A stretch of DNA of 64,000 nt. Source: Fibrobacter sp. (GTDB lineage Bacteria > Fibrobacterota > Fibrobacteria > Fibrobacterales > Fibrobacteraceae). A program made the position numbers and the translations under genes. The notes below the pieces were generated by a model, which did not search any database, had not been told where the DNA came from, and saw nothing but the letters and a program-made list of their open reading frames with translations. Of the stretch, positions 1-64,000 are shown piece by piece. Numbering within the stretch: position 1 is the first letter of the stretch; each line of letters begins with the position of its first letter. Location of the stretch: positions 1 to 64,000 of the forward strand of contig JAGCPZ010000062.1 in assembly GCA_017965445.1 (NCBI GenBank). The letters run 5' to 3'.

Positions 1-175
1 CTGGACCTGAGCCTGTTTCACTACTAGAAGCCACGCTACTCGAAGATTCTACAGCCGACGATCCAGTCGCTGCGGGAATCGGGTTACTCACGGCATCGTC
101 ACCGCACGCCGTAAAAGACAAAACTGAAATAGATGCTAGCATCGCTAGCACCGAAGCATGATTCCTTTTGAGCAT
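1..175 (-). CDS. Lipoprotein, N-terminal part (cut by window edge)
   Basis: The reading frame starts at an ATG at 175 and runs off the left edge, so only about 58 residues are visible. They form a signal peptide with a short basic N-terminus, a hydrophobic stretch and a lipobox ending in LSFTAC, followed by GDDAVSN and a Ser-rich linker (SSSVASSS). This is the usual build of surface lipoproteins in this genome. The start is supported by an AGGGGG Shine-Dalgarno sequence upstream. The functional domain lies outside the window, so no function can be given. Confidence 0.75.
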   Translation of the reverse strand, partial: MLKRNHASVLAMLASISVLSFTACGDDAVSNPIPAATGSSAVESSSSVASSSETGSGP

Positions 176-438
176 AAAAACGGCCCCCTAAAAATTGACT
201 CAAAACTTATACATAAAATACCAACTTACTTTATAGAAAACCAATTTTCTTGGGAAAAGAACGTAAGAAAAAATTTACTTAACCAAGCAACGCACCCGAC
301 AAAGAATTAGGGGTATTTCTTCCCTTTTTTCTTTCCGTTGTGCATCTCTATACGCGTTTATCACTCTGTAAACAATTTTTTCTTATCATTTCACCCTTAA
401 TAAAATATTTTTAGGGTGTTGAACCATCTTCGTTTTGT

Positions 439-444
439 TATAAT
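439..444 (+). promoter_or_regulatory. -10 hexamer TATAAT, 6 nt before the start codon
   Basis: A perfect TATAAT ends 6 nt before the ATG at 451, which would put the transcription start at or next to the A of the start codon. No purine-rich ribosome binding site is present. The best -35 candidate (TTGAAC at 419-424) is too close at 14 nt, so the -35 is uncertain. Confidence 0.5.
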
Positions 445-450
445 TCGACC

Positions 451-1299
451 ATGCTCTTAAAAAAATCTTGCCTACTCGCATCCATCATTTTAGCGCTCTC
501 TGCGAGCGCCTTCGCACAATCCGATGACGATGAATGGATTTCTGCCGATTCCCCTAGTTCTTCAACAACAAGCAACTCCTCCACAGGTTCATACGACGGG
601 ACTTCCGACAGCGAATTTGCAAACGACGAAGAATACGCAAGCGCATATGCAAGGTACAAGACGCAAACCACTTCGCGTTCCGAAATCAGCAAGCAGCGCA
701 GTGAAGGATTTTCTCAGTCCGTGTTCCTCGGAGCGCGCATCCAAGGTGGCTACAATACGTTCCTCGGCTCCAATTCCGATGGCTGGGGTGCAGGTTGGAA
801 TGCCGGTGCAGGTCTTATCATCAAAATTTCGATGTTCACAAAGAACTTCAGCCTTGTCCCAGAACTCACGTTCAACTACCGCCAGTACTTTTACGAAAAA
901 AACATGGAAGTTTACACGAACAAGGCAAAGCTCAATATTATGTTATTCGAGCTTCCGATTATGTTCCGCTACACTTTCGACCAGTATGATTTCTTTGCAG
1001 CAGCAGGTTTGCACCTGGGACTTAAGTTGATGGGCGATACGGAATTCACTTCTGAAGCCAACGGTGGCGTTGTCGCAAACAACACGACCAAGAGCACGAA
1101 CACATTCGTTTCAACGAATATGGAAGTAGGCCTCGCCATTGAAGGCGGCTACATGCTCACGAGAAACACGCACATAAATCTCCGCATAGTCCAATGCTTT
1201 ACGAATCTTCTGAACCAAGGCCTGACAGTGGAACCGTCCTTTACGAATTCCACGCTCCTCACGTTCTACACAAACCTCGGTATTTCGTTCTTGTTCTAG
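451..1299 (+). CDS. Outer-membrane beta-barrel protein (porin/PorT-like)
   Basis: 282 aa. Residues 1-22 are a signal peptide (hydrophobic core, cleavage after AFA). Residues 24-60 are an acidic Ser/Thr-rich linker. From about residue 90 the protein shows the alternating aromatic/hydrophobic strands of an outer-membrane beta-barrel and ends in Phe (GISFLF), the usual C-terminal residue recognised by the BAM machinery. Likely an outer-membrane barrel of the 'outer membrane protein beta-barrel domain' type; ligand unknown. It is monocistronic, with a hairpin terminator right behind it. The start codon has no Shine-Dalgarno sequence but lies 6 nt behind a perfect TATAAT, so the transcript may be leaderless. 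Confidence 0.8.
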   Translation: MLLKKSCLLASIILALSASAFAQSDDDEWISADSPSSSTTSNSSTGSYDGTSDSEFANDEEYASAYARYKTQTTSRSEISKQRSEGFSQSVFLGARIQGGYNTFLGSNSDGWGAGWNAGAGLIIKISMFTKNFSLVPELTFNYRQYFYEKNMEVYTNKAKLNIMLFELPIMFRYTFDQYDFFAAAGLHLGLKLMGDTEFTSEANGGVVANNTTKSTNTFVSTNMEVGLAIEGGYMLTRNTHINLRIVQCFTNLLNQGLTVEPSFTNSTLLTFYTNLGISFLF

Positions 1300-1342
1300 T
1301 CGATTAGTTTTTAGTCAATAGTTAGTAGCTATCAAAAGCAAA

Positions 1343-1375
1343 AAAGGAAGCGTCAAACGCTTCCTTTTGTTTTTA
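1343..1375 (+). terminator. Intrinsic terminator of the 451-1299 gene
   Basis: An inverted repeat (AAGGAAGCGT, loop CAA, ACGCTTCCTT) is followed by a T-rich run. It lies about 45 bp after the stop codon on the same strand. Confidence 0.8.
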
Positions 1376-1442
1376 TGCATTCGTCATGTTTAGCACAAAG
1401 ATTTCCGTCATGCCAAGTCCAATGACAATAGCACGTTCTTCT

Positions 1443-1558
1443 GTCATGCCCGACTTGAACGGGCATCGCCTTTTCACACTTCAAGAATTAACTGGATTCT
1501 TCACCCCTTTCGGGGTTCAGAATGACGAGATGCGCTTCGCTTACTCAGGATGACGAAA
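1443..1558. repeat. Dispersed palindromic repeats in a 304-bp intergenic region
   Basis: The gap 1300-1603 has no gene. After the terminator it holds a palindromic element (ATGCCCG / CGGGCAT, 1446-1466) and then a second repeat type with CGGGGTTCAGAATGACG and TCAGGATGACG (about 1500-1557). Both types recur elsewhere in this window, so these are dispersed intergenic repeats rather than regulators of one gene. Confidence 0.7.
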
Positions 1559-1603
1559 ACAGGATACCTCCCACAGCGCTTGCCCAGGACGCCACACGGG
1601 CAC

Positions 1604-4600
1604 TTACTTTCTGCGGATTCTCGGGATTTCCTTCTGAATCAAGAGTTTTTCGATAGGCGTAAATTCTTCGTGCGGTTTGATAGCTTCCTTGTAGAGCACG
1701 TCGGCGAGCGTCGGGTTGTGCGCAAGGAAAGCAATCAGAATCGCGTTGCGCAAGAAGAATTCATCCATCGCGCCAATCTCGTACTTCTCGTAGAAATTCG
1801 CGACATAGAATGCAGCCAACTTGTAGTCCTTTACACGAGCCGCTTCCATGATATTGAACTCATCGACGAACGATTCCGGCAACGCGCCCTTGTTCACGAG
1901 GTTTCGCATTTTCACATAGACTTCATTCGTGTCACGCGCTTCCATCGGAACGCCGCGCATCCATTCCACATATTCCATGCGGAACTTTTTCCATTCTGGC
2001 GAAGATTCAGAGACCTTGAATTTCGGACGCACGAGGCTATCCACGGCCGTTGCGGAATCGGCGGCATTTTCTGAAGCAATCGACAGAGAATCGGCGACTT
2101 TAGCAGAATCGTTGCCGTTCACAGCGAGCATCGCCGAGATGCCTTCGAAAATTTTCATGCGTTTTTCGACTTCCTTCATGTATGCGAGCAACGCACGTCT
2201 GCGATACTTGTCCGTTCCCGCTTTAAGCATCGACTGTACTATTACCGGTCTGCGGAGCGCGTAATCCGCCGAATCCAAATATTCCGGCCAGCAAATTTCG
2301 CAACTGTCGAACACCTGTACAATGCGAGCGTTCGAATGCACAAAGCGAGCTTCTTCCGCCTTGTTATCCACCATCGGAATAAATGTGCTATTCGGTTCCA
2401 CGCCATCCAAAAGCGACTTCACCATCTTGGATGTAAACAAGAAGTTCTGTTCGCCAAAGAAATCCGGGTCGCGGTGGATGCGTTTAAATTCCTTCACGAG
2501 TTCGGGATCCGTATGGAACCTTCCTATCGCGCGCTGCATCACAGGCTCGTCACTGGCGACAATGATAATGTCCGGTTCTTCAGGCGCCTTGTACAAACTC
2601 ACATACGGGAACGTCACGTCGAGCGCCTTCAAGATGTTGAGGAACAGCAAGTCATTAAATTCGTATGTCTGAATCCACTGCACCCAAAGTCCGCCCGGTT
2701 TCATATAGCGACGCATTTTCGCATAAAATTCATGGCTGAACAAGCTTGCGACACCGCTTACCCACGGGTTAGAAGGCACGCTAATCATCAAGTCGTACTT
2801 GCGGCGATTCGTGAGGAAGAACGTCTGCGCATCATCAATGAAAATGTGAATGCGCGGGTCATCGTAGCCACGAGCGTTCCACGGATAAAATCCGCGTGCA
2901 AGGTTCATCATCTCTTCTTCAATTTCCACACAGTCAAAATCTCGCAACAGCGGGTCAGCAAGCAAGTAATGCGCTCCCATGCCACTGCCAAAGCCGACCA
3001 TCGCGGCATCGTAAGGTTTGTCCTTCATGGCCATCGGCATAAATGCGGTCGCCGCCTGCGTGAGTTCGTCGCCTTCAATCGGCTTTTCACGATTCTTGCT
3101 CATGCTCGCATCGGCCTTGCCGTTCGTCTTCACGTAATAATGTACGTCGGATTCGTGGAAGCTAATCGTCGCCGTCTTGCCATCACGTACCACAATCTTT
3201 TCGTCCGGGTGCAAATTCTTGTAAGCGCGGAACGCTCCCGACGTAATCATGTGCGGGTCAAAATTCATAAAGAACGAAGGCAGAATCATAATGGCCGTCA
3301 TCACATAAAAGAGCACGCTATAGCGGAACTTTTTGCGATAAATGACGAGCAATACAAAGCCAATCATAAAATCGAGCACAGCCGCCAAAACAAGCGAACC
3401 CTTGAGTTGCAAAAGCGGCAATAACAAAAGTCCACCGCCCGCCGAACCGAGAATCGAACCTACGGTGTTCCAACCATAGACCTTGCCAATCGGAGCTTCG
3501 CTCTTGAACGCACGCGTCAAAATCAACGTAATCAGCGGAAGCGTCATACCCGCAAAGAAACTCGTCGGCACCATCCAGAAAATCGAAAGCACATACTTGA
3601 AAATGCTCCAGCAAACATAACCGTCATTCGTCGTATTGAAAATCTGGTTCGCCACATTCATGCCTTCCCAGAACGGCTTGTAAAAGTACAACGTACAAAG
3701 TGCAAAGAACCCCATGAAAATCTGCGCCAGCGAAAGCACCACGAGAGAGTCCTTCTTCAACAGCTTTCCGCTCACGGCACTGCCAATCGCAAGGCCCAAA
3801 ATGAACGCCGAAAGCATCTGGTCAAAGCTATGGCTCGAAGAGCCCATCAGCAGCGAGAGCAAACGAATCCATACGATTTCATAGACAAACGAAGTAAGGC
3901 CCGTAATCCCCGCAATCCAGAACCACATGTTCTTCGGAGGCATGGCAAGCTTATGTTCCGCCACATAATCTTCGTTGAGCGGTTCCGCAGGCATATTCGT
4001 CGAGACTTGTCCACCCCCCTCTTCTTCAAGTTCTTCTTCGTGCGTCGAGGGCGTTGAATAGCCTATGTAGCAGAATATCGCCGCAAGCAAGAAGTTGATC
4101 GAAGCTGCCACGCACAAAGTCGCATGATTGCCCAGCACCGGAATCAGCGTATAACTTGTGAACAAAATACCAATCGCACTACCGAGGCTGTTCGTAAAGT
4201 AAAGCATCGGGAGCGAAACTTCGGCACCGCTCTTTCGCATAAGGCCCGCCGCAATGAACGGGAACGTCATGCCCACCGCAATCGCAATCGGGAGCGTCGA
4301 ACCCGTTGCCAACACCACCTTCAAAATTTCCGCCCCGCGCGAACTCAGCGACGCCACATAGCTCGAATCGTAAAAATAATCCGTGAGCCAAATGTACATC
4401 GGGTGATAAATGATGCCGCCAATACCGATGCCCAGCTCCACCGCCGCATACCCGAGCAACGGTCGCTTCACCTTTTCGACAAGTTTGCCCGCGACAAAAC
4501 TACCAATCGCAAGCCCGCCCATATAAATGCAGAGCGTGAGCACCTGACCATAGCTCGAATGCCCGAGGAAAAGTTTAAGGTACCTGGCCCACGACCCCTC

Positions 4601-4657
4601 GTAAATGAGACCCGCAAAACCAGAAAGGGCAAAGAGCGCGTAAATAAGAATATTCAT
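1604..4657 (-). CDS. Multi-pass membrane protein fused to spermidine-synthase-like domain
   Basis: 1017 aa. Residues 1-200 and 243-460 are blocks of hydrophobic helices separated by an acidic linker (206-240), an MFS-like arrangement. Residues about 490-720 are a spermidine-synthase-like Rossmann domain: TNGKADAS at 511, glycine-rich VGFGSGMG at 553-560, acidic CVEIE at 576 and DDAQTFF at 608. The last ~280 residues are an acidic helical extension with no recognised domain. Fused MFS/spermidine-synthase proteins are widespread, but their substrates are mostly unknown, and polyamine synthesis should not be assumed. A TATAGA hexamer lies 8 nt upstream of the ATG with no Shine-Dalgarno sequence. 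Monocistronic. Confidence 0.85.
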   Translation of the reverse strand: MNILIYALFALSGFAGLIYEGSWARYLKLFLGHSSYGQVLTLCIYMGGLAIGSFVAGKLVEKVKRPLLGYAAVELGIGIGGIIYHPMYIWLTDYFYDSSYVASLSSRGAEILKVVLATGSTLPIAIAVGMTFPFIAAGLMRKSGAEVSLPMLYFTNSLGSAIGILFTSYTLIPVLGNHATLCVAASINFLLAAIFCYIGYSTPSTHEEELEEEGGGQVSTNMPAEPLNEDYVAEHKLAMPPKNMWFWIAGITGLTSFVYEIVWIRLLSLLMGSSSHSFDQMLSAFILGLAIGSAVSGKLLKKDSLVVLSLAQIFMGFFALCTLYFYKPFWEGMNVANQIFNTTNDGYVCWSIFKYVLSIFWMVPTSFFAGMTLPLITLILTRAFKSEAPIGKVYGWNTVGSILGSAGGGLLLLPLLQLKGSLVLAAVLDFMIGFVLLVIYRKKFRYSVLFYVMTAIMILPSFFMNFDPHMITSGAFRAYKNLHPDEKIVVRDGKTATISFHESDVHYYVKTNGKADASMSKNREKPIEGDELTQAATAFMPMAMKDKPYDAAMVGFGSGMGAHYLLADPLLRDFDCVEIEEEMMNLARGFYPWNARGYDDPRIHIFIDDAQTFFLTNRRKYDLMISVPSNPWVSGVASLFSHEFYAKMRRYMKPGGLWVQWIQTYEFNDLLFLNILKALDVTFPYVSLYKAPEEPDIIIVASDEPVMQRAIGRFHTDPELVKEFKRIHRDPDFFGEQNFLFTSKMVKSLLDGVEPNSTFIPMVDNKAEEARFVHSNARIVQVFDSCEICWPEYLDSADYALRRPVIVQSMLKAGTDKYRRRALLAYMKEVEKRMKIFEGISAMLAVNGNDSAKVADSLSIASENAADSATAVDSLVRPKFKVSESSPEWKKFRMEYVEWMRGVPMEARDTNEVYVKMRNLVNKGALPESFVDEFNIMEAARVKDYKLAAFYVANFYEKYEIGAMDEFFLRNAILIAFLAHNPTLADVLYKEAIKPHEEFTPIEKLLIQKEIPRIRRK

Positions 4658-4665
4658 GGTGCAAA

Positions 4666-4671
4666 TCTATA
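4666..4671 (-). promoter_or_regulatory. -10-like hexamer TATAGA, 8 nt before the start at 4657
   Basis: Read on the minus strand, TATAGA is followed by 8 nt and then the ATG. There is no ribosome binding site, so the gene may be expressed from a leaderless or near-leaderless mRNA. Confidence 0.4.
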
Positions 4672-4760
4672 CTAATTAGATAGTTATAAATTGGTCGATG
4701 CTTCTTTTCACTGTAATTTTTTCGAGACACGAACACAACCTATCATTCTCGACCCCAGCT

Positions 4761-4788
4761 GTCATCCCCGACTTGATCGGGGATCACC
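4761..4788. repeat. Palindromic intergenic repeat
   Basis: ATCCCCG and CGGGGAT flank a 7-nt loop (ACTTGAT). It has the same architecture and loop type as the element at 1443-1470. It lies between divergent genes; no cobalamin riboswitch was recognisable here ahead of metH. Confidence 0.7.
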
Positions 4789-4894
4789 TTTCACGTTTAA
4801 ATAGGATATATTATTATATAGCTAGTGACAGCAATTCTAGCATTTTCTATCTTTTATGCATAAAATTAAATATACGCATAAAACGGTAACTAAG

Positions 4895-7800
4895 ATGACT
4901 TTTCGCGAAGCTTTTGAAAGCAAGATGATGCTGCTCGATGGCGGTATGGGTTCCGTTATTCAGACCTACGGGATCAAGGGCGCCAACAACGACATGCTTT
5001 CCATCGAGAAGCCCGACATCATTCTCGACATCCAGCGCCGTTACGTGGATGCAGGCGTGGATTGTCTCACCACAAACACGTTCTCGAGCCAGCGCGTGAG
5101 CCAGCACGAATACCACCAGGAACATCGCATTGCCGAGATGAACCGCGCCTCCGTGAAGATTGCGAAGCAGGCCGCCGAAGAAGGCTTCAAGAAGTACGGT
5201 CGCAAGGTCTATATTTTGGGCGACGTCGGCCCCACAAGCAAGATGCTCTCCATGAGCGAAGACGTAAACGACCCAGCAAGTCGCGCGATTACTTTTGACG
5301 AACTCGAAGATGCGTATTTGGAACAAATTGAAGTCCTCATGGAAGAGGGCGTTGACGCCATCCTCATTGAAACGATTTTCGATACGTTGAACGCGAAAGC
5401 CGCCCTCAGCGCCTACAGCAAGGCGAACGAAGCCCGCATTGCGGCGGCCAAAGCTGCCGGCACTCCCGAAAGCGAAATCAAGCCGATTGAAGTTATGCTC
5501 TCGATGACCGTGAGCGACGCCTCCGGACGCACGCTTTCGGGTCAGACGGTTGAAGCTTTTGCCGTGAGCGTGATGCACATGCACCCGCTTTCTATCGGCT
5601 TAAACTGCGGTCTCGGCGCTGACGGCATGGTGCCGTACCTCCGCCGTATGGGCGCAGTCGCTCCGTGCTACCTCAGTTGCCACCCGAACGCAGGGCTCCC
5701 GAACCAGTTCGGCGGTTACGACGACACGCCCGAAGACATGGTGCGATTGATGCGAGTTTATCTGGACGACAAGCTCGTGAACATGATTGGCGGTTGCTGC
5801 GGCACGACCCCGGAACACATCGCTGCCATGCGCAAGATGTTGGACGAGCTCCCCGCCGATTACAAGCGCCGCGAACCCGCACCCAAGTACGTCACAAGCC
5901 CGCGTCTCCGCCTCGCAGGACTCGAACCGTTGTTCAGAGAACAAGTTCGCCCGAGCAACGGTGCTGACAGCTGCAACACCGAAGATTTTGTGAAAGTCGG
6001 CGAACGTTGCAACGTCGCGGGCTCCAAGAAGTTCCTACGTCTCATCAACGAAAAGAATTACGAAGAAGCGCTCGACATCGCCCGCAAGCAGGTCGATGAT
6101 GGCGCCGACGTCATTGACGTGAACATGGACGATGGCCTCCTCGACGCCAAGCAAGAAATGCGCACGTTCCTAAACTTGATTGCTTCCGACCCTGCCGTGA
6201 GCCGCGTACCTATCATGGTCGATAGCTCCCGCTTCGAAGTCATCGAAGAAGGCCTCAAGTGCATCCAGGGCAAAAGCATCGTGAACTCCATTTCGCTCAA
6301 GATGGGCGAAAAAGCATTTATCGAACATGCGCTCACCGTGAAGCGCCTCGGTGCCGCCGTCATCGTGATGCTCTTCGACGAAGAAGGTCAAGCTACGAAT
6401 TACGAACGTCGCGTACAAATTGCGTCCCGTGCTTACGATATCATGGTGAAGCAATTGCACTTCGACCCCTCCGACATCATTTACGACCCGAACGTCTTGA
6501 CGGTCGCAACAGGCATGGCGGAACACAACGCCTACGCTATAGACTTTATCCGAGCTGTCCGCTGGATTATGGACAACCTTCCGGGAGTCCGCATTTCGGG
6601 AGGCCTTTCGAACCTCTCGTTTGCTTTCCGCGGCAACAACTATCTACGCGAATCCATGCACACAACGTTCTTGCATTACGCCATTCCGAACGGCATGGGC
6701 ATGGCGATTATGAACCCGAGCGCGATTGTCGAATACAAAACGATTCCGCTGGAACTCCGCATGGCGATTACCGAAGTTATCTTCAATACGGAACCGGACG
6801 CCAGCGAAGCGCTCATCGAAATTGCAAGCCGCATGACCGCGGCAGCCGCAGCCGCCAAAGAAGCAGGCACCAAGTACGACCCGAAGGCGATTTTTGCCAT
6901 GAGCACAGGCGCAGGTACAAGTTCCGCAGACGCAGGTAAAAGCGCAGCCGATGCCAAGCCCACCACGCCCGAAGAGCGATTGCAAGAAGCTCTCCTCAAG
7001 GGAACTTCCACGACACTCCAGCCCGACTTGATGGAACTCATCAACCGCGGCGATAGCCCGGTGGGAATCATTTCCGGCCCACTCATGGACGGCATGAACG
7101 AAGTCGGCCGCCGCTTTGGCGAAGGCAAGATGTTCCTCCCGCAAGTCGTAAAGACAGCACGCACCATGAAAAAGGCCGTGGAAATTTTGCAGCCCTACAT
7201 CGAAGCGGGCAAAGACGCGAACGCTTCAAGCCGCGGCAAAATCGTCATCGCCACCGTCAAAGGCGACGTGCACGATATCGGCAAGAACATCGTCTCCGTG
7301 ATTATGGCTTGTAACGGCTACGAAATGGTGGACCTCGGCGTGATGGTTCCCGAAGATGTGATTGTCAAGGCCGCCATTGAGAACAAAGCAGATATTTTAA
7401 GCCTTTCCGGGCTAATTACGCCTTCGCTCGAAGAAATGTGCACCGTCGCAAAGGCCATGCAGGCCGCAGGCCAGCGCATCCCGATTATCGTCGGTGGCGC
7501 AACAACCTCGCCCACGCATACCGCCGTGAAAATCGCCCCGTGCTACGACGGTCCTGTTTTCCACGTGCGCGATGCCGCAAGCAATCCGGGCCTCGTACAA
7601 AAGTTACTCGATCCCGCGACAAGCGAACAAACGATTCAAGAAAACCGCGAAGAACAGCAACGCATCCGCGACAAACAAAACGGCATCAAGACCGAAGCTG
7701 CAAACGCCATGGCCGCAGCAGCCTCGACACCAGAAGAACGCCGTTTCAAATGTGACTGGAGCAAATACCAGCCGGTACAGCCGCCGTTCATGGGCGAAAG

Positions 7801-8548
7801 CAAACTTCCGCCGATTCCTATCGAAAAAATCATCCCGCTCATCAGCTGGGAATACTTCTTCTTCACATGGAAAATCAAGCCCGCCGAAGAAGAAGCAAAG
7901 AAGCTCAAAGCCGACGCCGAAGAACTTATCAAAAGCCTCACGCGCCCGGAATACGCACTCCGCGCCGTGCAAGCGTTCTACCCCGCCGCCGGTACTGAAA
8001 AGTCCGTCATCTTCAACACGGGACGCACAGGCACAGACGCTGACCTTGTCGAAGTCTCAACCGCCCGCCAACAGAATCCCGAAGGCACATGCCTCGCCCT
8101 CTGCGATTACGTCGCCCCGGCAAACGCAAATACCGCAAGCGTCTTCGCCTCCCCCGCCGGGAAAGATGTCTTCCGCGACATCGTAGGTGCATTCGCCGTG
8201 ACCATGAGCGAAACATTCGTCAAACGCCTCGAAAAGTTCAAAGCAGAACAGGGCGGCAGCGATTACGACGTACTCCTCATGCAGACCGTCGCCGACCGCC
8301 TCGCCGAAGCCGGTGCCGAATACCTGAGCCGCGAACTCGACCGCACAAGCGGCTGGAAAGGCATCCGCCCCGCCGTCGGCTACCCCGTGCTCCCGAACAT
8401 CAAGGAAATCTTCAACGTCGCAAAACTCATCGACTTTAACAGCGTAGGCATCAGCCTCACCGAAAACGGCGCCATGTATCCGCAAGCCTCCGTGAGCGGC
8501 CTCTACATCAGCCACCCCGAAATCGATTACTTCCACGTGAAAGTGTAG
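4895..8548 (+). CDS. metH: Cobalamin-dependent methionine synthase
   Basis: 1217 aa from the ATG at 4895 (an in-frame ATG at 4856 would add 13 residues). It transfers a methyl group from methyltetrahydrofolate to homocysteine via B12, in the cytoplasm. All four modules are present in order. The homocysteine domain has zinc ligands Cys238, Cys301 and Cys302 (GLNCGLG, GGCCGTTPE). The pterin-binding domain follows. The cobalamin domain carries the DxHxxG motif GDVHDIGKN (Asp791, His793). The C-terminal reactivation domain binds AdoMet (RPAVGYPVLPN). The length matches E. coli MetH. Two Ala/Lys-rich linkers are longer than usual. It stands alone, followed by a terminator. Confidence 0.95.
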   Translation: MTFREAFESKMMLLDGGMGSVIQTYGIKGANNDMLSIEKPDIILDIQRRYVDAGVDCLTTNTFSSQRVSQHEYHQEHRIAEMNRASVKIAKQAAEEGFKKYGRKVYILGDVGPTSKMLSMSEDVNDPASRAITFDELEDAYLEQIEVLMEEGVDAILIETIFDTLNAKAALSAYSKANEARIAAAKAAGTPESEIKPIEVMLSMTVSDASGRTLSGQTVEAFAVSVMHMHPLSIGLNCGLGADGMVPYLRRMGAVAPCYLSCHPNAGLPNQFGGYDDTPEDMVRLMRVYLDDKLVNMIGGCCGTTPEHIAAMRKMLDELPADYKRREPAPKYVTSPRLRLAGLEPLFREQVRPSNGADSCNTEDFVKVGERCNVAGSKKFLRLINEKNYEEALDIARKQVDDGADVIDVNMDDGLLDAKQEMRTFLNLIASDPAVSRVPIMVDSSRFEVIEEGLKCIQGKSIVNSISLKMGEKAFIEHALTVKRLGAAVIVMLFDEEGQATNYERRVQIASRAYDIMVKQLHFDPSDIIYDPNVLTVATGMAEHNAYAIDFIRAVRWIMDNLPGVRISGGLSNLSFAFRGNNYLRESMHTTFLHYAIPNGMGMAIMNPSAIVEYKTIPLELRMAITEVIFNTEPDASEALIEIASRMTAAAAAAKEAGTKYDPKAIFAMSTGAGTSSADAGKSAADAKPTTPEERLQEALLKGTSTTLQPDLMELINRGDSPVGIISGPLMDGMNEVGRRFGEGKMFLPQVVKTARTMKKAVEILQPYIEAGKDANASSRGKIVIATVKGDVHDIGKNIVSVIMACNGYEMVDLGVMVPEDVIVKAAIENKADILSLSGLITPSLEEMCTVAKAMQAAGQRIPIIVGGATTSPTHTAVKIAPCYDGPVFHVRDAASNPGLVQKLLDPATSEQTIQENREEQQRIRDKQNGIKTEAANAMAAAASTPEERRFKCDWSKYQPVQPPFMGESKLPPIPIEKIIPLISWEYFFFTWKIKPAEEEAKKLKADAEELIKSLTRPEYALRAVQAFYPAAGTEKSVIFNTGRTGTDADLVEVSTARQQNPEGTCLALCDYVAPANANTASVFASPAGKDVFRDIVGAFAVTMSETFVKRLEKFKAEQGGSDYDVLLMQTVADRLAEAGAEYLSRELDRTSGWKGIRPAVGYPVLPNIKEIFNVAKLIDFNSVGISLTENGAMYPQASVSGLYISHPEIDYFHVKV

Positions 8549-8570
8549 CAAAAAACTGTAATAAACTAGC

Positions 8571-8602
8571 AAAATCGGCCCAATCGGACCGATTTTGTTT
8601 TT
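8571..8602 (+). terminator. Intrinsic terminator of metH
   Basis: AAAATCGG and CCGATTTT form a hairpin with inner GG/CC pairs, followed by TTTTG and more T residues, 22 bp after the metH stop codon. Confidence 0.8.
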
Positions 8603-8606
8603 ATAA

Positions 8607-8666
8607 AGATACCTGGCTGTTGACGGATTCTATTTCATTGGAATCCGCGACTCTGGTCGCAAAGTA
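8607..8666 (-). pseudogene. 20-codon relic of a second Rpn-family gene
   Basis: Directly after the stop codon of the Rpn gene (8667-9449), and in frame with it, the next 20 codons read YFATRVADSNEIESVNSQVS. Residues of the intact gene around 8860-8925 read YFATRNADSSEAETIKSQVA, 13 of 20 identical. The fragment is therefore the leftover of a paralogous copy, probably a tandem duplication lost by recombination. The remnant ends where the metH terminator begins. Confidence 0.7.
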
Positions 8667-9449
8667 CTAAAGAGCCTTGATTTCCTCAATGGATAGCCCT
8701 GAACTGCGAGAAATGATATCCAGAGAAACGCCGTCATCACGCAATTTGCGCGCCATTTCGCGGGCTTTTTCTACCTTTCCCGCTTCCTTGCTTTCGTGAA
8801 GATCATATTCGTAAGTCATATATTTGTTCCTTATGAAAGTGTCGGTCTTGTAGAAGGCCACTTGGCTTTTGATGGTTTCAGCTTCGCTGGAGTCAGCGTT
8901 TCTGGTCGCAAAGTATTTCATGTAGGCTTTTACGACCGGGTCCTTGAATTCCTCGTACTTTGTAAATATATAAAAGTTTTTGAAAGTGAGGTCATTCAAA
9001 GTGATTTCCGGATTTTCCCGTGCTCTGTTCTCAAAATGATAAACAGGATATCCGTGCCCGAAAATGTCCATGGGACAAAGAAAGATGACATACTGTTCTC
9101 TGAGACTGGTGTAGAAATCGCCCTTGGAGAGAGCTACGCCATCACATACGCTCTGGTAATACCTTGCCCTTTGAGGAAGTTCCTTGGTGTCAACCATCTG
9201 CATTTCCAAATCGAAGGAACGGATTGTCGCCCCATTTTCGTTAGTCTCACGTGCGAAGACGTCGTAGCGGACCCCCTTGTGCTCCGCGTCGTAACTAAGC
9301 ACCGCTTCTGGTGTCGGGGTTTCGAGATGGTCGATTTCGATGCCGAGTAGATGTTCGATAAAAGGTTTGGCAATATGCGTATTACTGAAAACTAACCCGA
9401 ACATAATCGGGTCCGTAATGTCGAGATCGTCAAAAGGCTTGATGCTCAT
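8667..9449 (-). CDS. Rpn-family PD-(D/E)XK nuclease / putative transposase
   Basis: 260 aa. N-terminal PD-(D/E)XK nuclease fold of the Rpn (recombination-promoting nuclease, 'putative transposase YhgA-like') type: DITDPIMFGLVFSN at the start, then the active-site pattern YDVFA ... FDLEMQ. The C-terminus is a helical tail ending in GLSIEEIKAL, typical of the family. Related proteins cleave DNA and promote RecA-independent recombination. The start has an AGGAGC Shine-Dalgarno sequence, but this lies inside a hairpin (9457-9486) that could hide it. A relic of a second copy sits directly behind the stop codon. Confidence 0.85.
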   Translation of the reverse strand: MSIKPFDDLDITDPIMFGLVFSNTHIAKPFIEHLLGIEIDHLETPTPEAVLSYDAEHKGVRYDVFARETNENGATIRSFDLEMQMVDTKELPQRARYYQSVCDGVALSKGDFYTSLREQYVIFLCPMDIFGHGYPVYHFENRARENPEITLNDLTFKNFYIFTKYEEFKDPVVKAYMKYFATRNADSSEAETIKSQVAFYKTDTFIRNKYMTYEYDLHESKEAGKVEKAREMARKLRDDGVSLDIISRSSGLSIEEIKAL

Positions 9450-9456
9450 TTATAAG

Positions 9457-9486
9457 CTCCTGTTTTTTGTGGCTTGCAAACAGGAG
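9457..9486 (-). promoter_or_regulatory. 5'-UTR hairpin covering the Rpn ribosome binding site
   Basis: On the minus strand, CTCCTGTTT pairs perfectly (9 bp) with AAACAGGAG, and the AGGAG of the second arm is the Shine-Dalgarno sequence of the gene starting at 9449. The fold would mask translation initiation, a known way to keep nuclease or transposase genes silent. Confidence 0.5.
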
Positions 9487-9552
9487 ATGAGCTCATACAA
9501 CGCAGAACACCGGTTCACAAACCTGTTAATGACAGATTAATGATCCCACTTG

Positions 9553-9760
9553 CTATTTGCAGTGGGGGTGCTCTACGTTGATCGCCAGGGGGCCAGTTTC
9601 CCCATAGGGTGTCTGCCTCGATTTTTTCGCCTGTCTAGCGGAACAAAGGGAGGTCGGCGTCAAGCAGATAGTGGAACAACCTGCCCGGAACGAATGCCAA
9701 GTCGGCAGGACGAATGCTATCGTGAATGAATATACAATTATAGGAGCTGCAAGGCAATAG
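9553..9760 (+). ncRNA. Candidate structured RNA of ~208 nt (6S-like architecture possible)
   Basis: A GC-rich stretch in AT-rich surroundings without a convincing gene. CTATTTGCAG (9553-9562) pairs with CTGCA + AATAG (9747-9760; 4-nt bulge), closing the whole element. Inside are CCTGCC/GGCAGG, GGGG/CCCC and GTGTCTGC with GCAGATA, the last including a G-U pair that works only on the plus strand. GGGGGCCAGTTTCCCC lies about 27 nt from the 5' end, resembling the GGGCCAGTCCCC segment at the same place in E. coli 6S RNA. A TTCACA-17-TTAATG promoter-like pair lies at 9514-9542. Identity as 6S RNA is only a suggestion. Confidence 0.4.
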
Positions 9761-9889
9761 GTCGCTTTGCACTCCAATTCGAGACAATCCTATTATTGAA
9801 AATGAGCGTTTTTTCACAATTTTAAATGAAAATTGCGTCCATCTGTAAATTTCTTGCACTAAAAACCGTTTTTTAAGTTAATTTTATCT

Positions 9890-10146
9890 CTGAAAATAGA
9901 GAGTTTAGCTCTTGTTCTCCATACGAAATCTCGACAATTTCAGGAAAGCGAGGACGAGGCGAACGCTCACGCGGATATGCCGTTTTGCGGTATATCTCAG
10001 TTTGCTATGCCGACTACTCAGTCGGTCTTTGGTCATGCAGACCAAGGGCAACAGCCCTTATGGGGCGTGGGTCGTTTGTGTTTATCGCTTTAAGGCTGTC
10101 GAGAGCCTCGTATGGATAAATGCAACGATCTACGCCCTTTTTTGTT
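9890..10146 (+). ncRNA. Highly structured candidate ncRNA ending in a long terminator hairpin
   Basis: Consecutive hairpins can be read on the plus strand: GATATGCCG/CGGTATATC (9974-9996, one G-U), GCCGAC/GTCGGT (10009-10026), TTGGTC/GACCAA (around 10029-10045) and AGGGC/GCCCT. A stem of about 23 bp follows (10063-10086 with 10115-10137) that contains several G-U pairs and a nested GGCT/AGCC hairpin, then a T-rich tail. G-U pairs fix the strand. A promoter-like TTGCAC lies at 9854 with an AT-rich -10 region near 9878-9886. No reading frame is conserved-looking. I do not recognise it as RNase P, tmRNA, SRP RNA or a known riboswitch. Confidence 0.6.
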
Positions 10147-10191
10147 TTCTAACAAAATCGGTTTAAATCATTTCAGGACAGGGGAAAAACT

Positions 10192-10295
10192 CTAGGCATT
10201 ATGCCTAGTGGACTTTTGCAAATGCAAAAAACAGATTGCTTTGCCCCCTCGCGGTGCAATCTGCAAAAACCTGAGGGATATACTCTAGAGGTATA
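10192..10295. promoter_or_regulatory. Cluster of perfect dyads before the small-gene cassette
   Basis: Four inverted repeats lie within 104 bp: CTAGGCAT/ATGCCTAG (10192-10208), TTTTGCA/TGCAAAA (10214-10229), CAGATTGC/GCAATCTG (10232-10263) and the near-dyad TATACTC/GAGGTATA (10279-10295). The last overlaps the promoter and leader region of the gene at 10307. They could be operators, recombination sites or element ends; none has the T-run of a terminator. Confidence 0.45.
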
Positions 10296-10306
10296 AGAGG
10301 TATATA

Positions 10307-10447
10307 ATGAATGTTGAACATGAAATTAGAGAAATAAAAGAGCGAGTCGCCAAATTAACCAAACGAATTGAAGCTTTAGAAAATGAAAAAAACAAGGAAC
10401 AGCCTAATGTTCCCATCGCACCTGCGGTATCTGGGATTCGTTGTTAG
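10307..10447 (+). CDS. 46-aa coiled-coil microprotein
   Basis: 46 aa. The first 30 residues are a charged helix with heptad-like spacing (IREIKERVAKLTKRIEAL), followed by a Pro-rich tail (PNVPIAPAV). The ATG has AAGAGG 8 nt upstream, a fair ribosome binding site. AT-rich codon use matches the next three genes, which lie on the same strand with small gaps. No family was recognised. It is short enough to be chance, but the ribosome binding site, coiled-coil composition and position support it. Confidence 0.5.
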   Translation: MNVEHEIREIKERVAKLTKRIEALENEKNKEQPNVPIAPAVSGIRC

Positions 10448-10476
10448 AAAACACCAACTCAAAAAAAAGGAAAAAT

Positions 10477-10704
10477 ATGCCCAAATGTCCTCATTGTGGT
10501 GCTCAAGTTGACGCCGATGCAAAATTCTGCGGAGAATGCGGAGAATCCACTTCACAGGTAAAACAATGTGTTCAATGCGAAAAAGAAATTCCAGTCAAGG
10601 CAAAATTTTGCAAATATTGCGGTTTTGACCAGGACAAAGATCCCTTTGACTGGACACCATCCCCTCGCAATAAATCCAAAAAAGACCCATTTGATTGGTC
10701 CTAA
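10477..10704 (+). CDS. Double zinc-ribbon protein with duplicated DPFDW motif
   Basis: 75 aa from the ATG at 10477 (AAGGA 5-9 nt upstream). Two zinc ribbons: CPHCG ... CGECG (residues 4-18) and CVQCE ... CKYCG (about 30-48). The C-terminus carries the motif KDPFDW twice, DKDPFDWTP and KKDPFDWS, separated by a basic spacer. Zinc ribbons of this type bind nucleic acid or proteins; the repeated DPFDW tail looks like a short docking motif, which is inference. It stands 20 bp ahead of another zinc-finger gene, probably in one transcript. Confidence 0.8.
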   Translation: MPKCPHCGAQVDADAKFCGECGESTSQVKQCVQCEKEIPVKAKFCKYCGFDQDKDPFDWTPSPRNKSKKDPFDWS

Positions 10705-10724
10705 TCAAGAAAAAGGAGTCTACA

Positions 10725-11540
10725 ATGTCTAGAGAAAGAAAAGAAAATGTTTGGTGTTTCCACTGTAACAATACTGGAATTGAATATATAACTGAAGAAT
10801 ATCGCAATGGCGAATGGGTAACCATTAGTTCTGCGATTCCTGGTGGTTGGCATTACTATAAAGGCGGTTATTATCTTTGTTCAAAATGTTACAATGATCC
10901 TAAAGCACATAAGGAAATAAAAATTTCTAGAAAAACTGAGTTGAAAAAGAACTTACTTACAATTTTAGTTATGTCAATTGGATTTAGTCTTACAATCGCC
11001 ATTTGGTATTTCAGTAACGGCCAATATATCATGTATGGATTAATACCAACTATTTTAGCGTTACTTGCATGTGCATTTATCAAAGAAGGAATAAAAGGTG
11101 GATTAGGCTGTTCAGCAACATTAGTAATAGCTGTTGTTGCATACTTTTATTTTTTTCATGAAGACAATTCAAATACACCTCAAGATAATCCAAGCCCAAA
11201 TGAAATTTCTAAAACAGTTAAACAATCTGCGTACCTTAATGGGATAAGCGATATTTCTAACAATAGCGAATTAGGAAACTTCTATTTTGCCATTGCAAAT
11301 AATTTTTACCACAATGATATGGGACTGAAAGGAACACCAGAACAAATTGCCGCAGGCAATAAATTAATGGTTCGTGTCTATGATTTCTTAGGAACTTCTG
11401 CTAAAAAAGAACAAATGTTGAATGTTGACAGCATGAAATTTTTCATAAAGAATTACACACAAGTATCCGAATTTCGTAGGAAAAAAGCACTTGAAGAATT
11501 ACAACTTGGCATAAATAAAATTGAATCAATAAATAAATAG
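10725..11540 (+). CDS. Zinc-finger membrane protein, unknown function
   Basis: 271 aa from the ATG at 10725, preceded by AAAAAGGAG. Residues 11-14 (CFHC) and about 51-54 (CSKC) form a putative cytoplasmic zinc site. Two or three membrane helices follow (about 75-140, including a Gly-rich loop). The rest, about 150-271, is a helical, polar, probably extracytoplasmic domain beginning with an Asn/Pro-rich linker. No family was recognised. Strongly AT-rich codon use compared with the GC-richer genes on both sides suggests acquisition together with its neighbours. Confidence 0.7.
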   Translation: MSRERKENVWCFHCNNTGIEYITEEYRNGEWVTISSAIPGGWHYYKGGYYLCSKCYNDPKAHKEIKISRKTELKKNLLTILVMSIGFSLTIAIWYFSNGQYIMYGLIPTILALLACAFIKEGIKGGLGCSATLVIAVVAYFYFFHEDNSNTPQDNPSPNEISKTVKQSAYLNGISDISNNSELGNFYFAIANNFYHNDMGLKGTPEQIAAGNKLMVRVYDFLGTSAKKEQMLNVDSMKFFIKNYTQVSEFRRKKALEELQLGINKIESINK

Positions 11541-11585
11541 AATTGATTTAAATTTCAAAAAATGACATTTCCAATGCTGTAGATT

Positions 11586-12143
11586 ATGAAAAAACTACTC
11601 TTTCTCATTCTCGTTTTTTCAATCGCCGCAATCGCAGTTGTGACAGACAAAACGGTTGATCGAAAATTCTTGCAAATCTATTTGCGCTCTGGCAACTGGA
11701 ATACCGGAGATCGTTATTCCACTATTCCTGTCATCGTAAACGGAAAGAAAACTTGTCCGTATGTGGGAAGTATTTTTGCAGAGCCATACGATGAATTTAA
11801 CTGTCCAGATGTGACCATATACCATCTTGTTCATGTGAAAAGTGCGGAAAATGGACTGACATGCTACTACGATTATACCGTAGGCGGAGATTACATGTTT
11901 GTATTGAGTAATCAAAAGAACTGCCCAGACATTCTCGCAGCATACGACGGAATGAAGTTTTTCAAAGGCGTGTATTTTGATTCCGTTGATGATTACAGGC
12001 TTTATTATAGAGACACTTTGTTAACACAGACCTTCGAGGGTGACTTTACGAAATACCCAAAAGTGCAAGAACAAATCCGCTATAGACGCATCCACATGAG
12101 CAAAGACATAAAGAAAAGAGAAGTCATAAAATTTGGGAACTAA
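11586..12143 (+). CDS. Secreted or membrane-anchored protein, unknown
   Basis: 185 aa. An N-terminal hydrophobic segment (KKLLFLILVFSIAAIAVV) acts as a signal peptide or anchor. The remainder is a mixed alpha/beta domain with four Cys residues (near 57, 72, 91 and 112), which could form disulfides outside the cytoplasm. Last gene of the AT-rich cassette, 45 bp after the preceding one and convergent with the P-II-like gene at 12154. No known family was recognised. Confidence 0.7.
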   Translation: MKKLLFLILVFSIAAIAVVTDKTVDRKFLQIYLRSGNWNTGDRYSTIPVIVNGKKTCPYVGSIFAEPYDEFNCPDVTIYHLVHVKSAENGLTCYYDYTVGGDYMFVLSNQKNCPDILAAYDGMKFFKGVYFDSVDDYRLYYRDTLLTQTFEGDFTKYPKVQEQIRYRRIHMSKDIKKREVIKFGN

Positions 12144-12153
12144 TTTAAGTTCC

Positions 12154-12507
12154 TTACTTCTTCTCTTCCGGTTCCTTACGTTCCGTAGCCTTCCATGGCG
12201 TTAGGCCCACCACGTTATCGACCGGGAGCGAGAATGCAATCCCCTGCCCCATCGTATCGAGGCCAGCCTTTTCGTAAAGCGCGTGCAACACGGCATCCTT
12301 CACGTTTAGCGGCACAAGAATCATCACCACTTCTTTTTCGGGCTGGATTGCAATATGGAAGAACGATTCAGCTTCCTTGTTTGCAGTTCCACGAGCGTTC
12401 AACACCGTTCCGCCACGTGCACCGGCATCTTTCGCCGCATCCATCACAGTGTCGGAGAATCCGTTGTTCACAATACAAATAATGAGTTCGTGACTATTCG
12501 CAGCCAT
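12154..12507 (-). CDS. P-II-like regulatory protein 1
   Basis: 117 aa with the ferredoxin-like fold of P-II/GlnB relatives: beta1 ELIICIVNNG, a Gly-rich turn (DAGARGGTVLNARG), the EKEVVMILVP strand and a C-terminal GQGIAFSLPVDNVVGL motif. The long T-loop with the uridylylated Tyr of classical GlnB is absent, so this is a P-II-like, not a canonical nitrogen, sensor. Its ribosome binding site GGAGG is 6 nt upstream and overlaps the end of the gene before it (2-bp gap). Together with the next P-II-like gene and the DUF1538 transporter it forms an operon, so it probably gates that transporter in response to a nucleotide. Confidence 0.8.
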   Translation of the reverse strand: MAANSHELIICIVNNGFSDTVMDAAKDAGARGGTVLNARGTANKEAESFFHIAIQPEKEVVMILVPLNVKDAVLHALYEKAGLDTMGQGIAFSLPVDNVVGLTPWKATERKEPEEKK

Positions 12508-12509
12508 GA

Positions 12510-12926
12510 TTATCCTCCCCTCACCTGAGAACGGTTATCGCTCAAAAAATTAAATACGGACTTGCCTATCACACTTGCCATCGGAATCGTGTAGGCAATG
12601 CCTTTTCCATTCACGATTGTCTTGAACTTTTCTTCAAGGCATTCCAAGACGGCAGGCACGTGGTCTTCACCGATGATGCTCACGATTACGGCACGTTCAG
12701 GGTCTGCAAGCCCAAGCGCCGTCATGATTTCACGCGGAGCGGTTCCGTGCCCGTACAGAACAAACTGCACATTCGCACCGAATGACTGGATATAGTCCAT
12801 GTAGAAGTCGGCTTTCGAACGCATCACCGTTGTCACGAGAATTTTCAAGCGATTCATCGAGACCTTGGAATGTACTTTTTTACGCACACCCAATTTTTTC
12901 GTCAATTTCATTGCTGTATCAATCAT
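12510..12926 (-). CDS. P-II-like regulatory protein 2
   Basis: 138 aa. A basic N-terminal extension of about 25 residues precedes a second P-II-like domain (LKILVTTVMRS ... VIVSIIGEDHVPAVL ... GKGIAYTIPMASVIG). It is diverged from its neighbour, so the two could form heterotrimers or sense different ligands. Lies between the P-II-like gene at 12154 and the transporter gene at 12935 with gaps of 2 and 8 bp. GAGGCGG precedes the start. Confidence 0.75.
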   Translation of the reverse strand: MIDTAMKLTKKLGVRKKVHSKVSMNRLKILVTTVMRSKADFYMDYIQSFGANVQFVLYGHGTAPREIMTALGLADPERAVIVSIIGEDHVPAVLECLEEKFKTIVNGKGIAYTIPMASVIGKSVFNFLSDNRSQVRGG

Positions 12927-12934
12927 CGCCGCCT

Positions 12935-14467
12935 CTACACAAAGTCAATAATTTGTTCGTCATCCGCATCCTGCAAGCGACGCATCATCATCCTATTACG
13001 CAAAAGCTTTGCAGCAATAGCCTTGAAGCCAAGAACCTGAATGGTAATAAGCGGAGTCATCGCGACCATCGCCACGATGCCAAAAGCGTAATTCAAAATC
13101 GAATTGCCTCCGTCGTGAATTACGGAGCATGCACCTATTGCCAAAGGCAAGATAAAACTCGAAGTCAAAGGACCGCTTGCCACGCCACCAGAGTCGAAAG
13201 CGATTGCCGTATAAAGTTTCGGCACAAAGAACGAAAGCCCAAGCGAAATAAAGTACCCCGGCAACAGATAGTAAATAATCGGGAACCCAATAATGATGCG
13301 AAGCATCGATAGTCCTATCGAGATGCCGACGCCCACCGAAAGCGCAATGAGCATGGAACGCTTCGTCACAAGGCCGCCGGTCACTTCTTCGACCTGCTTG
13401 TTAAGCACGTGTACCGCAGGTTCTGCAAGCACCACCACCATGCCAATGATAAAGCCAGCCATCACAAGCGCATGCGGGCGCGTCGCCAATTCGCGGCCAA
13501 TTTCAAACCCGATGGGCATGAACCCAACAATCACCGCCGTGAGGAAAATCACAAGTCCGGCAAATGTATAGAAAATGCCAAAACCAATCTGCACAAGTTT
13601 TACTTTCGGAAGCTTGAGCACCGTAAATTGCAAGGCGCAAAAGAACACGACAATCAATGCAAGTGCAATCAGGACCTCTTTTGCGACTTCAATCACGGTC
13701 GGCAAAAAATGCTCGCCAAGGCTCGCGTCCACAGAATACGCCGCCATCGAAAGTTCGTAAGTCAAATCGCCCTTCGAAAACACGACCAGCCCCATCAGCG
13801 CAAGAATCGGCCCCACGGAGCAAAGCGCAATCAAACCGAAGCTGTTTTCCGAGGCATGCTTACCGCCAATCGAGCCTGCGACACCCACGCCAAGAGCCAT
13901 GATAAACGGCACCGTAATCGGCCCCGTCGTGACGCCGCCCGAATCAAACGCAAGCGGCACGAACGCGTCCCGCCCGACAGACACCATGAGCATCCCGAGC
14001 ATGAACAGCACCATGTAAAAGAAGATGATAATCAAGGAAAGATCTTTCTTGAACACGATTTTCAAAATCGCAAGTACCAAAAAGATGCCGACGCCAACGC
14101 CAATTGTCGAAATCAACAGCAACGGCTGCACCGCATTTTTGACCTGTTCTGCAAGCACGGACAAATCAGGTTCCGCCACCGTAATGAGCATGCCCATCAC
14201 AAAGCACACCGAAACGAGCAGCAAAAGTCTGCGCGACTTGGTAAGCCCGGCACCCACAAACGTCCCCATCGGCGTCATGGCGAGGTCCGCCCCCAAGTTA
14301 AAAAGACCTATACCCAATATCAAGAAAATCGCACTGACAGAAAAGACGGCCAATTCTTTCAACGAAAAAGTAACAAGCGGAGTATAAGAAACCAGCAACA
14401 CGATAAGTGTGATGGGCAAGACAGAGGAAAACGCCTCTTTCAATTTCTCAAACAGAATTTTTTGCAT
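12935..14467 (-). CDS. DUF1538 membrane protein, UmpAB-type cation/proton antiporter
   Basis: 510 aa, almost entirely hydrophobic, with two homologous halves. Each half holds the signature AFDSGGVTTGPITVPF (first half) or AFDSGGVASGPLTSSF (second half), characteristic of DUF1538. In Halomonas two DUF1538 proteins (UmpA and UmpB) act as a two-component Na+/K+/H+ antiporter; here both units are fused in one chain. It heads an operon with two P-II-like genes, which suggests nucleotide-controlled transport. A TATTAT hexamer lies 6 nt before the ATG, without a ribosome binding site. The exact ion is not deducible. Confidence 0.85.
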   Translation of the reverse strand: MQKILFEKLKEAFSSVLPITLIVLLVSYTPLVTFSLKELAVFSVSAIFLILGIGLFNLGADLAMTPMGTFVGAGLTKSRRLLLLVSVCFVMGMLITVAEPDLSVLAEQVKNAVQPLLLISTIGVGVGIFLVLAILKIVFKKDLSLIIIFFYMVLFMLGMLMVSVGRDAFVPLAFDSGGVTTGPITVPFIMALGVGVAGSIGGKHASENSFGLIALCSVGPILALMGLVVFSKGDLTYELSMAAYSVDASLGEHFLPTVIEVAKEVLIALALIVVFFCALQFTVLKLPKVKLVQIGFGIFYTFAGLVIFLTAVIVGFMPIGFEIGRELATRPHALVMAGFIIGMVVVLAEPAVHVLNKQVEEVTGGLVTKRSMLIALSVGVGISIGLSMLRIIIGFPIIYYLLPGYFISLGLSFFVPKLYTAIAFDSGGVASGPLTSSFILPLAIGACSVIHDGGNSILNYAFGIVAMVAMTPLITIQVLGFKAIAAKLLRNRMMMRRLQDADDEQIIDFV

Positions 14468-14473
14468 CGCCGT

Positions 14474-14479
14474 ATAATA
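14474..14479 (-). promoter_or_regulatory. -10-like hexamer TATTAT, 6 nt before the start at 14467
   Basis: On the minus strand TATTAT is followed by ACGGCG and the ATG. No Shine-Dalgarno sequence is present, so the mRNA may begin at the start codon. Confidence 0.45.
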
Positions 14480-14495
14480 TAATTAAATGGTTCCG

Positions 14496-14546
14496 AGTTA
14501 CTAGTTCATAGTTACTAGTTACTAGATATTAGTCATTGGTTATTGG
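14496..14546. repeat. Degenerate TTACTAG/TTAGT tandem repeat
   Basis: Alternating GTTACTAGTT, CATAGTTACTAG and TTAGTCATTGGTTATTGG units lie between the divergent transporter and sigma-factor genes. The same low-complexity motif occurs at four more intergenic sites in the window. Confidence 0.65.
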
Positions 14547-14613
14547 AAACGCTCAAAAAAAATTTTTGCAACCATGCAACCTACCATCCACCCCACGCAT
14601 CAAAAATAACGAA

Positions 14614-15159
14614 ATGGACGAGAAAGTCATCATAAAGAAAATTCAACAAGGAAGCCGTGAAGCACTTGGCATGCTGTGGAAGTCCCACAGTACAAACGTA
14701 CTGAACCTTGCGTTCAGAATGCTCAAGAACCGCGACGAAGCCGAAGACGTACTGATGGACATTTTCGTTTCCGTTCCCGGTAAGATCAAGAACTTCCGCG
14801 GTGAAAGCGCTCTCAACACCTGGCTGTTTCGCCTTACCGTCAATGAATGTCTCATGAGGCTGCGTTCCTCAAAAAGGCACGCAGAACTCGAAGAAGGTCA
14901 CATCGATCTTCTGATGACATCAGCCATCGGGAGCAAGCACGAGGAACAAATAGATTACGACCCGGAACTTTTAGAATTTGGATTGTCGAAACTCCCTGCC
15001 GAAACACGGAGCATGCTGTGGCTAAAGGACGCCGAAGAACTCAGCGTCAAGGACTTATCCGAAATCTACAACATGCCCGAAGGGACCATCAAGGCAAGAC
15101 TCAGTCGAGCAAGGACCGTTGTCAAGAACTATTTACAGGAGAACTTGAACTATGCGTAA
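14614..15159 (+). CDS. ECF-family RNA polymerase sigma factor
   Basis: 181 aa from the ATG at 14614; upstream in-frame codons give a non-conserved leader. Region 2 (residues about 20-85) shows NLAFRMLKNRDEAEDVLMDIF and the WLFRLTVNECL end of sigma-2. Region 4 (about 120-175) has LPAETRSMLWLKDAEELSVKDLSEIYNM.. followed by GTIKARLSRAR, the DNA-recognition helix. It is the first of three overlapping genes with a putative membrane anti-sigma factor and a Cys-rich periplasmic protein, the classic layout of an envelope-stress or metal-stress ECF module. Confidence 0.9.
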   Translation: MDEKVIIKKIQQGSREALGMLWKSHSTNVLNLAFRMLKNRDEAEDVLMDIFVSVPGKIKNFRGESALNTWLFRLTVNECLMRLRSSKRHAELEEGHIDLLMTSAIGSKHEEQIDYDPELLEFGLSKLPAETRSMLWLKDAEELSVKDLSEIYNMPEGTIKARLSRARTVVKNYLQENLNYA

Positions 15160-15493
15160 TAAAATCGATTTCTCAAGACTCGAAAGAATCCAGCCCAGGG
15201 AGAATTCCTGGGAAACGGTCTGCGCAAGACTCGATTCTTCTAAAAAGAATAAATTCATCAATTTCATACAAATGCGGACTAGGTACGCACTTGCCGCGAG
15301 CTTTATCGCAATTGCATTCATCACCGCATTCACGGTCATCAGCCGCATGGACGAAGAAACGCTTCTCGTCCAGAGTGTCGCAAGCGATGAACTCGTCTCG
15401 TGGTACAACGACCTCGGCGAAACGAGCGACGACGAACTTGAAAATTTAGACACCTACAGTTCCATCAGCTATTTATTACAGGAGACAAAATAA
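15152..15493 (+). CDS. Putative single-pass anti-sigma factor
   Basis: 113 aa. The first ~43 residues are cytoplasmic and charged. One membrane helix follows (about 46-66, YALAASFIAIAFITAF), then an acidic extracytoplasmic tail (about 67-113). This is the topology of anti-sigma factors, but it is shorter than most and lacks the HxxxCxxC zinc motif. The gene overlaps the sigma gene by 8 bp and the next gene by 1 bp (TAATG), so translation is coupled. The function is inferred from topology and context only. Confidence 0.65.
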   Translation: MRNKIDFSRLERIQPRENSWETVCARLDSSKKNKFINFIQMRTRYALAASFIAIAFITAFTVISRMDEETLLVQSVASDELVSWYNDLGETSDDELENLDTYSSISYLLQETK

Positions 15494-16206
15494 TGAAAGA
15501 CTCAACAAAAATCCTTATTGCAAGCATCATTATTTTTGCTTGCTCCATCGGCTTCTTTATCGGAGCCTTCGCATTCAACAATTCCGGCTGTTCGTCATGT
15601 GCAAACAAGGCGATTACCTGCTGTTCTAAAAAAGGAACATGCGACTTCAAGGCAGGCGACTGCTGCAAGAAAAAAATGGACTGCTGCAAAAAGAAGATGG
15701 ATTGCTGCAAGCGTCACCATGAAGAATTCCGCGGAGACAAGTTCCATCATGGTCCGCACATGAGACCTCCCATGGACGGCAAGCACTTTAAAGAAGGCAA
15801 GCCGTTCAAAGATGGCAATGAACCCAAGCCGTTCGAAAAGAAGTTCAACGCTATCAAGGATATGGCATTCATGGATTCCGTGCTGCAGGTTTCCCACGAA
15901 CAGAAGGAAGCGCTGGAAAAGCAACGCCGTTCGGTGGACTCCACGTTCAAGGTTCTTCGCAAGCAAAAGAAGGAAGCCGAAAAGGCCCTCCGCGACGCTC
16001 TCGACAATAACGACGAAACAAAAATCACAGCCGCCAAGAAAGATATCCTCAAGGCTCAAGAAGCATTACTGAACCTCAGAGTTGACGGAGTCAAGGGCTT
16101 GAACAAGATTCTCACCAAGGAACAACAAGAAAAGTTCAAGTTCATGCAGTTCGAGCGTATGAAAAAAATGCAGGACAAAATGCCCCCCCCGCCACCTCGC
16201 GACTAA
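15493..16206 (+). CDS. Cys-rich CpxP/Spy-like periplasmic metal-stress protein
   Basis: 237 aa. An N-terminal hydrophobic anchor (residues about 6-28) is followed by a metallothionein-like block: CSSCANK, CCSKKGTC, GDCCKKKMDCC, KKKMDCCKRHH (about 35-75). A His/Met/Pro-rich linker follows (HHGPHMRPPMDGKH). Residues about 115-235 form a charged helical hairpin with an LTKEQQEKF element matching the LTxxQ signature of CpxP/Spy/ZraP chaperones. The ECF sigma and putative anti-sigma genes are immediately upstream. Cys, His and Met richness points to soft metals such as Cu, Ag or Zn. The metal and the signalling role are inference. Confidence 0.75.
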   Translation: MKDSTKILIASIIIFACSIGFFIGAFAFNNSGCSSCANKAITCCSKKGTCDFKAGDCCKKKMDCCKKKMDCCKRHHEEFRGDKFHHGPHMRPPMDGKHFKEGKPFKDGNEPKPFEKKFNAIKDMAFMDSVLQVSHEQKEALEKQRRSVDSTFKVLRKQKKEAEKALRDALDNNDETKITAAKKDILKAQEALLNLRVDGVKGLNKILTKEQQEKFKFMQFERMKKMQDKMPPPPPRD

Positions 16207-16252
16207 GATTTTAAAACGCAACAAAAATGATTTTCATGATTCCTTGAATAAT

Positions 16253-16290
16253 AAGCCTCCGGTCTTTTGGCCGAAGGCTTTCTGTTTTTA
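16253..16290 (+). terminator. Intrinsic terminator of the sigma-factor operon
   Basis: AGCCTCCGG and CCGAAGGCT (one mismatch) form a hairpin with loop TCTTTTGG, followed by TTCTGTTTTT. It lies 46 bp behind the Cys-rich gene. Confidence 0.75.
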
Positions 16291-16301
16291 CATATAGTAA
16301 T

Positions 16302-16380
16302 GTCATTCCCGCCACCGAGCGGGCGGACAGCACTTAGCAACTTGTTGCCTTAGTGCGCATGGCCACCTTTAGGTGGGAAT
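16302..16380. repeat. Palindromic repeat plus two hairpins
   Basis: CCCGCC/GCGGGC palindrome (16308-16325) of the dispersed type, followed by GCAC-GCAAC/GTTGC-GTGC and CCACCT/AGGTGG hairpins. They fill the space between two convergent operons. Confidence 0.55.
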
Positions 16381-16387
16381 CTCCCCA

Positions 16388-16603
16388 TCAGGAATCCACA
16401 TCTTCCCACATGTTTTCGTCGCGGTTGTCTTCCAGATGGCGTTCTGCGGTTTCTGCAATTTTTGCATTGTGGCCACGCAACGCCGCAAACGGGCTGAAGA
16501 TTTTCGCCCGGTTGGCAATAGACATCCGCGGATGCTTCATCAAAAAGTTCCAGTCATCCCGCGGATACGGCAAATCAATTATGTCTTTATAATCATCGAT
16601 CAT
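16388..16603 (-). CDS. YolD-like partner of a Y-family polymerase
   Basis: 71 aa. The pattern YKDIIDLPYP ... KHPRMSIANRAKIFSPFAAL ... GHNAKIAE matches YolD-like proteins, which in Firmicutes are encoded next to UvrX/UmuC-like polymerases and are thought to play the UmuD-like accessory role. The start overlaps the stop codon of the polymerase gene (ATGA), so the two are translationally coupled. The last ~20 residues are acidic (ERHLEDNRDENMWEDVDS). Confidence 0.8.
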   Translation of the reverse strand: MIDDYKDIIDLPYPRDDWNFLMKHPRMSIANRAKIFSPFAALRGHNAKIAETAERHLEDNRDENMWEDVDS

Positions 16604-18000
16604 GCCTTATGTCCTCCGATTTGTTCGTTGCGCTCACGCGTGGTGGCACCCTCCTGCATGTCCATGCCCTTGAAAATTGCATTTTTGCCGAAGCGCTTCT
16701 TGATGGCGATTTGCGCCTGCATCATTTTCTTTTCACGTTCAATCTTCTTCACGTCCGTGAACAAGTCGTAGCTTTCGTTCGCGGCATGCAGCACGTTGTT
16801 CGCGGTTAAATTCAAGCGTTTCACCGTAAGCGACGGGTTCATGATGCGGTCAGCCAGTTTCATCACCGCCTCGGCAATCGTCGAAGCGGACGACGTATAA
16901 TTCAAAAGCGGAGCCGTCCCGTGCGCAGGTTTCGGAATCGTGCGACCGTAGCCATCGACAACCGTCTCTCCATGATAAATTCCTTTATCCACATTTTCGC
17001 GGTCATAGCCCACATGGAGCGTGAGGCCGTTCGTCACGAGACCTTTTTCCACAAGATCTAGTGCAAGCGTTTCTACCATTTCGCGGATGACGATTTTCGC
17101 CTTGTCGCAGTCGTACGCACAACTTAAAACCTGCCCGCCGCCGATGCTGTGCGTTTTGGATTTGTACCGTTTGATTTCAGCAATACCACACGGTTCATAG
17201 CCCCATGCATGGTCAATTAGAATTTCTGCATTCACGCCGAACATCTTGTAAAGCGCATCGGGATTCTTGACGCTCGCCCGAGCAAGGTCTCCCATCGTGA
17301 AAATTCCACGACCGTTATTCAAATAGCAATGAGCCAAACGTTCCGCAATGCCGCGCCCCAGTTGCCAAAAACTCGTGATAGGCCGGTGACCCCAAAGTTC
17401 CTTGCGGTACGTCATTTCGTCAAGTTCCGCAATGCGCACGCCGTCTGCATCTGGCGCCACATGTTTCGCCATTACGTCCATCGCAATTTTACAAAGGTAA
17501 AGGTTCGTCCCGATTCCCGCCGTCGCCGTAATGCCTGTCGTTTCGAGTACGTCGCGAATCATTTCCTTCGCCAGTTCCCTTGCCGATTTCTTATACAACG
17601 AAAGATAATGTGTCAAGTCGATAAAGCATTCGTCGATAGAATAAACGTGAATATCTTCTTCACTCACGTATTTCAGATAAACTTTATAGATGCGGGTCGA
17701 ATACTCCACATACTTCGCCATCTGCGGCTTTGCTATCAGGAACTCGACCTTTTCGCCCGTGCGCCGTTCCACCTCGCGCACCTTCTGATTTACCTCGAAC
17801 AAGCGCGCACGTCCGGGAATGCCATACGCTTTGAGGTTTGGAGTCACGGCAAGACAAATCGTCTTTTCCGTACGGCTCGCATCCGCAACCACAAGATTCG
17901 TCGTCAGCGGGTCAAGCCCGCGAAGCACACACTCCACAGACGCAAAAAACGACTTCAAGTCAATCGCAACATAAGTACGTGTTTCGCGAGGCAGTCTCAT
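16600..18000 (-). CDS. Y-family (UmuC/DinB-like) translesion DNA polymerase
   Basis: 466 aa. Palm motifs of Y-family polymerases are intact: YVAIDLKSFFASVEC near the N-terminus (first metal Asp), the R.RLFEV fingers segment and YSIDECFIDLT (catalytic Asp-Glu pair). A helix-hairpin-helix thumb and a little-finger domain follow, then a C-terminal basic tail. It copies damaged DNA with low fidelity. The closest architecture is the Firmicutes UvrX type, fitting the YolD-like gene behind it. TATATT lies 7 nt before the ATG and there is no ribosome binding site. No LexA box was recognised. Confidence 0.9.
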   Translation of the reverse strand: MRLPRETRTYVAIDLKSFFASVECVLRGLDPLTTNLVVADASRTEKTICLAVTPNLKAYGIPGRARLFEVNQKVREVERRTGEKVEFLIAKPQMAKYVEYSTRIYKVYLKYVSEEDIHVYSIDECFIDLTHYLSLYKKSARELAKEMIRDVLETTGITATAGIGTNLYLCKIAMDVMAKHVAPDADGVRIAELDEMTYRKELWGHRPITSFWQLGRGIAERLAHCYLNNGRGIFTMGDLARASVKNPDALYKMFGVNAEILIDHAWGYEPCGIAEIKRYKSKTHSIGGGQVLSCAYDCDKAKIVIREMVETLALDLVEKGLVTNGLTLHVGYDRENVDKGIYHGETVVDGYGRTIPKPAHGTAPLLNYTSSASTIAEAVMKLADRIMNPSLTVKRLNLTANNVLHAANESYDLFTDVKKIEREKKMMQAQIAIKKRFGKNAIFKGMDMQEGATTRERNEQIGGHKA

Positions 18001-18007
18001 AAAATGA

Positions 18008-18013
18008 AATATA
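18008..18013 (-). promoter_or_regulatory. -10-like hexamer TATATT, 7 nt before the start at 18000
   Basis: On the minus strand TATATT is followed by TCATTTT and the ATG, which leaves no room for a leader or ribosome binding site. Confidence 0.45.
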
Positions 18014-18039
18014 GAACATTACTGCACTAAAAAGCACAT

Positions 18040-18129
18040 CAAGCAAGGCTTGCTTGGCTGATAACCGTTTAGCGGAAAGAGCTGGATTTCGTCAAAGATG
18101 ATGACCATACGCCTTTCTTTGGCTAAACG
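18040..18129. other. Two intergenic inverted repeats
   Basis: CAAGCAAG/CTTGCTTG with one central base (18040-18056), then a long stem CGTTTAGC + GGAAAG with CTTTC + GCTAAACG (18066-18129) around a 33-nt loop. No gene lies in 18001-18190. A role is not clear. Confidence 0.4.
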
Positions 18130-18190
18130 CGTGTTTTGATAAAATTTCAACGTTTTCTAGGAAACTTGACTACTTGTGACTTTAGTTAAA

Positions 18191-18574
18191 TTACCTTATT
18201 ACTTTGATGAGACTTCCTATTTGGGGATCTGTGAAGGTCTTTTTTTGAACGGGGACTTCTTCAGTTTTTACGGATCCAAACATTTTATCGAGTCCTGATA
18301 AGGCTCCTGGAACGGATTGTCTGATTATTTTGCGAGGCTCACTTTCCACCATGTTACTTTCTACAGTGGCGATTCTATCTTGGATGTGGGAGATGACTCC
18401 GGTTCCTTTTACGATTTCCAAAGCGCCTAAGTCGTCGCCCGTATCCGGGTCAATGATATGGGGGTCGATGTCGTAAATCATAACGACGGTTCCTTTTCGG
18501 AGGCCATCAGCAAGGCCTGCATTTATTACAATGGTAAAAGAATCTATTATTTGCGCAACCTTAATTATTTTCAT
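18191..18574 (-). CDS. Small beta-rich protein, unknown function
   Basis: 127 aa from the ATG at 18574. The first 80 residues are a compact beta barrel (IKVAQIIDSFTIVINAGL, GTVVMIYDID, LGALEIVKGTGVI) resembling the C-terminal FlgT-like or SH3-like fold. A disordered, basic segment follows and then the end SLIKVIR. No signal peptide and no clear neighbour relation; AT-rich surroundings of about 230 bp upstream hold no gene. Function unknown. Confidence 0.6.
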   Translation of the reverse strand: MKIIKVAQIIDSFTIVINAGLADGLRKGTVVMIYDIDPHIIDPDTGDDLGALEIVKGTGVISHIQDRIATVESNMVESEPRKIIRQSVPGALSGLDKMFGSVKTEEVPVQKKTFTDPQIGSLIKVIR

Positions 18575-18889
18575 GAAAAAATCCACATTTTTTAGGCTTG
18601 ATGTAAATGTTGTCTTGACGATTTTGATAGGCTGGAGCGACTGTAATAAAAACATTATGCATGGGTTCTTGTTTCATTCAGTTTCTGTCTATTACTTATT
18701 TAATTTAGTAAAAATATTTATGGTAGTCCACTGAAAAAATTCATTTATTAGTCTAAATGATTCTTTTTTTAAGAGAAACTAAATTTCCTAATAAATGATT
18801 GTTTGTACTGAGGATAAATTCTAACAAGCCGAGGCACAGAAGATGATTAAAGGACTTGGCTACTGCAGAATAAATATGGATTCAAGCCC

Positions 18890-20263
18890 TTACCGATACT
18901 TCTGTTCCGGGTGAATTTTGTAATAAATATTCTTCTGGGCGTACATCTGTTCATCTGCAAGGCGCATTGCTGTACGGATATCGCTTTCACCATAACATAC
19001 GCCAATCGACAAGCGAACGTCTTCCGTCATTTTCGACAAGAAATCAACCTTGTCAACACGGCGCTGGACCTCGTCCTTGGCTATTTCGGATACGAGCACC
19101 ATGAATTCGTCACCGCCAGCGCGATACACTTCGCCATCATGGAAAACGCTTTCCAAAATCGATGCCGCTTTACGTAACATCTTGTCGCCGGCGACATGGC
19201 CGCGTTCATCGTTCATGCGCTTTAGTCCGTTCAAATCCGCAAAGAGCACGGCCTGCGGCATTGCGTCCTGGCCTTCGACAATCTGGTCAACGCGATTGTT
19301 CATCACGTTTCTGTTCTTGATTCCTGTTAGAGAATCAATCGTGCTCATAACTTCTAGTTTATTCAAAAGTCTGTAACTTGCGATTTCAGATGCGATAAAG
19401 AACGTCGTCAGTTCAAGCGTTTCCTTTATCTTCAACACATTTTCGATATTGAAATTAAGCGACCACATGTAGCCGAGCAATTTCCCGCCGTAACGGAGCG
19501 GGAACAAGACGACCGATTTCACACCCGCATAATCAAGCGAAGCGCGCCAAACTGGATTCTGTTCGCGAAGCTTGTCCATGTCGCGTTCATCTTTCAGAAT
19601 GATACATGTGCTGCCCGCCAAGGTATCCGGCCATGTTTTCATGATAGCGTAGAAGCCTTCAATATAGCGGCTCATCGGGTACAAGCTCGTTCCTTTACGT
19701 AAAGATTCAGCCAAAATGGAGCAGCTGCATTTTTCGTCGTCGCACAACAAGATACAGCAATCATCGGAATCACAAATCGAACGGATGTCTTCGACGACTT
19801 CCTTGAATGCTTGTTTGATATCGCTCGAACCGCGCAACTTGATGCAGGCCTTCAAGACATCGGAAGCAATCTCCGCAGAAATATCCGCCATCGCCGAAGA
19901 ATCCGCCTTGGGCGTCACGTCGTAGCAATAGAGGCAATAGCCGACATTCTCGCAATCGGAATCCAGCGGAATAAGGAACATGTTGAGCCAGAGTCCCATC
20001 ATGTAAAGATCGACGTAGGCATGGAGCGGTTTGCCATCGCGTATGCAGTGGAAGCAGTGTTCCTCGAAATTCTGGTTCTTGGGGAAGCACATTTCGTACG
20101 GGAAATTCGGCACGAATGGATGATTCAACGCGGCCATGTCATCGCAATGGGCTTTATTACCCGCCACGACTCGAATATTTCCGTAACTCCCATCCGGAAA
20201 AAATTCGACGGAAACGATGCATGCCTTTGCTTTATAATGTTGCAGCAGTTGATTAAATTCCAT
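18890..20263 (-). CDS. GGDEF diguanylate cyclase with Cys-rich sensor and GAF domain
   Basis: 457 aa, soluble. Residues 1-130 are a sensor module with Cys pairs (CFPKNQNFEEHCFHC and CENVGYCLYC) that could bind a metal or heme. Residues about 145-290 are GAF-like. Residues about 295-455 are GGDEF with an intact active site (YRAGGDEFMVLVSE). It makes c-di-GMP from two GTP. A strong AGGGGGGA stands 8-14 nt ahead of the start. Monocistronic; 130 bp of AT-rich spacer with a GCCCGTT/AACGGGC hairpin separate it from the upstream Bat genes. Confidence 0.88.
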   Translation of the reverse strand: MEFNQLLQHYKAKACIVSVEFFPDGSYGNIRVVAGNKAHCDDMAALNHPFVPNFPYEMCFPKNQNFEEHCFHCIRDGKPLHAYVDLYMMGLWLNMFLIPLDSDCENVGYCLYCYDVTPKADSSAMADISAEIASDVLKACIKLRGSSDIKQAFKEVVEDIRSICDSDDCCILLCDDEKCSCSILAESLRKGTSLYPMSRYIEGFYAIMKTWPDTLAGSTCIILKDERDMDKLREQNPVWRASLDYAGVKSVVLFPLRYGGKLLGYMWSLNFNIENVLKIKETLELTTFFIASEIASYRLLNKLEVMSTIDSLTGIKNRNVMNNRVDQIVEGQDAMPQAVLFADLNGLKRMNDERGHVAGDKMLRKAASILESVFHDGEVYRAGGDEFMVLVSEIAKDEVQRRVDKVDFLSKMTEDVRLSIGVCYGESDIRTAMRLADEQMYAQKNIYYKIHPEQKYR

Positions 20264-20393
20264 TTATTCATTCCCCCCTACATTTTTTTCTGATAACTAT
20301 AATATAAACCTTTTTTGCAACAAAATTTTAGCCATCATTCTATGGAGCCCGTTAAACGGGCAAAAAAATGTGCAATAGGCTTTTGGTTATGAC

Positions 20394-21221
20394 TTACCAG
20401 TCGCGGGCGGGGCGGGCTTGGCCGCGGACGGGTTTCCACGGTTTGCGTTCGCCGTTCTGTTCGTCAAAGTCCTTGAGGAGCTGGGCGGCTTCTTCGGGGC
20501 TCAACTCGCCAGGCTGAAGCGGCTGTTGCTGCTCTTCTTGGTCAGATCCGTTGCTATCGCTGGAACCAGTTTCAGGCTGCTGTTCAGGCCGTTGTTGCTG
20601 ACCACCACCATTGCTGTCGGAACTCTGGGCATTGCTGCTACTCGACTGGCCCTGATTTCCTTGGTTCTGTTGGTCCTGATTTTGGTCTTCGCCAGAACTG
20701 GATGAACTTTGGTCGTTATTCTGATTTTGGTTCTGGTCCTGGTTCTGCTGATTTTGCTGATCCTTATTCTGGTCCTGATTATTCTTGTCCTGATTTTGAT
20801 CCTGGTTCTGGTTTTGATCGTTCTGATTCTGGTCGTTATTATCTTGATTCTTGTCGTTCTTCTTGTTTTCGTTCTTCTGCTCGTCCTTCGCTTCCTTGAT
20901 GCGGTCGAGGAGCATCTGCAACTTCTGATCGTTCGGATACTGCTGCAAGCCTTCGTTGCAGGTTATTTCCGCCGACGGCAAACGATTCTCGATATACTGG
21001 AAAGCGGCATCGGCATAGTAAGCGCTTGCGGACTTTGGAGCAGCAAACGCTGCGGCTGCGAGGAAAAAGATTGCTATCAAAACGAGAGGCGAGAGGGATT
21101 GCTTCGGCTTCGCCTCGCAATGACGAGAAGCACTCATAACAGCCCTGGATCCTTCGACTTCGCTCAGGATGACACAATTCTTTCGTCTCTCATCTTTCGT
21201 CTTTCGTCTAATCAAACGCAT
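20394..21221 (-). CDS. BatC-like TPR protein with Gln/Asn-rich tail and repeat-derived N-terminus
   Basis: 275 aa. The start is fixed by GGAGGTGATC directly before an ATG that overlaps the stop of the preceding gene (TGATG). Residues about 7-45 (KTKDERRKNC, VILSEVEGS, SRHCEAKPKQSLSPL) are encoded by a dispersed intergenic repeat. A normal signal peptide core follows (LVLIAIFFLAAAAFA), then a short TPR-like region (65-105). A long low-complexity stretch of Q, N, D and K (about 115-205) and an acidic end complete it. BatC-type proteins act in periplasmic Bat complexes in aerotolerance and stress. No VWA batA/batB gene is present here. Confidence 0.75.
   Translation of the reverse strand: MRLIRRKTKDERRKNCVILSEVEGSRAVMSASRHCEAKPKQSLSPLVLIAIFFLAAAAFAAPKSASAYYADAAFQYIENRLPSAEITCNEGLQQYPNDQKLQMLLDRIKEAKDEQKNENKKNDKNQDNNDQNQNDQNQNQDQNQDKNNQDQNKDQQNQQNQDQNQNQNNDQSSSSSGEDQNQDQQNQGNQGQSSSSNAQSSDSNGGGQQQRPEQQPETGSSDSNGSDQEEQQQPLQPGELSPEEAAQLLKDFDEQNGERKPWKPVRGQARPARDW
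21086..21205. repeat. Dispersed repeat located inside a coding sequence
   Basis: Contains a GATTGCTTCGGCTTCGCCTC and CAATGACGAG unit and a GGATCCTTCGACTTCGCTCA and GGATGACAC unit followed by CTTTCGTC copies. All of these are intergenic repeat motifs (compare 32314-32390, 50019-50056 and 51278-51362). Here the repeat is translated as residues about 7-45 of the BatC-like protein. Confidence 0.7.
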
Positions 21222-22012
21222 CAGATCACCTCCAGGTCGTTGTCGGTATTGCTCGCGTCAATCTTCGTCTTGGGCTTGCGACCCGCCTTGATTTCGATGA
21301 CGTCGTCGATACGCTGCACATGGCCGCTCAACTGGCCAGCAGTTTCGTCTTCGGCAATCAAGTTTTCGAGCATCGACTTCGCTTCGGCATACTTGCCGTC
21401 CTTGCAAAGCTGTAGAACTCGCGCCAAGACCTGTTTCGCATTGTCACTCAGCGGAGGTTGTTTCTGGTTATTGTCCTGATTCTGGTCCTTGTTCTCTTTC
21501 TGCTTGTCGAGTTCTTCCTTGAGTTTGCGCTGGACGATTTCGACATTCTTCTTCGCGTTCTCAAAATCGTTGTCCAAGTCAATCGCCTTTTTCAGGTAAG
21601 CGATGGACTCACGCCATGCGGCAATGCGTTCGCTGCCCTGACCTTCGGGAGCCTTCTCGCCAATGCGAAAATACGTATCGCCCAAGTTATACGCCGCCCT
21701 GGACGCCATTTTCTTGTCGGGCATGCGCATGGCACTTTCGAGTTCCTTCTTGGCCTCTTCGAGATTGCCGAGCCTGTACTGGTCCGTTCCGATATTGTAG
21801 AACAACAGCGGGTTTGCAGGCTCTGATTCACGTACCTTCATGTACGTTTCTAAAGCGCCTTTGTAATCGCCATTGGCATACATCTTGTTGCCATCGTTAA
21901 TGGGGCGCCCCAAGAACGAAAATAAATAACACAAAAGAAGCATCACAACCAATGCAGCAGCCAACAGCAATCGTGGCAAATATCGCACCATAAAACTTAG
22001 AATTCGCTTCAT
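21221..22012 (-). CDS. Bat-type TPR protein, membrane-anchored
   Basis: 263 aa. One N-terminal membrane helix (about 8-33) anchors TPR repeats: MYANGDYKGALETYMKV, ANPLLFYNIGTDQYRLGN, AAYNLGDTYFRIG and SIAYLKKAIDLDNDFENA (about 45-150). A charged coiled-coil linker with an NKDQNQDNNQKQ patch and a C-terminal helical domain (KQVLARVLQLCKDGKYAEA) follow. Coupled by a TGATG overlap to the BatC-like gene. Probable periplasmic scaffold of a Bat-like complex. Confidence 0.75.
   Translation of the reverse strand: MKRILSFMVRYLPRLLLAAALVVMLLLCYLFSFLGRPINDGNKMYANGDYKGALETYMKVRESEPANPLLFYNIGTDQYRLGNLEEAKKELESAMRMPDKKMASRAAYNLGDTYFRIGEKAPEGQGSERIAAWRESIAYLKKAIDLDNDFENAKKNVEIVQRKLKEELDKQKENKDQNQDNNQKQPPLSDNAKQVLARVLQLCKDGKYAEAKSMLENLIAEDETAGQLSGHVQRIDDVIEIKAGRKPKTKIDASNTDNDLEVI
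21224..21233 (-). promoter_or_regulatory. Strong ribosome binding site that fixes the 21221 start
   Basis: GGAGGTGATC on the minus strand lies within the last codons of the upstream gene, 2 nt before the ATG (5 nt from its AGGTG core). It shows that translation enters upstream of the repeat-derived codons. Confidence 0.7.
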
Positions 22013-22029
22013 TTTACGCCTTCATATAA

Positions 22030-22081
22030 TAGCCATTAGTCAACAGTTGTTAGCCAATGGTCGTTGGCCATTGGTCAATAG
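22030..22081. repeat. Degenerate TTAGT/CCATTGGT repeat
   Basis: CATTAGTCAACAGTTGTTAG, CCAATGGTCGTTGG and CCATTGGTCAATAG units, the same family as at 14496. Further left, GAATGGGCTT/AAGCCCATTC (22153-22185) forms a hairpin without a clear T-run. Confidence 0.55.
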
Positions 22082-22260
22082 CATTCCACTATCTATTTTC
22101 TACGGCTAGAATATACAAAAAGAACAGGCAAAAAAGCAAAGTTTTGAACGAAGAATGGGCTTCTGCAAACGCAAAAAGCCCATTCATATTTTAAAAACTA
22201 CTTCAACATTCTAAAATCAGTTACACTTCTGGATAGATTGCAACAATCCGTTTTTTCATA

Positions 22261-23079
22261 TTAATGTTTTCCTTTGAGTTGAAGCTTTGGTTGTTTATTT
22301 TTGCGGATGACGATATTCGAAGAACCTTTAGAAACAGGGGTTCCATTCACTTTGTAAAGTTGCTCTAATTCATTCTGCTTTTTTAAGCCACGAATCATAG
22401 GCTGTAATGAAGATCCGCCACTTTCCGGACAATCTTCAATTCGATTCAACTTCATCGGATCAGGAAGAGAATCAAAATTTAACGAACCATCATTACGATA
22501 AATACATCCAATTTGATAGTAACAGACTGCATTAACTATTCCACAAAGAGTTGCAATCGAATTTTCTGTCTGGTACAGAACATAATAATAAAAATGTGAC
22601 GAATCTTTCTGAATATCAATATCCAATTCTAATGGATTAGAGCTATCAATTCTATATTGTACATGCGATGAATCAAATTCCAACTTCTTAAATTTTTCCA
22701 ATGAGAGCGCATTTCCCTTTTTCAATTCAAAATTCAATGAATCACTATCAGCAGAATTTACAAGAATCCATATATTATCTTTTGTATTATGTTCAATATT
22801 TTTCCCGATGGTCAGTCTTGTATAATAAGGAGAAATATTTTCCACACTATTCCAATTTCCTTCTACAAACAGATAGATTCCATCAATAGAATCTTTCGGT
22901 TGTGGATTAGCATTTCCAGCATAATAATCCACCAAGTTTACAATATCATAATATCCCCCCCACAGATTCGTGGCATTAATCCGCATATTCGACGAAATTG
23001 ACTCATCATTCTCCAAGGAGAAAGCCCAATTGGTCAAAACCAAAAACAGAATAAAAACGAAATTCTTAGATTTTTTCAT
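22261..23079 (-). CDS. Secreted protein, unknown function
   Basis: 272 aa. Signal peptide at 1-21 (FVFILFLVLTNWAFS). The mature part is beta-rich and polar with a Cys triplet near 175-195 (LCGIVNAVCYYQIGC) and one Cys later (EDCPESGG). The end (SSNIVIRKNKQPKLQLKGKH) resembles the linker-plus-tail of secreted proteins but lacks a clear sorting domain. It follows the 23083 gene by 3 bp, so both are co-transcribed. No family recognised. Confidence 0.65.
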   Translation of the reverse strand: MKKSKNFVFILFLVLTNWAFSLENDESISSNMRINATNLWGGYYDIVNLVDYYAGNANPQPKDSIDGIYLFVEGNWNSVENISPYYTRLTIGKNIEHNTKDNIWILVNSADSDSLNFELKKGNALSLEKFKKLEFDSSHVQYRIDSSNPLELDIDIQKDSSHFYYYVLYQTENSIATLCGIVNAVCYYQIGCIYRNDGSLNFDSLPDPMKLNRIEDCPESGGSSLQPMIRGLKKQNELEQLYKVNGTPVSKGSSNIVIRKNKQPKLQLKGKH

Positions 23080-23082
23080 TTA

Positions 23083-23574
23083 TTACTCCTTTTTCTTATA
23101 TGGTGGAAACAAGACCTGCAACACCCCATAAGGAACATGTTCCACGTTAGTTATGGAGTATCCCCATCCCTGACTGTCATCGTCATCACTATCTAATATA
23201 ATCTTTAAAAATCTCGTATTGACAATTATGCGTCTGTTTGCCAAGGAATTTCCAGTGAAATCTCCAATCAACTGATTCCATTCGTTATATAAATAGATGT
23301 GATCACCTGCGCCAAGGAATGTTTCTGGTCCGAAGGTCACGTAGTGCTCCAAATAGCCTTCACCAAGATCCATGAATTCCCCCATTCTTACATTTGGCAC
23401 ATAAGGATGTCTTCCGTCATACAGCATGTCAATCAATTCAAAATCGCTTACAACGGACGCCAACTGAGCCTTGCCATCAGAGCTATTACCAGCTTTCACA
23501 TCATGTCCCTTTGCAACAACATGCCATACGCCCGGCTCAGGATTATCCACATCCACAACTTCTACATAAATCAT
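23083..23574 (-). CDS. Hypothetical protein, acidic, no signal peptide
   Basis: 163 aa. It begins MIYVEVVDVDNPEPGVWHVV and is beta-rich, with many Asp, Gly and aromatic residues (GAGDHIYLYNEWNQLIGDFTG) and a DSDDDDSQGWGY segment. It could be a small cytoplasmic beta-sandwich or part of a toxin/immunity or effector set; nothing decides this. A 3-bp gap precedes the secreted-protein gene at 22261. Confidence 0.55.
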   Translation of the reverse strand: MIYVEVVDVDNPEPGVWHVVAKGHDVKAGNSSDGKAQLASVVSDFELIDMLYDGRHPYVPNVRMGEFMDLGEGYLEHYVTFGPETFLGAGDHIYLYNEWNQLIGDFTGNSLANRRIIVNTRFLKIILDSDDDDSQGWGYSITNVEHVPYGVLQVLFPPYKKKE

Positions 23575-23584
23575 TTATATAGAA

Positions 23585-23610
23585 GATGCCCGCACAGTGG
23601 CGGGCATGAC
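23585..23610. repeat. Palindromic intergenic repeat
   Basis: ATGCCCGC/GCGGGCAT with loop ACAGTG, followed by GAC. The sequence is nearly identical to 51247-51272. Confidence 0.75.
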
Positions 23611-23635
23611 AAGCATCAAAACATAAAAATGTTTT

Positions 23636-25375
23636 CTACATCAGCATTATGTATAAAACGCTGCTGCTCACAATAAACGCAAAGATTAGAGAATAGCCCA
23701 CGACCTTCCATTTTACAGAAGAACCTTTCAACGTAACACCTATCGCAACAAACGGACAGAAACTTAAAAGAACCGGCAGAATGTATCTGAAATCATTGCT
23801 GCACCCAAACGGATACTTGATTCGCAGAGCCATCAGCGAAGCAATAAAAGCAACCCCCTGCAACAAAAGTATCCAATGGGATAGATTAAGTCGCGTTCTC
23901 CAAAAACCGCGAATTGCATACACGATAAGCCCAAGCAAGAAAACGCTCATCAACGTGGCCCAGAAGCGGCCCGCCGGAGTCGAAAGCATTGTCCACTCGC
24001 CAAACATCGAACTTTTAAGCATAAAGTTCCAAAAATAGTCACGCCCCATGGAGCTGTCCCAGCCGCTCGTAAACGGCTGCATCAAGAAATTCTGCAAATC
24101 AAAATACAGATAGTTGGCAACCTCGTTCGGGACTCTCATCCCCGAATTCAAGGCATTGGCATTTCCGACAAGTTCACCACCCCGCAATTTACGAACTACA
24201 AAATGAATAGCAGTGGCAGCAAACAATACCCACGAAACAATCTCAGACTTCGAAAGCGATTGCCAGCGGCGATTCGCAAAAAATCCGCTTACCGCAAAAA
24301 CGAAAACCATTCCTAGAGAGACAACTCCCGTCGATTTCGTCCACAGAGCAAGGGCTGCCGCAATAATGGACATAACCAAATACTTTCCACGGCAATCCTT
24401 GACATAGCAGATTCCCGCCCACACGCATAAAACATGCAAGAAGTAAAACATCTGGTCATTCCCGATGCGGGGGGCAACTAGAATCATCAACGGCCAAAAG
24501 ATCCAAAGTGCCGCCGATAAAATTAAAGTGGGGCCATCCAGAATTTTTTTCAAGAACAAGAGTCCAAAGAACGCTGTCAGCACTGAAAGCAACAAGCTAA
24601 ACGCCTGGAGCCCCGTGGTTCCCTGCATCCCAAGAAATTCACCCAAAATATAAGAGGGCACTGCAGAAACGTAATAGACAGGCGGGTGGTAGCACGACCA
24701 GCATTCATCGTTACCCGGAATGGAATGGTCGTTTATAACGTATTGAATATATTCAATATGCCCTTCCACATCCATCGAAAATGTTTTATACGGAATGGCT
24801 AAATAGAAAAATGAACGGAAAAGTATCCCCAAAAAGAGAAGGATCATCAAGGTTTTGCCCATCCGCAAACGTCGAGCGACAAAAGCAAAGAACAGCGCGA
24901 ACGAGATTATAGCAAGAGCATGGATTACACGACCGGCAAGAGAATTCATCTTTATAAAGGCCATAAATCCACCGGGACCGCCCCCATTATGCAACGTCAC
25001 CGAATAATGCGTTTTTCCACCTTGACGATAAGGAGCAAGCACACTATCACCTAGCGTAAATCCCTTTGAATAACTGCAATGGCCATGGACATCCGAAAGA
25101 TCCATCGTATGTTCGCCGATTTTGATTTTATCCGCACAATCGTCGGGAACTATCATCATATCATAAGAGAAATTGAACGGACTAACCACGTCAAATTCCA
25201 TATTGAACGGATTATTGACTTCGATATCCCGAAGAAGCGGAATGGAAACCTTCTCCGATATTCCATTCTGCACAAAGCTTACATTCTCAATGGAAATTTT
25301 GCTTATAATCCCCAAAGCAAAGAAGATGATAAAACAAGCAACAGCAATAAATTCAGGTGTCTTGATGTATTTCAT
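23636..25375 (-). CDS. Polytopic glycosyltransferase (GT-C/PMT-like), paralog 1
   Basis: 579 aa. A first membrane helix (8-26) is followed by an extracytoplasmic beta domain (about 30-135) with a Cys pair (DDCADKIKIGE, HGHCSYSKGF) and a GGGPGGFMAF loop. About ten further membrane helices follow, with WSCYHPPVYYVSAVPSY and SNDFRYILPVLL between them. The membrane architecture is that of polyprenyl-phosphate-sugar-dependent transferases (GT39/GT83-like), which move sugars onto envelope glycans outside the membrane. Its close paralog lies at 27157. Substrate unknown. Confidence 0.75.
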   Translation of the reverse strand: MKYIKTPEFIAVACFIIFFALGIISKISIENVSFVQNGISEKVSIPLLRDIEVNNPFNMEFDVVSPFNFSYDMMIVPDDCADKIKIGEHTMDLSDVHGHCSYSKGFTLGDSVLAPYRQGGKTHYSVTLHNGGGPGGFMAFIKMNSLAGRVIHALAIISFALFFAFVARRLRMGKTLMILLFLGILFRSFFYLAIPYKTFSMDVEGHIEYIQYVINDHSIPGNDECWSCYHPPVYYVSAVPSYILGEFLGMQGTTGLQAFSLLLSVLTAFFGLLFLKKILDGPTLILSAALWIFWPLMILVAPRIGNDQMFYFLHVLCVWAGICYVKDCRGKYLVMSIIAAALALWTKSTGVVSLGMVFVFAVSGFFANRRWQSLSKSEIVSWVLFAATAIHFVVRKLRGGELVGNANALNSGMRVPNEVANYLYFDLQNFLMQPFTSGWDSSMGRDYFWNFMLKSSMFGEWTMLSTPAGRFWATLMSVFLLGLIVYAIRGFWRTRLNLSHWILLLQGVAFIASLMALRIKYPFGCSNDFRYILPVLLSFCPFVAIGVTLKGSSVKWKVVGYSLIFAFIVSSSVLYIMLM

Positions 25376-25412
25376 AATTGATTTTTTCCAATATTAAATT
25401 GCGCGAATTCAT

Positions 25413-27155
25413 TCACCGTAATTTGATATAACCATTCAACCAGTCGGTATGGTCACAGTTATTGGGACCGTCCGGATCCGTTTCAAGTTCCAGCAACGTT
25501 GCTCCTTGTAACGGAACCTGAGTAAAGAAGGCTGAATCTACGCCGCGCACTAATGGACTGCGCCAAACTTCCTTACCGTCAACCCTTATAATAAATATGG
25601 CACTACCATGATCATAACATTCGTCATCAATTCCAGCGCCAATAAACAAGGTATCTGCGTTTTCCGGAAGATCATAGACAAATTTCGACGGGGCATGCGT
25701 TCCCAAACCATTTTTATAGACCCGTTTCCCTACAATCAGCATGTGCGAATCTACAGACCGGTTTGTCTTCGGCGTGCCGTAACCCTGTTCTGACTGGCGC
25801 ACACTCAAATTTTCTAGAAGGACGATGTTTTCACCTTTCGGAGCGACAATCGGCCTATTACGGTAAGCGATGTAGCCACCTTCTATCAAAAGAATTACAG
25901 ATAAAAGCGCATAAGGGGCCCACGCCGGGAATGGAACTTTTTTGATTCTGTACAATACCTTATTTACCTTTTTTGGCATTGCAATAACTAAAAGCGAAGC
26001 GACCAGCGCAATACAACCCACCATCGAAACGGTATTCCACACATCGTTACCACGGAACGGATTAATCAGGTTCACATTCAACGTAGCAACAAGCGTAATC
26101 AAAAAGCACGGGACTCCTCCTCGACGCATATCCCACACAAGCCAACAAATCGCCATGGGCACAGCGTAAAGCAAATAACGTTCATGCATCCCCGGCAACA
26201 GCACGAAAAACGCAAGACCGTTCAATGTACAAAGAGCGAAAGCGGTCCGAGTGTTCTTGCACAAAATCGACTTTATCAGGACAAAAACCGAAACAATAAC
26301 GAAAAGGATTTTTCCAAGAATAGCGGGCTTTAGCAAAAAGCCAAGGCCATCTGCGCTCGCGCCCCAAATCGGCACGTTGTCCGGAGCAGCGTTTCCCACA
26401 AGCAGAACCCACAAATTAGTGGCATTCATAGTCGCATACGGATACTGGCTCGTCGTCTGCACATACGCTCTCGAAAGCATGGGCAAGAGGTTCCCGCCAA
26501 TGGCGAACGGGAGCAAAACAACCGCGGCACCAACAACAGCAAGCGGAAGCCCCTTCCAAGACGTTCTCCAGTGGCGGACAAAGAGTCCACCGAAAACAGG
26601 CAAGAACGCTATCATCTGGAACTTTGCAAGAAGCGCAAGCAAGTACAGCATCGACGCGAGGAATATATAACGCGGACGGCTAATGCAATAAATAGCAAGA
26701 ACAGCAAGCACAACTGGCAATAAATCCACTTGTCCCCATACAGGGCCGTTAATCAGAATCGCCGGATTCAAAGCGACAAAGGCAATCAGCAGATGTTTTT
26801 TCCAATCCGGGTAATTAAACTTTTCCGTAATACGGCAAAGAAAATCCACAAAGAACAAATGCGAGAAGAATACCGGCCACAGGCAAAGGAACTTCAAGAA
26901 AAAAGTTTTATCGACTGCAAAATCCAAAACAGCATGGATTTGCGCGACAACCCAAAGCCAAAAAACATATAGCGGCGGGTAATTTCCCTTGAAGCCGCCA
27001 AAGCCGCCATCCATTAGCTGTTGGACCCAGCCCACCCAAAAGCTCTGATCGCCATCGTAAGGAGTACTTGCAGTACAGACAACATTTGCGAGCAAGCAAA
27101 TTGTGCCCCAAAGAATAAACAGTTTCAAGTTGTTTCGGTACTTGTACATAAACAT
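25413..27155 (-). CDS. GT-C glycosyltransferase with C-terminal NPCBM domain
   Basis: 580 aa. Residues 1-430 are a polytopic GT-C-like transferase: an acidic first loop with YDGDQSFWVGWVQQLMDGG, HLLIAFVALNPAILINGPVWGQVDLLPV and LPGMHERYLLYAVP (a pattern of mannosyltransferase-like enzymes). Residues about 445-580 form an NPCBM/NEW2 carbohydrate-binding module (YKNGLGTHAPSKFVYDL, CYDHGSAIFIIRVDGKEVW, DHTDWLNGYIKL). The module would lie outside the cytoplasm, next to the glycan. Located 1 bp after the stop codon of the paralog at 27157 and before paralog 1. Confidence 0.8.
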   Translation of the reverse strand: MFMYKYRNNLKLFILWGTICLLANVVCTASTPYDGDQSFWVGWVQQLMDGGFGGFKGNYPPLYVFWLWVVAQIHAVLDFAVDKTFFLKFLCLWPVFFSHLFFVDFLCRITEKFNYPDWKKHLLIAFVALNPAILINGPVWGQVDLLPVVLAVLAIYCISRPRYIFLASMLYLLALLAKFQMIAFLPVFGGLFVRHWRTSWKGLPLAVVGAAVVLLPFAIGGNLLPMLSRAYVQTTSQYPYATMNATNLWVLLVGNAAPDNVPIWGASADGLGFLLKPAILGKILFVIVSVFVLIKSILCKNTRTAFALCTLNGLAFFVLLPGMHERYLLYAVPMAICWLVWDMRRGGVPCFLITLVATLNVNLINPFRGNDVWNTVSMVGCIALVASLLVIAMPKKVNKVLYRIKKVPFPAWAPYALLSVILLIEGGYIAYRNRPIVAPKGENIVLLENLSVRQSEQGYGTPKTNRSVDSHMLIVGKRVYKNGLGTHAPSKFVYDLPENADTLFIGAGIDDECYDHGSAIFIIRVDGKEVWRSPLVRGVDSAFFTQVPLQGATLLELETDPDGPNNCDHTDWLNGYIKLR

Positions 27156-27156
27156 G

Positions 27157-28890
27157 TTATAAACTCAACAATAAAATGGAACTGCAAACAGCAAATAGCA
27201 AAACGACACTCCAGCCACAAACTTTAAGTATTCTCGACGAACCATCCCCGCAGAAACCCAAGGCCGCCCACGGCAGGCAACTCAAAAGGACGGGCACAAT
27301 GTAGCGGAAGTCGTTGCTGCAAGAGAACGGGTATTTCAGGCGGAGCGTAATCATCGCGGCAAAGAAAAGGAACGCCTGAGCCGCGAGTACTACTTGAACC
27401 TTATCCCAGCGAGATTTCCAGAATCCGCGAATGCCAAATCCCAGGAGAGCCACAAAGCAAGCGCTGATGATGGAGGCAAGCCAAAAGCCCTTAGGCGTTG
27501 ATAACAAATGAAATTCACCGAAGAGCGAAGTCTTTGCGAGGTAATTCCAGAAGAACTGACGGCCCTGATTATCGTGCCACGGGTCTGTATAAGGTTGCGT
27601 CAAGAACGTCTTGAAATCGAAAAACAGGAAGTTCCCCGGATCATTGCGGACAAGTACGGTGTTGTCGTTACCACTTGCGTTTCCAACAATATCTTGGGTC
27701 AAGGCAACGCATGCCACCGAAATCGCGGCAGCAACAAAAAGGCCTACCCCGACGCGTTCCGAGCGGCTCCAACTGCGCGGATTGCGGAAAAGCTGAAGCA
27801 ATGCCGTAAGCCCGAGAATGCCAAAGGTGACGACCGCCGTCGATTTTGTCCAGTAGGCAATAAACGATGCCACGACTGCGACAATGAAATACTTCCCGAA
27901 ATTCGTGCGGATGTACTTAAAGCAGCCCCACAACGCAATTGCGTGCATTGCATAAAAGAGGATATCGTTCCCGAGCCGCGGAGAGGCCAAAATAAAGCTC
28001 GGCCAGACGCTCCACAAAAGCGCTGCAGCAAAGAGAGGTGCTCCACTCAACACATTTTTAAGGCATGCAAGGCCAAAGCCGAGCGCGACAAGCGAAATGA
28101 GGAAATCAAACCACTTGACAGCATTCTGCGGTGCGCAATGCACGAGATTCGACATTTTCCACACACCAGCGCTCAGCACAAAATAAACAGGTGGATGGTA
28201 GCAGGTCCAACATTCATTCGATGCAGGAATGCGATTTTCTTCTGCAATAATCTTCATGTAATGCACGTGACCGCCTACATCATGACCACGCTGGTCATAG
28301 AAAGTTTCGCTGGTGTAGCCAATGCGCAAAAGAAGCCCTATAAAGAAAACGAGAACCAAACTACGTTTTAGCTTAAAACGGGCCCCAATCGAAAAGGTAA
28401 ACGCACCAAGCAACAAGAAGAACAGGACGGAAAACGCGACTAGCCAAAAACCGCCACCATTGATTACCGCCGTAATACCGCCTGGTCCACCGCCATTCCT
28501 GAGCGACATCCGAATATGAAAATTCGAAATATCCTTGCCCAAGTTCTTTACGATTTCGGCCTTGCTAAGGATAAAGCCTTGGTTCCAGCTACAGTAACCC
28601 GGATATTGTTCAAACGGAAACTTGACATCATTGACAACAAGTTCAGTAACGCAATCATCTGGATGGATTTTCAAGAAAAAGTCGCTTGCGAAACCGGCGG
28701 CAACATCCATGTCAATGCTGAAGTTTTCGCCCGAAGCCATCGGAACGCTCACCGGCAAAATTGTCGCAGAATCAGTCCCTTGCCTATGCAAGACGACGTT
28801 CTTTATTTCCGGGTTGAACGCATACGAAAGGATGACAAAAAGGGCCATCCCCAGAATCAAAGGAAGTTCCCGCCTAACGAATTTACGCAT
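27157..28890 (-). CDS. Polytopic glycosyltransferase (GT-C/PMT-like), paralog 2
   Basis: 577 aa with the same plan as the 23636 protein: N-terminal helix, beta domain with two Cys (DDCVTELVVND, PGYCSWNQGF), the loop LRNGGGPGGITAV, then membrane helices with CWTCYHPPVYFVLSA and CSNDFRYIVPVLL. The pair are clear paralogs along their full length. Its ATG overlaps the stop of the flavoprotein gene (TAATG), so it is translated with it. Probably adds a sugar from a polyprenyl-phosphate donor to a cell-envelope glycan. Confidence 0.75.
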   Translation of the reverse strand: MRKFVRRELPLILGMALFVILSYAFNPEIKNVVLHRQGTDSATILPVSVPMASGENFSIDMDVAAGFASDFFLKIHPDDCVTELVVNDVKFPFEQYPGYCSWNQGFILSKAEIVKNLGKDISNFHIRMSLRNGGGPGGITAVINGGGFWLVAFSVLFFLLLGAFTFSIGARFKLKRSLVLVFFIGLLLRIGYTSETFYDQRGHDVGGHVHYMKIIAEENRIPASNECWTCYHPPVYFVLSAGVWKMSNLVHCAPQNAVKWFDFLISLVALGFGLACLKNVLSGAPLFAAALLWSVWPSFILASPRLGNDILFYAMHAIALWGCFKYIRTNFGKYFIVAVVASFIAYWTKSTAVVTFGILGLTALLQLFRNPRSWSRSERVGVGLFVAAAISVACVALTQDIVGNASGNDNTVLVRNDPGNFLFFDFKTFLTQPYTDPWHDNQGRQFFWNYLAKTSLFGEFHLLSTPKGFWLASIISACFVALLGFGIRGFWKSRWDKVQVVLAAQAFLFFAAMITLRLKYPFSCSNDFRYIVPVLLSCLPWAALGFCGDGSSRILKVCGWSVVLLFAVCSSILLLSL

Positions 28891-30551
28891 TACTTTTTAC
28901 CTTCGTGGTATTCCTCTTCGCTGTTCACGCTCCAGAGCGCGGTTTTGTCCGTCGAGTTTTCGCGGATGCACTTCACGACTTCCATGGCGGCGAGCATGCT
29001 GTGGTCCATGTTGTTGTACTTATGCATGCCATTGCGCCCCATGAGGAACATATTATCAATCGGATCGAGGTAACTGCGGACCTTATCAAATTCGCCGTAA
29101 GTACCGAAGTAGGCAGGGTAAGCCTTCTTGATATGGAACACCACGGCGTCGCGGACAGATTCAGGCCTTGCCACGTCAATCTTGTCGAGTTCCGCAATCG
29201 CAAACTTGATGAAGTCATCATCAGGCATGCGCCACATTTCGTCGCCTTCGGTAGCAAAGTATTCAAGCCCAATCCACACCTTTTCGGGGTCTGCAACAAG
29301 GTACGGACTCCAGTTATTGAATATCTGGATACGGCCGAGCTTCACGTCGGATTCCTGAACATAAATCCAGTTGTCGGCCACGAACTTGAGCTTGCTTTCG
29401 GGCGTTCCCGGTTTGGCAGGATTCTTGATTTCAAGTTTATCCAAAAGGAGGCCCACAGTAATGAAATCGCGATACACGAGACCGTCGGAAACACGACGCA
29501 CTTCGGCGGGCACGGGCATCTTTTCGCTATCCATCGCAGCAACGAGTTCCTTGACCGGCATCGTCGAGAGGAAATAGTCGCAAGGGACAGTTTCATAAGC
29601 GATGGCACCGTCTTCAGCAAGGTTTTCTACGACAACGCTCAACACGCGCTTGCCCATATCGTCGCGGTTCACGCCCACGACCTTCGCGTTCATGTGAATC
29701 TCGCCGCCCATCTCCTGGACCTTCTCGGCAACGGTTTCCCAAAGCTGGCCAGGACCAAACTTCGGATAAAGGAACTGACCGATAAGGCTCGTTTCGGTAT
29801 CCTTTTGGCGGATATCGGCAGCATTAGCGGAAGCCCCATCGGCAGAAGCGTCCGCCTTTTTCTTGCCCGCAAAAATCTGCTTTACCGCATGCACCACGGT
29901 TTTCGTAATCGAAAGGCCCTTGATGCGCTGGCCGCCCCAGTCGGGGCTAATCTTGCTGCACGGTACGCCCCACACTTTTTCGGTGTAATCGCGGAAGAAC
30001 GTGCGGTAAAGTTCCACGCCAAAGCGGTTAATCATGAAGTCTTCGAGACTATTTTCTTTGCGGGCGGGGAGCAACTGTACCTTGATGTAGCTCAAGCCGA
30101 TTTTCATCATGCGCCAAAGCCCAAGGTTGCGAATCGTGTCACCGTTCAAGCTGATGGGGTAATTGAACAACTTGCGCAAGAACAAAATGCGAGAAAGGCG
30201 GCTACGGCAGAGCATCACGTAATCCGTCTTTTCCGGATCGGGGCCGCCTTCCGTCAGCGGAACCTTGCGCCCGATGGCGATATCGTCCTTGCTAGCCACA
30301 CCCTGCAGTGGCAAGATTCCCTGCCACCAGTCCATCACCGTATCGCTCTTGCTGAAAAAACGATGGCCGCCAATATCCATGCGGTTGCCTTTGTAACGCG
30401 CCGTACGCGAAATCCCGCCAATGACGTTTTCCGCCTCAAAAATCACAGGCTTCACATCTGTTGTTCGCAATAGTTCAAGTGCCGCAGTCAAGCCTGCGGG
30501 GCCAGCACCAGCAATTACAGCAATTTTCTTAAATTCTTTTTCGGTAGTCAT
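28890..30551 (-). CDS. FAD-dependent oxidoreductase, UDP-galactopyranose-mutase-like
   Basis: 553 aa. An N-terminal Rossmann fold binds FAD ([23 protein letters not shown]). The GHRFFSK motif and the C-terminal [18 protein letters not shown] motif are typical of the protoporphyrinogen-oxidase/UDP-galactopyranose-mutase superfamily, with the Arg-Asn-Gly-x-x-x-Tyr-Asn-Asn pattern near the flavin. It lies directly upstream of GT-C transferases and downstream of gtrA, so it probably isomerises or oxidises a sugar donor for this pathway. It is longer than classical Glf (about 370-400 aa), so the substrate may differ. Confidence 0.8.
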
Positions 30552-30585
30552 TCAATCCTTCCTATACCTTTTAATCCTAACAAAT

Positions 30586-31038
30586 TCAAGCCGCTTTCCG
30601 TTCCCGGAAAAGCATCATCTTTCGGGCGCCAAAATTCCACATCAGCACTAAGACGGCAGCAAAAATTTTGGACAGCATTTCATTCCATCCAAGTTGCCCG
30701 ACCATCAAATACATGAGCAGCTGATTAAAACCGACGCCCGCAATCCCGACCACAGCAAAAATGCCGAATTCCGCTGTCTTCTTGTTTTCTAGAACACGTT
30801 TGCATTCCGAAAACACCCAGACAATGCTCATGATGTAATTAAGCACAAGCCCAGCTACAAGCCCTACCAAATTCGCGAGCAAGTAATGCCACTCGAACTT
30901 GTAAAGGCAAAGCGCAAAAAGCCCAAAATCCACAACAAAAGCAAGCCCGCCCGTTACAAGATAGCGCACAAACTGGCCCATCAAGGAACTGCGAGGCATC
31001 TTTCTCCAAAGCCGCCTAACAAATGATTCATTTTGCAT
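30586..31038 (-). CDS. GtrA-family membrane protein
   Basis: 150 aa from the ATG at 31038 (a GTG at 31080 is the alternative). Four membrane helices typical of GtrA: RYLVTGGLAFVVDFGLFAL, LLANLVGLVAGLVLNYIMS with the conserved W-V-F after it, and two more. GtrA proteins are thought to flip or hand over undecaprenyl-phosphate-linked sugars. First gene of the glycosylation cluster. TATTAT lies 7 nt before the ATG at 31038, which favours this start. Confidence 0.85.
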   Translation of the reverse strand: MQNESFVRRLWRKMPRSSLMGQFVRYLVTGGLAFVVDFGLFALCLYKFEWHYLLANLVGLVAGLVLNYIMSIVWVFSECKRVLENKKTAEFGIFAVVGIAGVGFNQLLMYLMVGQLGWNEMLSKIFAAVLVLMWNFGARKMMLFRERKAA

Positions 31039-31045
31039 GGGATTA

Positions 31046-31051
31046 ATAATA
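31046..31051 (-). promoter_or_regulatory. -10-like hexamer TATTAT, 7 nt before the gtrA-family start
   Basis: On the minus strand TATTAT is followed by TAATCCC and the ATG at 31038. No ribosome binding site is visible at either candidate start. Confidence 0.45.
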
Positions 31052-31203
31052 ACAATTTTCAACGATAAAAGAGATTTCACAAGCAGAAATGTCGATAATA
31101 TAGTTCATATGTTGCATATAATACGTAACGTATTTTATGGAATTTATATTGCAAATTACAATAATCAAAAATTTTCTAAATTTGGGAAAAACGATAAACC
31201 AAC

Positions 31204-32277
31204 ATGAAACCTAAAAGAATCGAATATATTGACGTTGCCAAGTTCCTAGCCATGATTCTAGTCGTGTTCACGCACGGCGTCAAGGAAAGCAACTTTGTAG
31301 CCTTTGCCTTTGCATTTCACCTGCCTGTATTCTTTGTTCTGAACGGGATGACGCTAAAAATCGAGGGACAAAAGTTTGGCGACTTTCTCGTAAAAAAGCT
31401 CCAGCGCTACATCGTTCCGATGTTCGGACTAGGCATCATTTGCGTTTTATTCGATTTATTTGTCAAATGGCTGCTCAACAACCCAATTCCCGACCATTTC
31501 ATCATCAAAGGCATAGCAAACGTCATCAACCAAGTGAGGTTGTTCGCTATCTGGTTTTTGCCAGCATTGTTCTTTACGGACATTATCCTCTTCGGATTCC
31601 ACCGCATGGCCAAAGGCAGACTATGGCTCATGGGCATCTTGTCGCTGTTGCTCTTGGGAATCGGCATTCTTTTCAATCAGTTCCACAACGTTGCATTGGT
31701 CTGGAACTTTGACGCGGCGTTTTTCGGCACCGTCTTTACGTACCTGGGATTTGCATTCCACCACCAGAAGCTTTCTGGACTATACAACTTTCTCACAAAG
31801 AAACGCATCCGAGCACTCCTTATCGGAAGTGCCTTGATGATTGCCACTTATTTTATCAGTCAATACCATTACGAGATTGAGCATCGCCATCTTGAAATGT
31901 TCTCTCGTTACTTTATGCCATATTACATGACACTCCCCAACGCCGTCATTGGTTCACTCGGATTCATTCTCATCTGCCGCGGGATTACGAATCCAGTTTT
32001 TGCAAAACCAGTCGAGATGAACCTCGCTCTTTTGGCATTCCATCAAATTCTGGCGTTCCCGCTATTCCGGTCCAAACTTTGTCCTGAATGGTGGGGCAAG
32101 GTTCACCACTTGCCGGTAAGCGACCCGCAATACATGCTGTTCAATAGTGCGATGACATTGTTTTCGGTTGCGCTCATTGCTGTTATTTACCTTATCATCA
32201 AGTATTCCCCAATAAGCGTCATCGTGAATCAACCGCTAGCGGGGATATACAGACGAGAGAGAGTAAACAGTGATTAG
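31204..32277 (+). CDS. Acyltransferase-3 family membrane protein
   Basis: 357 aa with ten or so membrane helices. The N-terminus IEYIDVAKFLAMILVVFTHG ... FAFHLPVFFVLNGM carries the conserved His and the Phe-x-His-x-Pro pattern of acyltransferase-3 proteins, which O-acetylate or otherwise acylate surface polysaccharides. It diverges from the glycosyltransferase cluster across a 165-bp AT-rich spacer and may modify the same glycan. No ribosome binding site; a GATAAA lies 5 nt before the ATG. Confidence 0.85.
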   Translation: MKPKRIEYIDVAKFLAMILVVFTHGVKESNFVAFAFAFHLPVFFVLNGMTLKIEGQKFGDFLVKKLQRYIVPMFGLGIICVLFDLFVKWLLNNPIPDHFIIKGIANVINQVRLFAIWFLPALFFTDIILFGFHRMAKGRLWLMGILSLLLLGIGILFNQFHNVALVWNFDAAFFGTVFTYLGFAFHHQKLSGLYNFLTKKRIRALLIGSALMIATYFISQYHYEIEHRHLEMFSRYFMPYYMTLPNAVIGSLGFILICRGITNPVFAKPVEMNLALLAFHQILAFPLFRSKLCPEWWGKVHHLPVSDPQYMLFNSAMTLFSVALIAVIYLIIKYSPISVIVNQPLAGIYRRERVNSD

Positions 32278-32292
32278 TGGTTAGTGGTTAGG
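32271..32292. repeat. Short GATTAGTGGTTAGTGG repeat
   Basis: Three GGTTAGT-like units overlap the stop codon of the acyltransferase gene. Same motif family as at 14496 and 36462. Confidence 0.5.
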
Positions 32293-32312
32293 AATGAAAA
32301 GTTAAAAATGAA

Positions 32313-32390
32313 AACGTCATGTTGAGCGAAGCGAAACATCCAGGCTAAAACATAACTGGATCCTTCTTGCTTCGCAATCAGGATGACGTT
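32313..32390. mobile_element. MITE-like 78-bp hairpin element
   Basis: The ends are perfect 8-bp inverted repeats (AACGTCAT / ATGACGTT). The inner parts also pair: GCGAAGC with GCTTCGC, and ATCCAG with CTGGAT around a 12-nt loop, so the whole element can fold on itself. Its right arm has the GGATCCTT and CAGGATGACG words seen in repeats at 21150 and 51278. No reading frame. It looks like a miniature palindromic element. Confidence 0.6.
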
Positions 32391-32398
32391 CCTAATCC

Positions 32399-33640
32399 CT
32401 ACCGATAGAACGTTTTCAACAATTTTATCATATCGGCATGGTCGCTTGTGGCCATCATCTCGCGGATGCTATGCATGCTGAGCATGGGTTCGCCGATATC
32501 GACCGTCGGGATCCCGAGGTTGGCCGATACCGTCGGGCCAACAGTACTTCCGCAAGGCATGTCGTTACGCGTAATGAACACCTGGAGCGGGATACCCGCC
32601 TGTTCGCAAAGCAAACGGAGCTTGGCAGAACTCATCAAATCGCTCGCATAACGCTTTTGAGAATTTGTCTTCAGCACAATGCCTTTGCCCAATAGCGGCG
32701 CATGATTCGGTTCATGTTTTTCCATGTGGTTCGGGTGGGCTGCATGAGCCATGTCAATTGATAATGCAAGGGAATCAGCTAATATAGACGAGAGTGGAGT
32801 GGCGGGAGACGAGAGAATGGATTCGAGGAAATTACCGGCGGCACCTTCGCGGGTCGTGGAACCGACTTCTTCGTTGTTGAAGAAACAGGCGACAAGGCAA
32901 TCGTTTTTAGCGGACTCGGCACTCACAATAGCCTCTGCAATCGCATGGCAACTGCTCAAGTTGTCGAGCCTTCCGGAATAAATCCACTCATCGTTAAGCC
33001 CGCCGCCATGGGCCGGTTGAGCGTCGAACAGCTGTACATCGAAATCCACCAGACGCGCCCCATCGGGGAGTTCCTTTTCAAGCGCATTCACAAACAAATT
33101 CTTATTTCCGTCCTGAGCGGCACCGCACCACAAAGCGTTGAAGTCCACCTGCGGATTCACCTTGAGTCCGTCCTGGTTCACGTTCCTGTTCAAGTGAACT
33201 GCCAACTGCGGAATCCTGAAAAGTTTCGCGCCACGGAACAGTTTTGTCTTGAGCGTCGCAGAATCCGCCGCATCCACATACGCAAGCATCCCCGCATAGC
33301 CAAGGTCGCGGTCGAGCCAGCTCGTATAAAGCGGCGAACCATAAACCTCCGTGTGGAGCGTACAGACGCCCGCATTCATTCCATCCGGATTCGGTGAAAC
33401 CTTAAGCGCCGGGAAATCCGTATGCGCAAGCGCAATCCTAAACCGCGACGAATCATTCCACTGTTTGGGGGTGCGGAACGCAATAATCGATGCCCCGCGA
33501 CAAACAAAATACGCTTTGCCGGCTTCTAGCCCCATCCCAATTTCAAAATTCGTAAAAGAGTTCGCTTCAAACTGAGATTTAAGACAATCCACCGTATGAT
33601 ACGGAGTCACAGCAGCATTTAAAAAATCAAAAAAATCCAT
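32399..33640 (-). CDS. M18-family aminopeptidase
   Basis: 413 aa. Metal ligands of the M18/M42 clan are visible in order: HTDFPALKVSP (His), SGRLDNLSSCHA (bridging Asp), FNNEEVGSTTREGAAG (catalytic and ligand Glu), SIDMAHAAHPNH (Asp) and MHSIREM (His). It removes N-terminal, often acidic, residues from peptides in the cytoplasm using two zinc ions. The length fits bacterial aspartyl-type enzymes (about 430 aa). GAGGAAAT precedes the ATG. Convergent with the acyltransferase gene; divergent from the MCE gene. Confidence 0.92.
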   Translation of the reverse strand: MDFFDFLNAAVTPYHTVDCLKSQFEANSFTNFEIGMGLEAGKAYFVCRGASIIAFRTPKQWNDSSRFRIALAHTDFPALKVSPNPDGMNAGVCTLHTEVYGSPLYTSWLDRDLGYAGMLAYVDAADSATLKTKLFRGAKLFRIPQLAVHLNRNVNQDGLKVNPQVDFNALWCGAAQDGNKNLFVNALEKELPDGARLVDFDVQLFDAQPAHGGGLNDEWIYSGRLDNLSSCHAIAEAIVSAESAKNDCLVACFFNNEEVGSTTREGAAGNFLESILSSPATPLSSILADSLALSIDMAHAAHPNHMEKHEPNHAPLLGKGIVLKTNSQKRYASDLMSSAKLRLLCEQAGIPLQVFITRNDMPCGSTVGPTVSANLGIPTVDIGEPMLSMHSIREMMATSDHADMIKLLKTFYR

Positions 33641-33707
33641 ATTTCCTCATAAATTTTCTTTTTATTGCAATTTGATAATATAATCTATTTATATTTTTTC
33701 GCAAACA

Positions 33708-34700
33708 ATGGCTTTTCGAAAGATTAAACAGATTAACTGGATGGAAATGTCCGGCCTCCTGGTCGGCGTAGTGAGTACTGTTGCCGTCATGATTTTTTCG
33801 CTGGTGCTTTACCACTACCTTTTTGACACGGGTGTCATCAAAGCCCAGGAGTACAAGCTCTACAGTAACTTTGAAAAAGCTTTAGGCCTTAGACCGGGTA
33901 CCCGCGTACAGATTAGCGGTGTCGATGTCGGACAAATTTCGGACATGCAAATCAAGCCCGATGGCAATGGCGTGCTCATGGAGTTTTCCATCCGCCAAGA
34001 ATTCCAGCCGATGATTACCGATAGCGCTATTGTGTATGCCATCCGCGACCAGAACATGATTTCGGCCCGTGTTATCAATATTGACATCAAGAAAGGCAAA
34101 GGCCGTGTGCTAAGCGACGGAGAATCTCTCCCGGCAGGCAAGGCCCAGGATATCGAAACAATCCTCGAAACCACAAACGAACTTTTAGGCCGCGTAAGCC
34201 ACCTCGTCGATGCCGCCGACGAACTTGTCGCCATGGCGTTGGACACCGGAACGACGGTGGGTGCATTGTTCGGTTCACGCGCACTTTACGACAACATCGA
34301 CAGACAAATCAACAGATTTAACGATATCACCCTACTCAGCAAAAGCGTTCTTTCCAAGACATCGGTCCTGCTAGACACGATGAACAGCGGAGTTCCGTCG
34401 CTCCTCAACCGGAGCAACGAGGTGACAATCACTATGGGCAATTTGCTCAACGAATTCAAGACATTGCCGAACCAAGTTACGAACATCCTGAATTCCATGG
34501 ACACGACGGTCGGCCGCATGGACAATCTCGTCACCAATTTCAGTTCGGTCACAAACGGTTTGCAGGACTTCATGAATACGACGGAAAACACCTTGCAAAA
34601 CGCGGATGACTTAATGACCGGCATGTCCAAGATGTGGCTCCTCAGAAGCAACGTTCCGAAGCACGATTCCGTACCGTTTATCGGGGAGACGCTATGGTAA
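33708..34700 (+). CDS. MCE/MlaD-family lipid transport protein
   Basis: 330 aa. One membrane helix (about 15-38) is followed by an MCE domain (about 42-125: YKLYSNFEKALGLRPGTRVQISGVDVGQISDM). A long helical region follows, with repeated 'MDTTVGRMDNLV' and 'ENTLQNADDLM' patterns. MCE proteins form hexameric rings or tubes that carry phospholipids across the periplasm. The MlaE/MlaF ABC partners are not next to it. The next gene overlaps its last codons. A TATAAT at 33679 may be the -10. Confidence 0.85.
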   Translation: MAFRKIKQINWMEMSGLLVGVVSTVAVMIFSLVLYHYLFDTGVIKAQEYKLYSNFEKALGLRPGTRVQISGVDVGQISDMQIKPDGNGVLMEFSIRQEFQPMITDSAIVYAIRDQNMISARVINIDIKKGKGRVLSDGESLPAGKAQDIETILETTNELLGRVSHLVDAADELVAMALDTGTTVGALFGSRALYDNIDRQINRFNDITLLSKSVLSKTSVLLDTMNSGVPSLLNRSNEVTITMGNLLNEFKTLPNQVTNILNSMDTTVGRMDNLVTNFSSVTNGLQDFMNTTENTLQNADDLMTGMSKMWLLRSNVPKHDSVPFIGETLW

Positions 34701-35473
34701 TGCGCAGATCTATAAAAATGGCTCTTTGCATGGCGCTTAGCGCATCTGCAGTATTTGCCTCGGAATCGGGGATGCTCGCTTCGCGTGCGCAGAAGTCCAT
34801 AAATGCCGGGAAATTCGCCAAGGGGTATTCGCAGCTGGAACGCGCCTTGGTCGCCAGCCGCAAAGAAGCGGACAGACGTTCCGAAGCCCGCATTTTCATT
34901 GCGATGGGGCAAGTCCGCACGAAGAGCCTCGATTACGACATGGCCGATTCATTGCTGAACTATGTTGAAAACGAAGGCATGGACCGCTCGACCAGAGGTA
35001 TGCTCGTCAAAGCGAAAATGGCTTTGAGAAACGCCACCGAAAAATACTCCGAAGCAGTCTCACTTTGCGAAGGCTTCGATGAAGACGTTCTCGGCAAGCT
35101 CGAAGACCAACTGCAAGGCGCGTTTTATTCGGAATGCGCTATTGCCTACGCCGGAAGCCGCAACAGCGAAAAAGCCGCTCAAGCGCTCAAGATGGTCGGC
35201 AAAAGCACCGATGACGACACGGGAATCTACTTCTGGACGGAAGCCCGCCTGGCCGATTTGCAAAAGTCCGGCAACGCTGATTCGCTTTACCGCGAAGCAG
35301 AAGCAAAATCCGTGGAAGCAAACATGCCATTTACAACGGCAAACATCCTTTACCACCGCGGTGAATTTTTAAGCAAGTCCAATGCGTCCGAAGCAAAGAA
35401 AGTATTCGACCGCTGCAAGACTGCATTCGAGTTGATGGGACTTCCCAACAACGCCAAGCGCTGCACAAAATAA
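34694..35473 (+). CDS. Periplasmic TPR-like protein paired with the MCE protein
   Basis: 259 aa from the ATG at 34694, which overlaps the MCE stop codon by 7 bp; GGGGAG is 5 nt upstream (an ATG at 34700 is also possible). Signal peptide at 1-22 (ALCMALSASAVFA). The rest is helical with TPR-like spacing: AQKSINAGKFAKGYSQLERAL, ARIFIAMGQV, AYAGSRNSEKAAQAL and LADLQKSGNADSLY. Translational coupling suggests it works with the MCE protein at the outer membrane side; this is inference. Confidence 0.75.
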   Translation: MVMRRSIKMALCMALSASAVFASESGMLASRAQKSINAGKFAKGYSQLERALVASRKEADRRSEARIFIAMGQVRTKSLDYDMADSLLNYVENEGMDRSTRGMLVKAKMALRNATEKYSEAVSLCEGFDEDVLGKLEDQLQGAFYSECAIAYAGSRNSEKAAQALKMVGKSTDDDTGIYFWTEARLADLQKSGNADSLYREAEAKSVEANMPFTTANILYHRGEFLSKSNASEAKKVFDRCKTAFELMGLPNNAKRCTK

Positions 35474-35514
35474 GCGAACGAAAGTCCGCTTTGTTTATTT
35501 AACAAAGTAACCGA

Positions 35515-36459
35515 TTATTTCTTTTTTAAAGTATCCGCAACGTTTGCGGCTTTTTCATTCGTATTCGCGACTTTTGCATTTGCATCAATCGCGATTTTTG
35601 ATGTCGTCGTATCTACGGGAACCGCTGCAGTTGTATCAGCGGAAGCCGTTGAATCAGCCGGAACTGCAGTCGAATCCGCAGGTGCGGGCTCTTCAGGCTT
35701 CTTCATGGCAAGGAGTTCACGATAAACTATCGACGGATGAATTTTGCCGTCGGCCATGTTATCGACGAGGTACTTTACCTTCTGGTATTCCTGATCGTTG
35801 TCGTAATCCTTGATTAAGCTCTTGTAGCCAAGGAGCTTGAGAATCTTAACATAGAAGCTCGCACGGAACTTTTTGAAGCGCGGCTGCATCACGTCGTTCA
35901 AAACTGTTTCCAGCGCCGTTTCTGTCTGCATGGAATCGAGTTCAAAGCTGCGGTAAATCGTGCGGATGTGGTCTGGAATCGTCGTATCGGGGCTATCGAA
36001 ATACTTGCGCATCACGTTTGCCGCTTCCGTCCTGTTGGGGTACGGGCCACGGGCAAGTCGCAGAGCAAAGTAAAGCGAGAGGCGCCAGTTCTCAGGATAA
36101 ACGCGTGACGCGCGGCGCAAAACCGAAAAGTCCGAAGTATCGGGAGCATCTACCGGAGTCACGCCACCGACAAAGTAATACGGCGTGTAGAACAGCGAAT
36201 CGAGACTCGTCGAAAGTTCAGCCACATGACCGAGATACGCATATTCCTTGCCGGTGAGGTAGCTTTCGCCCAGTTCGGTGAGCCCCTTGATCCAGAAGAG
36301 CCCCGCTACCGATGCGTCATGCCCTGCAGCTACATAGCGAACAGACGAAGCCTTCGGCAAGAAAGACTCGTCGAAGTTTGTGCCAGGAAGCGGCTTTGCG
36401 TAATGGAACGCAAGCGCGATGATGGCAATAGCAGTTATGATAGCAACAAGGAAACGCAT
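35515..36459 (-). CDS. Membrane-anchored protein with repetitive Ala/Asp/Thr tail
   Basis: 314 aa. An N-terminal hydrophobic helix (4-20) anchors a helical domain of about 210 residues with TPR-like features (SLYFALRLARGPYPNRTEAANVMRKYF). The last 80 residues are a low-complexity linker (PADSTAVPADSTASADTTAA and KVANTNEK). No family recognised. Convergent with the TPR-like gene; the short gap holds a CTTTGTT/AACAAAG inverted repeat. Confidence 0.65.
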   Translation of the reverse strand: MRFLVAIITAIAIIALAFHYAKPLPGTNFDESFLPKASSVRYVAAGHDASVAGLFWIKGLTELGESYLTGKEYAYLGHVAELSTSLDSLFYTPYYFVGGVTPVDAPDTSDFSVLRRASRVYPENWRLSLYFALRLARGPYPNRTEAANVMRKYFDSPDTTIPDHIRTIYRSFELDSMQTETALETVLNDVMQPRFKKFRASFYVKILKLLGYKSLIKDYDNDQEYQKVKYLVDNMADGKIHPSIVYRELLAMKKPEEPAPADSTAVPADSTASADTTAAVPVDTTTSKIAIDANAKVANTNEKAANVADTLKKK

Positions 36460-36461
36460 GG

Positions 36462-36562
36462 GTTAGTTACTAGTTAATAGTTAGTAGTTACTAGTTAGTA
36501 GTTAATAGTTACTAGAAATTGCAATAAGAACGTTTCTAGTAACTAGTAACTTGGAACTCATA
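36462..36562. repeat. TTAGTTACTAG low-complexity repeat block
   Basis: A dense array of TTAGTTACTAG, TTAATAG and TTAGTAG units (36462-36516) and a second short block (36535-36562) fill the space between pyrF and the next gene. This is the largest member of the dispersed family at 1306, 14496, 22030 and 32271. Confidence 0.7.
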
Positions 36563-36569
36563 ACTCCGC

Positions 36570-37454
36570 TTAGCGGAGGCTATCCGCTAAGCGTTCGAGT
36601 GCATCGACGCAATCGTTCGCGTAGTTCGCCGGTGTATCGTTACGCTGCCAGGCAAAGTTGAGTCCGCTGCTGGAATTGAGCACGTGGAACTTGCGTTTGC
36701 CGCCACCGTTTTCGATAGCCTTGAGGACAGTCTTTGCGTCGCCGCCCTGACCGCCCGGCACGCCCGGAATGGACACGCCCGGAATGAGGAACGGCATTTC
36801 GTGCTTGTGAGCAACGGTGTAAGCCGTAATCTTCTCAAGTTCTTCCGGGTGGGTTGCACCGACAACGGCACCGAGGTAGCCCTTGTCTGCGTCCCATTCC
36901 ATAATCTTGTCAGCTACGGAGTAGAATGCTTCGGCAACGTCGCGCGGATCGTCACTGCGAGTAACAGGCAAATCCTGAAAGTCGTGAGCGCCCTTGTTGC
37001 TCGTGCGGAGGAGCACGTAGGCGCCGTTCTCGCTGTTTTCGCGAATGAACGGACCGACGGAATCGGCACCCATCCACGGGGAGACGGTCACGGCGTCAGC
37101 ACGATAGACATCGTAGGCGGCGTTTGCGTAAGCGGCACTGGACTTGCCAATGTCACCGCGCTTTGCATCCAAAATAACAGGAATGCCTGCGCTTCGGTAA
37201 TCGGCAATGAGCTGCTGCAACACAAGCATCGACTGCACGCTCACGCATTCGTAATAAGCGCTGTTCGGCTTCACGACGGCAGGCTGCACGTTACGCTTGA
37301 GGCAGCATTCCAGAATGTCGGAATAGAAACGCTTGATGCGGTCTTCGGGAGTGCCTTCAAGCGGGATGAGCTTGAGCACAGGGTCCATGCCCATGCAGAC
37401 CGGATTACCGCACTTCGCAATACGCTGTTCAAGGCGATCGTAAAAGCACGTCAT
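36570..37454 (-). CDS. pyrF: Orotidine 5'-phosphate decarboxylase (type 2)
   Basis: 294 aa. It decarboxylates OMP to UMP, the last step of pyrimidine synthesis. The active site is visible as LDAKRGDIGKSSAAYANAAY (Lys and Asp of the catalytic tetrad). GMDPVLKLIP at the N-terminus and GVVGATHPEEL-like (LGAVVGATHPEEL) and IPGVSIPG motifs are those of the type 2 family, which is about 270-310 aa. Overlaps the stop codon of the upstream methyltransferase gene by 1 bp. A small CTCCGCT/AGCGGAG hairpin overlaps its stop codon. Confidence 0.95.
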   Translation of the reverse strand: MTCFYDRLEQRIAKCGNPVCMGMDPVLKLIPLEGTPEDRIKRFYSDILECCLKRNVQPAVVKPNSAYYECVSVQSMLVLQQLIADYRSAGIPVILDAKRGDIGKSSAAYANAAYDVYRADAVTVSPWMGADSVGPFIRENSENGAYVLLRTSNKGAHDFQDLPVTRSDDPRDVAEAFYSVADKIMEWDADKGYLGAVVGATHPEELEKITAYTVAHKHEMPFLIPGVSIPGVPGGQGGDAKTVLKAIENGGGKRKFHVLNSSSGLNFAWQRNDTPANYANDCVDALERLADSLR

Positions 37455-38704
37455 TACTTCAATTCCTCCTGAATCTGGGCGGCTTCGTAAGAGAGAATGC
37501 CATGGGCGACAGCCACGTTCAGAGATTCAAGTTCGCTGCTCATCGGAATCTTCACCGTCTCGTCGGCGAGTTCGATGAAGTACGGGTTCGTGCCGGCACC
37601 TTCGTTACCCACGAGGAACGCCATCTTGCGGAGCTTGTGGCTCGGGATTTCGCGGAGGGACTGCTTGGCATGCAAATCCGTTGCGATGATGGTGTAGCCC
37701 TTGCTACGGAGGAAGTTAATTTGGTCAACAAGATCGACATCAAATTCAAACGGAACGCGAAGGAACGTGCCCGAGGAACCGCGGACAACCTTCGGGTTGA
37801 ACGGGCTCACGGTACCGCGACCGAGAATCATGCCGTTGGAACCGAAACCGAGGCTCGTGCGGAAGAGCGTTCCGAGGTTGCCCGGATCCTGCACGGCATC
37901 CACAAGCGTGAGCACGCTGCGGCTCGTTTCATAGACCGGCTTCTTGCTCGCGATGTTGCAGTAAGCGATGATGCCCTGCGTCGTCACCGTAGAAGAAAGA
38001 CGCTTCATCTGTTCTTCGGTGAGCACGTGCATCGTAATTTCGGCATCGTTAATCGCTTCGATCAACGGTTCGTTTTCGAATCCTTCGACCGCATAAATCG
38101 AGATGACGATTTCGCGGTGGTGCTTCACGAGTTCTTCGACAACGTGAACACCTTCGCCAAGGAACTTGCCTTCGCGTTCGCGGCCCTTTTCGGTCGTGCA
38201 GGCGATGAGGCGCTTGAACCACGGCGGTGTGGAAGCGGCATCGTCAACGGTCTCGATTTGGGCGGCGCGAGCTTCGAGCGCGGCCTCATCCAAGTTCTCA
38301 TCGACAGCTTCCTTCTGTTCGGGGCGCTGGCGATAAACAGGAGCGTTCGTCACGGCGTCGCGACGGCCGCGATTGAACGGCTTGTCGCCAAAGCGGTGCG
38401 GGCGACGGTCGCGATTGAACGGACGGTCACCAAAGCGGCGTTCTTCACGATTGAACGGACGGTCTTCGCGATTTTCGTCGCGGCGGTCGCCACGATCGTC
38501 ACGGTTAAAGCGACGGTCACCACGGTCAAAGCGGCGATCATCGCGGTCGAAACGACGTTCACCACGATTGAAGGGCTTGTCGCCAAAGGAACCGCGTTCG
38601 TCGTCGTTGCGGCGAGGGCGGCGTTCGGGAGCTTCACTGACTCCAAATTTACGGTCCAGCGTCATCCTTACGGTGCGCTTCGGTTTGTTTTCTTCTTCAC
38701 TCAT
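37454..38704 (-). CDS. SPOUT (TrmH/SpoU) RNA 2'-O-methyltransferase with Arg/Asp-rich N-terminus
   Basis: 416 aa. Residues 1-125 are a disordered, repetitive basic-acidic region (RFDRDDRRFDRGDRRFNRDD, then RPFNREERRF). Residues about 155-230 are a substrate-binding domain and 245-416 the trefoil-knot SPOUT domain with DPGNLGTLFRTSLGFG, LVGNEGAGTNP and IPMSSELESLNVAVA. It methylates a ribose in rRNA or tRNA (RlmB/TrmH type; the target base is not deducible). The tail probably helps bind RNA. Overlaps dxs (ATGA, 4 bp) and pyrF. Confidence 0.9.
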   Translation of the reverse strand: MSEEENKPKRTVRMTLDRKFGVSEAPERRPRRNDDERGSFGDKPFNRGERRFDRDDRRFDRGDRRFNRDDRGDRRDENREDRPFNREERRFGDRPFNRDRRPHRFGDKPFNRGRRDAVTNAPVYRQRPEQKEAVDENLDEAALEARAAQIETVDDAASTPPWFKRLIACTTEKGREREGKFLGEGVHVVEELVKHHREIVISIYAVEGFENEPLIEAINDAEITMHVLTEEQMKRLSSTVTTQGIIAYCNIASKKPVYETSRSVLTLVDAVQDPGNLGTLFRTSLGFGSNGMILGRGTVSPFNPKVVRGSSGTFLRVPFEFDVDLVDQINFLRSKGYTIIATDLHAKQSLREIPSHKLRKMAFLVGNEGAGTNPYFIELADETVKIPMSSELESLNVAVAHGILSYEAAQIQEELK

Positions 38705-40569
38705 AATTTTTCCATCAACTGTTTGGCGACGGATTCCCCGTCAATTTTCAAAATCTTATAGAGAGAACTAATCTCACCCTGTTCAACGAACCTGTCCGGA
38801 AGACCAAAACGGTACAGTTTCTTGTCCGTATAGCCGAGGTCGGACAACAGTTCCGCTATAGCCGAACCGTAGCCACCCACCCGCGTGTTGTCTTCCAATG
38901 TCACGATAACATTGTGGCTGTCAAACAGCGAACGGTAGCATTCCTGGTCCAGCGGCTTGATAAAACGGGCATCCACAAGCGTCGGGTTGTATCCGTTTTC
39001 ACGAAGCACGGAGGCAGTCTTCTTGAGTTCATTTGTCATGAAGCCGGCGCCCAGAAGGAGTATGCCGGAACCCTTCTCAAGAATTTTCGGGCTCTTGCCG
39101 TCGAACGGTCCTTCCGAAGGCACAGGTTCAGCGGCCAGCGAAGTCCCTCTCGGATAGCGAATAGCCACCACGCCTTCCATATCAATCGCGGCAGTCAACA
39201 TGTCGCGCAATTCATTTTCGTTGGAAGGAGCCATAAGAGTAAGGCCAGGAACCGTGCGCAAGAACGACAAGTCAAAAGCACCGTGATGCGTCGGGCCGTC
39301 GGCGCCGACAAGGCCAGCACGGTCAAGAACTAGCACCACATGCAAATTCTGCAGGGCGATATCATGGATAATCTGGTCGTAAGCGCGCTGCATGAACGAC
39401 GAATAAATCGCCACCACCGGGACGACGCCATCGCAGGCCATACCCGCGGCAAATGTCACCGCATGTTCTTCGGCAATGCCCACGTCAATCACGCGATCCG
39501 GGAGTTCCTTCGCCACGATGTCGAGGCCGCAACCCGTAGGCATCGCAGCCGTAATCCCCATAATTCGCTTGTCCTTCTTGGCAAGTTCAAGAAGCGTATT
39601 GCCGAACACGTTCGTGAGAGAGGGGTTCGGGTTCCCCGGCGACAGCGGAAGTCCGCTTTCGGGGTCAAACGCGCCGCAACCATGATACTTTGTCGGATTC
39701 TTCTCGGCAGCAGAAAAACCGCGTCCCTTTTCGGTAAGCACGTGCACCAGGCACGGGCCCTGCTGGTGCTTGACGCGTTCAAGAATCATCACAAGTTCGT
39801 CGATGTCATGACCGTCGATCGGACCAAAATAACGGATGCCCAAATCTTCGAAGAAACGTCCCGGTTTCACGGCATTCTTAGCCGCATTCTCGACCTGCAA
39901 AAAGAGATCGCGGAAACGGGAACCCAGAATGCCCGGCAAACGCGTCATCACGCGGTCCAAGTCCGTACGCATCTTGTTGTAAACCGGATCCGAAATCACG
40001 CGGTTCAAATATTTGCTGAACCCGCCAACGTTAGGCGCAATGCTCATCCTGTTATCGTTCAGGATGATGGTCATGTTCTGCTTGGAGGCGCCCACATTGT
40101 TGAGCGCTTCGTACGCCATACCGCCCGTCATGGAACCATCGCCAATGACAGCAACCACGTTATTGTTACGGTTGAAGCGGTCGCGCGCAACGGCAAAGCC
40201 AAGAGCCGCCGAAATAGAAGTCGTAGCATGTCCAGCACCGAAGCAGTCATAGATGCTCTCGTTCCTTTTGAGGAAGCCGGAAATACCGCCCTGCTGGCGC
40301 AAAGTATCGAAACGGTCGTAGCGGCCGGTCAACAATTTGTGCACGTACGCCTGGTGCCCCACGTCCCAGACAATCTTGTCGTCGGGCGCATTGAACACAT
40401 AGTGAAGCGCAAGAGTCAGTTCCACAACGCCAAGGCTCGAAGCCAAATGACCGCCATGCTTGGACACCTGCCCAATAATGGTCTCGCGAATCTGCGAAGC
40501 CAGACGGTTCAGCTCCTCGATGGAGCAATGTTTCAAGTCCTGAGGTGACTTTACGTCTTTCAGTTCCAT
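38701..40569 (-). CDS. dxs: 1-deoxy-D-xylulose-5-phosphate synthase
   Basis: 622 aa, the usual length. It condenses pyruvate and glyceraldehyde 3-phosphate with thiamine diphosphate, first step of the MEP isoprenoid pathway. Seen: the active-site His in SKHGGHLASSLGVVELTLAL, the TPP-binding GDGSMTGGMAYEALNNVG, the pyrimidine domain VGIAEEHAVTFAAGMA (catalytic Glu), and RAGLVGADGPTHHGAFD. It directly follows the prenyl-transferase gene (adjacent stop and start), so the two isoprenoid steps are co-expressed. Confidence 0.97.
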   Translation of the reverse strand: MELKDVKSPQDLKHCSIEELNRLASQIRETIIGQVSKHGGHLASSLGVVELTLALHYVFNAPDDKIVWDVGHQAYVHKLLTGRYDRFDTLRQQGGISGFLKRNESIYDCFGAGHATTSISAALGFAVARDRFNRNNNVVAVIGDGSMTGGMAYEALNNVGASKQNMTIILNDNRMSIAPNVGGFSKYLNRVISDPVYNKMRTDLDRVMTRLPGILGSRFRDLFLQVENAAKNAVKPGRFFEDLGIRYFGPIDGHDIDELVMILERVKHQQGPCLVHVLTEKGRGFSAAEKNPTKYHGCGAFDPESGLPLSPGNPNPSLTNVFGNTLLELAKKDKRIMGITAAMPTGCGLDIVAKELPDRVIDVGIAEEHAVTFAAGMACDGVVPVVAIYSSFMQRAYDQIIHDIALQNLHVVLVLDRAGLVGADGPTHHGAFDLSFLRTVPGLTLMAPSNENELRDMLTAAIDMEGVVAIRYPRGTSLAAEPVPSEGPFDGKSPKILEKGSGILLLGAGFMTNELKKTASVLRENGYNPTLVDARFIKPLDQECYRSLFDSHNVIVTLEDNTRVGGYGSAIAELLSDLGYTDKKLYRFGLPDRFVEQGEISSLYKILKIDGESVAKQLMEKL

Positions 40570-41457
40570 TTATTTCACTCGGGTAATGATGTATGCCGCT
40601 ATAGAACGGAGGATGGAGGTATCGCACTTGAGGCCGTCCAGAACCTTGATAGATTCTTCGTAAAGTTCCCTAGCGCGTTCCCTGGATTTTTCCAGACCCA
40701 CGATAGACGGGTAAGTGGCCTTGCCGTTCTCGACGTCGGACCCGGCATCCTTGCCAAGTTCTTCGGTCGTGGAGACGATGTCCAGAATATCATCCACAAT
40801 CTGGAAGGCAAGCCCGATGGAGCGGCCATAGTTGCGGATAACTTCCATATCCTTTTCGCTTGCACCTGCAAGCATCGCACCCACCAAGAGAGAAGCCTCG
40901 ATAAGGGCTGCCGTCTTGTGGTAATGAATGTAATCGACAATTTCGAGATCGACAGCCTTGCCTTCGCATTCGATGTCGGTCATTTCGCCGCCAATCATGC
41001 CGTAAGTGCCAAGCAAGTGCGCGAGGAGTTCGATTGCCTTCGCGTTGCCGGTCTTGCCCATCATCTCGAATGCATGCACACAGAGGGCATCGCCCGCCAT
41101 CACGGCCGTAGCTTCGCCAAACTTCTTGTGGCTCGTGAGCTTGCCACGGCGGTAGTCGTCATTATCGACACACGGAAGGTCATCATGAATAAGGCTGAAC
41201 GTGTGGAGCATTTCGAGAGCGCTCGTCGCAAGCCAAATCTTGTCTCCCTTGCCGCCAAACATGTCGAACGTGGCCTTCGCAAGGCCCGGACGCAAACGCT
41301 TGCCGCCTGCGAACATGGAATAGCGCATAGCCTCGTGCAGACGGCACGGGCGATCCGTTACTGGAGGGAGATGTTCATCAAACTTCGCCTCGGCATCTTT
41401 TGCGATGCGGGCGAGATAATCCTGAGCAATTTTTGCTTCTGATTCAATAGACTGCAT
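40570..41457 (-). CDS. ispA: Polyprenyl synthetase (farnesyl/geranylgeranyl diphosphate synthase)
   Basis: 295 aa from the ATG at 41457. It elongates isoprenyl diphosphates. Both Asp-rich motifs are intact: LIHDDLPCVDNDDYRRG (first, with two spacer residues as in bacterial type II enzymes) and FQIVDDILDIV (second); GGKRLRPGL binds the substrate. It forms an operon with dxs, trmH-like and pyrF. The start is supported by a promoter TTGTAT-17 nt-TATCTT whose -10 ends 7 nt before the ATG. The chain length of the product cannot be told from the sequence alone. Confidence 0.92.
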   Translation of the reverse strand: MQSIESEAKIAQDYLARIAKDAEAKFDEHLPPVTDRPCRLHEAMRYSMFAGGKRLRPGLAKATFDMFGGKGDKIWLATSALEMLHTFSLIHDDLPCVDNDDYRRGKLTSHKKFGEATAVMAGDALCVHAFEMMGKTGNAKAIELLAHLLGTYGMIGGEMTDIECEGKAVDLEIVDYIHYHKTAALIEASLLVGAMLAGASEKDMEVIRNYGRSIGLAFQIVDDILDIVSTTEELGKDAGSDVENGKATYPSIVGLEKSRERARELYEESIKVLDGLKCDTSILRSIAAYIITRVK

Positions 41458-41464
41458 GTGCACA

Positions 41465-41493
41465 AAGATACTTAATTTCGCGATTGTATACAA
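41465..41493 (-). promoter_or_regulatory. Promoter of the ispA-dxs operon (leaderless)
   Basis: TTGTAT (41493-41488), 17-bp spacer and TATCTT (41470-41465), then 7 nt and the ATG at 41457. This is the best complete -35/-10 pair in the window and places the transcription start on the start codon. Confidence 0.6.
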
Positions 41494-41536
41494 GTCTAAA
41501 CAGACCGAAACAAGGTAGCAACATGTGAAAAAACAC

Positions 41537-41563
41537 AAAAAAAACCGCCCGTGCAAGGCGGCT
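41537..41563 (-). terminator. Intrinsic terminator of the TIGR02147-lipoprotein operon
   Basis: On the minus strand, CCGCC and GGCGG flank TTGCACG and are followed by eight T residues. It lies 30 bp behind the lipoprotein stop codon. Confidence 0.85.
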
Positions 41564-41592
41564 TATGCTTGTAAGAAAATTGTATTTGTTCC

Positions 41593-43218
41593 CTAGAACA
41601 ACGCGCCGTAAAGCGTTACGTCATCGATGTAGAATTCGGTGCCGTCTTGCGGGAAAATATGGAGCTGTTTGACCAAGTATTTCACGCCGCTCCAAGAGGT
41701 AAAGCAGGTTTCCGTCTTCGCGTTTCCGACACAGAGTTCGGCTGGGTTCACGCTAATGCGCTGCCAAGTCTTAGAGAGCGGCATCCAGTCGGTAGCAGCC
41801 TTTAAACTCTTGGTGTCATCGATGTAGTTTTCAAGCGAAAGGCGAATGTTTCCGTCGCCCTTGGCGTAGAACACCACGGAATCGATTGCAGAGAAATTCA
41901 TCTCGTGCTCAAACGTCGTTCCGACAAGTACCCAGGCATAATCGTCATCGGCAAGCTTGTATTGTCCATGGAACACTTTGGACTTGCGAGTCGAATCATA
42001 CACTATGCCGTCCGCCACGTTCTTTGCCGTAGGAGTGAGCGTCGTTCCCTTGAAAAGCGGATCTGTATTCACGTACCAATTCTTGATACCGTCTTCAAAG
42101 TCCTGCAACACCATGACAGGATTCGAGAACTTGGTGCTGTACGGTTCGGCAATTGCCTTCCATTCTGCATACAAGCTCTTTGCGCTGTCCGGCATCACAA
42201 AGTAGATGTCGAGCGAGTCCTTCGCTGGTACGCTGGGCAATACGTAAGAGCCTGCGTTATTTGTCTTGACCAACAGATCGAGGCCGTAAACGCCGACCCA
42301 CAGGAATTCCTGACCTGTACGGAGCGTTACTTTACTCGAAATAGAGGCGGTAGCATCCAAGCGAAGAGTATCGAGCTTGGCAATCTGCTTTGCAGAAAGC
42401 ACCTTAGAATAAGCGAGCCCGGACTGCGTCACCGTTACGCGATAATTGCCAGACTTGAGGGAATCGATTGCAAACATGCCGTTCTTGTCGGCAAAGGCTT
42501 CCGCTTCGACAACAGTGTTGTTCACACGGAGAGAATCGGGACGCCAGTCCGCCTTACGAATAGCAAGGGATGCAAACGGAACCACCTTGCCATCGGCAAC
42601 GGCCACGAACTTGATCTTGTTCTTGAGCGTATCCGGCTGCAAGTCGATTACTTCCGCTTCGTTCGGTTCGAGCTTCACGGACAGATCGTCATAAACCTTG
42701 TTGTTGTCGCCGCGCAAGAAATAGACCTGCAGCGAATCGTTGGACGGCAACTGCGAAAGCTGGAAACGCCCAACAGAATCGGAACGCACAAGCACATCCA
42801 TGCCGCGCACACCAACCCAGACAAATTCACACTTCTCAGGCACATCGGCAAAACCGCCGAGAGAGGCCGTCGGTTCAAGATTGATAGAGCCTATACTCGT
42901 ATCGCCCTTGGTCTTATAAAGTCCAGTATAAGCAGAGCCACCGTGCACAATCGTCAAGCGGTATTTGCCTTCCGGCGCCTCGAACGAGAAGCGGCCGTCC
43001 GCATCGGCGTAGAAGTCCGCATTCACGAGCGCGCTCGTCGCACTATCGACAGACGACGTATAATCGACGCTTCTGATGGCTACACTGGCATACGACGCCA
43101 CGGCGCCATCGCCCACGTAGGCAATGCCGTTCGTCGTTTCACTGCCGGGACCACCGGCAACATGCTCTGAACAGTTCCAGAGCAAAAAAGCAGAGAATAT
43201 GCAGGCTAGCCGTTTCAT
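41593..43218 (-). CDS. Surface lipoprotein with duplicated regulatory-type domain and CBM-like C-terminus
   Basis: 541 aa. Lipobox SAFLLWNC near residue 16. Two homologous blocks of about 170 residues follow. Each has a carboxypeptidase-regulatory-like element (DGRFSFEAPEGKYRLTIVHG; NGMFAIDSLKSGNYRVTVTQ) and a second strand set (FVWVGVRGMDVLVRSDSVG; FLWVGVYGLDLLVKTNNAG). Residues about 385-541 resemble a CBM11/CIA30-like carbohydrate-binding jelly roll (VLQDFEDGIKNWYVN ... EFYIDDVTLYG). Overlaps the TIGR02147 gene by 4 bp. Likely outer-surface, sugar-binding. Confidence 0.75.
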   Translation of the reverse strand: MKRLACIFSAFLLWNCSEHVAGGPGSETTNGIAYVGDGAVASYASVAIRSVDYTSSVDSATSALVNADFYADADGRFSFEAPEGKYRLTIVHGGSAYTGLYKTKGDTSIGSINLEPTASLGGFADVPEKCEFVWVGVRGMDVLVRSDSVGRFQLSQLPSNDSLQVYFLRGDNNKVYDDLSVKLEPNEAEVIDLQPDTLKNKIKFVAVADGKVVPFASLAIRKADWRPDSLRVNNTVVEAEAFADKNGMFAIDSLKSGNYRVTVTQSGLAYSKVLSAKQIAKLDTLRLDATASISSKVTLRTGQEFLWVGVYGLDLLVKTNNAGSYVLPSVPAKDSLDIYFVMPDSAKSLYAEWKAIAEPYSTKFSNPVMVLQDFEDGIKNWYVNTDPLFKGTTLTPTAKNVADGIVYDSTRKSKVFHGQYKLADDDYAWVLVGTTFEHEMNFSAIDSVVFYAKGDGNIRLSLENYIDDTKSLKAATDWMPLSKTWQRISVNPAELCVGNAKTETCFTSWSGVKYLVKQLHIFPQDGTEFYIDDVTLYGALF

Positions 43219-44051
43219 TTTGACTTCTCCTGCAACTTTTTGGTAAACGCAAGCGGGAAGAGCTGCACATTCAACTGGAACACTGTGTCGTCACCGGTGC
43301 CGTCTTGCGAGAGGCGAAGCAAGTCCGCACGGAACTCCTTGACCTTTTCGCGGAGTAACTGAATATCGTTCATGTTGAACGTCATCGTCACTGTGCTAAT
43401 ATCGCGGAGTGGGGGTATATGGCGTTCAAGCGATTCGCCCGCAAGGCGAATCGTCTCCTTCTGGAACGTCCGAACAGCTTCGGACCTCCAGTTACCACCA
43501 GTACTCACAAACGTGTCGTTCACTTTCCAGAACCCGTCCTTCCCCTCGGAAATCATATTCAGGTCGTGCAGGAGCTTGATAGCATCCCTGGCCTGCTCCA
43601 CCGTGATTGCCGGTGTACAGCATTCCGCAAGACCTTCATAATCATCTTTAAAATTACAAATACCGATTACGGAACGGATAGCGTTATAGTACCAATGACG
43701 ATAAAATTCGAGCTCTTTTTTGGCAAGACGCTTCAATGGGATACCCTTTAGCGCCTGCATCTTTTCATAATGGTTCAGAGCTTCCTGGTCGCTCTTGGCT
43801 CGTCCGAAATACACTAGTTCCGTCCAGTAGGCAGATTCTTTCTCGTCCAGTTCAAAGAATTCCGCCATGGGCTTAATAAAATTCACAGCAAGATGAATTT
43901 TTCCCTGAGAAATGCGCAGGAGATTTCCGGGATCCGCACCGAGCTTCATTGCCATGTATCGCCAGGATATAACAGTCTTACGCTTCTTGAAATCTTCAAA
44001 AGCGTCCCTAATCCATTCACGATAGTCGGTATATTCAAAAATCGGTTTCAC
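43215..44051 (-). CDS. TIGR02147 / DUF4423 family protein (Fibrobacter-type putative regulator)
   Basis: 278 aa starting at a GTG with AAGGAA 8 nt upstream. The N-terminus PIFEYTDYREWIRDAFEDFKKR, the SWRYMAMKLGADPGNLLRISQGK helix-turn-helix-like segment and FYRHWYYNAIRSVIG ... GLAECCTPAITVEQARDAIKLL are characteristic of TIGR02147 (DUF4423), a family expanded in Fibrobacter. Members are usually encoded next to lipoproteins, as here (4-bp overlap). The fold suggests a DNA-binding regulator, but no function is established. Confidence 0.85.
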   Translation of the reverse strand: MKPIFEYTDYREWIRDAFEDFKKRKTVISWRYMAMKLGADPGNLLRISQGKIHLAVNFIKPMAEFFELDEKESAYWTELVYFGRAKSDQEALNHYEKMQALKGIPLKRLAKKELEFYRHWYYNAIRSVIGICNFKDDYEGLAECCTPAITVEQARDAIKLLHDLNMISEGKDGFWKVNDTFVSTGGNWRSEAVRTFQKETIRLAGESLERHIPPLRDISTVTMTFNMNDIQLLREKVKEFRADLLRLSQDGTGDDTVFQLNVQLFPLAFTKKLQEKSK

Positions 44052-44189
44052 AGAAAATTCCTTTTATCAGACGAGCCCTCGCACTATCCAATTTAACTTA
44101 CCCATCTCCCATTCAGCATGAGACAGTGCGGGCGGTCTGAACCATATACAAAGATATCTTTATACAACTCAATAAGATAGGGTCCGCCA

Positions 44190-44591
44190 TTATCGTTCGT
44201 TGTGGAATTTTACAACAGAGGCCGAACCACCACCACAGGTCGCCCGCCACGAACACTCGTCCAAATCAGCAAAACGGTCGTCGCTACAGCGCGCATCAAA
44301 GGCCAAAAGGCCCTTTTCGTCAAGGCGGTAGGCGACTTCGTAGGCAATTTCGACAAGCTTCGACTTGAGCACCACCGGATGACGCATGACCTTCGATGTG
44401 ATATCAATCACGCAGTTATCCCTCGCTTCGGACTGTTCGGCAGCATCGTCAGCCGCATTCCACTGCAACTGGATTTGCTTGAAATCCTCCATCTCGGGAT
44501 GTTTTGTGCACGACGAAAGAAGCACCGGCGAAAATGCCATAACAACCGGGGCAAAAACAGTCAATGCAAAAAATTTCGAAGAGCGTTTCAT
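44190..44591 (-). CDS. Small lipoprotein, unknown
   Basis: 133 aa from the ATG at 44591. Lipobox VLLSSC at about residue 28. The mature part is a short helical domain followed by a Cys-containing segment (DARCSDDRFADLDECSWRATCGGG), four Cys in all that could form disulfides. It lies 19 bp behind a diguanylate cyclase gene on the same strand and may be co-transcribed with it. No family recognised. Confidence 0.65.
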   Translation of the reverse strand: MKRSSKFFALTVFAPVVMAFSPVLLSSCTKHPEMEDFKQIQLQWNAADDAAEQSEARDNCVIDITSKVMRHPVVLKSKLVEIAYEVAYRLDEKGLLAFDARCSDDRFADLDECSWRATCGGGSASVVKFHNER

Positions 44592-44610
44592 TAAGCGACC
44601 CTTCGTCGTC

Positions 44611-45948
44611 TTAATGGCCACGCCTGAACGTTGCCACGGTAACGCGATTGCGTCCGCTTTCCTTAGATGAATACAGCGCCTTGTCAGCACGTGCAATGAG
44701 GGACTTCGGATCTTCGCCAGGCACCATCTCGGTCACGCCGAAGGAGCATGTCACCTGCTGTTGCTTAATGAGCGTCGATGCTTCAATCGCCTTGCGGAGC
44801 TTCTCGGCCAGGAACGCGGCATTCTGGATGCTGGTGTCGTCGCTCAAGATGACAAATTCCTCACCGCCCCAACGCACCAGGGAATCGGTATTGCGGATCA
44901 TGCTCTGCACGAGCTTTGCGAGATTCACGAGAACTTCGTCACCGACAAGATGTCCGTAAGTATCGTTGATATTCTTGAAATGGTCGATATCAAAAATCAT
45001 GAACGAGACAGGACGGCCGCCCCTGTTCAGCTCTTCCTGTTCGCGGAGGAGCACGCCGCTGAAACCGGCACGGTTGAGGCACCCAGTAAGCGGGTCCTCC
45101 TTGCTGGACTTCTCGTATTCGCTCTTCTCGATTTCGAGAGCGCGCAAGTTCTTCTTGAGCTCTTCTTGCTTTTTCTTGTTGACCGCGCGTTCCCGGCTAT
45201 AGTCGAAGAACCTGATAATCAAGATGATAAGGAAGGTGACAAACCAGAGGGCGACAAGCGTCGTCACGAGATCGACCTTCGAAATTTTCTTACCCTTGAA
45301 ACGCAACATCTTGATTTCCATTCCGCCATAACCCAGCGGAGCGTTCGTGCCCGTCTGAATTTCGATAAGCGGAATATTGGAAAGATCGACACGTGCCTTG
45401 TGCACATTGATTTCGTTCTGGGATACCCACCAGCCAGCCACGCGGAATTCCTGCGGGACGAACACGGCCGGATAAGGTTCCTTGGTCGGGGAAAACTCGA
45501 TTTCGTTGAACTTGAGCGAAGTCTCGTCGTTCTTGCGGTAGATGGCACTATCGTAACCGCGCATGTAAAGGCGCACGGAGCCCTCGTTACGGGGCTTGAG
45601 CCACACGAAAATGCTATCGAACTTGGAAAGATTGCGGCCCATCGTCTTTCCGTCGCCAAGATAAATCTTGATACCCACGTACGGATAGGCGTACCCCTCG
45701 CGAAGTTCATATTCAATGACTACGGAAGTGTCGGTACGCGTCATCGAGATAGCGGATGTACCCCCATCCACGGAATCGGCGCTAGCGACCACATAAGGGT
45801 AATCGGCGAGGTTGATGTCCAAAACGTCGTCCAGGAAATGCCTATACGCAAACATGGCTACGGCAGTAACCACCAAGAGCACTACAATCAGGAAATTCAT
45901 CCTGAAAAGGGCGTAAACTTTCCGCATAACCTTTGAAGACATAATCAC
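44611..45948 (-). CDS. Membrane diguanylate cyclase with periplasmic sensor
   Basis: 445 aa (GTG at 45948; an ATG at 45942 is possible). A membrane helix (about 15-33), a periplasmic beta-rich domain (35-215; resembling a carbohydrate-binding jelly roll: IKIYLGDGKTMGRNLSKFDSI), a second helix (about 222-242), a coiled coil (245-285) and a GGDEF domain with active site RWGGEEFVILSDD. It makes c-di-GMP in response to a periplasmic signal. The sensor resembles the FDSIFVWLKPRNEGSV/LRLYMRGY pattern of glycan-binding modules, so a sugar signal is possible. Confidence 0.88.
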   Translation of the reverse strand: MIMSSKVMRKVYALFRMNFLIVVLLVVTAVAMFAYRHFLDDVLDINLADYPYVVASADSVDGGTSAISMTRTDTSVVIEYELREGYAYPYVGIKIYLGDGKTMGRNLSKFDSIFVWLKPRNEGSVRLYMRGYDSAIYRKNDETSLKFNEIEFSPTKEPYPAVFVPQEFRVAGWWVSQNEINVHKARVDLSNIPLIEIQTGTNAPLGYGGMEIKMLRFKGKKISKVDLVTTLVALWFVTFLIILIIRFFDYSRERAVNKKKQEELKKNLRALEIEKSEYEKSSKEDPLTGCLNRAGFSGVLLREQEELNRGGRPVSFMIFDIDHFKNINDTYGHLVGDEVLVNLAKLVQSMIRNTDSLVRWGGEEFVILSDDTSIQNAAFLAEKLRKAIEASTLIKQQQVTCSFGVTEMVPGEDPKSLIARADKALYSSKESGRNRVTVATFRRGH

Positions 45949-46008
45949 ATATCCATTTTAGACACAAAGCCCTTCTAAATATATAAAAAAGTTCTTTAAT
46001 GACTTAAA

Positions 46009-47061
46009 TTATCTTGAAAGCCATCGTCCAAGACGGGCTATTATGGGTCTCAAAGTGCTTGCAAGCTCTTCCTGGGAATGCGTATCGGGGTGTCCAAGCA
46101 GGGCGACATTCGACGTATAGACGTGTTTGTACTCCAAATCCTTGTGTCCCGCGGCAATTTCGGCATCGTAAATCGCCTTGACGGTCGGGCCGAGGTCGTC
46201 GTTGGGCCAGATTTTCGTAGAAACGAGCAGGAACTTTACGCCCGGGTGCGCCTTGCGGAGCTTTGCAAGGAGAGCCGCATAGGCTTTCTTGAATTTACCC
46301 TTGTCCGCATAAGGCGGATTGCCCTGGAAATCGTTGATGCCGACAAAGACGACAACCACCTGCGGGTGGAAATTCTCGAAGTTCCAGCGCTCCGGCTTGG
46401 GGTACTCCGACACCGAGCCCATCACCGTGTAGTCGTAGAGTTTTTCGAGTGTCCATTTGGGCACGATGTTATCGTAGTTGCGCACGAGACCGCGACCGCT
46501 GAACGCGTTCACCTGGTAGTCGGCGCCAAAGCCGCTCGCCAGAAGGTAGGCGTAGCTCTTGGACGCGTTCGTCTTCTCGAACTCGAGGGAACCGTCATCC
46601 GCCGACGAACCTTCGCAGCCAAAGCCCACCGTAAAGGAATCGCCGATGAACTCGATGCGGCGTTGAGAAGGCTTGGGAGCATCGCCGAATTCGCCTTCGA
46701 GCTGCACTCCGTAGAACTGGACTTCGGGAGCGCCGCTTTCGCTAATCTTGATGAGGCGGTACTTGTGGAACGAGCCGTCGTCTTCGACCTTGGTCGTGTG
46801 TTGTTCCTTCGAGCCGATTTCGAACTGGTCAACCTGCTTGCCGTCGCGGTCGAGACGCCAGCGGGACTGGCCTTCGAGCGTGACCGTAATCGAGGACGCC
46901 TTGGCGTTGAACGTAATGGACGAGGCAGGCGCACTCACGCGGCTAACGCCATCGGCATGGGACCAACGGCCATTGAACAGAAAGTTTTCCATAGTCGAAG
47001 ATGCTCCGAACGAGAACGCGGCAAGCGTCCCCAGCAAAAGAAATATGCGGACAAGATTCAT
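46009..47061 (-). CDS. SGNH/GDSL esterase, carbohydrate esterase family 2-like
   Basis: 350 aa from the ATG at 47061. Signal peptide at 1-20 (IFLLLGTLAAFSFG). Residues 25-125 are a beta-sandwich (NFLFNGRWSHADGVSRVSAP). Residues about 135-350 are an SGNH hydrolase: block I IEFIGDSFTVGFG (Ser), a GRGLVRNYD loop, block III FVGINDFQG, and DTHSQEE holding the catalytic Asp-His. The architecture matches CE2 acetyl-xylan/glucomannan esterases that deacetylate plant polysaccharides, fitting a fibre degrader. TATCAT lies 7 nt before the ATG. Confidence 0.85.
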   Translation of the reverse strand: MNLVRIFLLLGTLAAFSFGASSTMENFLFNGRWSHADGVSRVSAPASSITFNAKASSITVTLEGQSRWRLDRDGKQVDQFEIGSKEQHTTKVEDDGSFHKYRLIKISESGAPEVQFYGVQLEGEFGDAPKPSQRRIEFIGDSFTVGFGCEGSSADDGSLEFEKTNASKSYAYLLASGFGADYQVNAFSGRGLVRNYDNIVPKWTLEKLYDYTVMGSVSEYPKPERWNFENFHPQVVVVFVGINDFQGNPPYADKGKFKKAYAALLAKLRKAHPGVKFLLVSTKIWPNDDLGPTVKAIYDAEIAAGHKDLEYKHVYTSNVALLGHPDTHSQEELASTLRPIIARLGRWLSR

Positions 47062-47068
47062 TGAAGGA

Positions 47069-47074
47069 ATGATA
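47069..47074 (-). promoter_or_regulatory. -10-like hexamer TATCAT, 7 nt before the start at 47061
   Basis: On the minus strand TATCAT is followed by TCCTTCA and the ATG. No ribosome binding site. Confidence 0.45.
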
Positions 47075-47102
47075 GAAAAAAATCTTCGTGGAATTTCTTT
47101 TT

Positions 47103-47765
47103 TTATATAATACATCCTATTTGTATCCGTTCAGCATCATCCGCATCTGGAATTTTAGAAAAATTAAAAGTTCCATTATATTGGATAACGCAAGAATAAC
47201 GTAAAACACAATCATAAGCATCTACGTCGCAAAAAGCTTTGTAAGAACCATATTTACTATAAATAAAATAATTTTTAGATGCACGCTCTCTTTTCACGTT
47301 TCCATCAAACTTTTTCAAACAAAAAGTCCCCATCAAGTTCATATTGGAGATTTCTAGTTTTTCACAATCTAAATATTTAGTAGAATCCGTTTCCAGAATC
47401 CAAAGAGAATCTTTTGTCGTCTTGGCACCACTATCAGAAAAAAGATAATAGTCAAAATGGGGCAACATATCGGTTTCTATTTGTCCCAAGCCAAAATAAA
47501 TATTTCCCTTTTTTCCGCAACGTACGGAATCTTCAGCAAATTCAATTCCAGATGATTCATCGCCAGATGTACAATCTTCACTTGCAATAACCTCACTTAT
47601 CTTAACAGATTCATTTACGCTACTAGAGGATGTTTCAATAAAAAATCCTTCTGAACTTGATGAACTTAATTCTTGCAAATAAAATTCAAAAGGCTTAGAT
47701 GACGAATCATCACACCCCCAAAAGGCAAATAATGCAAACACAGCAATAAGAACTATCGTTTTCAT
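47103..47765 (-). CDS. Lipoprotein with Ser-rich linker
   Basis: 220 aa from the ATG at 47765 with AGAGGAAGA just upstream; the frame is open further up but without a signal. Lipobox FAFWGC near residue 16, then a Ser-rich linker (ELSSSSSEGFFIETSSSS). The mature domain is small, with Cys residues (EDCTSGDE, RCGKKGN, DCEKLE, TFCLKK, FCDVDAYDCVLRYSC). No family recognised. It resembles the 22261 protein in its last third (QYNGTFNFSKIPD versus RNDGSLNFDSLPD), so the two may be distant relatives. Confidence 0.7.
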   Translation of the reverse strand: MKTIVLIAVFALFAFWGCDDSSSKPFEFYLQELSSSSSEGFFIETSSSSVNESVKISEVIASEDCTSGDESSGIEFAEDSVRCGKKGNIYFGLGQIETDMLPHFDYYLFSDSGAKTTKDSLWILETDSTKYLDCEKLEISNMNLMGTFCLKKFDGNVKRERASKNYFIYSKYGSYKAFCDVDAYDCVLRYSCVIQYNGTFNFSKIPDADDAERIQIGCII

Positions 47766-47779
47766 TCTTCCTCTCCTAT

Positions 47780-48020
47780 ATACAGGTAATCTAATAAAAA
47801 AGGAACAAAAGTGATTAGACTGTATGGATGAGGCTCGAGGATGACGGTTTCGAGGATAAGCGGGGCGTTGCGGGGCGGCGTATGAGCCCCGCAGTGGAGG
47901 TAGCGAAAGACCCGACTCGGGTGGGTTAAACAAAAAACGCCCACTCACATTTGAGTTGGCGTGATTATAAGGGCGGGAGTCGGGGCTGTAGCGAGGGGGA
48001 CACCTCCCCCTTCCCTAAAA
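47780..48020. other. GC-rich intergenic stretch with stacked hairpins
   Basis: Between two minus-strand genes. It has GCGGGGC/GCCCCGC, CCCGA/TCGGG, the terminator below and AGGGGG/CCCCCT (about 47989-48012). No reading frame fits. It looks like an array of structured repeats or a small structured RNA. Confidence 0.4.
47931..47963 (-). terminator. Intrinsic terminator of the XPB-N-like gene
   Basis: On the minus strand ACGCC-ACTCA and TGAGT-GGCGT pair around AATG, followed by six T. It lies 65 bp behind the stop codon at 48028. Confidence 0.8.
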
Positions 48021-48027
48021 AAGAGAT

Positions 48028-49923
48028 TTACAGCTGCGTAGCGGCGGCTTTCTTGCTCAAGACCTTGATTTCCTGAATAAACGAAAGGTCTAGCGAGAAG
48101 CGTTCTTCCTTGCCGCTTTCCTGGATTTCCACCATCGAGGGGGATTTGGCCAAATGGAGCGCATGCACGTAGAACATCTTTTCTTCGAGCTTCGCGTTTC
48201 GCTTGGTCTTGTCCATGATTTTTGCGGCAAGCGGGGTGCCCACGGTCTTTGCGTAACGGAGAACCTTCACGAGGTCGAACGTGCTCAGTTTCTGATAAAC
48301 GCTACCGTACTTGGTAGAATCCATCGTCGCCTGCGCCGACGCCTCGTCAGCTTCGTCGCGCAACTCGTAGTCAATCTTCTTTGCATCGGGCCATGCAATC
48401 GCAAATTCGGCGCGCCATTCGTCGAGGGATGCCGGCGTGCGGTTTTCCGTCGATTCGCCCACATACGGGAAAAACCCGTAATTCTCGAGAATTTCGAGCG
48501 CACGCACTTCTAGTTCGGGATTGAGGATAAAGCCGTATCCTGGGATGTATTCCTCGGTGCATTCCATGAACTGCGGGAAACGGGAAAGCTCGCTCAGAAT
48601 TTCCTTGCTTTCGACCTTCAGGAGTCTAGCCGTGCGAACCTTCGCGCCGTAGAACGAAGCGTTCCATTCGGCAATCGTCGAAGACACGTTCTCGGGAGGC
48701 TTGATCCAGTTGCGGAGATTCTCGATTTCGGATTCGGGGAATCCGCACTTGAGTCCGGCAACGTAGGTTTCTTTTTCGAGCGTAAAGCAGAGGAACGTCT
48801 CGTCGTTCTTGACTTTAGCGAGGCACGCGAGAGAGTAGAGCACGCGCGGCGCCATGCCCGTAGAGACAACCAAGTCAAAGTTCGGGAGTGCCGTGAGGTT
48901 CGCCTCGGGAATCGAAGCGATAGACGTTTCGAGCCAATCCCTGCCCGACTTGCTCAACACCACGGACGTTACCTTGTTCTGCGCCATGCGGAAATCGACA
49001 AGTCCCAACAGCCAAAGCTCGCAGAGCGGACGCGGCAGGTGTTCCCACGCAAGCATCTTGCACTTTTCCTGAATGCGGTACGACGGGTCCATCACCCAGA
49101 AACGCAGGGCGGCGTCGGTAGCCGAAAGCCCGTCACCAATACCCTTCAGCAAGTGCGCACAAAGGTCGCGGTCGCCATGGAAACGTTCCTTGATCCACCA
49201 CGTGATGACATCCTGATGCAGGCGGAATCCGTTCTTGTGGATAAAGTCAATCGCCGCCACCGACGGAAGCAAGAACGTGTTTTCGCGTTCCAGCCAGCCG
49301 TTCTGCACAAGGAAACTGAAAATAAGCGACGTCTCATGTTCGCTTGCCTTTTCGGAAACGCGATGTGCCGAAGCAAAGGATTCCGTACAAATTTGGCGTC
49401 CACGACGGTGAAGGGTCCCATTGGTATTGATGCGGAGCTGTTTTTTCTTCGCCGTGGCAAGCACCGTGCAAATATGCCAGTCCAGAAGGTTCTGGTAAGA
49501 AATCGTCGGAGAAACCGTGTCAATTTCGCCTTCCGGCTTGACTTCAAAACAACCGGCAAAATCGCTAAAGCCCAAATAAATAGGCGTACCGCCCACAAAG
49601 GAACGCCAAAGGACATATTCACGGCACATCGTGAGGAGGAACGTCTGGAGTTCGCGGTTCTTGCTCACGGGGACCGTCAGTCGAAGTTCGTTAAAGGCAA
49701 GTCCCCTGGACCCGCTGTTATAAATCAAGTTGAGGCAACGGCGTTGCCACGGCTCCATCTTGGAGAACAAGCCCGAAACACGCTTCTTGTCGGAGTAATA
49801 GGACAGTGTTTCGGACTGGATGAGAGCATTGTTTAAAAGTCCCTTTTTGCCGAACGCCTTGGCATGGGCGTTGCGAAGCAAGGGCTTTGACATTCCATCA
49901 AAAAAAGCACTTAAATCAAACAT
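48028..49923 (-). CDS. Helicase-associated (XPB-N / Helicase_C_3) domain protein
   Basis: 631 aa. The middle part (about residues 330-475) has LPNFDLVVSTGMAPRVLYSLACLAKV ... FTLEKETYVAGLKCGFPESEI ... NVSSTIAEWNASFYGAKVRTARLL ... FILNPELEVRALEILENYGFF, the pattern of the N-terminal domain of archaeal/bacterial XPB helicases (Helicase_C_3). The N-terminal 300 residues are winged-helix-like. There is no ATPase motor in the chain and none next to it. A role as an accessory to a DNA-repair helicase is inference. AAGGTG precedes the ATG. Confidence 0.7.
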   Translation of the reverse strand: MFDLSAFFDGMSKPLLRNAHAKAFGKKGLLNNALIQSETLSYYSDKKRVSGLFSKMEPWQRRCLNLIYNSGSRGLAFNELRLTVPVSKNRELQTFLLTMCREYVLWRSFVGGTPIYLGFSDFAGCFEVKPEGEIDTVSPTISYQNLLDWHICTVLATAKKKQLRINTNGTLHRRGRQICTESFASAHRVSEKASEHETSLIFSFLVQNGWLERENTFLLPSVAAIDFIHKNGFRLHQDVITWWIKERFHGDRDLCAHLLKGIGDGLSATDAALRFWVMDPSYRIQEKCKMLAWEHLPRPLCELWLLGLVDFRMAQNKVTSVVLSKSGRDWLETSIASIPEANLTALPNFDLVVSTGMAPRVLYSLACLAKVKNDETFLCFTLEKETYVAGLKCGFPESEIENLRNWIKPPENVSSTIAEWNASFYGAKVRTARLLKVESKEILSELSRFPQFMECTEEYIPGYGFILNPELEVRALEILENYGFFPYVGESTENRTPASLDEWRAEFAIAWPDAKKIDYELRDEADEASAQATMDSTKYGSVYQKLSTFDLVKVLRYAKTVGTPLAAKIMDKTKRNAKLEEKMFYVHALHLAKSPSMVEIQESGKEERFSLDLSFIQEIKVLSKKAAATQL

Positions 49924-50018
49924 TATGCACCTTGAAACAGGATGCCAAATATAATAAAAAATGGGCCGTTAGTTAAGGGGCTACACACGTGAACAGGTGC
50001 CGAGATAGACGAAAGACG

Positions 50019-50056
50019 CGTCATCCTGAGGAACGTAGTGACGAAGGATCCAGTGA
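50019..50056. repeat. Dispersed GTCATCCTGAG/GAAGGATCCAG repeat
   Basis: Contains the words GCGTCATCCTGAG, GTAGTGACGAAGGATCCAG and, just before, GACGAAAGACG. They match the repeats at 21086 and 32313. Confidence 0.6.
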
Positions 50057-50060
50057 AGTT

Positions 50061-50582
50061 TTAGTGGTTGGCTGTTGGCATTTTAGCCAAGGAATCCAGA
50101 AGGCATTTTTTGCTCTCTGGACTTATCTCATCATAGAAACTCTTCAATTCCTTAAAAAGATGCTTGCAGTTCGGATCCATTTGGCATGTGTAAATTTCAA
50201 GAATCACATCCATGTTATCATCCCAATGGCACTCCGTTTTTGATTCTACGCCTGCAACTGTAGCGGTTTTGTCATAGTCATGATTAAAACCATAAAAGCA
50301 CAGGAAAATCCCGTTGATAAAAACATCTAACCAGATAAGAACGATCCATATGCCTTTAGGGAAAAAGCGGCTTTTAAAATTCAACAATTCAAAAAACAGA
50401 GCAATCGCGGCATACAGGAGCATCGGTCCAGAAACGCAAAGAATCACCCAATCCGCTTTAAAATACCCTAAGGATATTCCCCATATAATTCCATAAAATT
50501 TTACGAACACACCAAAGCAGAGTGCCAAAATACAAAAAGAAGACAATATTCTTGAAAGCACCTTTGAAATCACCTTAATCAT
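50061..50582 (-). CDS. Small membrane protein, unknown
   Basis: 173 aa from the ATG at 50582, which overlaps the end of the upstream gene. Three or four membrane helices in the first 110 residues (ILALCFGVFVKFYGI, VILCVSGPMLLYAAIALFF, IWIVLIWLDVFINGIFL), then a short extracytoplasmic domain with Cys residues (ECHWDD, YTCQMDPNC) and a helical end. No family recognised. Probably one transcript with the 50575 gene. Confidence 0.65.
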   Translation of the reverse strand: MIKVISKVLSRILSSFCILALCFGVFVKFYGIIWGISLGYFKADWVILCVSGPMLLYAAIALFFELLNFKSRFFPKGIWIVLIWLDVFINGIFLCFYGFNHDYDKTATVAGVESKTECHWDDNMDVILEIYTCQMDPNCKHLFKELKSFYDEISPESKKCLLDSLAKMPTANH

Positions 50583-51171
50583 GCCACCCTTTGCAAAGAG
50601 CATCTCTCAAATACAAGTCGTTTATACCAGAAAGGTCTAATTTTTTAACAACGAGTTTTTTAGAAAAAGGATTGTTCTCTACGACAAAATCTTGGGCTTT
50701 AATAGTAGGGTTACCACCATAATAATAAACAACATATTCATTTTTCTTTTCGTATATAAAAAAATAGAGAGAAGCGTCACCGTTCCAATAGATCCAATAA
50801 GGGTAGGGTTTGAAATAAGACATCAAAGGAAGTTGAACAGACGAATTAAGGTCTTCATACAGAAAGATGCCCTTATCCTTAGTTTCCTTAAAGCTATGAT
50901 AATCTTCTAAAGTACCAAAACCTTCTTCTTGTACATAATGGTAAATTTTCTTATTTTCAATAATGCAAGGCGGATAGTCACCTTTATCCTTCAAGGATAT
51001 CAGAGGATTGCGAGATGTCGTTATTGAACGTCTTGGCGAATAACATGTTGCCAAAAGCCAGCATTGGAATAAAGCAAATAGAATTACGCCAATTCTTGTA
51101 ATATTCTTCACAAGCGAATATCCAAATGAATCCGCTTTTGCATCAGTGCTTTTTTCTTCTTGATTTGACAA
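50575..51171 (-). CDS. Membrane-anchored protein, unknown
   Basis: 198 aa starting at a TTG (51171). One membrane helix (about 26-46: RIGVILFALFQCWLLATC) is followed by a beta-rich extracytoplasmic domain with many Tyr (YPYWIYWNGDASLYFFIY). No ribosome binding site is evident. The stop overlaps the next start (ATGATTAA). Low GC relative to the DinG operon next to it. No family recognised. Confidence 0.6.
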   Translation of the reverse strand: MSNQEEKSTDAKADSFGYSLVKNITRIGVILFALFQCWLLATCYSPRRSITTSRNPLISLKDKGDYPPCIIENKKIYHYVQEEGFGTLEDYHSFKETKDKGIFLYEDLNSSVQLPLMSYFKPYPYWIYWNGDASLYFFIYEKKNEYVVYYYGGNPTIKAQDFVVENNPFSKKLVVKKLDLSGINDLYLRDALCKGWHD

Positions 51172-51246
51172 CGGGGAAATTCTCTAACTTTATAAACCGC
51201 TATTACGGAATATACAAAAAATTCGTTTATTCCGATATAAAAAGGA

Positions 51247-51362
51247 GATGCCCGCTCAGCGGCGGGCATGACAATGCTCTGGATCCTGCTCCTACGAACC
51301 TAATTCAACTAAGGGGCTAAAGCCCCAAGTTTCATATATCGACTTCGCTCAGGATGACACGT
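51247..51362. repeat. Composite dispersed repeats before the DinG gene end
   Basis: The palindrome ATGCCCGC/GCGGGCAT (51247-51272) is followed by CTGGATCCTG, a GGGGCT/AGCCCC hairpin and CGACTTCGCTCAGGATGACACG (split here as CGACTTCGCTCA and GGATGACACG). It also has a GCGCTTTAGCGC dyad. Fills the 255-bp gap between genes. Confidence 0.65.
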
Positions 51363-51426
51363 TGCAAAGCAGTTCACTTCGGCGAGCTCGGAGCGCTTTA
51401 GCGCGAGCCCACTCCCCATAGCTAAA

Positions 51427-54153
51427 CTACTTCACGAAGCGTTCGATTTCAGCGACGGAGTTTGCAACGCGGTTCTTGAAATTCCAGATGCGGGCGAAGG
51501 TCTTGCCGTAACGTTCGAGGATAACGCGATTATCCAAGATAAGGACCTTGCCAGAATCGGAATCAGAACGCAAGAGACGACCGATGCCCTGACGGAGTTC
51601 GATATAAGCTTCCGGGACAAAGAAATCCTTGAAGAAGTTCTTGTTTGCCGCTTTCATTTCGTTCGTGAGACCAGCAACAAGCGGGTCGGACGGGTTCGGG
51701 AACGGAAGCTTCGTGATGACGAGCAGCTTGAGCGCATCGCCCGGGAAATCGACGCCTTCCCAAAGACTCTGGCAGCCAAGGAGGCAGGCGCCACGTTCCT
51801 TACGGAACATCGCAACGAGGCCATCCAGCGAGCCATCGACGTGCTGGCAAAGCAAAAGTTTCTTGCGTTCGGCAAATGCAGGGGCAAGTGCGGCCTGAGC
51901 CTTCATCATGGTCGCTACACTTGTAAAGAGCACCATCGTATTTTCTTCGATAGACGGGAGCACCTTCAAGAGCGTGTCGTTCAAGGCATCGCCAAATTCC
52001 GGCATCGAGGGCTTCGGCAAGAACTTCGCGACCATCACGGAACGGCGTTCGTTCACATCGGAGGGTTCCGTATAAACGCGCACAAACGGTTGCTTGCTCA
52101 AGCGGAGGCTATCCATGCCCATTTTCTGCAAGAAGTACGTGAGGTCGGCTTGCACAGAAAGCGTTGCCGAGGTGAATGTCGCCGACTTGATCCACGGATA
52201 GAATTTTTCTCTCCAGATGTTGCCGGAATGGAGCGGAAGCGCATGCAGCTTGATGGTGTGCGGATTGAAGGGTTCTTCCATGTAGAAGACCCAATCGGCA
52301 CGGCCCGCCTTTGTTACAAATTCAAAGTCCGATATGAAGTGGTCGATTTCGGTCATACGGCCGGCAAGGTCGTTCACTACGCCTCTCAGGGAATCGACTT
52401 CCGCAGTCGCCGCAACAAGCTTGTCAGCCAAGGCACGGGCATTGGCGTACTGTTCAAGGAACGTGGCCGGATCCGCTTCGTATTCCGCCAGAATGCTATT
52501 GGAGTACGTTAAACCGCCACGACCGTTTTTCTGCTTCGAAAGTTTCTTGCCAATCTTCATGAAGAAACGGTGCAAGTTCTTTTCGGCCTCGGCGAGGGAT
52601 TCAGAAAGTTTGTCACAAATTTCGTGAAGTTCCGGCTGTTCGGCAGGGATGCGGCTCGCGATTTCGGCAATAAGGCCGTCACCGCCAACCTTGGAGGGTT
52701 CAAGCGTCTTGGCGACATTCCTGAATCCAAAGAACGAAATGGAACGTCCAAACGCCTGGTTGCTAATTTCGGGCAGGCGGTGCGCTTCGTCAAATACGAT
52801 ATGCTCGTAAGACGGGAGCAACGCAAAATCCAGTTGCAGGTCGGCAAGGAAAAGCGAATGGTTCACAAGCACCATGTTCGCGTTCATCGCCTTGCGTTTT
52901 GCAATGAGAGCCGGGCAGTGATCGCGATGCGGGCATTTTTCGCCGAGGCACGAGGAGGCATTGCTCGAAAGCTTGGACCAGAGCACTCTATTGCGCGCTT
53001 GACTAAAGGAATTGCAGTCGTTGATGTCGCCGGTTTCTGTCGTCATTACCCACGGGATAAGTGCCATGAAGGAATCACGTTCTTCCGCCGAAAGCAGCTT
53101 CTGTGGATGCATCAACAATTCTTCGAACTTGCGGAGGCAAAGGTAATTGTCGCGGCCTTTCAAAACAGCCGGGCGAAGCTCGCCATTGTATATCTTTGCA
53201 ATCTGCGGGATGGACTCGTTCCAGAGTTGTTCCTGCAAAGTGCGAGTCGCAGTACTGATAATCACGCGCTCGCCCGTAATTGCCTTGTTCGCCGCCGTAA
53301 CGAGGTAAGACAAAGTCTTTCCGGAACCGGTGGGAGCTTCAAGAACGCAAAGCCCTCCCTTGTACATGTTGCGTTCCATGACGGAGGCAAAATCTTGCTG
53401 GTTGTGGCGCGGCTTGTAGTCTTCGATGAAGAACGAAATAAAGCCGCCTTCCTTAAAGAACTCGCTCACACGCGGAGCCTTGGACTTGGGCAAAGCTTCC
53501 TGCGCAGGGACGGGAGGTAAACTGTACTTCGGAGCGGCAAGCGGTTCTGCCTTTGTCGCAAAAAGCGTTTCGTAACCGGAACATTCGGCAACCTTGGAAA
53601 GCGCATCGAAAAGCCACGGATCCATCGAAGAAATCTTTTCCAGGGACTTTACAAACAAACGCCCGCAAGCATCGGCATCGGGCAAAGCGCGGTGCGCGCG
53701 GCTGCGTTCGATTTCGAGTTCCTGCACCAATGTGTCGAGGCGATGGTTCGGAACATTCTGAAATGCGATACGAGAAAGAGTCAGTGAATCCCAGAACACG
53801 TGGGAGTCATAGGAAATCCCGACCTTAGAAAAAGTCTGCTTGAGGAACTTGGAATCAAAAAGCGCATTATGGGCGACAATCGGAAGTTCTCCGATAAACG
53901 AACAAATCTGTCCGGCCACCGTTGCAAAATCCGGAGCTTCCGCCAAATCGTCCTTGCTAATACCCGTCAGCGTTTCAATAAAAGGACGGAGTTCCGCAGA
54001 AGTCGGCTTGACCAAGAAATCTATATTTTCTTTCGGTTCGCCATTTTCAAAGCGAACAAGCGCGACTTCTATAATTTCATCTTTTTCAAAATCAAGACCT
54101 GTTGTTTCCAAGTCAAGCGCCACAAATGCAGGAACTCTTTCCATTTTTTCCAT
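51427..54153 (-). CDS. dinG: DinG-like superfamily 2 helicase with N-terminal 3'-5' exonuclease
   Basis: 908 aa. Residues 1-170 are a DEDDh exonuclease (ALDLETTGLD, VAHNALFDSKFL, HRALPDADACGRL). Residues about 255-908 are an XPD/DinG helicase: Walker A EAPTGSGKTLSYL, DEAH in HIVFDEAHRLPEI, four Cys that can hold a 4Fe-4S cluster (LCLRKF, CLGEKCPHRDHCP), GCQSLWEGVDFPGDAL and the arginine-finger motif QGIGRLLRSD. It unwinds DNA or R-loops 5' to 3'; the Firmicutes DinG type has the same fused exonuclease. Starts 3 bp after the Ig-like lipoprotein gene. Confidence 0.93.
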   Translation of the reverse strand: MEKMERVPAFVALDLETTGLDFEKDEIIEVALVRFENGEPKENIDFLVKPTSAELRPFIETLTGISKDDLAEAPDFATVAGQICSFIGELPIVAHNALFDSKFLKQTFSKVGISYDSHVFWDSLTLSRIAFQNVPNHRLDTLVQELEIERSRAHRALPDADACGRLFVKSLEKISSMDPWLFDALSKVAECSGYETLFATKAEPLAAPKYSLPPVPAQEALPKSKAPRVSEFFKEGGFISFFIEDYKPRHNQQDFASVMERNMYKGGLCVLEAPTGSGKTLSYLVTAANKAITGERVIISTATRTLQEQLWNESIPQIAKIYNGELRPAVLKGRDNYLCLRKFEELLMHPQKLLSAEERDSFMALIPWVMTTETGDINDCNSFSQARNRVLWSKLSSNASSCLGEKCPHRDHCPALIAKRKAMNANMVLVNHSLFLADLQLDFALLPSYEHIVFDEAHRLPEISNQAFGRSISFFGFRNVAKTLEPSKVGGDGLIAEIASRIPAEQPELHEICDKLSESLAEAEKNLHRFFMKIGKKLSKQKNGRGGLTYSNSILAEYEADPATFLEQYANARALADKLVAATAEVDSLRGVVNDLAGRMTEIDHFISDFEFVTKAGRADWVFYMEEPFNPHTIKLHALPLHSGNIWREKFYPWIKSATFTSATLSVQADLTYFLQKMGMDSLRLSKQPFVRVYTEPSDVNERRSVMVAKFLPKPSMPEFGDALNDTLLKVLPSIEENTMVLFTSVATMMKAQAALAPAFAERKKLLLCQHVDGSLDGLVAMFRKERGACLLGCQSLWEGVDFPGDALKLLVITKLPFPNPSDPLVAGLTNEMKAANKNFFKDFFVPEAYIELRQGIGRLLRSDSDSGKVLILDNRVILERYGKTFARIWNFKNRVANSVAEIERFVK

Positions 54154-54156
54154 CCT

Positions 54157-55932
54157 TTAAGGTAATGCCGGCAATTGCGGCATCAATTGTTCTAGATCGT
54201 TCGCTCCACTCTTTATCTTTAAAGTATCAAGCGGCGCTCGCCATGCAGAACCGTATTTGAAAGGGTGCAAAGATCCGCCACTTGGCGAATCCGACCCTTC
54301 TTCTGTGTAATAATAGTCAATAATGTAGCCTCCCTCAACAAGGTCGTTGAAAGAAAAGGCCCCATAAGCGGAACACTTCGCATATTCAAACTTGCCAGTC
54401 TCTACAGATTTAAGCCGAACAACAGCTCCCGTCTTGGCACCAGAGATTTTACCCACAAGCGAAGCAAGTTTTAGTTTGGAAATAGTTTCAAATGTAAGCT
54501 TGCTTTGATACTTTATTTCAACCACGGTATCACGAACGCCGTTACTGTCCGCCTTCGCCAAGGTCGTATCGCGGTACCCGCGCAACAGATTGAACTTGGT
54601 ATCCGTTGGCCAAGGAGCGTCACGTTTCACAACATAACGGATCGGGTCCAGCCTTTCGACCGAGACCTGAACGGTATCCTTGCCTTCGACGATAAAGAAC
54701 AAGTCCATCAGGGAATCCAGCACAGGCTTATTGTAAATCACGACCAGCGAATCATCCGGGAAAGCGTTTTTCGCCTTGCCCTTGACTTGAACTGTTTGAA
54801 TTGCCGGAGCAAGCGTGTCACCTTCCATTTCCTTCCATTCGATTTCAGCATAGTTCCTTGCCGTGTCCAGAGCGCGAGACAGCGAATCCTTGGCGTTACG
54901 GCAGTAGAACTTGTACAGGACTTCGTCTTTCGGTTTCGGGTCAAAGTAAAAGCGCGGCGCACTGGAAATTCCGAGATAAACAAGTCGCGGATAGAGCGTA
55001 TCGCCATTGGGCGAAGCGAGGTAACAGTTCGATGTATCCGCAAAAGCTGAATCGAAATACACATGGCGCGTAAAGTTCGCTTCGAGCACATCCTTATAAG
55101 GCTGCGTCACATTGTCGAGTTCCATCAGAGAAGTGTCCTGATCCGCAAGGGCAATCCACAACGTGTCCTGCGTCGATTCGCTCAGTTGCAAGTCCGAAAC
55201 CCAGACGCCTGCCAGTTCCGACGACGGTTCAATCTTATGGTTTCCATTTCCATCGACAAACGCAACAACGCGGTAATGCCCAGGCTTAAGCCCCGTAAAG
55301 GTGAAGCTCCCTATACTATCCGCTGCCGTGATGTAAAGCGGTTCTTCCTTCGTGAGCATCGGGAGCGAATCCAGCACCTGCGTCACCGTATCGCGGTACT
55401 TCTGGAGGAACCGTTTTGTTTCGCGTTCGGCGCCCATCAAGTAAAGTCCAACGCTGGGGTACGATCTTTTACGGACAAGCGAATCAGGCACCATCACGCG
55501 GCCAGAAAGCGTAAGCGAATCAATAGTCGCACCCGTCGAGAATACGACATGGAACGGCTTTGCAAGCGCATTCCCGTGCAAGTCCTTGATGCCTCCCGCA
55601 AATGTGACCGTATAAGTCGTCCCTGTATCAAGTTCAGCTTTCGAATACACTTCGAGCGTCTTGCCGTGGACTTCATACTTCAACTTTTTTTCTATCGGTG
55701 GCGAAATAGAAATGGCACCTCGCGGAATCGAGGCGTTAATCCATTCGTCAAATTCCAATTTCACATAAAGTTCATTCGGATGGTTCGCTGTCTTTGGCGC
55801 TGGGGACATAGCGGCGACACGCGGCGGAAGTTTATCCTCGGGGCCGCCAGAGGGAGCCACCTGCGTTGCGCAAGCGACCATCATCAGGCATGACGCCAAG
55901 AAATATGCGACCTTCGAAAGACTCATTCTCAC
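54157..55932 (-). CDS. Lipoprotein with Ig-like (SbsA-type) domain
   Basis: 591 aa. Lipobox SCLMMVAC at about residue 21, then QVAPSGGPEDKLPP, a sequence shared by Bacteroidetes 'Ig-like domain-containing' lipoproteins. Residues about 38-130 are an SbsA-type Ig domain (LYVKLEFDEWINA ... TTYTVTFAGGIKDLHGN). Further beta-sandwich units follow, with FTGLKPGHYRVVAFVDGNGNH (carboxypeptidase-regulatory-like). Its start overlaps the lepB stop codon (ATGA), so it is coupled to signal peptidase I. Role unknown; outer-surface location likely. Confidence 0.8.
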   Translation of the reverse strand: MRMSLSKVAYFLASCLMMVACATQVAPSGGPEDKLPPRVAAMSPAPKTANHPNELYVKLEFDEWINASIPRGAISISPPIEKKLKYEVHGKTLEVYSKAELDTGTTYTVTFAGGIKDLHGNALAKPFHVVFSTGATIDSLTLSGRVMVPDSLVRKRSYPSVGLYLMGAERETKRFLQKYRDTVTQVLDSLPMLTKEEPLYITAADSIGSFTFTGLKPGHYRVVAFVDGNGNHKIEPSSELAGVWVSDLQLSESTQDTLWIALADQDTSLMELDNVTQPYKDVLEANFTRHVYFDSAFADTSNCYLASPNGDTLYPRLVYLGISSAPRFYFDPKPKDEVLYKFYCRNAKDSLSRALDTARNYAEIEWKEMEGDTLAPAIQTVQVKGKAKNAFPDDSLVVIYNKPVLDSLMDLFFIVEGKDTVQVSVERLDPIRYVVKRDAPWPTDTKFNLLRGYRDTTLAKADSNGVRDTVVEIKYQSKLTFETISKLKLASLVGKISGAKTGAVVRLKSVETGKFEYAKCSAYGAFSFNDLVEGGYIIDYYYTEEGSDSPSGGSLHPFKYGSAWRAPLDTLKIKSGANDLEQLMPQLPALP

Positions 55933-57275
55933 TTGATCAAGTCAATGATTTTACCAATGCGAGTATAACGAATACGGAACGGGATACGCCACCAAGTCAA
56001 CGGATTTCCAAGAGCAAACTTCTGGTCGTCGTTTTCAAAGGAGAAGTAGATGACAAAAGCCTTTGCGCGGATATTGCGCAGCGAAACAAAGCCCCAGTAG
56101 CGGCTATCGGCAGAATTATCGCGGTTATCGCCCATCATAAAATACTGCGGATATTTGACAACGTAACGGTCAATTTTTTCGGAACCCAGGTAAAGAGCTT
56201 TTTTGATTTCAAAGTGATTGTTCTCCACGACTGCGGCAGAATCTGTAGAATCCTGCGCCGGCACCATGTTCAAGCGCTTCACGTTGCCCTCGAGATCCTG
56301 AAGGATGGAACCTTCGAAAGACATATAACTCACAGGGCGGGTAAAGCCACTATTCAAATTCGGGTCGTGGGGATCGAGCAGAGGCAAAAAGCCTATCTTC
56401 GCCAGTTCCCTAAAATAGCTGAACGGCATCGAGCCGGACAACGTGTCGCCGAGCGTGAGGCGCTGCTGAACAACCTTCTGGTTGCGGGAAAGCATTGCAT
56501 TTAACACAAGACCGCGATCGTTTTCTACAGGGAACCTAAAATCATTGAACACGTAATTGTTGCTTTCAACTCCGTTGCGCAAGAGCGAAATTTCCAGACT
56601 CACAGACGAATCCGGGTTTTCTTGCGTGACAAGCGAACGCAACCACCAAAGCTTTATCATCGGTAACGAATCGACGTACAGCGTATCGCCTACGGATGGC
56701 ACGACAAATTCCTCGACTTCGTCCCTCGGCGAAAGTGTGCGGACACTAGCCGTCCACTTGCCAAAAGCGGGGAGCGAATCCTGACGCTTGCCATTCAAGA
56801 AAAGCTTACCGCCATGCACGGCAACCGTATCGCCACTCACTGCAACGCAACGCTTGATGTAATCCTTCGGACCGTCGGCGTAATGCACCAAGTGCGGCTG
56901 GCCTTTTTCGGGAGAATGATCCCAGTAGTAGTTGCCCAGCATAAGTGCATTGAACAAGTGCGTGTAGCGCTTGGGATTGTTATCGGGATATTCCGGCTCG
57001 CCCGGATAGCGGAAAATAACGACATCGCCACGTTCTGGTTCTGCATACCCCGGGAACTTCTGGTTCGAGAACGGAATCGGGGAACCATAAGTGAACTTGA
57101 GGCCAAGCAAAAAGTCTCCCGTCTTCAATGAATCTTCCATGGATCCGCTGGGAATCTGGAAGGCCTGGATAACGTACTGGATAACGATTAACGCAAGGAC
57201 AACCGGGACAATAACTTCACGTGTAAATGATTTCAAAAATTTCTTTGTCGATTTTTTTTCAGGTGTCTGTTCCAT
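55929..57275 (-). CDS. lepB: Signal peptidase I
   Basis: 448 aa from the ATG at 57275 (GGGAG 5 nt upstream). One N-terminal membrane helix (about 20-38), then catalytic Ser45 in QIPSGSMEDSL, box C/D with Lys141 in YIKRCVAVSGDTV, and box E MMGDNRDNSADSRYWGFV. It cuts signal peptides at the outer face of the inner membrane. It is much longer than typical enzymes (180-330 aa) because of an insertion of about 200 residues between boxes D and E. In the order nlpE-like, LytTR regulator, lepB, Ig-lipoprotein, dinG, with overlaps or gaps of at most 12 bp. Confidence 0.93.
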   Translation of the reverse strand: MEQTPEKKSTKKFLKSFTREVIVPVVLALIVIQYVIQAFQIPSGSMEDSLKTGDFLLGLKFTYGSPIPFSNQKFPGYAEPERGDVVIFRYPGEPEYPDNNPKRYTHLFNALMLGNYYWDHSPEKGQPHLVHYADGPKDYIKRCVAVSGDTVAVHGGKLFLNGKRQDSLPAFGKWTASVRTLSPRDEVEEFVVPSVGDTLYVDSLPMIKLWWLRSLVTQENPDSSVSLEISLLRNGVESNNYVFNDFRFPVENDRGLVLNAMLSRNQKVVQQRLTLGDTLSGSMPFSYFRELAKIGFLPLLDPHDPNLNSGFTRPVSYMSFEGSILQDLEGNVKRLNMVPAQDSTDSAAVVENNHFEIKKALYLGSEKIDRYVVKYPQYFMMGDNRDNSADSRYWGFVSLRNIRAKAFVIYFSFENDDQKFALGNPLTWWRIPFRIRYTRIGKIIDLIK

Positions 57276-57287
57276 CAAAACTCCCAA

Positions 57288-58052
57288 TTACAGACTCTTA
57301 ACAGTTTTCACAAAATTGCGGCTCACGGTAATCTGGGTCCTGTTCTTGTCCCGCAAGACAATGCACAGGCGCCCAGCATCGTTCTTCCGAATTTCGGCGA
57401 TATAGTCAATAGCAACCAAGTGCGCTCGGTGCACACGAACAAACTGGCGCGGGTCGAGCCGCTTTTCCAGTTCCACAAGCGTTTGGTCAATCACGTACTG
57501 CGTCGTCGTGGTGTAGGCCGTTGTGTATTTTTCTTCGCTCTGGAAACGGATAACTTCGTCCATGTTCACAAGCAGAATGCGGTCGGACTGCTTTACCTGC
57601 AACCTTTGCATGTATAGCCCGCTCGCACTCATCAGTTCCTTGAACTTGTCCCAGGAGAAATCCGCAGGCATCCCTAGCCCACCCTCGTGCGGCATACGCT
57701 TGCGGAGCTTGGCCATCGTCGAAGCGAGTCGTTCCGGGTCAATCGGCTTCAAGAGATAATCAACGGTATTTTCTTCGTAGGCACGCAGCGCAAAGTTATC
57801 GTAAGCCGTCGTAAACACGATAAGCGGAATGTCATCTTCGTTCAACGACTTCAACACCTCAAACGCATCCATGTCCGGCATCTGGATATCGAGAAAAACG
57901 ACATCCGGATCAAGCTCATGTATCTTCTGGATTGTCTGCGCACCAGAACCGGCTTCACCCAAAATTTCCAATTCGCCCGAATACGCTTCGAGCAAAGAGC
58001 GCATGCGCACACGAGCAAGAGGTTCATCATCAGCTATCAAGACAGTAAACAA
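57288..58052 (-). CDS. LytTR-family response regulator
   Basis: 254 aa. Receiver domain with acidic pocket (IADDEP) and phospho-acceptor Asp55 in VVFLDIQMPD, a Thr at TTAYD and Lys at LLKPID. Residues about 140-254 form a LytTR DNA-binding domain (LLVNMDEVIRFQSEEKYTTAYT, QFVRVHRAHLVAIDYI). No histidine kinase is next to it. Encoded between an NlpE-like lipoprotein gene (12 bp upstream) and lepB, which suggests control of envelope or secretion functions. Confidence 0.92.
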   Translation of the reverse strand: MFTVLIADDEPLARVRMRSLLEAYSGELEILGEAGSGAQTIQKIHELDPDVVFLDIQMPDMDAFEVLKSLNEDDIPLIVFTTAYDNFALRAYEENTVDYLLKPIDPERLASTMAKLRKRMPHEGGLGMPADFSWDKFKELMSASGLYMQRLQVKQSDRILLVNMDEVIRFQSEEKYTTAYTTTTQYVIDQTLVELEKRLDPRQFVRVHRAHLVAIDYIAEIRKNDAGRLCIVLRDKNRTQITVSRNFVKTVKSL

Positions 58053-58064
58053 TTTTTTGGCCCC

Positions 58065-58493
58065 TTACTTGTTAATCTTTTTATAGAAACGCACCATGAC
58101 GGCTTTTAAGCCATCGGCATCGCGATAGACGTCACCCGCTTTCATAAAGGCGAGATTTCCCACCTTGTCGCGCTTGAAAACCCAATGGGCCTCGTTATCC
58201 GAAAAGCTGATTTTCGCGATACTATCCGCATACACGAATGTCCCATGCAGCGTATCAACAGACACAGAATCCAGAACCTTCGTCCGCACAGCGAGAACCT
58301 TGCCATCCTCGAACAAGTCCATATCGACCTTGAGCAACTTGCAGTCGTCACACGGCAACCGTCCGGAATAATAGCCGAAAACGGTCGCAGGGATTTCCAC
58401 AGGTGGCAAATCCGGGAGCGGCTCCGACTTTTCTTCGGAACAAGCAACAAAAAGTCCGCAAAGCAATGCGGATAGCGCACAGGCATACTTCAT
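58065..58493 (-). CDS. NlpE-like lipoprotein
   Basis: 142 aa. Lipobox LFVAC at about residue 18. The mature domain contains GYYSGRLPCDDCKLLKVDMDLFEDG, matching the N-terminal NlpE domain with its CxxC pair; the second NlpE domain is missing. In E. coli NlpE reports surface contact and lipoprotein-sorting stress to Cpx. Here it stands right before a response-regulator gene, so it may feed that regulator (inference). TAGATT lies 6 nt before the ATG. Confidence 0.8.
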   Translation of the reverse strand: MKYACALSALLCGLFVACSEEKSEPLPDLPPVEIPATVFGYYSGRLPCDDCKLLKVDMDLFEDGKVLAVRTKVLDSVSVDTLHGTFVYADSIAKISFSDNEAHWVFKRDKVGNLAFMKAGDVYRDADGLKAVMVRFYKKINK

Positions 58494-58499
58494 GCCGAA

Positions 58500-58505
58500 A
58501 ATCTA
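58500..58505 (-). promoter_or_regulatory. -10-like hexamer TAGATT, 6 nt before the start at 58493
   Basis: On the minus strand TAGATT is followed by TTCGGC and the ATG; no ribosome binding site. Putative promoter of the nlpE-like/lepB/dinG operon. Confidence 0.4.
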
Positions 58506-58537
58506 AAAATTTTCAAACAGGAAAAATGGACGGAATC

Positions 58538-59422
58538 TTAAAATCCGGTAGAATAGACCACTCTAAAGCCAATGGTCTCCTTGGACTGCACCGGATTGAG
58601 CTTTTCACGTTCCTTCGGAGCAAGTACACTTACCTTATCCGACCAGCCACCGCCGCGGATAACGCGATACGTCCCCTTTGTGGGCCCGGTATAATTGTCG
58701 ATCTTTTTTTTCGGATAAGCGTCATACCAGTCGTTGACCCATTCCGCGACGTTACCGGCCATATCGTAAAGCCCATATTCGTTCGGGATTCTTTGAGCAA
58801 CTTCGTCGGGGCCAGAAGTTTGTCCATAATACGCGTATTTGGAAGCGACATCCGTGTCCCAATAATAAGTCGTCGTCTTGCCCCCGCGAGCCGCGATTTC
58901 CCATTCATTTTCAGTCGGGAGCCTCACAGCCTTTGCGGCATAATCGATGGTCAAATCGACCAATGTGGAGTCACCGGCAATGGACTTATAGACATAAGCT
59001 GTGTCAAATCCAGCAAGCTTCGAGAACGCATTGCAAAAGAGGGCTGCGCGATACCAGTTCACATTGGAAACAGCGCGTTCATCGCCTATTTTGGACTGTT
59101 TCAGGAGAGAATTCATAACAAACTTATAGAGCTTCTGCGTCACCTCCGTCGTCGCAACAGAAAACGAATTCACGGAAAACTCGTTGACGCCGCGAGTTAT
59201 AAACGCATTGGGAATTTTTTTCCACTCAAGCATATCGAAAACAGATGAGGAATCCCCGCCTGGGCCATTGCTCGAAGACGACTTTGAAACGGAACCGGAC
59301 GAAGCAGCATTGTCGATAACCGAAATATCCGGGCCTTCAGCAGTTTCACCGGAGGCCGTACATGCGGCAAGCGCAAAGAGCGCAAGCGACAAACTCCATA
59401 ACAAACAAAGTCTTTGCCACAT
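58538..59422 (-). CDS. Lipoprotein with FGE-sulfatase (SUMF1-like) domain
   Basis: 294 aa from the ATG at 59422. Lipobox LFALAAC near residue 20, a Ser/Gly linker, then a formylglycine-generating-enzyme-like C-type-lectin fold: VATTEVTQKLYKFVMN, VNWYRAALFCNAFSK, VRLPTENEWEIAARGG, YGLYDMAGNVAEWVNDWYD, RVIRGGGWSD and TIGFRVV. The two catalytic Cys of true FGE are not visible, so a binding role at the cell surface is more likely than sulfatase maturation. Separated from the M6-like gene by 30 bp. Confidence 0.85.
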   Translation of the reverse strand: MWQRLCLLWSLSLALFALAACTASGETAEGPDISVIDNAASSGSVSKSSSSNGPGGDSSSVFDMLEWKKIPNAFITRGVNEFSVNSFSVATTEVTQKLYKFVMNSLLKQSKIGDERAVSNVNWYRAALFCNAFSKLAGFDTAYVYKSIAGDSTLVDLTIDYAAKAVRLPTENEWEIAARGGKTTTYYWDTDVASKYAYYGQTSGPDEVAQRIPNEYGLYDMAGNVAEWVNDWYDAYPKKKIDNYTGPTKGTYRVIRGGGWSDKVSVLAPKEREKLNPVQSKETIGFRVVYSTGF

Positions 59423-59452
59423 GATCAGCCCCTTCTGCAATCAACTCCACCG

Positions 59453-62400
59453 CTAGCGCACGACGCCTACGCGATAAAGCTTCTGCTTTGTTTTGCCGCT
59501 CTCGAACTTGACCTTCAAGCGAGCCGTATAGACATCGCTTCCGAGGTTGTGTAAGTCGAGATTCGCCTGGTTCATGCCCGCGACACCATCCGGAATATCC
59601 GTCTTGAAAACGCACAATCCCGTGATATCGTAAAGTTCGAGTTTGATGGACTGCGGCTTTGCGCCCAGTTCCATGCGCACCTTCGCATCTCCACCGCGAA
59701 CCGGATTCGGGTAGATGAAGAAGTCCGAAATTTCATCCTTCGCCTTTGCCACCTCGACATCGCCGAGCTTGGACGCATCGAAGAAACCCGTGCGTTCGTT
59801 GCTACCCGCAGGGAGCGACCATGCTGCAGGGGCTTTTTCTGCACCGTTCGCAGCCTTGTCCAGACGGAACGCCGACACGCTGTTCCTGTGGAACGCATAA
59901 AGTTCAGGGCCTTTAGAATCCTTGAGCGCATCCGTCACGAAAATGCTCATCGGAACCGCCTGCGACAACGAATCCATCATTTCGCTACTGCCAGCCGCAA
60001 TCGGGAAACGTTCCGAGACGCGCTTGCCCTTGCCCGTGTAAGCATAAACTAACCCATCGCTCGACGGCACGAGAATTTCTGGAATCTTATCGCCCGTCAC
60101 ATCGACAAGCAGCGGATCACTGTGGAACCCGACAATTGGTGCACCGCGGCTAATCGTCACCGGAAATCCGTCTATCGGTACGCCAAAGCGGTCAAGTGCG
60201 TAAACAAGGTTATCGCCGAGGAACACGATTTCCGGATAGCCGTCGCCATTGATGTCGCCAAGAGCGACGCCAGAAGTTTCGTCCTTAAGGCCACTCGTGC
60301 CACGGGAACCGCGCTTGTATTCACGAGTCCAGATTTCGTCCATTTCATCCAAATGATTCGCCCTGACATGTCCACGGCTGCCTAAGAAAATCGGTTCAAG
60401 TTTTCCGTCCCTGTCCAAGTCCGTGCAAGCAACCTTGAAACGTCCACCTCCGTGCAACGATTTGCCTGTGACACCAACAGAAATCGACGTATCTCCAGCC
60501 AAATTAACCGTCGTCTGACGGATATTCGTCCAGAACCATCCCCCATCCTCGCCAACGACAACTAGGCGATCGCCCGACTCGTCCTTGTCTTTGCACACGG
60601 CCATATCCTGCGGGTTGAACCGGGAAAAGTTTTTACTGCCACCCAGCCCAAAAACACCAGCCTTGTCTTCGCGAGCATAAGCAAGCTTGGAATCTGTCGC
60701 AAACCAGACGATGTTGTTATAAACGACCGGACCTGCCATCGCCTTGTCTGAAATCTTCAACACGTCTCTCTGCGGAACCATTCCCGTAAGGAACTTCGTG
60801 CGGACCAAAGCGTGTTCATGCAAGCTATACACGTAATTACCGTCGCTTGCAATCCCGACCAACGGACCATCGCCAGAAGCTACGCGGTACAACGGAATTT
60901 CGCTCTTAGCCTCATTGCGGGTAAGCGAAGTTTGCGTCATCACCGTATCAGCCATGAAGAGCGTATCGCCAAGAGCGTTCATCGCCTGGAGCGTTCCGTC
61001 TTCGGAGGCAAACACAATCGCCTTACCCGTTTTGTCATCTTCGTAATCGACAAAGACCGCACCACGCACAGCCCCCGTAAGCCCCACGTTACGCGGGAAC
61101 TTCGAATTCGCGATGCTTCCATCATCAACGCTAATCGTTACGCGGATAACAAGCGCCGCAAAATTCTTCACGCTATCGCCCATGAACGCGTTCGAAGTCT
61201 TTTCGATGCGGGCGTCCTTCGGCACATCCACCGTAATCTTGATACCAGTATAGCCGCCCTGCGTCGTCGCCGTATTCGCATAACCCGTCGGCAAAATCGA
61301 CTTGACCGTATCGAACTTCTTGTCCTTAGCATAACGCAAATGCGGGAGCAAGTCCGTGCCGCTGCCGTAATCGTAAGTGTCCTCGCCAATCGCGTTCTTG
61401 AACGTCTTGCCGATGCTCAGCACACCATCGGATTCCACAAGCGAAATACCGAACTGGTGGTCGCGATAAAGATCGCCACCCCACTGGTTTGCAAACCCGT
61501 ACTTCAGCGATTCGCGCAAATACCAGTCGTTCACCTTCCACACGGCAATCCCGCTCGCCGGGAGCCCCGCATCAAAGCTGCTCACGCCAAGCACAAGCCC
61601 CTTCGCCTTCTTCTTGTTGCGTTCGCACTTGCCCTTGACACAGATACTATCCTCGAATACCGTATAGAGACTATCCACAGGGACCGTCTTTTCCGTAGTC
61701 TCGTCGTTCTGCAAAGCCTCGCCGAGAATCACATCCACCGTCCCGTCCTTGTTCCAACTGCGCTGACGGTTTTCAATCAAGATGTATTCGCTCGCATTCA
61801 AGGGGACCTTCACAATCTCCGTCCCAAGTCCGCTACCCGCCGCCGCAATATCCACCGTCACCGGATGCCCCGCCGTGGGTCGCACTTCCTTGACCTTCGA
61901 CCATCCCATGTAGGCGCGTTCCCAAGCCGCCGGCAGCACCGGGAAGAACCCGTTACCCGCATTGTAGCCCGCAAAGTCCATCATGTCATAATAGCCCAGA
62001 CGCGATATGCCTTTCGCAACATCGAACGTGTTGGGCATCCCAAGTTCACGCCCAATCTGATTCACCACGATACCGTTGATACCCCAGTTGAGACCATCCT
62101 GCGAAGCCGTTTCGCTCACCACCATAATCGAACGGAGCGTGTCAATCGTAGCCCCCTTCAGCACAAGACCGTTATTCAACGAGTCATCCGCAATCACGAC
62201 ACCTGGCAACGTATCCGGCAAGTAAGCCCATTCATTGCGCGAAATATAGACATCCAGAAAATCGCCCGGCGTATTGGCGCCCTTCGTCCCCATGCTGCCG
62301 CCATCAAGCAAGCTGCTCGCCCCCGCATGCGCAATCATGAACGCACGCTTCGTATTCGAAGACTTCGAAAGAGCCACCTTAAAAGGAGAATCGTCAGATT

Positions 62401-62839
62401 CATGCGCCTTCATCACCGCATCATAGACAAAACGCAAGTAATCGCAACTGCGTGCCGAATCGTACTCGGCCGTCTTTTCGCCCTTCAACTTCTGCGTGCG
62501 ATTGTAGTCGATAATCGGCTTGTCCAGCTCATAAGCCGTCCCGTTCTTGGGGAACACATTCACCTTGATGAAAAGTTCGCCACCGCTAACCGCCTTGTAA
62601 TAAGCGTTCGCAAACTCAAGATGCTTTTTCCAGTACGGAATACTGCCACGCTTTCCAACCGGGTCCAGATTGAAACTCGATGTATCGGAATCGAACCAGC
62701 CGTTTCCTGTCGTAAGCGAATTGTCCGGGGACTCCTTCTTGAACTGCACGCGCAGCACATACACATCCAACGTATCCACGGCATGCGCCAAAGAGAACAC
62801 GCCTAAAAACAATGCAAGAATCGTAGCATTTAACTTCAT
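59453..62839 (-). CDS. M6-like metalloprotease homolog, predicted inactive, with FG-GAP repeats and T9SS-type C-terminus
   Basis: 1128 aa. Signal peptide at 1-20. Residues about 70-300 follow the M6 (immune inhibitor A) fold, but the zinc site HExxHxxGxPD reads N260-Q-I-G-R264-E-L-G-M-P-N270: both His and the Glu are replaced. Residues about 620-1030 contain FG-GAP/VCBS-like repeats (DINGDGYPEIVFLGD, DVTGDKIPEILVPSSDG). The last ~90 residues (ISDFFIYPNPVRGGDAKV ... LYDITGLCVF ... YTARLKV) are a type IX (Por) secretion sorting domain. So it is secreted and attached to the surface, probably as a binding or structural protein. Confidence 0.85.
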   Translation of the reverse strand: MKLNATILALFLGVFSLAHAVDTLDVYVLRVQFKKESPDNSLTTGNGWFDSDTSSFNLDPVGKRGSIPYWKKHLEFANAYYKAVSGGELFIKVNVFPKNGTAYELDKPIIDYNRTQKLKGEKTAEYDSARSCDYLRFVYDAVMKAHESDDSPFKVALSKSSNTKRAFMIAHAGASSLLDGGSMGTKGANTPGDFLDVYISRNEWAYLPDTLPGVVIADDSLNNGLVLKGATIDTLRSIMVVSETASQDGLNWGINGIVVNQIGRELGMPNTFDVAKGISRLGYYDMMDFAGYNAGNGFFPVLPAAWERAYMGWSKVKEVRPTAGHPVTVDIAAAGSGLGTEIVKVPLNASEYILIENRQRSWNKDGTVDVILGEALQNDETTEKTVPVDSLYTVFEDSICVKGKCERNKKKAKGLVLGVSSFDAGLPASGIAVWKVNDWYLRESLKYGFANQWGGDLYRDHQFGISLVESDGVLSIGKTFKNAIGEDTYDYGSGTDLLPHLRYAKDKKFDTVKSILPTGYANTATTQGGYTGIKITVDVPKDARIEKTSNAFMGDSVKNFAALVIRVTISVDDGSIANSKFPRNVGLTGAVRGAVFVDYEDDKTGKAIVFASEDGTLQAMNALGDTLFMADTVMTQTSLTRNEAKSEIPLYRVASGDGPLVGIASDGNYVYSLHEHALVRTKFLTGMVPQRDVLKISDKAMAGPVVYNNIVWFATDSKLAYAREDKAGVFGLGGSKNFSRFNPQDMAVCKDKDESGDRLVVVGEDGGWFWTNIRQTTVNLAGDTSISVGVTGKSLHGGGRFKVACTDLDRDGKLEPIFLGSRGHVRANHLDEMDEIWTREYKRGSRGTSGLKDETSGVALGDINGDGYPEIVFLGDNLVYALDRFGVPIDGFPVTISRGAPIVGFHSDPLLVDVTGDKIPEILVPSSDGLVYAYTGKGKRVSERFPIAAGSSEMMDSLSQAVPMSIFVTDALKDSKGPELYAFHRNSVSAFRLDKAANGAEKAPAAWSLPAGSNERTGFFDASKLGDVEVAKAKDEISDFFIYPNPVRGGDAKVRMELGAKPQSIKLELYDITGLCVFKTDIPDGVAGMNQANLDLHNLGSDVYTARLKVKFESGKTKQKLYRVGVVR

Positions 62840-62845
62840 GGCTAT

Positions 62846-62851
62846 AATTTA
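62846..62851 (-). promoter_or_regulatory. -10-like hexamer TAAATT, 6 nt before the start at 62839
   Basis: On the minus strand TAAATT is followed by ATAGCC and the ATG. No Shine-Dalgarno sequence. Confidence 0.35.
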
Positions 62852-62904
62852 CAAAATAGATACGGGACGGGGAACCAAAAACGGAAGAATATGGGCACTT
62901 GACG

Positions 62905-62928
62905 CAAAAAAGGGGCAAATCGGCCCTT
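62905..62928 (-). terminator. Intrinsic terminator after the broken Rpn gene
   Basis: On the minus strand AAGGGCC and TGCCCCTT pair (one mismatch region) and are followed by six T. Confidence 0.7.
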
Positions 62929-62935
62929 ACTTTAA

Positions 62936-63205
62936 CTACAGAGCCTCGACTTCTTCTTTGGTAAGGCCCGTATCCTCGACAATTTCGTCAATAGGCCTGT
63001 TCCTGGCCTTCATCTTTTTGGCAAATTCACGATTTCTTTCCAAAAGACTTTTAGACACATTCTTGGCTATCTCCGCGTTAATTTCCGTCGCGAATTCCTT
63101 GAATATGCCAGGTACCATGACTATGTGATCCCATCTTTCGTGATGCATTTTCTGATAAGCCTCGAATTCTTCTTTACTGAATCGCGTGCAAAACGAGCGT
63201 CGCAA
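62936..63205 (-). pseudogene. C-terminal part of a disrupted Rpn-family gene
   Basis: The frame encodes FSKEEFEAYQKMHHERWDH... and a helical tail ending in GLTKEEVEAL, the typical end of Rpn-family proteins (compare SIEEIKAL in the 8667 gene). Its only start would be a TTG without a ribosome binding site. It is the continuation of the 63208 frame, shifted by one base and separated from it by a palindromic insertion. A separate protein is unlikely. Confidence 0.7.
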
Positions 63206-63255
63206 AATTATGCCTGCATAATTTTATAACCGAGTGCAGACGCAGACGCCTTTGG
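63178..63255. repeat. Palindromic mini-insertion inside the Rpn gene
   Basis: About 78 bp with a perfect palindrome AAAATTATGC/GCATAATTTT (loop CT) and a GACGCC/GGCGTC hairpin (loop TTT). It sits exactly between SKLT of the first part and SKEEF of the second, which read as one continuous Rpn sequence if it is removed. Confidence 0.6.
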
Positions 63256-63954
63256 CGTCAATTTAGATACTTTGGAACTCTCCGTCAACTGCTTGAATTT
63301 CTTGTCGGAAAGCTCTTCGGGGAGCTCGCGCAACCTGTCCAAATAGCGGAAAAAGAACAGCCACTTGCTCAAATTGTCCTTGCCTATAAAGAAAGGAACC
63401 TTCGAAAGTTCTATAATGGTGTAGTTGTAGGAATCCACAATCTGCTCGCCAGTCTCCAAGTCCAACGTCGTAGCGCGATGAACGATCCGCTCGTCGTTTG
63501 CAAAAATGCGGTACTGAGCAAGCGCAATGACGTATGTCGGCTTCACGTCGTAATCCCAATCGCCAGGCACCGCCTGATTTGCCACCAACTCGCTCGCGTA
63601 AAAAGCAAGACGTTTCAAGAAATTGTCCAACTGACGGATCTGCACCTCGATTTCAATCAAATCGCCCGCATCGTCTTCGCAGTGCAAGTCAAAAATCGCC
63701 GTACGGGATTCTTTGCTGCCGCTCAAGTTCTTTGCGACATTACGAGTCTTCACGCTCTTGATAGGCCTTTTGAGTTGCGGCGCCAACAGGTCGTTCAACA
63801 GGTTCACAAGGTTTTCACGACTGACAGGCTTGTCCGGGTCGAAAGCCTTCTTGAACGCGAGATCGATCAACAGATTTGCATACGGGCTCTGTTCGCCCGG
63901 CTTTACGAGGTAGTCTTCGAGAGACTTGCGAGTGGTAGCATTTTTCTTTTTCAT
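63208..63954 (-). pseudogene. N-terminal part of a disrupted Rpn-family nuclease/transposase
   Basis: 248 aa. PD-(D/E)XK nuclease domain of the Rpn family: YANLLIDLAFKKAFDPDKP near the start, the active-site pair AIFDLHC ... DLIEIEVQI, and FFFRYLDRLRELPEEL. The last 15 residues (KASASALGYKIMQA) come from the inserted palindrome and end in TAA, so the helical tail is lost to another frame. The catalytic domain is intact, so a truncated active nuclease cannot be excluded. Confidence 0.75.
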
Positions 63955-64000
63955 GCCACCATATATGCAACAAGCGTGCCAATTGAGAAATTGCCGTTTC

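Follow-up and report, generated by a model that had tools for sequence, protein, structure and literature searches.

Genome context of the leader

The window, i.e. the whole stretch of 64,000 nucleotides that was analysed, carries an accessory insertion between metH and a convergent gene (the features are collected in Table 1). The interval between the end of metH and this right-flank gene measures about 100-180 bp in G018, G062, G063, G084 and G089, and 3.6 kb in the window and in G088. An earlier note, made from the letters alone, had placed a structured RNA where an AT-rich accessory cassette begins, and this description holds in that the cargo (10147-12150) has a GC content of 35.8%, as compared to 55.9% for metH and 48.5% for the right side, and in that five related species lack 8549-12154 between metH and the next gene. 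The cargo recurs in the one syntenic relative of the window copy (L036). The window copy is slightly atypical, as a palindromic insert with the pattern GACTTTTGCAnnTGCAAAA ... CCCGC ... GCGGGATA separates the leader from the first gene.

Table 1. Coordinates of the features at the locus, of the leader strands and of the downstream repeat
Feature	Position	Strand	Remarks
Accessory insertion (PDDEXK_2 gene, leader, cargo)	8549..12154		between metH and convergent gene
PDDEXK_2 (Rpn-like) gene, divergent, upstream	8667..9449	-	PF12784; common to syntenic copy L036
AT-rich promoter-like stretch, TTTGTAAA ... TTTAAGTTATTTTTA	9843..9888	+	kept in 98-copy alignment
Leader RNA, U-run included	9892..10145	+	fold z -7.35; 98-copy alignment
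Strand 1 (GCUCUUGUUCUC)	9908..9919	+	pairs with strand 2 (predicted terminator state) or 10176-10185 (predicted readthrough state)
Outer 5' arm of putative antiterminator	9918..9951	+	partner 10085-10116; top covarying column pairs
Small GAAA...UUUC hairpin in 1:2 loop	9925..9941	+	predicted terminator state
Strand 2, inner 5' arm	9950..9972	+	partner strand 1 or strand 3 (X)
Central hairpins: 9973-9997; 10000-10052 with two sub-hairpins; 10055-10064	9973..10064	+	consensus fold
Strand 3 (X), switching strand	10062..10086	+	5' arm of predicted terminator, or antiterminator
Strand 4 and U-run (10138-10143), 3' arm of predicted terminator	10115..10143	+	helix 99.5% paired
Post-terminator segment	10144..10192	+	partners in predicted readthrough RNA: strands 4 and 1
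Extra palindromic insert between leader and first gene	10190..10275	+	similar in L039, L042, L047, L048, L090, L092
First cargo ORF, 46 aa, coiled-coil-like	10307..10447	+	
Cargo: double zinc-ribbon protein	10477..10704	+	PF13240/PF12773
Cargo: membrane protein, family not recognised	10725..11540	+	
Cargo: small protein, N-terminal signal-like sequence, family not recognised	11586..12143	+	
Examples of repeat GCGTTAGGGATAG...GGGGAACGCCC	L044 +4635, L053 +2468, L042 +3351, L038 +1671, from query start		

A strongly folded RNA that is not catalogued

The plus strand of 9890-10146 reaches a minimum free energy (MFE) of -106.7 kcal/mol, against -73.2 +/- 4.6 kcal/mol for 200 dinucleotide shuffles (z -7.35), none of which equalled it. 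The minus strand (-81.7 kcal/mol, z -4.73) is clearly weaker but above chance, so that the earlier claim that only the plus strand folds well stands as far as the superiority of the plus strand is concerned and not as regards the minus strand, which also does better than its shuffles. The MFE fold contains a run of short hairpins, behind which 10062-10086 and 10115-10138 form a 24-bp stem that encloses a GGC/GCC hairpin; a U-run occupies 10138-10143. The series of hairpins, the long terminal stem with its nested hairpin and the U-run that had been read from the sequence by eye are thus all present. At the gathering threshold no Rfam family (T-box, RNase P, tmRNA, SRP, 6S or any other) matched in the whole window, and at E<=1 none matched the leader element. 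The only weak match, to Hrs12 at 10182-10267, was rejected; it scores 28.9 versus a gathering score of 70 and lies downstream of the leader on the minus strand. Searches of titles and the beginnings of abstracts for riboswitches and leader RNAs of Fibrobacter returned nothing on this element. The designation as an unrecognised structured RNA was therefore apt, given the strong fold, the lack of an Rfam family and the many compensatory changes described below: the RNA is real and it is uncatalogued.

That the leader could instead be a coding gene, whether an unusual one or, as the earlier note had considered, a decayed one, hinges on its only long frame (84 aa, 9912-10166), which is open in the window copy. 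Of 97 copies, however, 65 have this frame closed before 40 codons are completed, the variation across the copies has no clear three-base periodicity, and the centre of the frame is replaced altogether in variant leaders; we give this reading practically no credence.

Distribution within the Fibrobacteraceae

BLAST searches with 9840-10180 recovered copies in 86 of the 111 genomes of the family Fibrobacteraceae. A covariance model built on the leader core (9960-10080) was positive in 80 of these 111 genomes, with 1-12 copies each and within 4 of the 11 genera, and turned up nothing further when applied to 168 genomes from the phylum. Fibrobacter intestinalis ATCC 43854 is among the carriers of several copies. 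When 84,980 species were scanned for an exact pattern, 98 stretches resulted; the matches listed all stem from records of Fibrobacter or Fibrobacteraceae/Fibrobacterales, except for two short contigs with the leader core that are labelled Bacteroidales (L205, L211) and are probably binning errors from Fibrobacter. A phage, plasmid or viral-contig origin was discarded, as none of these sets contained a match. Judged from these searches, the leader is a multi-copy RNA family that is confined to Fibrobacter and close relatives.

Two mutually exclusive conserved folds

The consensus structure that RNAalifold derives from the alignment is not the MFE fold, and joins the 5' arm to 10065-10116 by long-range pairing. 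We will refer to this pairing as the putative antiterminator and to the 24-bp stem as the predicted terminator. In a covariation scan that presupposes no structure the antiterminator pairs rank top (e.g. 9922-10112 and 9947-10089), and the top covarying pairs are standard pairs in 96-100% of the cases, across several base-pair types. Within an alignment of 71 copies, 97.4% of the cells of the antiterminator core (41 pairs) are paired, versus 83.2 +/- 0.4% after shuffling; 402 cells have changed on both sides, versus 114 shuffled, and the covariation amounts to 0.415, versus 0.151 shuffled and 0.04-0.07 when the partner is slid. Sliding the partner by 1-3 columns reduces the pairing to 33-48%. 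The compensatory changes in homologs from other Fibrobacter genomes for which the earlier note had proposed to look are hence there. The main helices of the outer antiterminator arm are 96-99% paired, with most pairs changed on both sides, and 9956-9972 is paired with strand 3 in 99.6% of the cells.

The predicted terminator helix is paired in 99.5% of the cells of the same alignment. The changes in this helix and in the 1:2 hairpin (98.6% paired) are mostly one-sided, between G-C and G-U, and the covariation support for the terminator helix is therefore weak in comparison with that for the antiterminator; its conservation could partly be a consequence of the conservation of the strands. A generic terminator scan does not flag the leader hairpin, which is excluded by the loop limit of that scan. 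The small hairpin within the 1:2 loop has GAAA/UUUC in 68 of the 71 copies and a compensatory GGAA/UUCC in the remaining three. Nearly all copies offer strand 10062-10086 a choice of two partners, and the terminator and antiterminator pairings, which exclude each other, are both kept in 97-99% of the cells. The fold seen at first is thus only half of the structure, and, as far as sequence comparison can tell, the better evolutionary support goes to the second, long-range fold that excludes it.

Pairings that involve the sequence beyond the terminator are kept in only 85-94% of the cells: the helix of strand 1 with 10176-10185 (P1) is paired in 86.7%, and the pairing of strand 4 and the 5' end with the sequence behind the U-run is present in 88.9%. 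In variant leaders the central hairpins are largely replaced whereas the switching strands are retained. Such a subfamily, as read from the sequences, has also changed its terminator in step, from GGGUCG/CGAUCU to GAGUUG/CAACUC. One variant leader with other central hairpins (L064, L153, L156-L158, L160, L161, L167) precedes cytosine DNA methylase or restriction-like genes in many genomes.

Position of the leader relative to the downstream genes

In an alignment of 98 copies the conservation extends from the AT-rich promoter-like stretch, which a consensus promoter scan does not recognise, to about 90 nt past the U-run, where it ends in a ribosome site and a start codon. The leader thus lies between a putative promoter and a gene on the same strand, and such a gene follows essentially every copy. 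The distance from the closing CGCC of the predicted terminator to the first start codon is mostly 78-91 nt; in about a quarter of the copies, that of the window included, the next gene is more than 100 nt away. When only Watson-Crick pairs are counted, a ribosome-site stem of at least 6 pairs is present in 30 of 78 copies, versus 2.2 expected by shuffling, with variants that include CUCCAU/AUGGAG and CCUCUU/AAGAGG; a version of the test that permits G-U pairs gave 53 of 78 by chance and is uninformative.

Multi-copy trans-acting small RNAs exist, and the terminator-like hairpin with its U-run and the concentration of structure before that U-run would suit an independent RNA of this kind, for which the downstream genes are mere neighbours. 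Against such an RNA speak the conservation, which extends 50-90 nt beyond the U-run and takes in a ribosome site and, at a fixed distance, a start codon, the second conserved fold that lacks a terminator, and the same-strand gene behind essentially every copy. Because of the fixed spacing and the conservation beyond the U-run we consider an independent small RNA distinctly improbable and a leader of the downstream genes the likelier reading.

The first downstream proteins of 99 copies fall into 46 unrelated clusters. In the largest cluster (32 members) most proteins carry the Fibrobacter succinogenes major domain (PF09603), which was found in 9 of the 10 members checked, in one of these just below the family score cut-off. 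Other first genes encode zinc-ribbon/TM2, 8xMP, DUF2971 and Band 7 proteins, a UvrD helicase with a PDDEXK nuclease and a cytosine DNA methylase, and PADLOC recognises a few defence-like members among 40 representative first genes. By a simple rule, half of 82 first genes encode a lipobox or a hydrophobic N-terminus. The second genes at L049, L069, L072 and L098 encode large secreted proteins that start with ...AAAWTGS.SEPENMKKIDGK.FYVITTADELAWFA... and that recur behind different small first genes.

The earlier note had offered three roles for the RNA. That of a cassette regulator is supported by the compensatory changes and by its fixed position as the 5' leader of accessory genes. The other two find no backing in a set of 46 unrelated downstream families, as these leave neither a fixed toxin partner for an antitoxin-like RNA (a type III antitoxin RNA requires one toxin family) nor a fixed nuclease partner for a guide-type RNA. 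A retron ncRNA was likewise dismissed, as no reverse transcriptase domain was present in Pfam among the 40 representative first downstream genes.

Exchange of cargo behind orthologous leaders

Nineteen groups of copies have homologous upstream flanks, and the first gene differs in 57 of the 66 pairs with a homologous upstream flank and is the same in only 9. At a site next to a gene that we recognised by eye as presumably ffh, six genomes share the flank and the leader and carry six different cargos. When whole loci are compared, an identity of 89-97% persists through the leader, is then lost, and is regained 2-5 kb further on. In several pairs the two leaders match at about 100% as far as CGCC, directly after which the identity falls (L093/L089 0.62, L123/L059b 0.71, L042/L043 0.81, L107/L098 0.62), and in other pairs of loci the break lies at +60 to +85; typically it is found at the U-run or the start codon. 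The post-terminator segment moves along with the cargo in several syntenic comparisons. The same ffh-adjacent site carries inserts without a leader in the close relative G018 (a short one, L287, which by eye we take to be a toxin-antitoxin pair) and in G059 (a long one, L288), and it is therefore a general insertion hotspot. Upstream of the leader in locus L084 a match to the DUF3800-XI RNA family was observed (803-849, minus strand).

A repeat of the form GCGTTAGGGATAG ... GCCCGACCC ... GGGGAACGCCC, of about 100-250 bp and strand-oriented, often follows directly after a stop codon. Downstream of leaders there are 36 instances, in the orientation of the leader and never in reverse. Exact copies number 1-8 per genome, and the repeat is likewise present at accessory genes that lack a leader. 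As it occurs far from leaders too, it was rejected as a system partner of the leader.

These observations could be taken to mean that the leader is primarily the DNA recombination end of an integron-like gene-cassette system and that the RNA structure is secondary, considering that cargo is exchanged behind it, that identity often breaks exactly at CGCC/U-run, and that the right boundary often starts with the above repeat beside the stop codon of the cargo. Integrons, too, have an expression site that stays in place and promoterless cargo that can be exchanged. The break points at +60 to +85, the repeats away from leaders and the compensatory changes in long-range RNA helices, which a DNA site alone would not lead one to expect, nevertheless speak against it. 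Moreover, the leader sites hold one cargo and not an array, the element is an RNA leader, the boundary repeat does not by eye fit the attC core, and no recombinase or integrase was recognised by eye among the upstream neighbours examined, nor an integrase in the flanks looked at, where the neighbours appear by eye to be mostly housekeeping genes (presumably ffh, metH, thrS and ileS, for example). We therefore hold a primary role as recombination end to be unlikely. The exchange may stem from homologous recombination within the leader and within other sequence that the loci share.

A putative bistable attenuator

With each helix enforced in turn and the RNA ending at the U-run, the mean energy over the 71 copies is -97.5 kcal/mol for the antiterminator and -98.2 kcal/mol for the terminator, i.e. 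a difference of 0.7 +/- 4.0 kcal/mol, which in 42 of the 71 copies is at most 3 kcal/mol in either direction. For the full leader the antiterminator is favoured by 6.8 kcal/mol on average. Stepwise equilibrium folding of three copies produced the 1:2 pairing first and 2:3 next; in two of these copies terminator and antiterminator compete once the U-run is reached. Since the two states are nearly equal in energy, the leader has the look of a bistable transcription attenuator. On the basis of the conserved pairings, the folding calculations, the spacing to the start codon, the ribosome-site stems and the diversity and exchange of the cargo we consider it very probable that the leader is a cis-acting 5' element of this type, with the order promoter, bistable attenuator, in most copies a ribosome-site hairpin, and then exchangeable accessory genes.

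In the mechanism we propose, strand 1 would pair first with strand 2 as the RNA polymerase advances. The emerging strand 3 could then displace strand 1 and pair with strand 2, so that the long-range antiterminator forms and readthrough results (ON), or it could wait for strand 4, in which case the long hairpin before the U-run would act as terminator (OFF). As both states are near equal in energy at the U-run, a modest signal, be it a ligand, a protein, pausing or another RNA, could be enough to decide between them. Once the polymerase has read through, sequence downstream of the U-run would be bound by strand 4 and by the 5' end. The segment that otherwise masks the Shine-Dalgarno sequence is a possible partner of the 5' end, so that the ribosome site may become accessible in the ON state as well; dual control, of both transcription and translation, is therefore possible. 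We infer termination itself, as well as the switch, its signal and the translational control.

Relation to known leader systems

The proposed attenuator resembles those of the trp type in its four ordered strands with alternating pairing, the terminator-like 3:4 hairpin and the 2:3 antiterminator. It differs from them in that its antiterminator spans about 190 nt as a long-range rod with several hairpins inside it, in that one leader type serves dozens of unrelated genes, and in that a conserved leader peptide is lacking: no conserved frame runs through strand 1, and only two ATG columns exceed 50%, both of which lie inside paired strands. With riboswitches that control many genes (e.g. the c-di-GMP classes) it has in common that a structured leader with two exclusive folds is combined with a platform of predicted terminator and ribosome-site hairpin. 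Unlike these, it has no match in Rfam, and variant leaders, which retain the switching strands, have largely exchanged the central part, in which an aptamer would be expected. The replaceability of the central hairpins argues against a central aptamer; the conserved leader strands could bind a ligand.

EAR and put RNAs, and LoaP- or RfaH-dependent operons, likewise have leader elements at the head of horizontally variable operons. Given that the leader also stands at the start of such operons and that the primary sequence of its switching strands is highly conserved, it might be a processive antitermination element (like EAR, put or the target of LoaP) that modifies the RNA polymerase for long foreign operons. 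We deem this unlikely. The leader contains its own predicted, mutually exclusive terminator, as simple attenuators do and as EAR and put do not need; many of its cargos are single short genes, the EAR family of Rfam is not matched in the window, and there is no evidence for modification of the polymerase.

Implications

Closely related species keep the leader in place and exchange the genes behind it, so that, on comparative grounds, it looks like a shared control point of the changeable gene pool of this genus of gut bacteria. A tentative extension, to which we assign somewhat less than an even chance, is that the leaders constitute genus-wide expression sites, in which one bistable leader, responding to one signal, is retained at its chromosomal sites, and unrelated accessory genes that are swapped in fall at once under the same RNA control. 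Under this extension, and with the same reserve, the swapped genes would be those for secreted FISUMP lipoproteins, membrane proteins and defence-like proteins. Regulatory RNAs normally belong to a pathway, whereas this leader belongs to a location at which the downstream genes vary. Provided that the switch operates as proposed, a single signal would govern a sizeable part of the variable gene pool of Fibrobacter, which would include the FISUMP lipoproteins typical of these fibre degraders, as well as phage-defence-like genes. The leader would thereby provide a direct handle on the long-standing question of how newly acquired genes are brought under control.
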